In this document: one piece after another, positions 1 through 35,172 of the stretch
How positions within the stretch are numbered: the first letter of the stretch is position 1
Layout of the letters: every line of letters begins with the position of its first letter
Assembly: GCF_003148885.1 (NCBI RefSeq)
Contig: NZ_QGHD01000028.1
Coordinates: 1 to 35,172 of the forward strand
Source: Hallerella porci
GTDB lineage: Bacteria > Fibrobacterota > Fibrobacteria > Fibrobacterales > Fibrobacteraceae
Reading direction: 5' to 3'
Length of the DNA stretch: 35,172 nt
Made by a program: the position numbers and the translations under genes
Notes under the pieces: generated by a model
The model's database searches: none
Seen by the model: only the letters and a program-made list of their open reading frames with translations
Told to the model about the DNA's origin: nothing

Positions 1-23
1 TGTTAAGCTGAAAAATGAGAAGA

Positions 24-93
24 GTCATCCTAAATGAAGTGCGGGGCACGGAATGCTAGATCCTTCACTACACTGCGTTCCGTTCAGGATGAC
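24..93. repeat. REP-like intergenic palindrome
   Basis: The 8-bp arms GTCATCCT (24-31) and AGGATGAC (86-93) are perfect inverted copies. They enclose an imperfectly symmetric interior that includes CGGAATGC and GCGTTCCG. The layout resembles small intergenic palindromic repeats dispersed in many genomes. Copy number elsewhere cannot be seen here. Confidence 0.6.
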
Positions 94-191
94 ACTAATC
101 ACTAACCACTAACCACTAACCACTGACAACTAACCACTGACAACTGACCACTAACAACTAACCACTAACAACTAACCACTGACAACTAATC
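94..191. repeat. Heptanucleotide tandem array, 14 units
   Basis: The stretch divides without remainder into 14 heptamers. All fit ACT(A/G)A(C/T)(C/A); the commonest are ACTAACC, ACTGACA and ACTAACA. The array starts directly after the REP-like palindrome and ends 3 bp before the GTG of the Avd-like gene, so that gene's promoter would have to lie in or before it. It resembles the heptameric short tandem repeats known from cyanobacteria. Whether copy number varies is untested. Confidence 0.85.
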
Positions 192-194
192 ATC

Positions 195-563
195 GTGGCT
201 ATTTATTCCAATCTTCCGATTTTTAAAACGACTTACTCGCTTATGCTTTTGTGCGCACGGGCTGTTCCGAATATGCCCAAAAATTTTCGTTATTCACTGG
301 GCGAAAATTTGCAAAAGAAAGTGATGGAAATTTTGCTCTTCGTTTATAAAGCAAACAAGACGCAAAACAAAATGGAATTTTTGCAAAAAATGGCAGAAGA
401 AATCGTCGAAGTCAAAGTGTACATTCGTTTGCTCACCGATTTGCGCGCCATCTCCGAAGGCAAGTACGCTGAAATGATAGACCTTGCGCAATCGATTTCG
501 AAGCAAATCGCCGCCTGGGAAAAATACGTGAAGCAGCAGGGCAGTAAAATGGTGGAAAAATGA
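195..563 (+). CDS. Avd-like four-helix-bundle protein
   Basis: This 122-aa, all-helical, basic protein has the hallmarks of the Avd / S23-type four-helix-bundle family: LPIFKTTY near the N-terminus, then an FRYSLGENLQKK helix, a VYKANKT turn, a third helix with EIVEVKVYIRLLTDL, and a final helix ending IAAWEKYVKQQ. In diversity-generating retroelements (DGRs) Avd is a basic pentamer that binds the reverse transcriptase and template RNA. Free-standing relatives without a reverse transcriptase also exist. The assigned start is GTG 195 (residues MAIYSNLPIF), three bases after the heptamer array, with no convincing Shine-Dalgarno; stops close the frame upstream. It is followed after 19 bp by a DUF5674 gene. 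No reverse transcriptase or template/variable repeat pair was found in the window, so a role in mutagenic retrohoming is not supported by what is visible. Confidence 0.8.
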   Translation: MAIYSNLPIFKTTYSLMLLCARAVPNMPKNFRYSLGENLQKKVMEILLFVYKANKTQNKMEFLQKMAEEIVEVKVYIRLLTDLRAISEGKYAEMIDLAQSISKQIAAWEKYVKQQGSKMVEK

Positions 564-570
564 AAAATTC

Positions 571-576
571 TATATT
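571..576 (+). promoter_or_regulatory. -10-like hexamer, leaderless-type start of the DUF5674 gene
   Basis: TATATT is followed by AAGTCT (6 nt) and then ATG at 583, with no Shine-Dalgarno. The spacing puts a transcript start at or next to the A of the ATG. The hexamer begins 8 bp after the stop of the Avd-like gene, so it would be an internal promoter. Confidence 0.55.
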
Positions 577-582
577 AAGTCT

Positions 583-921
583 ATGATTATTTATTCAGAA
601 CCGTTTGATAAAAAAATTCTCTTTGAAATGCAATCGCATTACTTTGGCGATATGGTAAAAGGAGTTGTTGATGTTGAGCAAAGAAAAATCGCATTAGATG
701 CAGAAATGCATAGCGATTTAGAAACTTTACTATTGGAAAATGGTTCTAAACAACAAAATCTTTGGGGATTTAACCTTTATCCAGAAATGGAAGGTGATGA
801 TTTTTTAGAATTCGACTCGTTGATCAATATTCGACCTAATCAAGGTAATCGCAGCCGTTCGGTTGAAAATGAAGAAATTCAGAAAGTCATTAAAGAGATT
901 ATTGATTCATTATGCAAATAA
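583..921 (+). CDS. DUF5674 family protein
   Basis: This 112-aa soluble protein fits DUF5674. The family landmarks visible are VKGVVDVEQRKIALDAEMHSD, LLLENGSKQQNLWGFNLYP, and the C-terminal LEFDSLINIRPNQGNRSRSVE followed by a terminal helix. The length is normal for the family, whose function is unknown. The ATG sits 6 nt after a TATATT hexamer and has no Shine-Dalgarno. The gene overlaps the next one by 10 bp (ATG 912, stop 919-921), so the two are probably co-translated. Genes of this family often lie in small accessory cassettes with toxin-antitoxin-like or retroelement-like neighbours (my recollection, not shown by this sequence). Confidence 0.8.
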   Translation: MIIYSEPFDKKILFEMQSHYFGDMVKGVVDVEQRKIALDAEMHSDLETLLLENGSKQQNLWGFNLYPEMEGDDFLEFDSLINIRPNQGNRSRSVENEEIQKVIKEIIDSLCK

Positions 922-1238
922 ATTATCAACATAAAGAATTGGCGGCGGGGCGTTGGGCGCAGATGACTTTGGCGAATCAAATGCTCAATATCGGAAGTGA
1001 AATTTCTAGAGCAAATCGCTGGAAAAATAAAGGCAATCAGGAACAATGCGAAAAAGCTGTTTTTCGAGCTTTGGAATTGATTGATTTGACAATTGAGGCG
1101 CAGCGGGGACATCACAGCTTAAAAGAATTTACGAGAATGCGAGAAACGATTTGTGATTATTATTTAGGCGAAAATGAATATCATTCCAATGGGGCGCGCA
1201 TTCAAAAAGATTTTGATATTTTCTATTACAGTAAATAA
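912..1238 (+). CDS. Small conserved protein of DGR-neighbourhood type
   Basis: This 108-aa, mostly helical protein carries the pattern W..M.L..QM.NIGSEI.RA..WK.KGN in residues 14-45, then ALELIDLTIEAQRG, then MRETICDYYLGENEY near the C-terminus. I recognise this pattern from unnamed proteins encoded beside Avd and reverse transcriptase in DGR loci; that is memory, not a search result. The start codon lies inside the end of the DUF5674 gene. No catalytic motif, membrane segment or signal peptide is visible. With the Avd-like gene 350 bp upstream it suggests the accessory half of a DGR-type locus, with no reverse transcriptase in view. Confidence 0.65.
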   Translation: MQINYQHKELAAGRWAQMTLANQMLNIGSEISRANRWKNKGNQEQCEKAVFRALELIDLTIEAQRGHHSLKEFTRMRETICDYYLGENEYHSNGARIQKDFDIFYYSK

Positions 1239-1260
1239 TTTTCACGCTTATGCAAGGAGT

Positions 1261-1283
1261 GCGAGAGTGCTTTAGGTTAAGGC
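1261..1283. repeat. Left copy of a 23-bp direct repeat flanking the KilA-N gene
   Basis: The 23 bp beginning GCGAGAGTGCTTTAGGTTA recur at 2214-2236 with two A/C differences (21/23 identical, same strand). The two copies bracket the KilA-N gene and its leader. The right copy runs into the stop codon of the minus-strand gene ending at 2230. Possible explanations are an integration or target-site duplication, or a small intergenic repeat. Confidence 0.6.
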
Positions 1284-1362
1284 TTAAGGCAGAGAGCAAA
1301 AACGATTGCAATTTAGCAGGGAACCGTAACGATTCTGACTTGACCAAATAAAAAATCAAATT

Positions 1363-1386
1363 TAAATTCGAAAAAAATGATGGAGG
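1363..1386 (+). promoter_or_regulatory. Candidate promoter and Shine-Dalgarno of the KilA-N gene
   Basis: A TAAATT hexamer (1363-1368) is followed by a short A-rich leader and a strong GGAGG (1382-1386), 4 nt before the ATG at 1391. This gene therefore belongs to the leadered, Shine-Dalgarno-using class. Confidence 0.45.
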
Positions 1387-1390
1387 AAAA

Positions 1391-2202
1391 ATGCCGAAGA
1401 TTAAAGTTCAAGATACAGAGATTACAGTCATTCAAAACAATGAAAGCGACTATATCTGTTTGACAGATATGGTGAAAAATATTGAAAATGGATTGGCTTT
1501 AATTGAAAAATGGTTGCGCAACAAAAATACGGTTGAATTCCTTGGAATTTGGGAAGAAATGTATAATTCAAATTTTAATTCCCCCGAATTCGAGGGAATT
1601 AAAAATGAAGCAGGCTTAAATCGGTTTATACTTTCTGTAAAACAGTGGATTGATAAAACCAATGCGATTGGAATTATTGCAAAAGCAGGTCGTTACGGCG
1701 GCACTTACGCACACAAAGATATCGCTTTTGAGTTTGCGTCTTGGGTTTCGCCTCAGTTCAAATTGTATTTATTGCGAGAATTCCAGCGTTTAAAAGAAGA
1801 AGAGCAAAAGCAAATCGGCTGGTCCGCAAAGCGCGAACTTTCCAAAATCAATTATCACATTCATACCGATGCGATTAAGCGAAATTTAATTCCGCAAATG
1901 TTAACGCCAAAACAAGCGAACATTATTTATGCAACATTATTTATGCAAATGAAGCTGATGTCTTGAATATGGCGATGTTCGGCCTCACCGCAAAAGATTG
2001 GCGCGAAGCGAATCCGAATTTAAAAGGAAACATCCGCGATTACGCAACGATTAACGAATTGATTTGCCTTTCGAATATGGAAAATTTGAACTCGGTTTTT
2101 ATTGAGCAAGGTTTGCCGCAAAGCGAGCGTTTAATGAAATTGAACCAAATCGCAATTCAGCAAATGAGCGTTTTAGAAAATGTGGGCGAGAAAAAATTTT
2201 GA
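1391..2202 (+). pseudogene. KilA-N domain protein, frameshifted by a 14-bp tandem duplication
   Basis: The first frame (1391-1966, 191 aa) begins with a KilA-N fold: YICLTDMVKN, IEKWLRNKNTVEFLGIWE, then the RYGGTYAHKDIAFEFASWVSPQFKLYLLREF core. It continues through SAKRELSKINYHIHTDAIK and stops soon after the duplication. The second frame (from about 1949) supplies the missing C-terminus: NEADVLNMAMFGLTAKDW, then GNIRDYATINELICLSNMENLN and QSERLMKLNQIAIQQM. The 14-mer CATTATTTATGCAA occurs twice in a row (1921-1934, 1935-1948). Deleting one copy joins the frames in the order expected for a protein of about 265 aa. KilA-N proteins are DNA-binding and typical of phages and mobile elements. As it stands the product lacks its C-terminal third. 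Reversible slippage is possible. Confidence 0.85.
1921..1948 (+). repeat. 14-bp perfect tandem duplication inside the KilA-N gene
   Basis: CATTATTTATGCAA is present twice head to tail with no mismatch. Because 14 is not a multiple of 3, the extra copy shifts the reading frame. One copy would restore the continuous KilA-N reading frame. Confidence 0.95.
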
Positions 2203-2213
2203 AGTGAAAATAA

Positions 2214-2236
2214 GCGAGAGTGCTTTCGGTTACGGC
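2214..2236. repeat. Right copy of the 23-bp direct repeat
   Basis: This is the partner of 1261-1283 with 21/23 matches. It lies just after the KilA-N stop and overlaps the last codons of the convergent minus-strand gene by 7 bp. Confidence 0.6.
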
Positions 2237-2991
2237 GCTTTCAGCTGAATTAGATGCGAATACGCTTCGTTTGGCGGAATCGAATGGGTGGAAAGACGCT
2301 GCATAATTTCGTCAATTTGCGGGACGAGCGTAGAGTCACCGGTGCGGTGCAGAACGCGCAGCGTTTTTGGAGTAAAACCTCTGATAATGTCTTTGTACGC
2401 AGGATTCATCGCATCGTTAATGAGCATTTCGAGTGCGATTTCCGTTTGCATAGTGTTCAATTCAAAGTTGCGGTAAATGGTGCGGATGTGCCGCGGAATG
2501 GTTGTGTCCGGACTTGTCGAAAAGGGAAGCATGACTTTTGCCGCTTCCGCATAATTATGAGTCGGGCCATTGGCAAGGCGCAGCGCTAAATAAATTGCTA
2601 ACCGCCAATCGTTCGGGTAAACGCGGTTCGCGCGCCGCATTACAATAAAATCAGTTGTATCGGGTTCATCATTGCTCGTAATGGTTCCGACGACATTATA
2701 AGGCGTGTAAAATAGAGAATCTAATTCGGTTGCGAGATTTCCGACATGAGAAAGCCACGCGTAGGTGTTTCCGTAGAGATAACTTTCTCCGAGGTCGATG
2801 ACTCCGCCGATCCAAAAAAGACCGGCAGCGGTTACATTATGTCCCATCGCAATCGCTTTTGCATAATTGGCTTTGGGCAAAAATTCTTCTTTCTGCGGAA
2901 GCTTGGGCAGCGGCTTCGCAAAGTGAAACGCGACGGCGACGAGCGCGACAGCAAGAAGAATTGAGAGAATGTAACCGATGCGATTTTTCAT
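2230..2991 (-). CDS. Membrane-anchored protein, TPR-like, unknown function
   Basis: The protein has 253 aa. Residues 5-26 form one N-terminal hydrophobic segment (IGYILSILLAVALVAVAF) with a basic start, so it is an inner-membrane anchor or uncleaved signal. The remainder is helical, with pairs resembling tetratricopeptide-type repeats: KAIAMGHNVTAAGLFWIGGV, WLSHVGNLATELDSLFYTPY and VYPNDWRLAIYLALRLANG. This resembles envelope TPR proteins of several phyla. I cannot name a function. It is the last gene of the ispA-dxs-rRNA methyltransferase-pyrF operon; its ATG shares one base with the pyrF stop (TAATG), so it is translationally coupled. No terminator is obvious downstream. Confidence 0.7.
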   Translation of the reverse strand: MKNRIGYILSILLAVALVAVAFHFAKPLPKLPQKEEFLPKANYAKAIAMGHNVTAAGLFWIGGVIDLGESYLYGNTYAWLSHVGNLATELDSLFYTPYNVVGTITSNDEPDTTDFIVMRRANRVYPNDWRLAIYLALRLANGPTHNYAEAAKVMLPFSTSPDTTIPRHIRTIYRNFELNTMQTEIALEMLINDAMNPAYKDIIRGFTPKTLRVLHRTGDSTLVPQIDEIMQRLSTHSIPPNEAYSHLIQLKAP

Positions 2992-3860
2992 TAGCGCAAA
3001 GAGTCAGCGAGAGATTCCAAAGCGTCCACGCAGGCAATTGCGTAGTCGGCTTCTTTCCCAGTGCGCTGCCAAGCGAAATTGAGTCCGCTCGAACTATTGA
3101 GCACATGGAATTTACGCGTGCCACCGCCGTTTGCAATCGCTTGCAAAACGGTTTTGGCGTCACCGCCTTGGCCGCCCGGCACACCAGGAATCGAAACTCC
3201 CGGAATGAGGAACGGAATTTCATGTTTTTTGTTGACGAAGAATGCGGTAATTTTTTCGAGTTCTTCGGGGTGAGTGGCTCCGACGACTGCACCCAAATTG
3301 CCGTTATCCCATTCGATGAGTTTTTGGGCAACTTTGAAAAATGCAGTGCTGCCTTTCACCGGCAAATCTTGAAAGTCCGCAGCGCCTTTATTGCTTGTGC
3401 GCAGAAGGGCGTAAACGCCGCTTTCCGAAGGGTGAGTGAGGAAGGGAACGACAGAATCTTTTCCCATCCACGGGCTCACGGTAATCGCATCTGCTCCGTA
3501 AACATTAAAAGCGGCATCTGCGTAAGCTTCGCTCGTTTTGCCGATATCGCCGCGCTTTGCATCGAGAATCACAGGGATTCCTTCGCTTCGATAAACGGAA
3601 ATTAAATCGCGGAGAACCGCCATACATTCGATGCTAATGCGTTCGTAATAAGCGCTGTTCGGTTTCACGACAGCGGGTTTTACGCCGCGTTTGACGCATT
3701 CTTCCAAAATATCCATGTAGAAAAATTTGATTTTTTCTTCATCGGAATTTGCGCCGGAATGTCTGCGTTCAACGGGCATCAGCGAAATCTTCGGATCCAT
3801 GCCGAGGCAAATCGGGTTGCCGCATTTGGCGATGCGTTCTTCAAGACGGTTTGAAAACAT
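2991..3860 (-). CDS. pyrF: Orotidine 5'-phosphate decarboxylase (type 2)
   Basis: PyrF converts OMP to UMP and CO2, the last step of de novo pyrimidine synthesis, in the cytosol. The 289-aa length fits the longer type-2 subfamily. The N-terminus has CLGMDPKISLM, VKPNSAYYE gives the first substrate-contact region, and LDAKRGDIGKTSEAYA carries the catalytic Lys/Asp cluster. Further on are VSPWMGKDSVVPF and a phosphate-binding PGVSIPGVPGGQGGD loop. Its start overlaps the upstream methyltransferase stop by one base (TAATG), and its own stop overlaps the next start in the same way. No other pyrimidine gene is nearby, so its place in an isoprenoid/RNA-modification operon looks like housekeeping co-expression rather than pathway clustering. 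Confidence 0.93.
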   Translation of the reverse strand: MFSNRLEERIAKCGNPICLGMDPKISLMPVERRHSGANSDEEKIKFFYMDILEECVKRGVKPAVVKPNSAYYERISIECMAVLRDLISVYRSEGIPVILDAKRGDIGKTSEAYADAAFNVYGADAITVSPWMGKDSVVPFLTHPSESGVYALLRTSNKGAADFQDLPVKGSTAFFKVAQKLIEWDNGNLGAVVGATHPEELEKITAFFVNKKHEIPFLIPGVSIPGVPGGQGGDAKTVLQAIANGGGTRKFHVLNSSSGLNFAWQRTGKEADYAIACVDALESLADSLR

Positions 3861-5284
3861 TAGTCCAAATCCTTTTGAATTTTTGCCATTTCATACGAAA
3901 GAATTCCGTGGGCGACCGAAACATTCAAAGATTCAAGATCGCTGGACATCGGAATTTTTACGGTTTCATCGGAAATGTCAATCAAATGCTGATCGGTTCC
4001 TGCGCCTTCGTTGCCGACGAGGAATGCGACTTTGCGCAATTTGTTCGGCTTGATTTCGGCGAGGCTTTGCTTTCCGTGCAAATCGGTTGCGATAATCGTG
4101 TAACCTTCGCGATGGAGATCGTTGATGGCGTCGATTAAATTCACATCTTTGATAAACGGAACGCGCAAGAATGTGCCCGAAGAGCCGCGGACGACTTTCG
4201 GATTAAACGGATTTACGGAACCTTTGCCGATGATAATTCCCGAAGAATTAAATCCGAGACTGGTGCGGAAAATGGCGCCGAGATTCCCCGGATCTTGAAC
4301 AGCATCGACGAGAGTCAAAATGCTGTGCGATGCTTTGAAATCGGGCTTTAAACTAGCGGCGCGGCAAATGGCGATGACACCTTGCGTTGTCACGGTGGAC
4401 GAAAGACGCTTCAGTTGATCTTCGCTTACGACGTTAATGTGAACGCCTGCTGCGCTCACTTTTTCTTTTGTCTGCACCAAACCGGGAAGCACTTCGAAAA
4501 ATTCTTCGCCGTTTTCATTTGTTTTCGCAGTTCCCGCAAAGAGAACTTCTTGCACCAAGTCCAAGTGCTTTGCCAAAATTTCTTCGACGACGCGGACGCC
4601 TTCGGCGATAAATTTGCCTTCGCGTTCGCGACCTTTTTCTGTCGTCAGTGCGAGCAAACGGCGGAACCAAGGCGGATTGGCCGAAGCGGTTTCCGGAGCG
4701 ATTTCTGCGGAATCGGCGAATTGCAAAACGGCATCTTCGTCGCGGATAATATCGTCGTCTTCAACGGATTTCGTTTCGACTTTCTGACGGAAAATCGGAC
4801 GGTTTTCTTCGAAGTCGGGACGGTCATCAAAACGATGTCCGCGGCGTGCATCGCGGTTGAACGGACGTCTGCCATTGCGGTCGAAAGGACGCTTTCTATC
4901 GCGGTCAAAACGACGGTCGCGATCGCCGAAACGGCGTTCGCCAAAGCTGCGTTCGGAATTGCGTTCGCGATTTTCACCTTCAGCGCCTTCGCGGTTGAAC
5001 GGTTTGCGTTCGCCATCGCGGCTAAAGCGTTCACGGCTGAATGGGCGTCTTTCATCGCGGTCAAAACGACGATTGCGATCACCGAAACGACGTTCCCCAA
5101 AAGGTTTGCGTTCACGGGAACGTTCGTATTCGCGGCGTTCGCTGCGGGTTTCTTGTGCATCGGGATCCGGAGTTTCTGGGCGACGGCCAAAACCGTGATC
5201 CGCGGGATTATCGCTTACGCCGAATTTACCTTCAAAGGTCTGCCGGACAATACGCTTGGGAGAATTGTTGTTTTCTTCTGTCAT
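3860..5284 (-). CDS. SpoU/TrmH-family rRNA methyltransferase with long Arg-rich N-terminus
   Basis: The protein has 474 aa. The C-terminal half is a SpoU 2'-O-ribose methyltransferase: a substrate-binding subdomain (about residues 205-310, REGKFIAEGVRVVEEIL), then LVDAVQDPGNLGAIFRT (motif 1, about 325-341), LVGNEGAGTD (motif 2, about 424-430) and IPMSSDLESLNVSVA (motif 3, about 444-458), which form the trefoil-knot SAM site. The exact target nucleotide cannot be told. Residues about 20-170 are low-complexity, built of Arg, Asp, Phe and Glu in units such as FGERRFGDRNRRFDRDERRP, with one block duplicated. Family members usually have 240-280 aa, so this tail is extra and probably an RNA-binding disordered region. 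The ATG overlaps the dxs stop (ATGA). Confidence 0.88.
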   Translation of the reverse strand: MTEENNNSPKRIVRQTFEGKFGVSDNPADHGFGRRPETPDPDAQETRSERREYERSRERKPFGERRFGDRNRRFDRDERRPFSRERFSRDGERKPFNREGAEGENRERNSERSFGERRFGDRDRRFDRDRKRPFDRNGRRPFNRDARRGHRFDDRPDFEENRPIFRQKVETKSVEDDDIIRDEDAVLQFADSAEIAPETASANPPWFRRLLALTTEKGREREGKFIAEGVRVVEEILAKHLDLVQEVLFAGTAKTNENGEEFFEVLPGLVQTKEKVSAAGVHINVVSEDQLKRLSSTVTTQGVIAICRAASLKPDFKASHSILTLVDAVQDPGNLGAIFRTSLGFNSSGIIIGKGSVNPFNPKVVRGSSGTFLRVPFIKDVNLIDAINDLHREGYTIIATDLHGKQSLAEIKPNKLRKVAFLVGNEGAGTDQHLIDISDETVKIPMSSDLESLNVSVAHGILSYEMAKIQKDLD

Positions 5285-7149
5285 AGTTCTTCTAATAGTT
5301 TGTTTGCGATGGACGTGCCGTCAATGCCAAGCATACGATACAGGTCCGGAATTTTTCCGTGTTCAACGAACGCATCGGGGAGTCCGAATCGAATCAACCG
5401 ATGATTTTCCAAATTCAAGTCCGAGAGCAGTTCCGCAATTTCGGAACCGAATCCTCCGACGATTGAATTGTCTTCCAAGGTGACGATTGTTTTGTGCGTA
5501 TTGAACAGGTTGCGGTAGCCTTCCTTGTCGAGCGGTTTTACAAATTTGACGTCCACCAAAGTGGGACTAAAACCGTGTTCGGCAAGAATCTTCGCCGTCT
5601 TTTCGAGTTCGTGCAGCATAAAGCCAACACCCAAAAGAAGGATGTCTTTGCCTTGCTGTTTGATTTCAAATTTTGAGAAAGGAACAGGTTTTACTTCGTC
5701 GCGGATTTCGGAAGAAAGCGCCGAGCTGCGGGGGAAGCGAATGGCGACAGGTCCTTCCATATCGATGGCGGCAGTAACCATATCGCGAAGTTCATTTTCG
5801 TCCGAGGGCGCGAGAATTGTCATTCCCGGAATCGAACGCAGATAAGTTAAATCCAATGCGCCGTGGTGAGTAGGACCGTCGGCTCCGACAAGTCCTGCGC
5901 GGTCTAAGACGAATACGACGTGCAATTTTTGGAGAGCGACATCGTGAATCATCTGATCGTATGCGCGTTGTAAGAACGAAGAATAAATGGCAACGACCGG
6001 AACGAGTCCGCCGCAAGCAAGACCCGCAGCAAATGTCACCGCATGTTCTTCGGCAATGCCCACATCGATGACGCGGTCGGGCAATTCTTTTTGCACAATA
6101 TCAAGACCGCAGCCCGAAGGCATGGCACCGGTAATGCCCACAATTTTTTCATTCTTCTTCGCGAGTTCCAAAAGCGTTTTGCCAAAGATGCTCGTGAGAG
6201 ATGGAATAGGGCTCTTGGGCGAAAGCGGTTCGCCGCTCTTCGGATCAAAGGGAACGGATGCGTGCCAACGGCTCGGATTTGATTCGGCAAGTTTCATACC
6301 GCGGCCTTTTTCCGTCATCACATGGATGAGGCACGGGCCGGGAATGGATTTTACTCGTTCAAGAATGGAAACGAGTTCGTTCATATCGTGTCCATCGATA
6401 GGACCGAAATAGCGAATGCCCAAATCTTCGAAGAATTGACCCGGCTTGAGCGCACTCTTGACCGCTTTCTCTGTCATCTGGAAAAGATTCCGGAAATGGC
6501 GTCCGATGATGCCTGGGATTTTTTCCATCACGCGGTCAATGTCCGAACGCAATTTGTTGTACATCGGATCCGAGATGACGCGGTTCAAATATTTCGGAAA
6601 ACCGCCGACATTCGGAGCGATGCTCATCTTGTTATCGTTCAAGATGATTGTCATATTTTGTTGCGTGATGCCCGCATTATTGAGCGCTTCAAAAGCCATT
6701 CCGCCGGTCATCGAACCGTCGCCGATAATGGCTACCACATTATTGTGCTTGTGCAATTTATCGCGGGCGACTGCAAAGCCGAGCGCTGCCGAAATCGAAG
6801 TCGAAGCGTGCCCGACGCCAAAAGCATCGTAAGGACTTTCGGAACGTTTTGGAAATCCCGAAATGCCGCCTTGTTGACGGAGAGTTTCGAACCGGTCAAA
6901 GCGCCCCGTGAGCAATTTGTGTACATAAGCTTGATGCCCGACATCCCAAACGAGAATATCTTCGGGAGCGTTGAACACATAATGCAAAGCGAGGGTGAGC
7001 TCTACAACGCCAAGGCTTGACGCCAAGTGCCCGCCGTGATTTGCCACCTGAGTAATAATCTTGTCGCGAATTTGCGAAGCGAGATCATTCAACTCGGGAA
7101 TGGAGCAGCCTTTGATGTCTTTCGGCGATTTTACGTCTTTTAGTTGCAT
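5281..7149 (-). CDS. dxs: 1-deoxy-D-xylulose-5-phosphate synthase
   Basis: Dxs is the thiamine-diphosphate enzyme that condenses pyruvate and glyceraldehyde-3-phosphate in the first step of the MEP isoprenoid pathway. The 622 aa match the family. VVAIIGDGSMTGGMAFEALNNAG is the ThDP/Mg binding motif. GHQAYVHKLLTGR and FPKRSESPYDAFGVGHAS are the usual N-terminal blocks. DRAGLVGADGPTHHGALDL is the transketolase pyrimidine-domain signature, and the C-terminal domain contains LEDNSIVGGFGSEI. The start shares one base with the ispA stop (TAATG) and the stop overlaps the methyltransferase start (ATGA). Coupling to ispA places two isoprenoid steps under one promoter. Confidence 0.97.
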   Translation of the reverse strand: MQLKDVKSPKDIKGCSIPELNDLASQIRDKIITQVANHGGHLASSLGVVELTLALHYVFNAPEDILVWDVGHQAYVHKLLTGRFDRFETLRQQGGISGFPKRSESPYDAFGVGHASTSISAALGFAVARDKLHKHNNVVAIIGDGSMTGGMAFEALNNAGITQQNMTIILNDNKMSIAPNVGGFPKYLNRVISDPMYNKLRSDIDRVMEKIPGIIGRHFRNLFQMTEKAVKSALKPGQFFEDLGIRYFGPIDGHDMNELVSILERVKSIPGPCLIHVMTEKGRGMKLAESNPSRWHASVPFDPKSGEPLSPKSPIPSLTSIFGKTLLELAKKNEKIVGITGAMPSGCGLDIVQKELPDRVIDVGIAEEHAVTFAAGLACGGLVPVVAIYSSFLQRAYDQMIHDVALQKLHVVFVLDRAGLVGADGPTHHGALDLTYLRSIPGMTILAPSDENELRDMVTAAIDMEGPVAIRFPRSSALSSEIRDEVKPVPFSKFEIKQQGKDILLLGVGFMLHELEKTAKILAEHGFSPTLVDVKFVKPLDKEGYRNLFNTHKTIVTLEDNSIVGGFGSEIAELLSDLNLENHRLIRFGLPDAFVEHGKIPDLYRMLGIDGTSIANKLLEEL

Positions 7150-8036
7150 TACTTCACTCGGGTGATGATAAACGCGGCAATAGCTTTGAGAATCGAAGTA
7201 TCGCCTTTCAAACCTTCTAATTGCTTCAGAGAATCTTCATAAAGTTCGAGCGCTTTCTTGCGAGAATTTTCAAGCCCGACGAGAGCGGGGTAAGTCGCTT
7301 TTCCGCTTGCGACATCGGAACCGGCATCTTTTCCCAAGACTTCGGTCGTCGAAACGATGTCCAAAATATCGTCGACGATTTGGAACGCAAGCCCGATGGA
7401 TTTTCCGTAGGCTTCAATTTTTTTGATGTCTTCGTTAGACGCATTCGCCAGTTGAGCGCCGATGACCAAAGAAGCTTCAATTAAAGCTGCAGTCTTGTGG
7501 TAGTGGATGTAGTCCACGATTTCGAGCGAAACTTGTTTGCCTTCGCAGTCGATATCCGTCATTTCGCCACCGATCATTCCGTAAGTGCCGAGTTTGTGAG
7601 CGAGGCTTTCCATCGCTGCCGGATTTCCTGTCTTTGCGATGAGTTCAAATGCCAAAACGCAGAGAGCGTCACCGCTCATCACCGCAGTCGCTTCGCCGAA
7701 TTGCTTATGCGCAGTCGGTTTCCCGCGGCGGAAGTCATCGTTATCGATGCAAGGAAGGTCGTCGTGAATGAGCGAGAATGTGTGCAAAAATTCAAGTGCA
7801 CTCGTCGCATACCAAATGCTATCGCCCTTTCCTCCGAAAAGTTCAAAGGCTGCGCAGGCTAGACCTGGGCGTAAACGTTTTCCGCCGGCAAAGACCGAGT
7901 AACGCATCGCTTTGTGCAAGTTCTCGGGGCGGTCGGTTTCGGGCGGCAAAAACTCGTCAAATTTTTGTTCAGCGAGTTTCGCAATTTTTGCAAGGTAATC
8001 GCGGGCAATATCCGCTTCATTCTGAAGATTTTGCAT
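7149..8036 (-). CDS. ispA: Polyprenyl (farnesyl/geranylgeranyl) diphosphate synthase
   Basis: This trans-isoprenyl diphosphate synthase adds isopentenyl diphosphate to allylic primers. It has 295 aa. The first Asp-rich motif is DDLPCIDNDDFRRGKPT, with GGKRLRPGL just before it, and the second is FQIVDDILD. KATYPALVGLE is typical of the bacterial short-chain IspA type. The exact product length (C15 or C20) is not certain from sequence. It is the first gene of the five-gene minus-strand operon. A TAAATT hexamer lies 6 nt upstream of the ATG and no Shine-Dalgarno is visible. Confidence 0.93.
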   Translation of the reverse strand: MQNLQNEADIARDYLAKIAKLAEQKFDEFLPPETDRPENLHKAMRYSVFAGGKRLRPGLACAAFELFGGKGDSIWYATSALEFLHTFSLIHDDLPCIDNDDFRRGKPTAHKQFGEATAVMSGDALCVLAFELIAKTGNPAAMESLAHKLGTYGMIGGEMTDIDCEGKQVSLEIVDYIHYHKTAALIEASLVIGAQLANASNEDIKKIEAYGKSIGLAFQIVDDILDIVSTTEVLGKDAGSDVASGKATYPALVGLENSRKKALELYEDSLKQLEGLKGDTSILKAIAAFIITRVK

Positions 8037-8042
8037 ACGATA

Positions 8043-8048
8043 AATTTA
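8043..8048 (-). promoter_or_regulatory. -10-like hexamer of the ispA-dxs operon, leaderless-type
   Basis: On the minus strand TAAATT is followed by TATCGT (6 nt) and the ispA ATG. It is preceded by TTTTC, as at the ABC-F promoter. No Shine-Dalgarno fits in the gap. Confidence 0.6.
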
Positions 8049-8058
8049 GAAAATTGTT

Positions 8059-8081
8059 GAAGCAGAGCTTTACCCTGCTTC
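8059..8081. terminator. Weak hairpin between the lipoprotein gene and ispA
   Basis: The 7-bp arms GAAGCAG (8059-8065) and CTGCTTC (8075-8081) enclose a 9-nt loop. On the minus strand the hairpin is followed by only a loose T-rich stretch, so termination of the lipoprotein transcript is possible but not convincing. It lies immediately upstream of the ispA promoter. Confidence 0.35.
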
Positions 8082-8134
8082 GTAAGAATGGAGTGTATGA
8101 GAGATTGCGCATTCTCCGTAGAGAAGCGCTCACA

Positions 8135-9418
8135 TTATGGAATTTGAGAAGATTTCGTCGTTTTTCCGTAAATTTTAATATCGTCGAGGCTTAATTCCGA
8201 GCCGCCGATGCCGAAGAAATGCAAGCGGGTCACCGTCGATTTGACGCTTTCCCAACCGGTAGAAAGAGTATCGGATTCGGGAGAAAGGAAATCCGCTGGC
8301 GTGACTGTAATCGGCGTCCACGACGTGCTAAGAGGAATGTCAGCGGTCCACGCCTTCAAATTATCGGAAGCGGCTTTTTCCCAACGTTCTAAGGAAAGCT
8401 TTAATGCGCCCGAACCTTTGGCGTAAAATGTAATGGAATCGAGTTTGCTCATGTCAATTCCTGTCGCAGAAATTTGCGTTCCAAAAATGACGTAACTCTT
8501 TCCTGTGGGAATTGCTGGCGTCGAATAGTAACCGCTAAAAACGTGCCCTTTGCGTTCTTCGCTTGAAACGACGCCTTTCCACGCAAAATCTGTCGGGAAA
8601 TTAATCGTCGCCAAGGAAGAATCGTCGCTGAAATACCAAGCTTTTTTCGCAAATGACGCAGAATCTTCGAAATCTTCAAAGAGTTGCCACACGAGCGAAT
8701 CGCGGGAAGTGGTATCGGTGACTGTCGTATCTTTTTTTGTCGTGTCAGAAACTGTCGAATCTTTCGGCGGATTGACTTGAGTGGTATCGCGAATCGTATC
8801 TTTGACAGTTGAATCTTTTGGAGAAATCGCTGCATGAATCCAAGTGGAAATTTTCGTCGGGATGACGGTGAGTGCCGTGTCCGCGAGAATGGAACTTAGC
8901 GATTTGTCAAGCGCATACAATTTCAATTCTCCCGCAGGAATTCCTTCTAGGGTAAAATTCCCGAGCGAATCGATTTGTGCGAGAATATCTAAGCCGTAAA
9001 TGCCGACCCATTGCGCCGATTTTCCGCTTAAATTTCCCGAAATACTTCCCGGTTTTTCCAAATGAATTTGTCCTAAATCGAGGGATTCTTCGGCAAGGGA
9101 AATTTCTTTCGAATAAATTTCTCCGTCAACCGAAATCGTGAGCCGATAAACTCCCTTTTCCATTTCGGGAATTTCGAGTGCGCCCGCAGAATCCGCTGCG
9201 AAATCCGCATGGAAAACGGCTCCGGTCGTATCGTCCGAGACAAAGTCGGCTTTGCGTAATGCGGCAACTGCAGAATGCGCAAGGCTTCCGTTTTCGGTGT
9301 AAATGACCGCGTAAATTCCGTTCGTCGTTTCGCTGCCCGGACCGCCGGCTTGTTTTGAACCGTTATCGCATCCGAATGCGAAAAGAAGAAGCGCTAAAGA
9401 CCACCACCACTTTTTCAT
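8135..9418 (-). CDS. Surface lipoprotein with carboxypeptidase-regulatory-like and CBM11-like domains
   Basis: The protein has 427 aa. The N-terminus is a lipoprotein signal (MKKWWWSLALLLFAFGC, lipobox FAFGC, lipidated Cys17). Residues about 30-195 contain two short beta-sandwich repeats of the carboxypeptidase-regulatory type (GIYAVIYTENGSLAHSAVAA; GSISGNLSGKSAQWVGIYG). A Thr/Asp/Lys/Ser linker of about 45 residues (KDSTVKDTIRDTTQ, KKDTTVTDTTSRD) follows. The last 180 residues (LFEDFEDSASFAKKAWYFSDD through LHFFGIGGSELSLDDIKIYG) look like a CBM11/CIA30-type galactose-binding fold, so a glycan ligand is plausible. The gene overlaps the upstream TIGR02147 gene by 4 bp (ATGA). Carbohydrate attachment at the cell surface is an inference. 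Confidence 0.75.
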   Translation of the reverse strand: MKKWWWSLALLLFAFGCDNGSKQAGGPGSETTNGIYAVIYTENGSLAHSAVAALRKADFVSDDTTGAVFHADFAADSAGALEIPEMEKGVYRLTISVDGEIYSKEISLAEESLDLGQIHLEKPGSISGNLSGKSAQWVGIYGLDILAQIDSLGNFTLEGIPAGELKLYALDKSLSSILADTALTVIPTKISTWIHAAISPKDSTVKDTIRDTTQVNPPKDSTVSDTTKKDTTVTDTTSRDSLVWQLFEDFEDSASFAKKAWYFSDDSSLATINFPTDFAWKGVVSSEERKGHVFSGYYSTPAIPTGKSYVIFGTQISATGIDMSKLDSITFYAKGSGALKLSLERWEKAASDNLKAWTADIPLSTSWTPITVTPADFLSPESDTLSTGWESVKSTVTRLHFFGIGGSELSLDDIKIYGKTTKSSQIP

Positions 9419-10257
9419 TTTTCCATCCCCTTTGAATTTAAAAGTGCGATGGGGAACAGTTGAACATTCAACTGGTAAACCGCATCGTCGCCTGTTCCTT
9501 CGCTCGAAATGCGGAGCAGTTCACGGCGAAATTCGCGGATGCGTTCCCGTACCAAATCAATTGAGTTGCGGTTAAATGTCATCGTCGCTGTGCTGATGTC
9601 GCGGAGCGGCGGTTTATGCCGAGACAAAGATTGCCCGGCGAGAGCGATTGTATCTTCTTGAAAACGGCGCACGGCTTCGGAGCGCCAGTTGCCTCCCGTT
9701 CCGACGAAAGTTTCGGTAACAGTCCAAAAACCATCGTCGTCTAAGCGAATCATTTTGAGCGACTTCAAAAGTTTGACCGATTCTTTGGCTTCGCGGACAG
9801 AAATCGCAGGCGTGCACGAGTCGGCGAGTCGTTCATAGCTTTCTTCATCGTCTTGGAATTTTCCGATGCCGAGCAGAGAACGGATTGCGTTCGAATACCA
9901 ATGTCTGTAAAATTCGAGTTCTTTGGCGTCTAAGCGTTTAATGGAAACGCCTTTGATCGAAAGCATTTTCTCGTAATGATCAAGCGCTTCTTTATCGCTT
10001 TTGGCGCGTCCAAATAAGACGAGTTCTGTCCAGTAGGCGGTTTCTTTTTCATCGAGCCCGAAGAATTTAGCGAGCGGCTGAACATATTTGATGGAAAGTT
10101 GAATTTTTCCTTGAGTGACCCGCAGCAAATTTCCCGGATCACCGCCGATTTTTGTCGCCATATACCGCCAAGAAACAGCATAGCGTTCCTTCTTATAGTG
10201 GTCGAAGGCATCTCGCAGCCAAGCGCGGTAATCGGTATAATCAAAAATGGCGTTCAT
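9415..10257 (-). CDS. TIGR02147/DUF4423 family putative regulator
   Basis: The 280 aa match the TIGR02147 family, first defined on a large, divergent paralogous set in Fibrobacter succinogenes. The N-terminus has the characteristic FDYTDYRAWLRDAFDHYKK, then a helix-turn-helix-like region (about residues 28-75: SWRYMATKIGGDPGNLLRV, LSIKYVQPLAKFFGLDEKE). The DUF4423 part follows: LEFYRHWYSNAIRSLL, a winged-helix-like segment around AKESVKLLKSLKMIRLDDDG, and RDISTATMTFNRNSIDLVRE near the C-terminus. DNA binding is inferred from the fold; targets are unknown. It is co-translated with a surface lipoprotein gene. A TATTTT hexamer lies 6 nt before the ATG. Confidence 0.85.
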   Translation of the reverse strand: MNAIFDYTDYRAWLRDAFDHYKKERYAVSWRYMATKIGGDPGNLLRVTQGKIQLSIKYVQPLAKFFGLDEKETAYWTELVLFGRAKSDKEALDHYEKMLSIKGVSIKRLDAKELEFYRHWYSNAIRSLLGIGKFQDDEESYERLADSCTPAISVREAKESVKLLKSLKMIRLDDDGFWTVTETFVGTGGNWRSEAVRRFQEDTIALAGQSLSRHKPPLRDISTATMTFNRNSIDLVRERIREFRRELLRISSEGTGDDAVYQLNVQLFPIALLNSKGMEK

Positions 10258-10263
10258 GCTATT

Positions 10264-10269
10264 AAAATA
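10264..10269 (-). promoter_or_regulatory. -10-like hexamer of the TIGR02147-lipoprotein operon
   Basis: On the minus strand TATTTT is followed by AATAGC (6 nt) and ATG (10257). No Shine-Dalgarno is visible. The spacing matches the other leaderless-type starts. Confidence 0.5.
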
Positions 10270-10343
10270 ATGAAAATTTGCCCGAAAAACGAAATGATAG
10301 CGCAGGAACTGTTGTAAAAGAGAACAATGAAATCGGGGAAAAA

Positions 10344-10874
10344 TTAAATTTCGCGCCTAAGTGCCGCGCGGACTTTTTCTAAAAAGCGGATGTATTCTTC
10401 GCTTTGATAATCGCGGTAAGTCCAATCAAAAGCGTGGAAATGTCCGTCTTGAAAATACAGAGTCGGTTCGACGTAAATGCCCTCGCGAATGTAAACGCGC
10501 TGACGTTGATCTTTCGTCGTTGCTAAGAAGAATTGCCCGAGAGTCATGTAGCCGGGATCGAGATTCACCGGACGCAGACCTTCTGTGCCAAATTCTTTTG
10601 CAAATTCCAGTTCAATTTCGTTGGTTTTGAGTTTAATGTCTACAATGCTTTCGCGAAGAATGAGAGTCTTGTAAGTCACAAAAGCGCGGACAGGTTCGCT
10701 TCCAATTTCTTCTTTATAATAATTCGTGAAGCGGAACGGAAACGGTTCGAGCACAAGATCTTCTTCGCCGTAAAGTGCGCGGAGTCGCGGGCGAATTTGT
10801 TCTACGAGGGCGGCGTCCTTTGCCAAAAATCCCATCACAAGTTTTGCCGGTAACGGCTGATGTGTCATTCCCAT
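10344..10874 (-). CDS. DUF4416 family protein
   Basis: DUF4416 is a conserved family of unknown function, found mostly in Gram-negative anaerobes. The visible signature is: [11 protein letters not shown] at the N-terminus, [68 protein letters not shown] and a final [20 protein letters not shown] chose ATG 10874 (176 aa, starting MGMTHQPLP). A TATTTT hexamer lies 7 nt upstream of it, and the family homology begins just after. An in-frame ATG at 10913 would run through the thyA start and adds residues unlike the family; ATG 10868 is another option. The gene diverges from thyA across 30 bp. Confidence 0.85.
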
Positions 10875-10881
10875 ATTCCAA

Positions 10882-10887
10882 AAAATA
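10882..10887 (-). promoter_or_regulatory. -10-like hexamer of the DUF4416 gene
   Basis: On the minus strand TATTTT is followed by TTGGAAT (7 nt) and ATG 10874. It lies only 5 bp from the thyA hexamer on the opposite strand, so the two promoters overlap fully. Confidence 0.5.
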
Positions 10888-10892
10888 GATTT

Positions 10893-10898
10893 TATATT
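10893..10898 (+). promoter_or_regulatory. -10-like hexamer of thyA-folA, leaderless-type
   Basis: TATATT is followed by TGGGCT (6 nt) and then ATG 10905. Any -35 element would fall inside the DUF4416 coding region. There is no Shine-Dalgarno. Confidence 0.6.
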
Positions 10899-10904
10899 TG
10901 GGCT

Positions 10905-11717
10905 ATGCAGCAATATCTAGATTTACTTCGCGATATCATGGAAAATGGAGTCGATCGTTCGGACAGAACGGGGACGGGAACGCGCTCGGTGTTTGGAAGG
11001 CAAAATCGCTACGATCTTTCGCAGGGCTTTCCGTGCTTAACGACGAAAAAATTGCATTTGCGGAGCATTATTCACGAATTGCTTTGGTTTTTAAAGGGCG
11101 ATACGAATATCCGCTATCTGCACGAAAATAAAGTCACCATTTGGGATGAATGGGCAGACGAAAACGGCGATCTCGGACCGGTTTATGGGCATCAATGGCG
11201 CAGCTGGCCGACGCCGAACGGCGGGCATATCGATCAAATTCAAAATGTCCTCGATAGCTTAAAAAATAATCCGGATTCCCGCAGACATTTAGTGTGCGCT
11301 TGGAATGTCGCCGAAGTCGATCAGATGGCGCTTCCGCCTTGTCATTGCCTTTTTCAATTTTATGTCGGCGGAGTCGGCAAAATGGGAAAACGCAAACTCA
11401 GCTGTCAATTGTATCAGCGGAGTGCGGATATGTTCTTAGGCGTGCCGTTTAACATCGCATCTTATGCGCTTCTCACGATGATGATGGCGCAGGTTTTGGA
11501 TTATGAACCGGGCGAATTTGTGCACACCTTTGGCGATTTGCATCTTTACCTCAACCATTTTGAACAAGCGAAAACGCAACTTGCGCGCGAACCGCGTCCG
11601 CTGCCGACGATGCGGATAAATCCCGATGTCAAAAATCTTTTTGATTTTCGCTTTGAAGATTTTTCCTTAGAAAATTACGACCCGTGGCCGACGATTAAAG
11701 CGCCCATTGCGGTTTAG
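10905..11717 (+). CDS. thyA: Thymidylate synthase
   Basis: ThyA methylates dUMP to dTMP using methylenetetrahydrofolate and releases dihydrofolate. The 270 aa are close to the 264 of the E. coli enzyme. Visible motifs are [27 protein letters not shown], the catalytic-Cys segment [13 protein letters not shown] (Cys146), [22 protein letters not shown], and [17 protein letters not shown] chose ATG 10905 because homology begins there; the longer frame from 10860 is antisense to DUF4416 and unsupported. The hexamer TATATT stands 6 nt upstream, which suggests a leaderless mRNA. folA follows after 9 bp and recycles the dihydrofolate made here. Confidence 0.96.
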
Positions 11718-11726
11718 CGAGTTCTT

Positions 11727-12224
11727 ATGATTATTTCTGCAATTGTTGCGGTTTCCGAAAATCAAGTCATCGGCAAAGAGGGACATTTGCCGTGGCATTT
11801 ATCGCAAGATTTGAAACGTTTTAAGGCAATTACATCGGGGCATTCCATTGTTCTCGGGCGGAAAAATTACGAAGACATCGGACGTCCGCTGCCGAATCGC
11901 ACCAATTATGTGCTCTCGCGGAATGGAAATTTCCAAGCTCCCGGCTGCATTGTTTGCCACAGTTTAGAAGCTGCTATCGCCACCGCCGAAAAAAACGGCG
12001 AATCGGAATTATTCATCATCGGCGGAGCGTATGTTTACGCCGAAGCGATGCCGCTTGTGCAAAAACTTTACCTCACCCGCGTTCATGCGACGATCGATGG
12101 CGATGTCAAAATGCCGTCTCTCGGAGAAAATTGGGAATTAGAATCCGAGGAATTTTGCACAAAATCCGAAAAAGACGATTTTGATTGCACTTTCCAAGTG
12201 CTAAAACGGACTACGATGCATTAG
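11727..12224 (+). CDS. folA: Dihydrofolate reductase
   Basis: DHFR reduces dihydrofolate to tetrahydrofolate with NADPH. The 165 aa are typical. The N-terminus IISAIVAVSENQVIGKEGHLPWHLSQDLKRFK contains the substrate loop and the conserved acidic residue (Asp28). HSIVLGRKNYEDIGRPLPNRTNYVLSR and LFIIGGAYVYAEAMP form the cofactor-binding segments. It follows thyA by 9 bp, the common bacterial pairing. Its 3' end overlaps the 3' end of convergent radA by 14 bp, with no terminator hairpin between them, so the two transcripts must run into each other. Confidence 0.95.
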   Translation: MIISAIVAVSENQVIGKEGHLPWHLSQDLKRFKAITSGHSIVLGRKNYEDIGRPLPNRTNYVLSRNGNFQAPGCIVCHSLEAAIATAEKNGESELFIIGGAYVYAEAMPLVQKLYLTRVHATIDGDVKMPSLGENWELESEEFCTKSEKDDFDCTFQVLKRTTMH

Positions 12225-13590
12225 AACGCACAAAGTCAATCGCTTCTTCTAATTTGCGGAAACGGTGCATTTCAATTTTTGCGGATTTGGAAATTTTTGA
12301 CGAAGCCGGCAGTAAAATGTGCTCAAATCCCAAGCGTTCTGCTTCTTTGACGCGCAAATCGGTTTGGCTGACGGAGCGAATTTCTCCCGAAAGGCCGAGT
12401 TCTCCGATGACAAGAGTTTTCTGCGGAAGTGTAATTCCCAAATGATTGCAGACAATCGCTAAAGCGAGCGCTAAATCGGTTCCGGTATCTGCGATTTTAA
12501 GCCCGCCCGCAATACTTGCAAAAACGTCCGAATTTCCGATGGGAATTCCGCCGAATTTATCGAGCAAAGCGAGAATAATCGTCAAACGCTTCGGGTCAAT
12601 TCCCGCGGCGACGCGTTGAGCGACCGCATAATTGGTCTGATTTACCAAAGCTTGCGTTTCGAAAAGCATTGCCCGCGAACCTTCGATGGTGCAGCTCACG
12701 ACGCTGCCCGGCGCATTGATATTCGTCGCATCCAAGAAAATTTTACTCGGATTCGTCACGCTTACAAGTCCGCCCGAAGTCATTTCGAAAACGCCGATTT
12801 CATCGGTTGCGCCAAAACGATTTTTAATCGTTCGCAAAATGCGGTATTGATTGTTGCGGTCGCCTTCAAAATAGGCGACGGTATCGACCATGTGTTCCAA
12901 AATGCGCGGACCCGCGATTTGCCCATCTTTCGTCACGTGTCCGATGAGAATGGTAATGCAGCCGGTATTTTTGGCAAAAACCATCAGCGAAAGAGTGCTT
13001 TCGCGCAGCTGCGAAACGCTGCCCGGAGTCCCCGGCAATTCGGCGTTGTAAATCGTTTGAATGGAATCGATGACCATAATTTCGGGCTGAATCGCTTTGG
13101 CTTTTTCGAGAATGCGGTCGAGATTCGTTTCGCACAGAAGCATCAGTTCGCTTCCCGAAACGCCTAAACGTTCGCTGCGGAGTTTCACTTGGACGGCGCT
13201 TTCTTCGCCGCTGACATACAGCGCTTTTACGCCGGCGCTTGCCATCGTCGCCAAAGTTTGCAAGACGAGAGTAGATTTGCCGATGCCCGGATCGCCGCCG
13301 ATGAGAACGAGAGAACCGGGCGCAAAGCCTCCGCCGAGAGTGCGGTCAAATTCCGAACTCGCAGAACTTAAACGCTTCGTCGCTGTCGTTTCGATTTCAG
13401 ATAATTTTCGCGGAATTCCAGAACTGCCGTCGCGGTCCAAAGAACTGTGCCCGAGTCCGCGCCGCGTCGCTTTATTTTCGACTGCGCGTTCGACTAAGGT
13501 GCTCCAAGCTCCGCAATTCGGGCATTTCCCTGCCCATTTTGGGGTGACTTCGCCGCATTCTGTGCACACAAATTCCGTTTCATTTTTCAT
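12211..13590 (-). CDS. radA: DNA repair protein RadA
   Basis: RadA is a RecA-like ATPase and DnaB-type helicase that drives branch migration in recombination. It has 459 aa. An N-terminal C4 zinc ribbon (Cys9, Cys12, Cys23, Cys26) is followed by a Walker A, IGGDPGIGKST (residues 99-107), the Walker B region IMVIDSIQTIYN, and the RadA-specific KNRFGATDEIGVFEM motif. The Lon-protease-like C-terminal domain follows (RVAAGIDPKRLTIILALLDKFG, GELGLSGEIRSVSQTDLRVKEA). The start has a candidate TATTTT hexamer at 13613-13618, giving a leader of about 15 nt without a clear Shine-Dalgarno. That hexamer abuts the hairpin that ends the pentapeptide transcript. Confidence 0.96.
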   Translation of the reverse strand: MKNETEFVCTECGEVTPKWAGKCPNCGAWSTLVERAVENKATRRGLGHSSLDRDGSSGIPRKLSEIETTATKRLSSASSEFDRTLGGGFAPGSLVLIGGDPGIGKSTLVLQTLATMASAGVKALYVSGEESAVQVKLRSERLGVSGSELMLLCETNLDRILEKAKAIQPEIMVIDSIQTIYNAELPGTPGSVSQLRESTLSLMVFAKNTGCITILIGHVTKDGQIAGPRILEHMVDTVAYFEGDRNNQYRILRTIKNRFGATDEIGVFEMTSGGLVSVTNPSKIFLDATNINAPGSVVSCTIEGSRAMLFETQALVNQTNYAVAQRVAAGIDPKRLTIILALLDKFGGIPIGNSDVFASIAGGLKIADTGTDLALALAIVCNHLGITLPQKTLVIGELGLSGEIRSVSQTDLRVKEAERLGFEHILLPASSKISKSAKIEMHRFRKLEEAIDFVRSNAS

Positions 13591-13612
13591 GGTTAATTCC
13601 GTTTTTTGCTTT

Positions 13613-13618
13613 AAAATA
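13613..13618 (-). promoter_or_regulatory. Candidate -10 hexamer of radA
   Basis: TATTTT on the minus strand lies 22 nt before the radA ATG, which would give a short leader of about 15 nt. It directly abuts the T-tract of the upstream terminator hairpin. Confidence 0.35.
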
Positions 13619-13650
13619 AAAAACTGTCACTTTGAAAAGTGACAGTTTTT
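13619..13650 (-). terminator. Intrinsic terminator of the pentapeptide-repeat gene
   Basis: The 14-bp perfect arms AAAAACTGTCACTT (13619-13632) and AAGTGACAGTTTTT (13637-13650) enclose the loop TGAA. Read on the minus strand the stem ends in a T-run, 28 bp beyond the pentapeptide stop and just before the radA promoter. Confidence 0.9.
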
Positions 13651-13677
13651 GTCGAAATTGAAAAAGAGATTTTTCGA

Positions 13678-15105
13678 TTATTCGATGCCCGCAGCTTGGT
13701 CTGCAGATTTGCGGCGTTTCTTCTTCTTTTTCGGTTGATCTGCCGAAGGAGATTTTTCAACGGTGACGCTAGCAGCCTTTTCGCCGAGCTTTGTAAAACC
13801 GTATTGACGCGGTTCAATGCCGTCCGGGAATTTCGTCTTGGCATCGTAAATGACGCGCTTTGCGGTGAACTTTTCGATGTGAGCGTTCGAAAGATCGGCG
13901 CCGCTAAAGTCCACATTTTCCATCTTGGTGTCTGCATCGAACTTGGCGTTCTGCATATTGGCATTGAGGAAAGTAACGTTCGAAAGCTTTGCACCGGAGA
14001 AGTTCACGCCGGTCAAGTTTGCAAGGTCAAAGCTTGTGCGGTCAATGGTCGAGTTCGAGAAGTTTGCCTTGGTGAGGTCAGCGTTATCGAAGATGTCCTT
14101 GAACACGTATGTGCCATCGAAGACGGTCTTCTGCATGATTGCGCCGCGGAAGATGCACTTGCTCGCTTCGCCATCAAAGAACGAAGCCTTGTTCATCTTG
14201 GTCTTTTCGAAAGTGCTCTTGGTGACGACGCCCTTGTCGAAAATCACCGCCGAAAGGTCTTGATCGTTGAAGTTCATGTTCTTCATGTTGGACTGTGCGA
14301 ACGAAGCCTTCTGAAGTTGAGCCTTCGAAAGATCGACATCGTTAAAGTCCGTGAGCGAAAGGTCTGCGCTCTGCATGTTCACATTGATGAACTTCGTTCC
14401 GCCGAAGTCCGCTTTCGAAAGACCGGCTTTCGTAAAGTTTACATCCTTGAGTTCAACGCCACCGAAGTCTGCGTTAATCAAGTTACAAGCGGTAAAGTCT
14501 GTCTTGACGATGGTTGCACCGCTCAAATCAGCAGCCCCCATCAAAGAACGGGAGAAGTTTGTGTTGGTAAGATTTGCATCGCTGAAGCTAGCCTGCGTCA
14601 AGTCCACATCGATGACCGAAGCGTTCTTGAGGTTGGCGTCGCTAAAGTCCGCTTTGTCCGAGACCTTCATCGCGTCCAAGCGAGCGCTTTCCAAGTTTGC
14701 CTTCGGGAAGCGGGAATCGAGAAGAGTCGCACGGTAAAGGTTTGCTTCTTTAAGAGATGCGCCTTTGAAGTCTGCACCGCGGAGGTCTGCGCCCGAGATA
14801 ATTGCCTTGTCCAAGTTGGCTTCGCGGAAATCCGGATCGTTCATCACGGAGTTCTGGAAGCGGACTTCCTGGAGCTTTGCGCCGCGGAAAGAAACGGGAG
14901 AGTGCGTGGCGTTCGAACCGGTAAAGTCGGTTGTATTCTTAATCGCTTTCGCGTTTTCAAAGTTGAAACCATCGATATTCTTGCTGCGGAAAGAAACATT
15001 GATGTCTTTATTGCTCCAATCTGTCTGCTGAGCAAATGCGCCAGCGGTCATCGAGGCGAGCAAAAGAACACCAAACTTGGAAGTCAAATTGAGGTGCATG
15101 TTCAT
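13678..15105 (-). CDS. Secreted pentapeptide-repeat protein with Lys-rich tail
   Basis: The protein has 475 aa. A signal peptide (MNMHLNLTSKFGVLLLASMTAGAFA) puts it in the periplasm or outside. From about residue 45 to 420 it is a near-continuous run of A(D/N)LxxA/F-type pentapeptides (ADLRGADFKGASLKEANLY; ANLTGVNFSGAKLSNVTF), about 70 coils of a right-handed quadrilateral beta-helix. The last 45 residues leave the repeat and end in KKKKKRRK followed by SADQAAGIE, an unusual basic tail. Cytosolic pentapeptide proteins can mimic DNA and shield gyrase; the signal peptide makes that role unlikely here. The start has AAGGG 7-8 nt upstream and a leader of about 40 nt. It is transcribed alone with its own terminator. 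Molecular function is unknown. Confidence 0.85.
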   Translation of the reverse strand: MNMHLNLTSKFGVLLLASMTAGAFAQQTDWSNKDINVSFRSKNIDGFNFENAKAIKNTTDFTGSNATHSPVSFRGAKLQEVRFQNSVMNDPDFREANLDKAIISGADLRGADFKGASLKEANLYRATLLDSRFPKANLESARLDAMKVSDKADFSDANLKNASVIDVDLTQASFSDANLTNTNFSRSLMGAADLSGATIVKTDFTACNLINADFGGVELKDVNFTKAGLSKADFGGTKFINVNMQSADLSLTDFNDVDLSKAQLQKASFAQSNMKNMNFNDQDLSAVIFDKGVVTKSTFEKTKMNKASFFDGEASKCIFRGAIMQKTVFDGTYVFKDIFDNADLTKANFSNSTIDRTSFDLANLTGVNFSGAKLSNVTFLNANMQNAKFDADTKMENVDFSGADLSNAHIEKFTAKRVIYDAKTKFPDGIEPRQYGFTKLGEKAASVTVEKSPSADQPKKKKKRRKSADQAAGIE

Positions 15106-15130
15106 TCTGTATCCCTTTTGAAGAGTCTAG

Positions 15131-15155
15131 TCAAAATTTTGATAGACCTAAAATA
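15131..15155 (-). promoter_or_regulatory. Candidate promoter and palindrome of the pentapeptide gene
   Basis: A TATTTT hexamer (15150-15155, minus strand) would start a leader of about 40 nt. The perfect 12-bp palindrome TCAAAATTTTGA (15131-15142) sits at the predicted transcript start and could be an operator. No regulator is identified. Confidence 0.35.
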
Positions 15156-15209
15156 AATTAAAAAATGGAATTCGGATAAAAAAAAGATAGGATGTTTTCA
15201 TAAAAAAGC

Positions 15210-15215
15210 TATTTT
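15210..15215 (+). promoter_or_regulatory. -10-like hexamer of the flavoprotein-sufE operon
   Basis: TATTTT is followed by GGGGGGT (7 nt) and ATG 15223. The G-run ends 1 nt before the ATG, too close for a Shine-Dalgarno, which favours a leaderless start. Confidence 0.5.
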
Positions 15216-15222
15216 GGGGGGT

Positions 15223-16425
15223 ATGGCAAGCTATTTGAAGGAAAATTATGATGTAATTGTGTGCGGCGCGGGTCCCGCAGGGCTTTATGCTGCAAATACT
15301 CTTCAAAAAGGCGCAGCCGGAAAGTTATCGGTCTTATTGCTCGATCGCAAGTCGCCGTGGAAGGAACCGGTTTCGTGTGCCGAAGCGGTTTCGCGGAAAA
15401 TTTTCTCGCGGTATTGGACTCCGAAAGAAGAATGGACTCGGCAGCATTTAGATGGCGTCTATTTTACATCGCCGGATATGACCCGCGTCGAATATTTCCA
15501 ATCGGACTGCGGTTTGATTTTGGATCGTGCGGCATTTCATCGTGAAATGGCAGAAAAAGCCCGCGAACTCGGTGCGGAATGTTACTTTGAAAATTACGTT
15601 GAACGCATTTTCCGGACAGACGACGGACTTTGGAATGTCGTCGTACGGCACGAGGGAAATGTTCAAGTACTCAAAACGAAAACCGTCATCGATGCGACGG
15701 GTCCGGGCGCAAAAATTACCCGCGACGTCCCCGAATTAGATGAACTCGAAACGGGAAATTTTGATGTGGAACCGGCAATTTTTGCGATTGCCGAAGGCAT
15801 TCCACACGATGTGAAGCATATTGAACTTCTTTTTGGGCACAAATATTTTCCGGGCGGTTACGGTTGGGTTTTTCCGCGCGACGGTAAAACGGTGAATGTC
15901 GGACTCGTCAACGGGCGAGAATTTTTGCAAAGTCATCCGCCGAAAGCAACTCTCGAAGCATTTATCCGCGATGCGTATCCAGAGGCGAAAATTTTATCAA
16001 TTCACGGTGGCGCGATTCCTTGTGGACAGTCGTCGAGACCGATTGCGGCGCTTGGCGTCTTTAAAGCAGGAGACTCGGCGAGTACGGTAAACCCCATCAG
16101 CCGGTCGGGGATAGTCGAAGCGCTCAAAAGCGGAAAAATCGCAGCGGAATGCGTTTTGGAATGGCTCAAGGCAAATTCCGAAGAAGAAAAACGCGAAATT
16201 GAAAAATCGGCGTATTTCCGTTGGATGAAAATTCAAGGAAAGGCGCATCTCAATTTCCACCGCGGCAAGAAAGGTTTTGGAAGCATCTCGGATGCGCAGT
16301 TAGACAAAGCAGCGCATCGCTTGGCGTCAATTCCTGCGAATAAACGTAGCCTTTTCCGTATTTTCTGGACGGTGCTTTCTTCGTCGCCGTCGATTCTTTG
16401 GAAATTGCATTCGTTCTTTTTTTAA
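15223..16425 (+). CDS. Geranylgeranyl reductase family FAD-dependent oxidoreductase
   Basis: The protein has 400 aa. The N-terminal Rossmann motif YDVIVCGAGPAGLYAANTL binds FAD, followed by LLLDRKSPWKEPVSCAEAVS, where the conserved Cys of this family lies. TVIDATGPGAKI is the second FAD contact, HKYFPGGYGWVFPRDGKTVNVGL the family's conserved core, and FKAGDSASTVNPISRSGI the third dinucleotide motif. Relatives reduce polyprenyl chains of lipids, quinones or chlorophyll; the substrate here is unknown. I chose ATG 15223; an in-frame TTG at 15214 would place the start inside the hexamer. sufE follows after 9 bp. A role in prenyl-lipid or quinone modification fits with ispA/dxs elsewhere in the window, but that is inference. 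Confidence 0.87.
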   Translation: MASYLKENYDVIVCGAGPAGLYAANTLQKGAAGKLSVLLLDRKSPWKEPVSCAEAVSRKIFSRYWTPKEEWTRQHLDGVYFTSPDMTRVEYFQSDCGLILDRAAFHREMAEKARELGAECYFENYVERIFRTDDGLWNVVVRHEGNVQVLKTKTVIDATGPGAKITRDVPELDELETGNFDVEPAIFAIAEGIPHDVKHIELLFGHKYFPGGYGWVFPRDGKTVNVGLVNGREFLQSHPPKATLEAFIRDAYPEAKILSIHGGAIPCGQSSRPIAALGVFKAGDSASTVNPISRSGIVEALKSGKIAAECVLEWLKANSEEEKREIEKSAYFRWMKIQGKAHLNFHRGKKGFGSISDAQLDKAAHRLASIPANKRSLFRIFWTVLSSSPSILWKLHSFFF

Positions 16426-16434
16426 GGCTTAAAA

Positions 16435-16884
16435 ATGAAAAGCATTGAAGAAATCGAAAATGAAATTCGAGCGGAATTTGCCGCTTTTACATCTCCCGAT
16501 GATAAGTGGGCTTATCTTTTAAAACTCGCGCGCAATCATCCGGGAATGGACGAAAAACTCAAAGAAGAAAAATTTCTCGTGAAAGGTTGTGCGTCTCGGA
16601 TGTTCCTCGTTCCAGAATTTAAAGAGGGCATTTTGCATTTGCATATGGATACCGAAGTCGGCGCCGATAATCCGTTGATAAGCCGCGGGCTCGGTGCGCT
16701 TGCGCTCAAAATTTACGATGGGCGGACGCCTGCGGAAATCCTTTCTGCGGATCCGGAATTTTTCCAAAAAATCGGTTTGCAACAAGGACTTTCTCCGACG
16801 CGTTCGAACGGTTTTGCGAGTCTTTTAAAACAAATTTATTTGTACGCAAAAGTTTTTTCGGCTTTAGCGGCACGTTCTAAATAG
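16435..16884 (+). CDS. sufE: SufE family cysteine desulfuration protein
   Basis: SufE accepts persulfide sulfur from the cysteine desulfurase SufS and passes it to the Fe-S scaffold. It has 149 aa. The acceptor site is FLVKGCASRMFLVPE (Cys52), preceded by KWAYLLKLARNHPGMDEKLK and followed by GLGALALKIYDGRTPAEIL and LSPTRSNGFASLLKQI, the usual C-terminal motif. No sufS or sufBCD is nearby. It sits 9 bp after the flavoprotein gene and 8 bp before a membrane-protein gene, so it is probably co-transcribed with both. Confidence 0.93.
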   Translation: MKSIEEIENEIRAEFAAFTSPDDKWAYLLKLARNHPGMDEKLKEEKFLVKGCASRMFLVPEFKEGILHLHMDTEVGADNPLISRGLGALALKIYDGRTPAEILSADPEFFQKIGLQQGLSPTRSNGFASLLKQIYLYAKVFSALAARSK

Positions 16885-16892
16885 GAGACAAC

Positions 16893-17399
16893 ATGCTCAG
16901 TTTTCAGAATATTATGGGTGGAAAAAATCCGCTAGATGATCCGGAAGATGAAGAAACCGAAGGCAAGAAAAAGCCCGAGGTCAAAGGCTTTATCAGCTGG
17001 CAAGATGCGCTTGTGATTTTGGTCATTATCGGGGCAATCGTCGGCGGCTATCAATATTATCAGTATGCAAAAAGAACGAGCGCCGAAATTTTTGCGCGTT
17101 GCGCTTTGCAATACGATGGCGGCGATTTTGTTTCGGCAAAAGCCTGCTACGATAGCACGTGGGATTTGAGTTATGCTCCCGCCGAAATGGATAGCCTTCG
17201 CGTCGTTCGCCTCGGAGCGATTGAAGACATGAAAGTAGCGCAGGAATTTGTGTTAGAAACCGTTTCCGCTGCGTTACAATCAGGAGATTCTGCAACGGCA
17301 ATCGCCGAAGCCCAAAAATTTACCGGTCCCATTCTTTTAGACGAATCCGATACGAAAAAATGGGAAGAAACGAAAGAAAAGCTAGGAATGAAAAATTAA
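16893..17399 (+). CDS. Single-pass membrane protein with TPR-like periplasmic part
   Basis: The protein has 168 aa. An acidic/basic cytosolic tail (NPLDDPEDEETEGKKKPEVKG) precedes one transmembrane segment at about residues 39-58 (DALVILVIIGAIVGGYQYYQ). The rest is helical: IFARCALQYDGGDFVSAKACYDSTW resembles one TPR unit and ALQSGDSATAIAEAQKF another. Such proteins often take part in envelope assembly, but no specific function can be claimed. AGGAGA lies 6 nt before the ATG. A strong terminator follows the stop directly, closing the flavoprotein-sufE operon. Confidence 0.7.
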   Translation: MLSFQNIMGGKNPLDDPEDEETEGKKKPEVKGFISWQDALVILVIIGAIVGGYQYYQYAKRTSAEIFARCALQYDGGDFVSAKACYDSTWDLSYAPAEMDSLRVVRLGAIEDMKVAQEFVLETVSAALQSGDSATAIAEAQKFTGPILLDESDTKKWEETKEKLGMKN

Positions 17400-17425
17400 A
17401 AAAAGGCGGCTTGGCCGCCTTTTTT
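17399..17425 (+). terminator. Intrinsic terminator of the flavoprotein-sufE operon
   Basis: The 12-bp perfect arms AAAAAAGGCGGC and GCCGCCTTTTTT enclose the loop TTG, with a terminal T6. It begins at the last base of the membrane-protein gene. Confidence 0.93.
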
Positions 17426-17511
17426 AATGGGGAATGTCCGCTTGGATTCAATACATAATTGATAATTAACAATGCATAATTAGAGAGTTAGGCGCTTCGC
17501 GCGGGAATGCA

Positions 17512-17575
17512 AGATCTTAGAACTTAGATTTTAGAGCTTAGTATTTCTAAGTTCAAAGTTCTCAGCTCTAAGTTC
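17512..17575 (+). repeat. Interspersed CTTAGA-type repeat, copy 1
   Basis: The 64 bp rich in CTTAGA/TCTAAG recur inverted at 24971-25034 with about 62/64 matches. Complementary segments inside (GAACTTAGA with TCTAAGTTC; TTAGAGCT with AGCTCTAA) allow hairpins. Confidence 0.85.
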
Positions 17576-17659
17576 CCAAAACCCCGCGCGGCTTTGCCGC
17601 GCGCAGGGAATGCGAATGGGAAAGTGGTTGGTAGTTAGTGGGTAGGGGCAGAAATTTGC

Positions 17660-17809
17660 AAAATGTTATCTCCGGAGTTCCGATGAACACATTTTGCGGG
17701 TAAAATGTTATCTCCGGAGTTCCGATGAACACATTTTGCGGGTAAAATGTTATCTCCGGAGTTCCGACGAACACATTTTGCGGGTAAAATATTATCTCTA
17801 GAATCCCGG
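17660..17809. repeat. 42-bp minisatellite, three units plus a degenerate fourth
   Basis: Units 17660-17701 and 17702-17743 are identical; 17744-17785 differs at one base. A diverged partial unit runs to about 17809. Each unit contains the palindrome CTCCGGAG and the inverted pair AAAATGT/ACATTTT, so hairpins can form within a unit or between neighbours across GCGGGT. There are no spacers, so it is not a CRISPR. Confidence 0.9.
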
Positions 17810-17878
17810 AGGACCTGGAAACGAGAAAAATGAGGGATTTGTAATTAGGAATGAGGGATGTAGAATATAAACAAGAGT

Positions 17879-19774
17879 CTATTTTACCAGAATTTTTTGC
17901 GTTTTGAACCCAGAGGCGGTATTCAGGCGAATCATATAGCTTCCGCGAGGGAGCTTTTCTGTTTCAAGCGACACATTTGCGTGCGAAAGCGCGTCAAAGT
18001 TTTTCACCAAGCGTCCAAGAGCGCTATACACTTGCGCAGAATGCACGCTTCCCGAAGAGTTGTTTACAAACCAGGCGTTTCCTTGCGAAAAGAGCACGTT
18101 TGCCGCAGGCTGCATGCGATTGAGCCTTGTGACCGCATCGGCCGTAAGCATCACCGCGGTAATCGACTTTGCAGGCACCGTAAGCGTAACCTTGTTTGAC
18201 ACAACCGATGCTGTTCCCGCCTTCAGCGCATTTTCCGTGTGCGATTTAAATGTTTCGCCTGTAATGCCAGCAAGCGTAAGCGTTGTCGCGTTTGCTCCCA
18301 TATTTTTTAAGCCCGAAATCTCAATCGAAACATTTTGCGATTCCTTTTCGGCGCGGTTTACAAGAATCACCGTCATCGAATCCCGAGCTGCACTTACCGA
18401 TGTATACGCCGACAAAAGCGAATCGTTACTCGATGTTGACGCTACGCGCAATCCGTGACCGTAACGGCTAAACAGGTGAACCGTTTCGTACATGCCATCT
18501 CCCCATGTCCACGGGCTAAAAATCTCGACACCGTGATCCATAAAAGTCCCAAGCCACGAAGCGTATGTAATCGCAGTCGTCATCGGGTCGGTTTCGTCGA
18601 TAATGCTCGTTTCGGTAAGTCCAAGTGTTATGCCGTGATCTTTTCCAAAGTACTTGTCGAGCCAATCGCGCACGCGCTTGAAAATGTATTCCTTCGTCTG
18701 TTTATTGTCCCAGGAGCCGTTCACCATCTTGATGCCGTTTGCGCCCGAGTAATTGTAAGTCGTGTCAAAGAAAACGCGGTGCCAGTTCACGCGTTCTTCA
18801 TACGATGTTTCCGTCGGATACCAATGCATATCGAAGACATCGAGCATTTTCACGCCGCTCGATTTTTCTTCTTCGGCAAGGCGCTTGATAAAGTATTCGA
18901 GCCAGCAGTAGTTGCGGTCTTCGCCCTTGCCAAGGCCAGACTTTCCACCTGTTGCCCCCACGCTGCACCACTGCCATTCGTTTGCGACTACAGGGCCTGT
19001 AAGCTTGATGCCGCTCCATTTTGCGCGCGCTTTTTTGGCTACATCAATATAACGCTCCACCAAAAAATCAGCGTCAATATCCAGCGGGAGATCCCCGTGC
19101 GTCCCCGACCAGATTTCCATTTCGTTGTCCATGCTCCAGTATGTAAAGCGAGACATATCAAATTTCAATTCGTCGCGCCAGTGCTCGATAATTCCCACGG
19201 TAGAATCCGCCGGCCAAGGCTCATTGTAAAGCCTGTAATCGCCCGCCTTTAAAAGCGTCTTGCCATCGTCAGATACTTCGCCGCCTCCGGCCAAGTCAAG
19301 CGTGCTTGTCGGATAAAATCCATGTGAAACTTTATAATCCCATTCCCCAAAATTGTAATCCGTCGTAGAAGCCGCATAACCCGTGAGCTGAAACGCATAC
19401 ATTGCATCCACTCCCGGCATATTTTCAATCAGCTTTTTGGCAGTAACGTCCCAGTCATGGCTGTAAACATTGTTAAACCAGTCCGGATGAACCGTCATCT
19501 TTTTTCGCCAGTTGTAACGCGTCGCGTTGTTGCCGTTGTTCGAGCGCAAAAAGTGCATGCCCGATTCAAGCATTTTGCTGTAAAAATCCTTTTCCTTCGA
19601 TAACTGCTCCGCATCCGCGCCCTCGGAGTCGCTTATCACATCGATGTTTCGCCCGTAAATGTAAGGCGAAATCTTTTGCTCGCCCGAAAGCGCATCGATA
19701 GAAACCGAAATATCGGCAAAGGCAAAACCCGCAAGAAAAACGACGGCGTAAAATTTTTTCATAAAAATTCCCAT
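17879..19774 (-). CDS. Secreted GH44 endoglucanase/xyloglucanase-like enzyme with sorting domain
   Basis: The 631-aa form starts at ATG 19774 (MGIFMKKF), chosen for the AGGGAG 7 nt upstream; an in-frame ATG four codons later (MKKFYAVVFLAGFAFA) is the core signal peptide. The catalytic domain (about 25-465) matches GH44: YIYGRNID, FLRSNNGNNATRYNWRKK, YWSMDNEMEIWSGTHGD with the putative acid/base Glu218, DVFDMHWYP, and GLTETSI with the putative nucleophile Glu388. A beta-sandwich follows (about 470-550), and the last 75 residues (VYSALGRLVKNF; LPRGSYMIRLNTASGFKTQK) resemble a Por/type IX secretion sorting domain. GH44 enzymes cleave beta-1,4-glucans and xyloglucan. This fits a plant-cell-wall degrader. 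It is transcribed alone, flanked by repeats. Confidence 0.88.
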   Translation of the reverse strand: MGIFMKKFYAVVFLAGFAFADISVSIDALSGEQKISPYIYGRNIDVISDSEGADAEQLSKEKDFYSKMLESGMHFLRSNNGNNATRYNWRKKMTVHPDWFNNVYSHDWDVTAKKLIENMPGVDAMYAFQLTGYAASTTDYNFGEWDYKVSHGFYPTSTLDLAGGGEVSDDGKTLLKAGDYRLYNEPWPADSTVGIIEHWRDELKFDMSRFTYWSMDNEMEIWSGTHGDLPLDIDADFLVERYIDVAKKARAKWSGIKLTGPVVANEWQWCSVGATGGKSGLGKGEDRNYCWLEYFIKRLAEEEKSSGVKMLDVFDMHWYPTETSYEERVNWHRVFFDTTYNYSGANGIKMVNGSWDNKQTKEYIFKRVRDWLDKYFGKDHGITLGLTETSIIDETDPMTTAITYASWLGTFMDHGVEIFSPWTWGDGMYETVHLFSRYGHGLRVASTSSNDSLLSAYTSVSAARDSMTVILVNRAEKESQNVSIEISGLKNMGANATTLTLAGITGETFKSHTENALKAGTASVVSNKVTLTVPAKSITAVMLTADAVTRLNRMQPAANVLFSQGNAWFVNNSSGSVHSAQVYSALGRLVKNFDALSHANVSLETEKLPRGSYMIRLNTASGFKTQKILVK

Positions 19775-19787
19775 TGTTAACTCCCTA

Positions 19788-19793
19788 AAAATA
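19788..19793 (-). promoter_or_regulatory. Candidate -10 hexamer of the GH44 gene
   Basis: TATTTT on the minus strand lies 13 nt before the ATG, leaving a leader of about 7 nt that includes AGGGAG. This gene thus combines a very short leader with a Shine-Dalgarno. Confidence 0.4.
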
Positions 19794-19841
19794 CTCTCGC
19801 TCTTATTAAATCGCAAATGGGAAAGCGGGGCGTACTCATTC

Positions 19842-20276
19842 CTAATTTTTAACGCTGCATTGTATTATTCTTTGTTCGTCTTCGATTTGGATTTCAATTT
19901 TGTGCGTGAGAATGCTTTCATCGTCTAAGCGCTCGGGCCATTCGATGAGGGTGATTCCTTTTTGCGATGCATAATAATCAACGCCGATTTCGTCTAAGTC
20001 AGCGTGCGGCGGGAGACGATACAAATCCAAATGATAAATGGGAATGGCTGCGTTCGGGTATTCGTGGACGATTGTATAAGTCGGGGAATTGACTTGGCCT
20101 GAAAAGCCGAGACCTTTGCAAATGCCGCGGCTGATGACGGTTTTCCCGGCACCGAGTGTACCGTAGAGGGCGATGACAGAACCTTGCGATAATTTTTTGG
20201 CGAAAGATTCTGCCCACGCTAATGTTTCGGCTTCGCTTTGCGTTTTGACGGTTTCAATCTTGACAAAATTTGCCAT
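19842..20276 (-). CDS. tsaE: tRNA threonylcarbamoyladenosine biosynthesis ATPase TsaE
   Basis: TsaE is the P-loop ATPase that works with TsaB and TsaD to make the t6A modification at position 37 of ANN-decoding tRNAs. It has 144 aa. Walker A is GTLGAGKT (residues 39-46), followed by SPTYTIVHEYPN, IYHLDLYRLP and LIEWPERLDD, which together are diagnostic. It starts 15 bp after the nspC stop and is probably co-transcribed with it. tsaB and tsaD are not in the window. Confidence 0.95.
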   Translation of the reverse strand: MANFVKIETVKTQSEAETLAWAESFAKKLSQGSVIALYGTLGAGKTVISRGICKGLGFSGQVNSPTYTIVHEYPNAAIPIYHLDLYRLPPHADLDEIGVDYYASQKGITLIEWPERLDDESILTHKIEIQIEDEQRIIQCSVKN

Positions 20277-20291
20277 AATTCATCTCGACGA

Positions 20292-21419
20292 TTACAATTT
20301 ATCGCGGAATTGTTCGTAGGTAAATTGATGCACCAATTTAAAGCGATTGTCCAAAGTCCAAATGCCGATGCTCGGATGTTTTACGCCGTTGAAGAATGTC
20401 GTCTTGACCATTGTATAATGAATCATATCGAAGAAGACGATGCGGTCGCCGACTTGGAGCGGTTTATCAAATGTATAATCGCCGATGACATCGCCTGCGA
20501 GACAAGTGTCGCCGGCTAAGCGATATTCGTAGGGCTTTTCGCTGACGTTTCCCGCGCCGATGACGGTCGGACGGTAAGGCATTTCCAAGCAATCGGGCAT
20601 GTGTGCGCTCACCGAGACATTTAAAATCGCGATGTCTTTTTCGTTGTGCACGATATCTTCGACGGTAGAAACGAGTTCGCCCGTTTGCCAGCCGACAGCT
20701 TCACCCGGTTCCATAATGATTTGAACATGGGGATAACGCTTGTGAAAATCTTTTAAAATCCGGATGAGATAGTCGACGTCGTAATCCTTGCGGGTAATGT
20801 GATGCCCGCCGCCGAAGTTGACCCATTTCATCTGCGGAATCCATTTGCCAAAGCGTTCTTCAAAATTTTTCAGAACCGCAGCGAGTGCGTCTGCGTTTTG
20901 TTCGCAAAGAGCGTGGAAATGCAATCCTTCGATGCCGTCGAGTTCTTCGGGCTTAAATTCTTTGAGCGTGACGCCTAAGCGGGAATATTTTCCGCACGGA
21001 TTATACAAGTCGGTTTCGACGGTTGAAAATTCGGGATTGACGCGGATTCCTGCGCTCACATGAGCCGCTTGCGTTTTTTCTTTAAAACGCTTCCATTGGC
21101 TGAAACTGTTGAAGGTGATATGGTCCGCGAGACTTAAAATTTCATCGATTTCATCGTCGCCGTAAACGGGCGCAAAGACATGAACTTCTCGATTCATCTC
21201 ATTTCGTGCAAGTTTTGCTTCATTAAGACTTGACGCAGTCGCTCCAGCAAGGTATTTTCCTACTAAGGGGAAAGTGCTCCACATGCTGTAGCCTTTTAAG
21301 GCGCAGATGATTTTAACATCCGCTTCTTTTTCGACCCGTGAAAGGATTTCGAGGTTGCGGATAAGGCGACTTTCTTCTAAAACATAACAAGGACTAGGAA
21401 CTTGAGAATAATTGATCAT
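20292..21419 (-). CDS. nspC: Carboxynorspermidine/carboxyspermidine decarboxylase
   Basis: NspC is a PLP-dependent fold-III decarboxylase making norspermidine or spermidine from the carboxylated precursor. The 375 aa fit. The PLP lysine is in ICALKGYSMW (Lys42). GLHFHALCEQNADAL and WVNFGGGHHITRKDYDVD are the barrel motifs and IIMEPGEAVGW binds the cofactor phosphate. The C-terminal domain carries LAGDTCLAGDVIGDYTF with the catalytic Cys. The partner dehydrogenase (carboxynorspermidine synthase) is not in the window. A TAAATT hexamer lies 6 nt upstream of the ATG, with no Shine-Dalgarno. tsaE follows. Confidence 0.95.
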   Translation of the reverse strand: MINYSQVPSPCYVLEESRLIRNLEILSRVEKEADVKIICALKGYSMWSTFPLVGKYLAGATASSLNEAKLARNEMNREVHVFAPVYGDDEIDEILSLADHITFNSFSQWKRFKEKTQAAHVSAGIRVNPEFSTVETDLYNPCGKYSRLGVTLKEFKPEELDGIEGLHFHALCEQNADALAAVLKNFEERFGKWIPQMKWVNFGGGHHITRKDYDVDYLIRILKDFHKRYPHVQIIMEPGEAVGWQTGELVSTVEDIVHNEKDIAILNVSVSAHMPDCLEMPYRPTVIGAGNVSEKPYEYRLAGDTCLAGDVIGDYTFDKPLQVGDRIVFFDMIHYTMVKTTFFNGVKHPSIGIWTLDNRFKLVHQFTYEQFRDKL

Positions 21420-21425
21420 AGTTCA

Positions 21426-21431
21426 AATTTA
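21426..21431 (-). promoter_or_regulatory. -10-like hexamer of nspC-tsaE, leaderless-type
   Basis: On the minus strand TAAATT is followed by TGAACT (6 nt) and ATG 21419. No Shine-Dalgarno is visible. Confidence 0.55.
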
Positions 21432-21467
21432 ATTTTTACTAGATTTCTCTCCAAGAGAGGTTTTCTT

Positions 21468-22277
21468 TTGAATCGAATTTGTCGCAATCTTCTTGTGCTT
21501 CTTGGTTTGACTGGTGCTGCTTTTGCGGCGCAAGTCAGCTCTTCATCTGTCGCTTCGGCAGCTTCGTCTTCTTCGACGGTTTTGCTTGCTCCGAAGGTTT
21601 CTAGTTCTTCGGCGGCGACCCTTACCCGCGGGCTCGGGGATTTTGGGAAAGCGATTGAAGCGAAAATGGATTCTATTTCGGCGGCTCTCGAAGCGAGTGC
21701 TAAAACTTCGAATTCCGATAGCATCGCCAAAGCGAAAGCGGACAGTGTGCGTGCCGCTCTCAAAGCAGGCAGTTATGTGCCGCGCGCAAAATACGATAAG
21801 AGCAATTTCGATTCGTGGAAAATCGATACCGTTTTCCAGAAGTCGATGAAGGAACGCGTCGCAGGCGATTGGCGGACGCCGATTCTTTCGCACGGTCACG
21901 CTTTCCGCGATGCAGAACTCAAGTTCCAAATGAACGATACCCTTCTCGGCACAACGCGGACTTATTCGGATTCGGGTCGTTATCAGATGACGGGTGAATA
22001 CACTTACCGCGCACGTTATCGTTTTGAAAATGATTCGACGATTGTGACTCGCGAAGTCTTCAAAGACCGCGGCGTTGTCCGTTGGGATTACATTCAATTC
22101 CGCATTGCCGACGATAAATTCCAGTATCATTTAATGAAAATCGAATTCCGCGATTTGAACGATAACTGGTTGAACGCTCTCCAAGGATTTGATAAAGTAG
22201 AACCGGAAGTTTATCTGCGAGTCAAGGATGCGAATGCGCCGGCGCCAAAGTCGGTTCTAAACGTCAACGATAAATAA
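21468..22277 (+). CDS. Secreted Ser-rich protein of unknown function
   Basis: I chose TTG 21468 (269 aa) because AGAGAGG lies about 6 nt upstream and a signal peptide begins right there (LNRICRNLLVLLGLTGAAFA, cleavage near AFA-AQ). The longer frame from TTG 21402 overlaps the nspC start and has no such support. A Ser/Ala-rich linker (about residues 20-50) and a helical stretch with SDSIAKAKADSVRAAL precede a beta-rich C-terminal half (LKFQMNDTLLGTTRTYSDSG, YTYRARYRFENDSTIVTREV, WDYIQFRIADDKFQYHLMKI) that looks like a lipocalin-like barrel. It heads an operon with a FecCD-type permease 9 bp downstream. It is not an obvious substrate-binding protein. Confidence 0.65.
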   Translation: MNRICRNLLVLLGLTGAAFAAQVSSSSVASAASSSSTVLLAPKVSSSSAATLTRGLGDFGKAIEAKMDSISAALEASAKTSNSDSIAKAKADSVRAALKAGSYVPRAKYDKSNFDSWKIDTVFQKSMKERVAGDWRTPILSHGHAFRDAELKFQMNDTLLGTTRTYSDSGRYQMTGEYTYRARYRFENDSTIVTREVFKDRGVVRWDYIQFRIADDKFQYHLMKIEFRDLNDNWLNALQGFDKVEPEVYLRVKDANAPAPKSVLNVNDK

Positions 22278-22286
22278 TCCACTTTC

Positions 22287-23258
22287 ATGTCGCGGACTCT
22301 GCTCGGCTTTTTCTTTCTGGCGGTGCTAGTCTGCGGGCTTCTTTTGGCGACGCTCCTTTCGGGACCGTCGCCTGTTTCTTTTTCAGAAGTGTTGCAGGCA
22401 ATTTTTGGCGAAGTTTCGGGAGCGGCAAACGATATCGTTTGGCAAATTCGAATCCCGAAAGCGATGACGGCACTTTTTGCGGGAATTTCTCTTGCGGTTT
22501 CGGGGCTTGTGTTACAAAGCGTTTTCAAAAATCCGCTCGCGGGGCCGTTTGTTCTCGGGGTGAGTTCTGGGGCGAATTTAGGGGTGGCGCTTGTGCTTCT
22601 TGCGGGCTTTGGGGCTTCTTGGGGACTTGTGCCGTGTGCAGCGCTTGGCGCCTTTGGTGTCGTCTTGCTCGTGCTTTTTGCGTCTCGATTTATCGCACGC
22701 TCGGTTTCGCTTTTAATCGTCGGATTGATGGTCGGCTATTTTGTCGATGCGATCGTTTCGTTTCTCATGATGACTTCGTCGTCCGAGGCGCTTCGCGGCT
22801 TTGTCACTTGGGGACTCGGCTCGTTTTCGAGGCTCGCGCTCGATCGGGTGATGTCGTTTGCGATTTTTACGGCGGTGGGAATTTTACTTTGCGCTTCGCA
22901 AATTCGCTATTTGAATGCGGCGCAAGTCGGGGATGCGTTTGCAGAAAGTTTGGGTGTGAATGTGCGGCTTTCGCGGATGGTGGTGCTCTTTGGGGCGAGT
23001 CTTCTTGCGGCAGGCGCTACGGTTTATTGCGGACCGATTAGCTTTCTCGGTTTAGCGTCGCCACATATCGCCTTTGGCATTTTTCAATCGTCGAATCATC
23101 GGGTGCTTTTCCCGGCGACGGCTTTAGTGGGGACAGCGCTTGCGCTCGTTTCGGGGCTTCCGCAAAATGTGCCGCTTTCGAGTGTGACAAGTCTTTTTGG
23201 TGCGCCGATTGTGCTTTGGATTTTTTTGCGTTCGCATCGCGGAGGCGAAAATGTCTAA
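22287..23258 (+). CDS. FecCD/BtuC-type ABC transporter permease
   Basis: This is a membrane permease of the type II importer family for iron-siderophore, heme or cobalamin. It has 323 aa with about 8-10 hydrophobic helices. The family signature is clear: IRIPKAMTALFAGISLAVSGLVLQSVFKNPLAGPFVLGVSSGANLG near the N-terminus, and SFLGLASPHIAFGIFQSSNHRVLFP toward the C-terminus (the ATPase coupling region). No substrate-binding protein or TonB receptor is adjacent, so the substrate is undetermined. The ATPase gene overlaps its end by 8 bp. Confidence 0.92.
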   Translation: MSRTLLGFFFLAVLVCGLLLATLLSGPSPVSFSEVLQAIFGEVSGAANDIVWQIRIPKAMTALFAGISLAVSGLVLQSVFKNPLAGPFVLGVSSGANLGVALVLLAGFGASWGLVPCAALGAFGVVLLVLFASRFIARSVSLLIVGLMVGYFVDAIVSFLMMTSSSEALRGFVTWGLGSFSRLALDRVMSFAIFTAVGILLCASQIRYLNAAQVGDAFAESLGVNVRLSRMVVLFGASLLAAGATVYCGPISFLGLASPHIAFGIFQSSNHRVLFPATALVGTALALVSGLPQNVPLSSVTSLFGAPIVLWIFLRSHRGGENV

Positions 23259-23970
23259 GGCAATTCTTGCGGCAGAAAATTTTTCGGCGGGTTATGCGAA
23301 GCCACTTTTTGAAAGCGCAAATCTCGTTTTGAATGCGGGCGAAGTCGTGTCGCTCGTGGGTCCGAACGGAACGGGCAAAAGTACTTTGCTCAAAAGTTTT
23401 GCAGGGCTTTTACCGCCGCTTTCGGGAAAAGTCAATTTGTGTGGAATTCCGCTTGTCGGAATTTCGATGCGGCAACGTTCACAGTGGATTGCTTCGGTTT
23501 TTACGCAGGAACATGTGCCGTATGGGATGACTGTCCGCGAATTTGTTTCGCTCGGACGCATTCCGTATTCGGGAATTTTTGACGGGCGAAATGATTCTGA
23601 CGAAGCGGCGATCGATTCGGCGATTCAAAATGTGCAGCTCGAAAATTTTGTAAAGCGTCGCGTGCAAACTCTTTCGGACGGAGAACGTTCGCGGGTTTTT
23701 ATTGCGCGGGCGATTGCATCCTCGCCAAAAATTTTACTGCTCGATGAACCGACTGCATTTTTAGATGTGCCGAACATTTTGCGCTTGTTCCGCTTTTTGC
23801 AAAAATTGGCCGAGGAAAAACAAATGGCGATTTTACTTTCGACGCATCACGTGGATTATGCGATTCGCTTTTCGCAAAAATTGATAGCGCTCGATGGCAA
23901 ACGAAAAATTTTTGAAGGCGATGCGGCAGCGGTCAAGTCGGCGGGATTTTTAAGTTGGGCCGAAGAATAA
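23251..23970 (+). CDS. FecE/BtuD-type ABC transporter ATP-binding protein
   Basis: The protein has 239 aa. Walker A is GPNGTGKSTLL, the Q-loop SVFTQEHVPYGMTV, the signature LSDGERSRVFIARAI (an Asp variant of LSGGQ, common in this subfamily), Walker B ILLLDEPTAFLD, and the switch His is in LLSTHHVDYA. I chose ATG 23251 because GGAGG lies 5 nt upstream; it overlaps the permease stop by 8 bp. It pairs with the permease to power uptake of a metal chelate or cobalamin-like compound. Confidence 0.93.
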   Translation: MSKAILAAENFSAGYAKPLFESANLVLNAGEVVSLVGPNGTGKSTLLKSFAGLLPPLSGKVNLCGIPLVGISMRQRSQWIASVFTQEHVPYGMTVREFVSLGRIPYSGIFDGRNDSDEAAIDSAIQNVQLENFVKRRVQTLSDGERSRVFIARAIASSPKILLLDEPTAFLDVPNILRLFRFLQKLAEEKQMAILLSTHHVDYAIRFSQKLIALDGKRKIFEGDAAAVKSAGFLSWAEE

Positions 23971-23987
23971 TTTTTAAAGGAGAATGA

Positions 23988-24899
23988 ATGCGAAAACAAA
24001 TCATTTTCTTTTTGTACGCGTTAATTTGTCTGCAGTTTTTAGCGTGCGCCGGAACGAAAACCGAAACAAAAAACGAAAAAGTTCTGCGCGAAGAACATTT
24101 TTTGTGGAAGGCAGAAAAAGCGGGCGCGCCCGCCATTTGGCTTTTGGGAAGTATTCATTTGGCGGATTCCTCTTTTTATCCGTTGCCTTCGATTATCGAT
24201 TCTGCGTTGGATGCTGCAACTTTAGTCGCAGCCGAACTCGATGTTTCCGAGCCCGAGACGATACAAAAAGCGGGTTTGTTAATGGCGCAAAAAGGTGCGC
24301 TTGCGCCGGGGAAAAAATTGAAAGAAGTCCTTCCGGATTCGCTGTATTTTCGGGTGGATTCTCTTGTGAGCGCGTGGGGAATTCCGCTTGAAATTTTAGA
24401 ACCTTTCCGTCCGTGGATGGTCGCAATTTCGCTTTCGGCGTTAGCGATTGAACGCTCGGGGCTTTCGGGAGAATTTGGCATTGACCAAGAAATTTTAGCG
24501 CGCGCTGGCGATCAAGGGAAGAAAATTTTTGCGTTAGAAACTCCCGAAGAACAAGTCGGCATTTTTGCCAATGCGGAAGATTCGCTGGGCATTCAATATT
24601 TAAAAGCGACTTTGGATGAAATCGCAGTCGCCGATTCGTTTGTTCAAGAAATGGCGAAGGCTTGGAAAATGGGCGACGAAGTAAAAATGCGCGAACTTTT
24701 AGATTCGGATAAATCGGAAGATGTTTACGAAGAAGAACTTTATACGAAGCGCAATTTGCGAATGGCCGCGGTCATCGATTCGCTCGCTCTTTCCGGCGAA
24801 AAAGCTTTTGTCGTCATCGGTTGTGCGCACTTAATCGGCGAAGGCGATAATGTGTTAAAACTATTGGAAAAGAAGAATTATAAAATCACGAAAAATTAG
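23988..24899 (+). CDS. TraB/GumN family lipoprotein
   Basis: The protein has 303 aa. A lipoprotein signal (MRKQIIFFLYALICLQFLAC, Cys20) is followed by the TraB/GumN fold. That fold shows IWLLGSIHLADSSFYPLP with the conserved GSIH motif, LVAAELDVSEPETIQ, GIDQEILARAGDQGKKIFALETPEEQVGIF, and FVVIGCAHLIGEGDNVLKLL with the second conserved His. The family (TraB, PrgY, Tiki) is thought to be metal-dependent peptidase-like. AAAGGAG precedes the ATG. It follows the ABC ATPase by 17 bp and is probably the last gene of that operon; a metal link to the transporter is speculative. Confidence 0.88.
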   Translation: MRKQIIFFLYALICLQFLACAGTKTETKNEKVLREEHFLWKAEKAGAPAIWLLGSIHLADSSFYPLPSIIDSALDAATLVAAELDVSEPETIQKAGLLMAQKGALAPGKKLKEVLPDSLYFRVDSLVSAWGIPLEILEPFRPWMVAISLSALAIERSGLSGEFGIDQEILARAGDQGKKIFALETPEEQVGIFANAEDSLGIQYLKATLDEIAVADSFVQEMAKAWKMGDEVKMRELLDSDKSEDVYEEELYTKRNLRMAAVIDSLALSGEKAFVVIGCAHLIGEGDNVLKLLEKKNYKITKN

Positions 24900-24904
24900 A
24901 AATG

Positions 24905-25056
24905 GATGATAATGCATAATTAACAATGCACAATCGGAAATGATGACGGCTTCGCCGCGCGAGGGTTTGAGAACTTAGAGCTGAGAACTTTGATCTTAGA
25001 AATTCTAAGCTCTAAAATCTAAGTTCTAAGATCTTTTGTCGCCCAGGGGCGCCGCT
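24905..25056. other. Non-coding repeat island 2
   Basis: The gap holds an AT element (24905-24937, containing TAATTAACAATGCACAAT), a GC hairpin (CGGC-TTC-GCCG near 24949), the inverted copy of the 64-bp repeat (24971-25034), and TCGCCCAGGGGCGCCG (25039-25054), which recurs with one change over the end of the sigma54-activator gene. The composition parallels island 1. Confidence 0.75.
24971..25034 (-). repeat. Interspersed CTTAGA-type repeat, copy 2 (inverted)
   Basis: This is the reverse complement of 17512-17575 with two differences in 64 bp. It lies between the TraB/GumN gene (plus) and the sigma54 activator (minus), where it could also act as a bidirectional terminator-like hairpin. Confidence 0.85.
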
Positions 25057-25077
25057 TCATTTAAAAACGCTGTGAAA

Positions 25078-26460
25078 CTATCGCCCAAGGGCGCCGTCTC
25101 TATTTTTCTCTTCGTCTAAATTTCGTTGTTGCGCGACATCTAAGCCGACGCGTTTGGCGAGGGCGTAGAGAGCGGGGCGTTGGATGCCGAAACTTTCGGC
25201 GGTGCGGGTGACGGAATAATTGTTTTCTTTTAATTTCGCAAGGATAAATTGGCGTTCTTCTTCGCGCTGCAATTCTTGAAAGGTTTTGTAATCGATGTTT
25301 TCCCAGGTGCGAGCGGCTGCGGGGATTGCTTGTTGCGCAAAATTTTTGGTGAAAATATTTTCGAGGGTGAGTTCTTCGCCGTCCATTAAAATGAGCCCGC
25401 GGTGAATTGCGTTTTCGAGTTCGCGGATATTTCCCGGCCAATCGTAACGAATTAACGCTTGCATTGTTTCGTCCGAAATTTTGGGAATGAAATTCGGGCG
25501 CAGAGAAAATTCGCGGACAAAGTGATTTATCAAATCCGGAATGTCTTCTTTGCGGTCGCGCAATGCGGGCACTTCGATGGGGATGACATTTAAACGGTAA
25601 AAAAGATCTTCGCGGAATTTCCCTGCGGCAGCTTCTTTTTGCAAATCGTGATTGGTCGCCGCGATAATTTGCGCTTTGATTTTTTTTGTTTCGTTTGAAC
25701 CGATGGGACGAATTTCGCCTTCTTGCAGAGAACGTAAAAGTTTCGCTTGCATCGAGAGCGGAATGTCGCCGACTTCATCTAAAAATAAAACGCCGCCGTT
25801 TGCTGCTTCAAATAAACCTTTGCGTTCGGAAATGGCGCCGGTAAAAGCGCCGCGGGCGTGTCCGAATAATTCGCTTTCAAAAAGGCTTTCGGTAATGGCG
25901 CTGCAGTTGACCGAAACCAAATTGCTCGAAACCGAAGCGATTGCTTTGGCGACTAATTCTTTGCCAACGCCGGATTCGCCGGTGATGAGAACGGTTGCGC
26001 CTTTGCTGCGAATCGCTTTGAAAATTGTCTGATAAAGTTTTTTGACCGCGGTACTGTGCCCGATAATTTTTGTGAGCGCTTTGCTAATCGTCGAAACGAT
26101 TGCCGCTTGTTTTTTTAATTCGTTGACGGCGGTCATAAAGCGCAGACGCAAATCGTCTTTGCTTAAAATATCGCTAAAAAAATTTTGTTGAAATGGAGTT
26201 AATTGTAACGGATCCGAGCCGAATCCCAAGAATCGTGTGACGGGGCAAATTTCTCGCAGATTGCGAAATAATGCATCCGGAAAATTGCGGTCCAAATCGA
26301 CGACGGTAATCGCTGGCAAAAAACGGCGGAAATTTTCCGCCGCATTCATCGTATCCGAAGAAAGAAAAGTCTCATAGCCATCGACGTTCGAAAGCACATC
26401 TTCGAGAAAAGAAATGCTTTCGCTCTCTTCGGAAAGGAAGAAAATTCGCGTCTTGTCCAT
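25078..26460 (-). CDS. Sigma54-dependent NtrC-family response regulator
   Basis: The protein has 460 aa. Residues 1-120 form a divergent receiver domain (ITVVDLDRNFPDA with Asp55/Asp57 as possible phosphoacceptors, a Lys near 101). The AAA+ domain has Walker A GESGVGKE (161-168), GAFTGA (204-209), the loop that contacts sigma54, Walker B GGVLFLDE (222-229), and FREDLFYRLNVIPIEVPALRDR. WPGNIRELENAIHRG follows. The C-terminus is a Fis-type helix-turn-helix (NYSVTRTAESFGIQRPALYALAKRVGL, about 414-440). It activates sigma54 promoters; its targets and sensor kinase are not here. It lies 12 bp after proC and is probably co-transcribed with rho and proC. Confidence 0.93.
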   Translation of the reverse strand: MDKTRIFFLSEESESISFLEDVLSNVDGYETFLSSDTMNAAENFRRFLPAITVVDLDRNFPDALFRNLREICPVTRFLGFGSDPLQLTPFQQNFFSDILSKDDLRLRFMTAVNELKKQAAIVSTISKALTKIIGHSTAVKKLYQTIFKAIRSKGATVLITGESGVGKELVAKAIASVSSNLVSVNCSAITESLFESELFGHARGAFTGAISERKGLFEAANGGVLFLDEVGDIPLSMQAKLLRSLQEGEIRPIGSNETKKIKAQIIAATNHDLQKEAAAGKFREDLFYRLNVIPIEVPALRDRKEDIPDLINHFVREFSLRPNFIPKISDETMQALIRYDWPGNIRELENAIHRGLILMDGEELTLENIFTKNFAQQAIPAAARTWENIDYKTFQELQREEERQFILAKLKENNYSVTRTAESFGIQRPALYALAKRVGLDVAQQRNLDEEKNRDGALGR

Positions 26461-26472
26461 GAGATTTTGCAG

Positions 26473-27285
26473 TTATTTGCCGAGGGCTTGTGAACGGAGA
26501 GTTGCGGCTTCGACCGTGTGCATCAATGTGCCACGGAAACCCGCATCTTCCAAAACTTGAACGCCAGCAATCGTCGTTCCCGCTGGGGACGAAACCATCG
26601 CAGAAAGTTCTCCGGTGTCTTTGCCCGACTTCTTTAGAAGTTCTACGCTGCCTTCAATCGTTGCGAGGGTTAACTGCATCGCTGTGGCGCGGGTAAGTCC
26701 CATTTTGACGCCGCCGCGGACAAGGCCTTCGATAAATTCAAAGACGTATGCCGGAGCGCTTCCCGAAAGTCCGGTGACCGCATCGATCAAATTTTCGCCG
26801 ACGGTAACGGTAACGCCGACTGTTGATAAAAGCGATTTGGCAACTTCTAACGATTCGCTTGAAACGCCGTCCGAAGCGATTGCGATTGCGCCTTTTCCAA
26901 CAGTTAACGGAAGATTCGGCATAACGCGGACAACGTCGCCGTGATTAAATGTCAACGCTGCGAGAATTTTTTCACGAGAAACTCCCGCCATAATGGAAAT
27001 GATTTCGGGCTTGTTATTCACTTTGCCGTTTGCGCTTGCATTCCATTCGGAAGCGACAGATTTGAAAACTTGCGGCTTGACGCAAAGGAAGAGAACGTCA
27101 GCGGCAGCAGCCATTTTTCCGAAGTCGTCAAAACGGATGGCGCCGAGTTCTTCAACCGGTTTTGCGGTTTTGTCAAAAGGTTCAAAGAAGAGAATTTCTT
27201 CGGGTTTGTGGCCCGCTTGCAAAAGCCCGCGGAGGATAGCTCCGCCCATGTTTCCGGCTCCAGCAAAAGCAATTTTTTTAGACAT
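26473..27285 (-). CDS. proC: Pyrroline-5-carboxylate reductase
   Basis: ProC reduces pyrroline-5-carboxylate to L-proline with NAD(P)H. It has 270 aa. The N-terminal Rossmann motif is KIAFAGAGNMGGAILRGLL. LFLCVKPQVF and ISIMAGVSREKI follow, with VVRVMPNLPLTVGKGAIAI in the middle. The dimerisation domain has LSGSAPAYVFEFIEGLVRGGVKMGL and VSSPAGTTIAGVQVLEDAGFRGTL. GGAG lies 7-8 nt before the ATG, and only 12 bp separate it from rho. Confidence 0.96.
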   Translation of the reverse strand: MSKKIAFAGAGNMGGAILRGLLQAGHKPEEILFFEPFDKTAKPVEELGAIRFDDFGKMAAAADVLFLCVKPQVFKSVASEWNASANGKVNNKPEIISIMAGVSREKILAALTFNHGDVVRVMPNLPLTVGKGAIAIASDGVSSESLEVAKSLLSTVGVTVTVGENLIDAVTGLSGSAPAYVFEFIEGLVRGGVKMGLTRATAMQLTLATIEGSVELLKKSGKDTGELSAMVSSPAGTTIAGVQVLEDAGFRGTLMHTVEAATLRSQALGK

Positions 27286-27297
27286 CGTTAATTTCTC

Positions 27298-29403
27298 CTA
27301 ACCATTCATCGAAGCGAGAAATTCTTCGTTGTTCATTGTTTTAGAGAGTTTGTCGCGCATAAATTCGATGATTTCTGTCGAAGGTTGTTCTTGCAAGAAT
27401 TTGCGGAGAATCCAAACGCGGCGTAAAGTATCTTCGCTCAAAAGAAGTTCTTCTTTGCGGGTTCCCGATTTGAAAATATCGATGGCGGGCCAAATTCGTT
27501 TTTCGGCAATGCGACGGTCAAGAACGAGTTCCATGTTGCCGGTGCCTTTGAATTCTTCGAAGATGACTTCGTCCATGCGGCTTCCGGTATCGATTAAAGC
27601 GGTGCCGATAATCGTAAGCGATCCGCCGTTTTCGATTTTACGCGCAGCGCCGAAGAAGCGCTTCGGGAATTGCATTGCGAGAGCATCCACACCGCCCGAG
27701 AGAATTTTTCCCGAGTGCGGAATCACGACGTTATTTGCGCGGGCAAAACGAGTAATCGAATCGAGCAAGATGACGACATCGTTTCCGTATTCTACCAAAC
27801 GCTTGGCTTTTTCCAAAAGAATTGTCGCCACTTTTGTGTGATGCTCAGGCGGTTCGTCAAATGTCGAAGCGATGACTTCGCCTTTCACATGGCGGCGCAT
27901 ATCGGTCACTTCTTCGGGGCGTTCATCGATGAGCAAAACGAAGAGTTTTACTTCGGGATGATTTTTCGCAATCGCGCTTGCGATGTTTTGCAAAAGAACG
28001 GTTTTACCGGTCCGCGGAGGTGCGAGAATAATACTTCTCTGACCTTTTCCGATGGGCGCAAACAAATCCATAATGCGCGTTGAATAATCGTCTTGTTTCC
28101 ATTCCAAATTCAATTTTTGGTAAGGATGTATCGGCGTTAAATATTCAAAACCGACGCGGTGTTTTGCTTTAATCGGATCTTCGCCGTTAATCGTATCGAT
28201 GCGGGCGAGTCCAAAGTAGCGTTCGCCTTCGCGCGGTTGACGCAAAAGACCTGTAATCGAGTCACCGCTTTTGAGATCGAAACGGCGAATTTGATTTAAG
28301 CTAATGTAAATATCTTCGCTGCTATTTTTATCGCTAGGCAGATAATTCAAATCGATGCTGCGCAAAAATCCGCAGACTTCGCGTTCGTTTTCTTTGATGA
28401 TTTCGAGAGTGCCTTCTGCATAAATCGGATTGCCTTCGCCCGAAGTCACCGCGAGCAAACGATAAATGAGCGATTGCTTTTTTAAGCGTTTGACATCGGG
28501 AATATTTAATGCGGTTGCTTTTTCTTGCAAATCGAACATCGGCGTATTGCGAAGTTCACGCCAATGCTGCATCGCTTCGGCGACCTTTTCCGGATCAGCG
28601 GGAGGCGCTTGCAACTGTTCTTCGGGAATATCATCTTGCGGAAGGAAACGGTTGCGGCCGAGTTTATTTTTGCCGAATTTATTGTACTTGTTATTGTATT
28701 TGTTGAAGCGATCGTTATTGTTAAAACGATTGTTCTGCTGCATATTTGGATAGCGACGATTATTTTGCATCGCACCTGCGTAAGGCGCATCGGGCATCGG
28801 GGCTTCAAACGACGGATTATTTTGGACGGAACTCATGTCCGGCGAATTTTCCGCAGGGACAGAAACTTGCGGCGCTTCAAAGGTTGCGGTCTGAGCATTT
28901 TGATCTGCGGGCGCAGAATTTTCTTCCGGGTAAAAATTTGTGTTTTCTGCGGCTTTAAATTCGGATGGCGAAAAATCTTGCGCAGAGGAATCGGTGCTTT
29001 CTGCAAAATTTTCTTGCGGTGCAGAAATCGATTCGAATTGCGGCGCAGAATTAAATTGTTGCGCTTGTTCAAACGGCTGCGCTTGTTCAAATTGCGGAGC
29101 GGATTCGTAAGAGGGAACCGCACTCTCGGAAGTTGCATGAGAGGCTTCGTAAACGGATTCCGTATCCGCGGCGGGCGTGGCATTCGCCGCTTCGTATGCC
29201 GAATCTTGCTCGGGAACGGGCTGTTTCCGAGGACGACCGCGATGACGTTTTTGCGGTTCTTCGACTTTTTGATCCTCGGGGAATGTAATCGGGGCAGCAA
29301 GGTCTCCCAACGCAGAAAGATCTGGGGTAGGGGAATCAGGGGAAACCATATCAGAAATCAATTTGACGGATGAAATGCCGTCTGTCTTCTTCGGTCTTGG
29401 CAC
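27298..29403 (-). CDS. rho: Transcription termination factor Rho with long disordered N-terminal insertion
   Basis: Rho is the hexameric RNA helicase that ends transcription. At 701 aa it is far longer than the 419 of E. coli Rho. Residues about 1-270 are extra: an AT-hook-like [10 protein letters not shown] (54-62), then a Gln/Asn/Ser/Ala/Pro-rich low-complexity region with repeats such as [14 protein letters not shown], ending in an Asn/Arg/Lys-rich block ([19 protein letters not shown]). The Rho N-domain (about 287-320), the RNA-binding cold-shock-like domain (about 327-405) and the ATPase follow, with Walker A APPRTGKT (461-468), [15 protein letters not shown], and the C-terminal motor. 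The start is GTG 29403 with AGGAG 5 nt upstream. A leader of about 150 nt precedes it. Confidence 0.96.
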
Positions 29404-29531
29404 AGGGACTCCTGCGAACTGTGAAAAATAAATAATGAAAATGAAATGGCCATCTTAAACGCGCAAATCAAAAAAATGGAAAAGCTTTATCACTCGTTCA
29501 AATTTTCAATTAGGCGGTGACCCAAATAAAA

Positions 29532-29568
29532 GGAAAAAGCAGAAACGCTTTTTCCGAGACCAAATATA
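29532..29568 (-). promoter_or_regulatory. Candidate rho promoter and 5'-terminal hairpin
   Basis: On the minus strand TATATT (29563-29568) is followed by TGGTCT and then, at the predicted transcript start, a perfect 9-bp hairpin: GGAAAAAGC (29547-29555), loop GTTTCT, GCTTTTTCC (29532-29540). The remaining leader of about 130 nt reaches the rho GTG. A 5'-terminal stem could stabilise the mRNA or take part in autoregulation; rho is autoregulated through its leader in E. coli. Confidence 0.45.
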
Positions 29569-29651
29569 ATAGTTTTTGCGCTCGGGCGGTAGAATTTCGA
29601 AGTTAAGAGTGTAAAATTTTACAGTTTCGCGCAGAGCTCTTTTGTAAAATC

Positions 29652-29657
29652 TATATT
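29652..29657 (+). promoter_or_regulatory. -10-like hexamer of folK-dNK-panC, leaderless-type
   Basis: TATATT is followed by AAACGC (6 nt) and then GTG 29664, with no Shine-Dalgarno. The ATCTATATT context is shared with other starts in the window. Confidence 0.6.
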
Positions 29658-29663
29658 AAACGC

Positions 29664-30179
29664 GTGGAATCTTTGGAACGAGTTTTTATTGCCTTGGGCA
29701 GTAACATCAAGCCCCGCGGCAGTCGCTTAGCGGAAGCGCGGGCGATGCTTCAAAAAATTTCTCTCGGCGGTTGGGTGGAAAGTTCCATCTATGAAACGGC
29801 GCCGATAGGTCCGCAGGATCAAGGAAAATTTTTTAATCAAGTCGTATCGTTCTGGTACGGAAAAGGCTCGCGGAAACTTTTGAATTATCTCAAAGGCGCA
29901 GAACTTTTTTTGGGAAGGCATCCGCGCGGACATTGGGAAAAACGGGAAATCGATATGGATTTGCTGTATTATGGCGAATGCATTTTAAATCGGCGTCCCG
30001 GTCCGATAATTCCGCATCCGCTAGCTGCAGTCCGCGGATTTGTAATGGTTCCATTCGCAGAAATTTATCCGGATTTTTGCGATCCGCTTCTCGGGAAACC
30101 GATTAAAAAAATTTTAGAAGAATTGAAAAATTCTGGCGCCGAAGTTGAATTCAAAAAAGTGGAGACGGACGATGAATGA
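29664..30179 (+). CDS. folK: 6-hydroxymethyl-7,8-dihydropterin pyrophosphokinase
   Basis: FolK transfers pyrophosphate from ATP to hydroxymethyldihydropterin in folate synthesis. It has 171 aa. FIALGSNI near the start, SSIYETAPIGPQDQGKFFNQVV, FLGRHPRGHWEKREIDMDLLYY (catalytic and Mg-binding residues) and IIPHPLAAVRGFVMVPFAEI are all family motifs. The start is GTG 29664, 6 nt after a TATATT hexamer. The end overlaps the next gene by 8 bp (ATGAATGA), so the two are translationally coupled. Other folate genes (thyA, folA) lie about 18 kb away. Confidence 0.94.
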   Translation: MESLERVFIALGSNIKPRGSRLAEARAMLQKISLGGWVESSIYETAPIGPQDQGKFFNQVVSFWYGKGSRKLLNYLKGAELFLGRHPRGHWEKREIDMDLLYYGECILNRRPGPIIPHPLAAVRGFVMVPFAEIYPDFCDPLLGKPIKKILEELKNSGAEVEFKKVETDDE

Positions 30180-30861
30180 AGCTTTTATCGGTCAAGCGAC
30201 CGAAGCCACGATGAAACTGCCCGAACGCGTCCACTTTATCGCTATCGATGGCGTTATCGGAGCGGGCAAATCTTCGCTCGCAAAAATTTTGGCCAAGGCG
30301 CTTAGCGCAAATCTTGTGCTCGAACAATTCGAAGAAAATCCGTTCTTAGCGAAATTTTACGAAAATCCCGAAGCGTATGCGTTTCAAACGCAGCTTTTCT
30401 TTTTGCTTTCGCGGTTGCGTCAATTTCAAGATGCCTTTGTGCAGAATGATTTATTCCGCCGCAATGTGGTGAGCGATTACACTTTTGAAAAAGATCGCAT
30501 TTTTGCACTACAAAATTTAACGGACAGCGAACTTGCGATGTATGAAACGGTTTCGGATAATTTATCGAAAGATTTGCCGACGCCGGATTTAGTCGTTTAT
30601 TTACAAGCGGATGTTTCTACGCTAATGAATCGCATTGCGATGCGCGGACGCGCGATGGAAAAAAATATCGAAGGCTCGTATCTTCGCGATTTGCTCGCCC
30701 GTTATGATCACCATTTTTGGCATTATAAAAAAGCGCCCGTGTTAATTATCAACACGAATCAAATCGATTTTGTTCACAATGAAAAACATCTGAAGCTCGT
30801 GCTGGATGCGATTGCAGCAGCGCCGACTCAGACAACTTACTTTGCTCCGGAAGGTGGCTAA
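30172..30861 (+). CDS. Deoxynucleoside kinase (dGK/dAK type)
   Basis: The protein has 229 aa. It phosphorylates deoxynucleosides for dNTP salvage. The P-loop is FIAIDGVIGAGKSSLAKIL (GVIGAGKSS, 27-35). EQFEENPFLAKFYENPEAYAFQTQLFFLLSRLRQ carries the substrate-site Glu and Gln. VVSDYTFEKDRIFA is the DRS-like catalytic region of bacterial dGK/dAK enzymes, and IAMRGRAMEKNI is the Arg-rich lid. I chose ATG 30172 because homology begins shortly after and it overlaps the folK stop. panC starts 4 bp after its stop. Substrate preference (purine or pyrimidine) is not certain. Confidence 0.9.
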   Translation: MNEAFIGQATEATMKLPERVHFIAIDGVIGAGKSSLAKILAKALSANLVLEQFEENPFLAKFYENPEAYAFQTQLFFLLSRLRQFQDAFVQNDLFRRNVVSDYTFEKDRIFALQNLTDSELAMYETVSDNLSKDLPTPDLVVYLQADVSTLMNRIAMRGRAMEKNIEGSYLRDLLARYDHHFWHYKKAPVLIINTNQIDFVHNEKHLKLVLDAIAAAPTQTTYFAPEGG

Positions 30862-30865
30862 TTTC

Positions 30866-31711
30866 ATGAAAATTGTAAAGACGATTGCAGAACTCCGTGC
30901 GGAACTTCTTCCGCTCAAAAAAGCGGGCAAGTCAATTGGACTTGTTCCCACGATGGGAGCTTTGCATGCGGGTCATATGAGCTTGGTCGATGCATCGGCC
31001 AAAGAAAATGATGTAACCGTAGTCAGCGTATTTTTGAATCCGATTCAATTTGGAAAAAACGAAGATTTGGATAAATATCCGCGGCGTTTGGAGAAAGACG
31101 CAGAATTGGTCGCAGCTCATGGCGGCACATTTGTCTTTGCGCCTTCGAACGAAGAAATGTATCCCGATGGCGACCCGTTAACTCTTGTCCGCGACGAAAC
31201 GATGGAACGTCTTTATTGCGGAGCTACGCGTCCCGGACATTTCCGCGGCGTTTTAACGGTCGTTACAAAACTCTTTAACATTTCGGGAGCAGACCGCGCT
31301 TACTTTGGCAAAAAAGATTATCAGCAAGCGTTTTTGATCAAGCGCATGGTGAAAGATTTGAATATGCCGATTGAAATTCATACGTTGCCGATTGTCCGCG
31401 AAGATTCTGGACTTGCGCGTTCGAGCCGCAACGAATATATGAATGACGCAGAACGCAGCGCAGCCGTCGCAATTTCTAAAGCGTTAACAAATGCCAAAGC
31501 GCAATTTACCGCTGGCGAAAAAAATGTGAACGTGTTGCGTTCAAAAATTCAAGAAGCGGTGGCGAAAGCGGGTGGCGTCGTGCAATATGTTGAAATCGCA
31601 AGCCAGAAAACTCTTCTTGCAAATCAAAGCGGAATTGTCGACGAACCGTCCGTGATTTTAATCGCAGCCTTCTTCGGCAAAACGCGTCTCATCGATAACA
31701 TCGAACTGTAA
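30866..31711 (+). CDS. panC: Pantothenate synthetase
   Basis: PanC joins pantoate and beta-alanine using ATP to make pantothenate, the coenzyme A precursor. It has 281 aa. GLVPTMGALHAGHMSLV is the HIGH-type nucleotide-binding motif. VSVFLNPIQFGKNEDLDKYPR, YFGKKDYQQAFLIKRMVKDL and REDSGLARSSRNEYM (KMSKS-equivalent region) follow in order. The start is ATG 30866; the longer open frame from 30806 lies inside the kinase gene. panB and panD are not in the window. A strong bidirectional terminator lies 22 bp downstream. Confidence 0.96.
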   Translation: MKIVKTIAELRAELLPLKKAGKSIGLVPTMGALHAGHMSLVDASAKENDVTVVSVFLNPIQFGKNEDLDKYPRRLEKDAELVAAHGGTFVFAPSNEEMYPDGDPLTLVRDETMERLYCGATRPGHFRGVLTVVTKLFNISGADRAYFGKKDYQQAFLIKRMVKDLNMPIEIHTLPIVREDSGLARSSRNEYMNDAERSAAVAISKALTNAKAQFTAGEKNVNVLRSKIQEAVAKAGGVVQYVEIASQKTLLANQSGIVDEPSVILIAAFFGKTRLIDNIEL

Positions 31712-31733
31712 ATTTTCGTAGAACTTAAATTGA

Positions 31734-31760
31734 AAAACGCACGGCGAAGCCGTGCGTTTT
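31734..31760. terminator. Bidirectional terminator between panC and the ABC-F gene
   Basis: The 12-bp perfect arms AAAACGCACGGC and GCCGTGCGTTTT enclose the loop GAA. It has T4 on either strand and sits between convergent genes, so it can serve both. Confidence 0.9.
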
Positions 31761-31782
31761 GAATTGAAATTTCCAAGAGTTT

Positions 31783-33378
31783 TTACTTTTTCTTCTTGGA
31801 GCGCGAAGCGAACCATTCGTCGAAGGTGATTGCGCGATCGACGTAACCGGTCGGCGTGAGTTCGAGAATGCGATTTGCCAAAGTTTCTGCAAATTCATGG
31901 TCTTCGGTGCAGAAAATAATCGGACCTTTGTAGGCGACAAGACCGTTGTTGAGTGCGGTAATCGATTCCAAATCCAAGTGCGCAGTCGGTTCATCGAGCA
32001 TCAACATGTTGGCGTTCGAAAGCATCATTCGGCTGAGCATGCAGCGCACCTTTTCACCGCCCGAAAGAACCTTCGCCGATTTCAGCGCTTCTTCGCCGGT
32101 AAAGAGCATTCGCCCGAGGAATCCGCGGATAAAAGTTTCATCTTGTTCTTTGCTGAATTGACGCAACCAATCGACGAGAGAAAGATCTTCGCCAAAGAAA
32201 GCGTCATTATTCCGCGGGAAATAACTCGACGAAATCGTCGTGCCCCATTTGACTTTTCCGCTCTTGATATTTTCGGGATCTTGAATGGCTTCAAAGAATG
32301 CGGTTTTGAGAACGCCGAATTCACCGACGAGAGCGACTTTGTCGCCGCTGCCGAGAGAGAAATTCAAATGTTCTAATTTATTTCCTTCGTCCGCATCAAT
32401 CGTTAAGTCTTTGACTTCCAAAACGATTTTTCCGGGTTCGCGGTCCATTTTAAAACTGACCCACGGGAATTTGCGGCTCGATGCCGGCATTTCTTCAACA
32501 GTCATTTTGTCGAGAAGCTTTTTACGGCTGGTCGCTTGCTTTGCCTTCGAAGCGTTGGACGCAAAACGCTGAATAAACGCTTTGAGTTCGGCAATTTTTT
32601 CTTCGGCGCGGCGGTTCTGATCTTTGCGTTGCTTTTGGGCGAGTTGGCTTGCTTCGTACCAAAATTCGTAGTTACCGCAGTAAAGGTTAATGCGCCCGTA
32701 ATCGATGTCGCAAATATTCGTGCAAACGCGGTTCAAAAAGTGACGGTCGTGGCTCACGACGATCACGGTATTTTCAAAACGTTCCAAGTAATCTTCGAGC
32801 CAGTTGACGCATTCGAGATCCAAGTGGTTCGTCGGTTCGTCGAGCAAAAGAATGTCGGGGTTTCCGAAAAGCGCTTGCGCAAGAAGCACGCGGATTTTTT
32901 CGTTACCGTCAAGTTCTTTCATGAGCTTAAAATGCATTTCTTCGGGAATGTCCAAACCCTTGAGAAGAGTTCCCGCCGAAGAGTCCGCTTCGTAGCCGCC
33001 CATTTCGCCGAATTTCGTTTCTAATTCAATCGCTTCCATGCCTTCGGCTTCGGTCATTTCCGCTTTCGCATAAAGTTCATCGCGGCGTTTGCCGATTTGA
33101 TATAATTCCGGATAGCCTTGCATCACGGTATCGAGAACGGTGCATTCTTCGTATGCGAAGTGGTCTTGCTTCAAAACCGCTAAACGTTCGCCCGCATCGT
33201 GGGTCACATCGCCCGTGTTCGGTTCCAATTCGCCCGAAAGGATTTTTAGAAACGTCGATTTTCCAGCGCCATTGGCTCCGATAATCCCGTAGCAATTTCC
33301 TTTGCGAAACGAGAGGTTAACTTCCTTGAAAAGCACGCGGCTTCCGTATTGTAAACTCACATTAGAAACATTCAGCAT
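31783..33378 (-). CDS. ABC-F family ATPase, YbiT-like, with one degenerate nucleotide site
   Basis: The 531 aa align end to end with E. coli YbiT. NBD1 has Walker A GANGAGKST (34-42), Walker B ILLLDEPTNHLD (176-187) and a switch His in VVSHDRHF (210). A linker (about 245-300, KAFIQRFASNASKAKQATSR) follows. NBD2 has signature VLSGGEK (437-443) and Walker B MLMLDEPTAHLD (458-469). Its Walker A is GEFGVLKT (352-359, Leu for the last Gly), its switch region is CTEDHEF (Glu for His), and the NBD1 signature is LDGNE. One composite site is therefore canonical and the other degenerate throughout. ABC-F proteins act on ribosomes; the exact role is unknown. The gene is monocistronic, with TATATT 7 nt before the ATG. 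Confidence 0.92.
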   Translation of the reverse strand: MLNVSNVSLQYGSRVLFKEVNLSFRKGNCYGIIGANGAGKSTFLKILSGELEPNTGDVTHDAGERLAVLKQDHFAYEECTVLDTVMQGYPELYQIGKRRDELYAKAEMTEAEGMEAIELETKFGEMGGYEADSSAGTLLKGLDIPEEMHFKLMKELDGNEKIRVLLAQALFGNPDILLLDEPTNHLDLECVNWLEDYLERFENTVIVVSHDRHFLNRVCTNICDIDYGRINLYCGNYEFWYEASQLAQKQRKDQNRRAEEKIAELKAFIQRFASNASKAKQATSRKKLLDKMTVEEMPASSRKFPWVSFKMDREPGKIVLEVKDLTIDADEGNKLEHLNFSLGSGDKVALVGEFGVLKTAFFEAIQDPENIKSGKVKWGTTISSSYFPRNNDAFFGEDLSLVDWLRQFSKEQDETFIRGFLGRMLFTGEEALKSAKVLSGGEKVRCMLSRMMLSNANMLMLDEPTAHLDLESITALNNGLVAYKGPIIFCTEDHEFAETLANRILELTPTGYVDRAITFDEWFASRSKKKK

Positions 33379-33385
33379 GGCGCCA

Positions 33386-33391
33386 AATATA
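33386..33391 (-). promoter_or_regulatory. -10-like hexamer of the ABC-F gene, leaderless-type
   Basis: On the minus strand TATATT is followed by TGGCGCC (7 nt) and ATG 33378. It is preceded by TTTTC, as at ispA. Confidence 0.6.
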
Positions 33392-33457
33392 GAAAATTAG
33401 GAGTTAGAAATGAGGAATGAGGAGGGAAGAGAATGGCGCCTGCGGGGCAGCTACAGT

Positions 33458-33486
33458 AAAAGCCTTTAGATTTCCTAAAGGCTTTT
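33458..33486 (-). terminator. Intrinsic terminator of the two-peptide operon
   Basis: The 12-bp perfect arms AAAAGCCTTTAG and CTAAAGGCTTTT enclose the loop ATTTC. It lies 7 bp past the stop of the 32-aa ORF on the minus strand. Confidence 0.9.
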
Positions 33487-33493
33487 ATTGATT

Positions 33494-33592
33494 TTACTTA
33501 GACGGAGGATTGTTTCCGCGACCGCCACCAGATGGGTTTCCTGTTCTAGATGGCCAATTTGGGTTTGGATTACCGGTGTGATTTGTTGCCAT
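33494..33592 (-). CDS. Small 32-aa Asn/Pro/Gly-rich peptide
   Basis: The peptide reads MATNHTGNPNPNWPS, then RTGNPSGGGRGNNPPSK: two TGNP motifs, a single Trp, no Cys, no hydrophobic segment, mildly basic. It should be disordered. A good Shine-Dalgarno (AAGGAGA) lies 7-8 nt before the ATG and overlaps the stop of the 43-aa ORF upstream, so the two are translationally linked. A strong terminator follows directly. Those signals make it a real gene despite its size. No leader-peptide cleavage site or modification enzyme is seen nearby, so calling it a bacteriocin or RiPP precursor would be guesswork. Function unknown. Confidence 0.7.
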   Translation of the reverse strand: MATNHTGNPNPNWPSRTGNPSGGGRGNNPPSK

Positions 33593-33603
33593 AACGAATC
33601 TCC

Positions 33604-33735
33604 TTATTTTGAGTTGTGTTGATTAGGGTTTAATTGTTTTCCGCGGTTTCCTTGGTTTTGATCGTATTGACGATTGGTACCAAAGGTGCCTTTATTTGGA
33701 TTTTGCATGTTTGATGCATTATCTTTTGGTTCCAT
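33604..33735 (-). CDS. Small 43-aa Asn/Gln/Gly-rich peptide
   Basis: The peptide reads MEPKDNASNMQNPNKGTFG, then TNRQYDQNQGNRGKQLNPNQ, then HNSK. It is hydrophilic, basic and without Cys, Trp or a hydrophobic stretch, and is probably disordered. NPN occurs twice and also occurs in the 32-aa peptide next to it. AGAAGGA lies about 6 nt before the ATG. The stop TAA is inside the ribosome-binding site of the next ORF, 11 bp before its ATG. It is the first gene of a two-gene minus-strand operon that diverges from two membrane coiled-coil genes across a nested palindrome. Function unknown. Confidence 0.7.
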   Translation of the reverse strand: MEPKDNASNMQNPNKGTFGTNRQYDQNQGNRGKQLNPNQHNSK

Positions 33736-33763
33736 GATGATTCCTTCTATAGAAAGTTATTTA

Positions 33764-33821
33764 TTTTTAAGTTTTTTTCAGCTTTTTGACTTTATGTCAA
33801 AAACTTTTCTAAACTTAAAAA
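33764..33821. promoter_or_regulatory. Nested palindrome in the divergent control region
   Basis: The outer arms TTTTTAAGTTT (33764-33774) and AAACTTAAAAA (33811-33821) and the inner arms TTTTTGAC (33783-33790) and GTCAAAAA (33796-33803) are all perfect and share one centre near 33793. Inner and outer pairs are separated by 8 and 7 nt. The plus strand has TTGACT (33785-33790) and TAAACT (33809-33814) with an 18-nt spacer, a plausible promoter for the coiled-coil genes; the minus strand has TTGACA over the same inner arm. Binding of one dimeric regulator to each arm pair, or a cruciform, would control both directions. Confidence 0.55.
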
Positions 33822-33909
33822 CGCCAACGGTTATTTTGGGTTATTCTTTTTAAGGAATTTTTTTATAAGTGACAAAGACAAACCTCCGACAAATAAGTCC
33901 TTTTATGGA

Positions 33910-34596
33910 GTGGTCTTTTTGTTGGGCATTTTAGGGGGAAATATTTACTCCGATTTTATGGAAACCGATAAATTTGAAGATGTTGCAAAACGTTCCGAAG
34001 AAAATTTGAAATTAGCGAACCAACGTCATGGTGCTTATTGGGATTCTTTATATCAAGAAAACGCAACTCTCAGTCGAAAAATTTCAGAGGAATATGCAAA
34101 ATATGGGCAATTGAAACGATCTAACGATGAATTAGAAGAAGCGAATAAGGAGTATGCTTCTGCTTATAATGTTTTGCAAAGTCAAAACGAGGAATGCAGA
34201 AATCAGCAGGAAGAATGTATTTCTAATTTAAATTCGACAAATCAAGAATTAGCTGAATCTAAAATTTCAATAGATTCTTTAAAAAGCAAATACGGATATT
34301 TAAATCAAAATTGCAATCAAATGCTTGAATCTTATCAAGACTCCGTAGCTACGCTTCTAGACGATTTGAAAAAATGTGAAGAATCTTCGCAGAATCGTTT
34401 TTCGATGGAAACGGAATTTGCGTTAGTTTATGAATGCATTTTTGGGCAAAGTCGTAGCTATTATTATTCAAAACAAGAAATAAGTCAACTTTCAGACTGC
34501 TGTGTTCAAGCGGTCAAAGCGTTTCAAAAGCATAATCCACATGAAAGTGACTTGAAAGATTTTCAAGAATCCATTTCATTTAAATGCAAAGGATAA
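33910..34596 (+). CDS. Membrane-anchored coiled-coil protein (paralogue A)
   Basis: The GTG 33910 form has 228 aa. An N-terminal hydrophobic stretch (VVFLLGILGGNIYSDFM) is followed by about 120 residues of coiled coil (residues about 20-160, for example KRSNDELEEANKEYASAYNV, SQNEECRNQQEECISNLN), and then a C-terminal domain (about 168-228: ETEFALVYECIFGQSRSYYY). That domain also occurs in the next gene. The frame stays open upstream: an ATA codon at 33865, 8 nt after AAGGA, would add 15 residues beginning (M)SDKDKPPTNKSFYG, giving the basic N-terminus a membrane anchor normally has. AT-rich composition suggests recent acquisition. The next gene starts 3 bp after the stop. Function unknown. 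Confidence 0.6.
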   Translation: MVFLLGILGGNIYSDFMETDKFEDVAKRSEENLKLANQRHGAYWDSLYQENATLSRKISEEYAKYGQLKRSNDELEEANKEYASAYNVLQSQNEECRNQQEECISNLNSTNQELAESKISIDSLKSKYGYLNQNCNQMLESYQDSVATLLDDLKKCEESSQNRFSMETEFALVYECIFGQSRSYYYSKQEISQLSDCCVQAVKAFQKHNPHESDLKDFQESISFKCKG

Positions 34597-34599
34597 AAA

Positions 34600-35058
34600 A
34601 TGACTGAAGAAGAAATCAACAAAAAAATCCAAGATATAAAAAATCAACTTGCTAAATTAGAACCTTCCATAAAAACTTTTAGTGAGTTCGCAAAGAAGCA
34701 ATTTGAAAATATGAAAGGCAAATTTCATCATGCCAAAACGAAGTTTGAAGAAAGCAAAAATACGACGAAAAGAAACGCTTTGATGACGGTGTCTGCACTT
34801 ATTGTTGCCGCTCTTGGCGGAGGTTTCATCGCTTCGGATAAGAGATTGCCTGTTAAAGATGAGTTTATGCTGATGTATGATTGCGTTTTTAATTCACATA
34901 ATCGATATGATAATTATTCTTTGAATGATTTGAAAAGAGTTGCGCAAAAATGTGCAGATATAATCTATGAATACGAAAAGGCCGATTCAATACGAATGAT
35001 AATTTTTTTAAACGAGTGGCTCTGTTCCCTCAAATGGTTGTTGACAAGTTTAAAATGA
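34600..35058 (+). CDS. Membrane coiled-coil protein (paralogue B), probably truncated at the C-terminus
   Basis: The protein has 152 aa. Residues 1-58 are a charged coiled coil (EEEINKKIQDIKNQLAKLE; KKQFENMKGKF), 60-78 a transmembrane segment (ALMTVSALIVAALGGGFIA), and 84-130 the domain shared with the preceding gene (VKDEFMLMYDCVFNSHNRY against METEFALVYECIFGQSRSY, with the later Cys also aligned). Coiled coil and membrane segment are in the opposite order to paralogue A. The last 13 residues (from Trp140) are encoded by sequence starting GGCTCTGTTCCCTC that looks like the end of an insertion sequence, so the native C-terminus is probably lost. Partner of paralogue A; function unknown. Confidence 0.6.
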   Translation: MTEEEINKKIQDIKNQLAKLEPSIKTFSEFAKKQFENMKGKFHHAKTKFEESKNTTKRNALMTVSALIVAALGGGFIASDKRLPVKDEFMLMYDCVFNSHNRYDNYSLNDLKRVAQKCADIIYEYEKADSIRMIIFLNEWLCSLKWLLTSLK

Positions 35059-35081
35059 CATAATTTGTCATCGCTAGAATG

Positions 35082-35087
35082 TATATT
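35082..35087 (+). promoter_or_regulatory. -10-like hexamer of the window-edge ORF
   Basis: TATATT is followed by TGTGGCG (7 nt) and ATG 35095. The spacing matches the leaderless-type starts of chromosomal genes in the window. Confidence 0.5.
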
Positions 35088-35094
35088 TGTGGCG

Positions 35095-35172
35095 ATGGAC
35101 GAGATTGCGCCACAGATAGCCCTGCTCAGGCAGATGTACATGGGACTGGACAAGAAGTCCCGCAAGGCGTTC
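35095..35172 (+). CDS. 5' end of a CDS cut by the window edge, possibly a transposase
   Basis: Only the first 26 codons are visible: MDEIAPQIALLRQMYMGLDK then KSRKAF. The frame is open to the edge and its GC content is higher than in the two genes before it. The segment is helical and basic and is not diagnostic. Because it directly follows a possible insertion-sequence end, a transposase is the first guess. Confidence 0.4.
   Translation, partial: MDEIAPQIALLRQMYMGLDKKSRKAF

Follow-up and report, generated by a model that had tools for sequence, protein, structure and literature searches.

HicA and RelE have been described beside prokaryotic viperins (Gerdes 2024, PMC10865869, classes 9 and 10). 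In section 10 of that article, and in the places reached by a term search of it, no tiny basic peptides are mentioned beside viperin-HicA, and a term search of the DefensePredictor paper likewise gave no mention of peptides of the kind described here. Two such peptides are encoded side by side in a stretch of 35,172 nucleotides from Hallerella porci (contig NZ_QGHD01000028.1), hereafter the window, where no known defense gene adjoins them. They are members of two unnamed families, which we designate F1 and F2. These families are new in that they are unnamed in Pfam, NCBIfam, PHROGs and PADLOC, none of which gave a match, as the preliminary description of the window had supposed, and in that the literature found holds no account of them or their motifs (they may well stand, without a name, in small-protein catalogues such as GMSC, PMC11364881).

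Two tiny genes of Hallerella porci and their surroundings

The preliminary description had proposed two tiny ORFs of 43 and 32 codons, each with a Shine-Dalgarno (SD) sequence, lying 11 bp apart with the first stop codon inside the second ribosome-binding site. Both are present on the minus strand (Table 1) and encode MEPKDNASNMQNPNKGTFGTNRQYDQNQGNRGKQLNPNQHNSK (ORF1) and MATNHTGNPNPNWPSRTGNPSGGGRGNNPPSK (ORF2). The coordinates agree with the proposed layout, as the TAA stop of ORF1 (33604-33606) overlaps the SD of ORF2 and the gap between the two genes (33593-33603) measures 11 bp. A six-frame search of relatives gave homologues of both ORFs; in-frame, stand-alone copies exist in relatives and in distant phyla, and the closest ones keep the reading frame, the ATG and usually an AGGAG-type SD. 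Pooled pairwise dN/dS values for the homologues were 0.17 (F1) and 0.23 (F2), figures that are indicative given non-independent pairs and high dS, and both families are under purifying selection. The two ORFs are thereby genuine tiny genes, more than chance would provide, and are predicted to be co-expressed.

The strong intrinsic terminator that had been placed after the pair was only partly right, since the hairpin is real, with 16 pairs, while the U-tract on the peptide strand is weak. Being short and inside the stem on the minus strand, this U-tract leads a pattern scan to call the structure terminator-like on the plus strand only. The gene beyond the hairpin, on the downstream side of the peptide operon, is an ABC-F gene, and the hairpin is probably a bidirectional terminator between the two.

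Table 1 Features of the peptide locus in the Hallerella porci window
Feature	Position	Strand	Evidence
Hairpin, 16-pair stem (strong)	33454..33490	.	-16.8 kcal/mol, z -5.4
ORF2, F2-family peptide, 32 aa	33494..33592	-	Sequence, homologues, pooled dN/dS 0.23
Shine-Dalgarno AAGGAG, ORF2	33600..33605	-	Sequence; overlaps ORF1 stop
ORF1, F1-family peptide, 43 aa	33604..33735	-	Sequence, homologues, pooled dN/dS 0.17
Shine-Dalgarno AAGGAA, ORF1	33741..33746	-	Sequence
Divergent coiled-coil protein, hydrophobic N-terminus, 228 aa as listed	33910..34596	+	Sequence
Second divergent gene, 152 aa, one hydrophobic segment	34600..35058	+	Sequence

The two genes said to diverge from the pair also exist, and family searches with them returned only coiled-coil noise. 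No good start codon was seen for the first (33860-33915). In its relatives the N-terminus extends further and includes a membrane segment, which may point to an unusual start or to a damaged gene. A role in conflict is plausible for this 228-aa protein, since relatives of it lie beside a HicA-like gene (L183, L185 and L187), at the same locus as a viperin (L234) or in an operon that also carries F1 (L126). Co-occurrence of the peptides with these coiled-coil neighbors, which the preliminary description had raised, is weakly supported, L126 being the one relative found in an operon with F1. Part of the 152-aa protein resembles a 104-aa ORF of locus L129. Its C-terminus is unlike that of its relatives (35000-35172) and is possibly altered close to the contig end, which falls at 35172, shortly past the gene, in a possible mobile element.

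Sequence, spread and tandem arrangements of the peptide families

Peptides of both families have 25-50 residues and are hydrophilic and positively charged (median net charge +7 in F1 and +5 in F2), with 10% and 25% glycine, respectively, and very few hydrophobic residues. The F1 core is N-x-N-K-G-T-x-G-x-N, followed by GNRGKQLNPN, and that of F2 is WPSTTGNPSGGGRxNNPPK. An AlphaFold model of ORF1 built with 30 sequences gave no confident fold (pLDDT 62, pTM 0.25), and this together with the composition suggests that F1 and F2 peptides are probably disordered.

Among GTDB species genomes, 138 relatives of F1 were found, and 80 of them were examined. By record title, which in the case of metagenome-assembled genomes (MAGs) may mask contamination, they span at least ten phyla and include Pseudomonadota, Bacteroidota, Campylobacterota, Cyanobacteria, Spirochaetes, Bdellovibrio, Desulfovibrio, Mucispirillum, an Acholeplasmataceae MAG, Sumerlaeota and one archaeal MAG. 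Nearly all copies stand alone as genes with about 47 codons (about 80 loci in many phyla); on Vibrio plasmids the motif is embedded in a protein of 238-246 aa. F2 was found in Fibrobacterota, Acinetobacter and Psychromonas (Pseudomonadota), Bacteroidota, Enterobacteriaceae plasmids and 24 IMG/VR contigs, and on small plasmids of Salmonella and E. coli a 94-aa protein has it as its tail. Phage records held no convincing F1 or F2, in searches where short, low-complexity queries limit sensitivity.

Some individual copies deserve mention. The H. porci genome has a second F2 copy (contig C47, 8016-8108; L002/L134) located after an operon of radical SAM, kinase and 185-aa genes. It has no start codon in frame where its relatives have ATG and is probably a relic. 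In Klebsiella LC621169.1 (4923-5204; L037), the F1 motif occurs in a hypothetical gene, perhaps an integron cassette, between beta-lactamase genes of a resistance region with qacEdelta1-sul1 at its end. A further tiny basic peptide, RIQSAAAKAGDGTVAKGSFAARSQSAAARN, is encoded directly upstream of a viperin operon (L235, 2648-2842) and possibly represents an additional family of the same style.

The F1-F2 couplet, including its stop-in-SD junction, recurs on Acinetobacter plasmids. It was read completely on NZ_CP014479, more than 20 others have F1 and F2 matches at matching spacing, and the junction on plasmid L176 is that of the window. The two genes overlap on a viral contig (L043), and the reverse order, F2-F1, was found in one Bacteroidetes MAG and two Kaistella species. 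A third tiny family related to these two, F3 (motif NQLNPNNxxYW), is paired with F2 in Lacinutrix and with F1 on a Treponema plasmid. Tandems of the types F1-F2, F2-F1, F1-F3 and F3-F2 are recurrent across separate lineages; the couplet is thus not unique to the window. The small accessory system suggested earlier therefore survives as an accessory module and not as a private two-peptide system, both families being widespread and usually single. Convergent with F1-F2 on Acinetobacter plasmids is a gene of 357-371 aa (L176, 5080-6153), and the same gene family is convergent with F2 on viral contig L153.

Gene neighborhoods and exchange in a common operon slot

Anti-phage genes are abundant around F1. 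In 34 genomes, the genes lying up to 2.5 kb from F1 matched 275 PADLOC families, compared to 39 in equal random stretches of the same genomes, although overlapping models inflate these counts and the control cannot tell defense islands from variable islands in general. Five viperins were found near F1 (PADLOC, E values down to 8e-295) and none among the matches listed for the random stretches, which were mainly to generic kinase-type models plus one restriction locus; Pfam adds 2 ThsB_TIR, 3 ResIII and 2 Fic matches near F1. The recurrent neighbors comprise viperin, type I restriction, HicA-like, MoxR-ATPase/VWA, TIR, AAA ATPase, Fic, cytosine methyltransferase and CRISPR type III-like genes and a helix-turn-helix (HTH) protein of 220-269 aa. 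Several of these names come from reading the sequences, and those of viperin, restriction-modification, Fic, TIR and MoxR also from profiles. Several F1 loci have ordinary neighbors and no defense gene.

In Acinetobacter, Psychrobacter and Methylophaga (L065, L109, L113 and L123), the gene right after F1 encodes a protein of 517-556 aa from a family without a Pfam match. In two unrelated marine gammaproteobacteria (L082, 5953-6123 region; L110, 5968-6108), F1 is found in antisense orientation, flanked by a ThsB-like TIR gene and a gene of about 197 aa. In L144 (7251-12062), genes for an IetA-like AAA ATPase and a second MkoA-like helicase come after F1, in what looks like a mixed IetA/Mokosh operon. 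Plasmid pTS2 of Treponema saccharophilum (L179, 4986-10132) has a long operon that runs from F1, F3, a 122-aa gene, a HicA-like gene and an adenylyltransferase onward to a PEP-utilizing enzyme, a cysteine desulfurase and viperin.

In Fibrobacteraceae, an 860-aa helicase (PADLOC MkoA, E value of 2.8e-72; SF1 helicase domains) shares an operon with a 229-aa partner. We searched 111 Fibrobacteraceae genomes with this partner and read the gene that comes next. It was F1 in eight of 11 operons and F2 in the other three, starting 17-40 nt past the partner stop with a strong AGGAG-type SD. All 11 operons share descent and belong to one bacterial family; the helicases of F1 and F2 carriers are 51-67% identical. 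The tree of the partner, which has no PADLOC match (L140 homologue) and no Pfam match (L129), needs two F1/F2 label changes, while its supported branches also permit one. Similar substitutions are seen elsewhere, as the viperin-HicA-like-peptide arrangement has F1 in Shewanella (L059 and L117) and F2 in Fibrobacteraceae (L128), and near MoxR-ATPase genes we found F1 in L047, L056, L096 and L112 and F2, there divergent, in L136. Due to the full occupancy of the helicase operons by F1 or F2 and the defense-rich neighborhoods of F1, the two families look like interchangeable accessory peptides of defense-type operons. In many bacterial phyla, F1 or F2 often seems to be the last gene of anti-phage operons.

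Viperin can be ruled out as an obligatory partner. Only one of 13 Fibrobacterota viperins had F1 or F2 at a distance of up to 1.5 kb, which makes the peptides facultative for viperin and, by the same count, at most loci. At least three of the 13 had a HicA-like gene, and none of 17 other radical SAM loci had F1 or F2.

Possible roles and comparison with known systems

With moderate confidence, we propose that ORF1 and ORF2 are translated and that their two families provide phage-defense-type operons with accessory peptides that can stand in for one another. A short basic, probably disordered peptide would be made from one transcript with an effector (a helicase, viperin, HicA-like RNase, restriction enzyme or others) and probably in excess over it, because its gene is often the last and has a strong ribosome-binding site. 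Since F1 may be replaced by F2 beside one effector and each occurs beside unrelated effectors, probably no single effector fold is recognized. The peptide would more likely act on a shared target, through putative binding to RNA or a ribonucleoprotein (ribosome) or through protein shielding, and a costly or toxic effector would be supported or restrained as the outcome. Our best guess is that the peptides are made alongside toxic effectors as helpers that bind RNA without specificity or provide shielding, or else as a restraint. More tentatively, F1, F2 and F3 could together be a general class of immune accessory peptides, independent of the effector, that serves many unrelated systems through one shared host component over most of the bacterial tree.

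The main rival is an antitoxin-like safety catch, in which the peptide would inhibit the toxic effector next to it, or expression of that effector, until infection takes the peptide away. It would explain the lone HicA-like genes that directly adjoin F1 in L050, L053 and L090 (PADLOC HicA-like, E value of 9.8e-15 for one member) and the terminal position and strong SD of many peptide genes, and it would suit the HTH protein, which follows F1 in nine loci and two of three further homologues of which also have F1. Antitoxins, however, usually match one toxin, whereas here one peptide accompanies enzymes that share no fold and a single operon is served by two unrelated peptides; moreover, two of the families are basic and no fold is predicted. 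We consider this reading unlikely.

Also unlikely, in our opinion, is that the peptides are hydrophilin-like stress protectants of variable islands, found near defense genes only through shared mobility. Their composition is alike (rich in Gly, Asn, Ser and Pro with almost no hydrophobic residues), copies occur on plasmids, in the Klebsiella integron region and in viral contigs, and the loci without a defense gene fit as well. Shared mobility alone would hardly account for one operon slot that is occupied in 11 of 11 cases with swapping, for the repeated linkage to viperin and HicA-like genes at conserved peptide positions, or for the enrichment of defense genes above random loci.

Precursors of a modified bacteriocin or signal, which would also be short, rich in small residues and sometimes adjoin radical SAM genes, are very improbable, as the radical SAM neighbors match viperin models, most of the neighbors have nothing to do with modification or export, and we saw no leader, Cys core or protease site, in line with the early remark that the peptides are unlike toxins or bacteriocins. 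That the ORFs arose by chance over conserved DNA or RNA elements can hardly be credited, short as they are and unannotated as many copies remain (F2 most of all), given their dN/dS values and a layout of start, SD and stop that is kept across phyla.

If the accessory-peptide reading is right, bacterial immune systems may share a general, overlooked small helper. Very small genes are left out of catalogues of defense systems, and if a swappable peptide belongs to many anti-phage operons, cloning the annotated genes alone may miss a needed component, while the F1 and F2 motifs would be a new bait for unknown defense operons. Because F1 and F2 replace each other in one operon, the function of the peptide can be tested directly.

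Compared with type II antitoxins, F1 and F2 are alike in being small genes in an operon with a possible toxin but differ in being basic, without a recognizable fold and not effector specific, as their neighbors come from many unrelated families instead of constant pairing with one toxin family. Hydrophilins and KGG-repeat proteins such as YciG are likewise short, hydrophilic, Gly rich and presumably disordered, and the Gly content of both families lies above the 6% that marks hydrophilins; they differ from these proteins in having no KGG motif or Pfam match and in their operon linkage to defense-type genes. The helicases encoded before F1 or F2 match the MkoA models of Mokosh in PADLOC, although the partner matches nothing there or in Pfam and the peptide gene is absent from the PADLOC models. 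As for viperin-HicA, the operons seen here are the same as those in the sections of PMC10865869 on these systems, here with the addition of F1 or F2.
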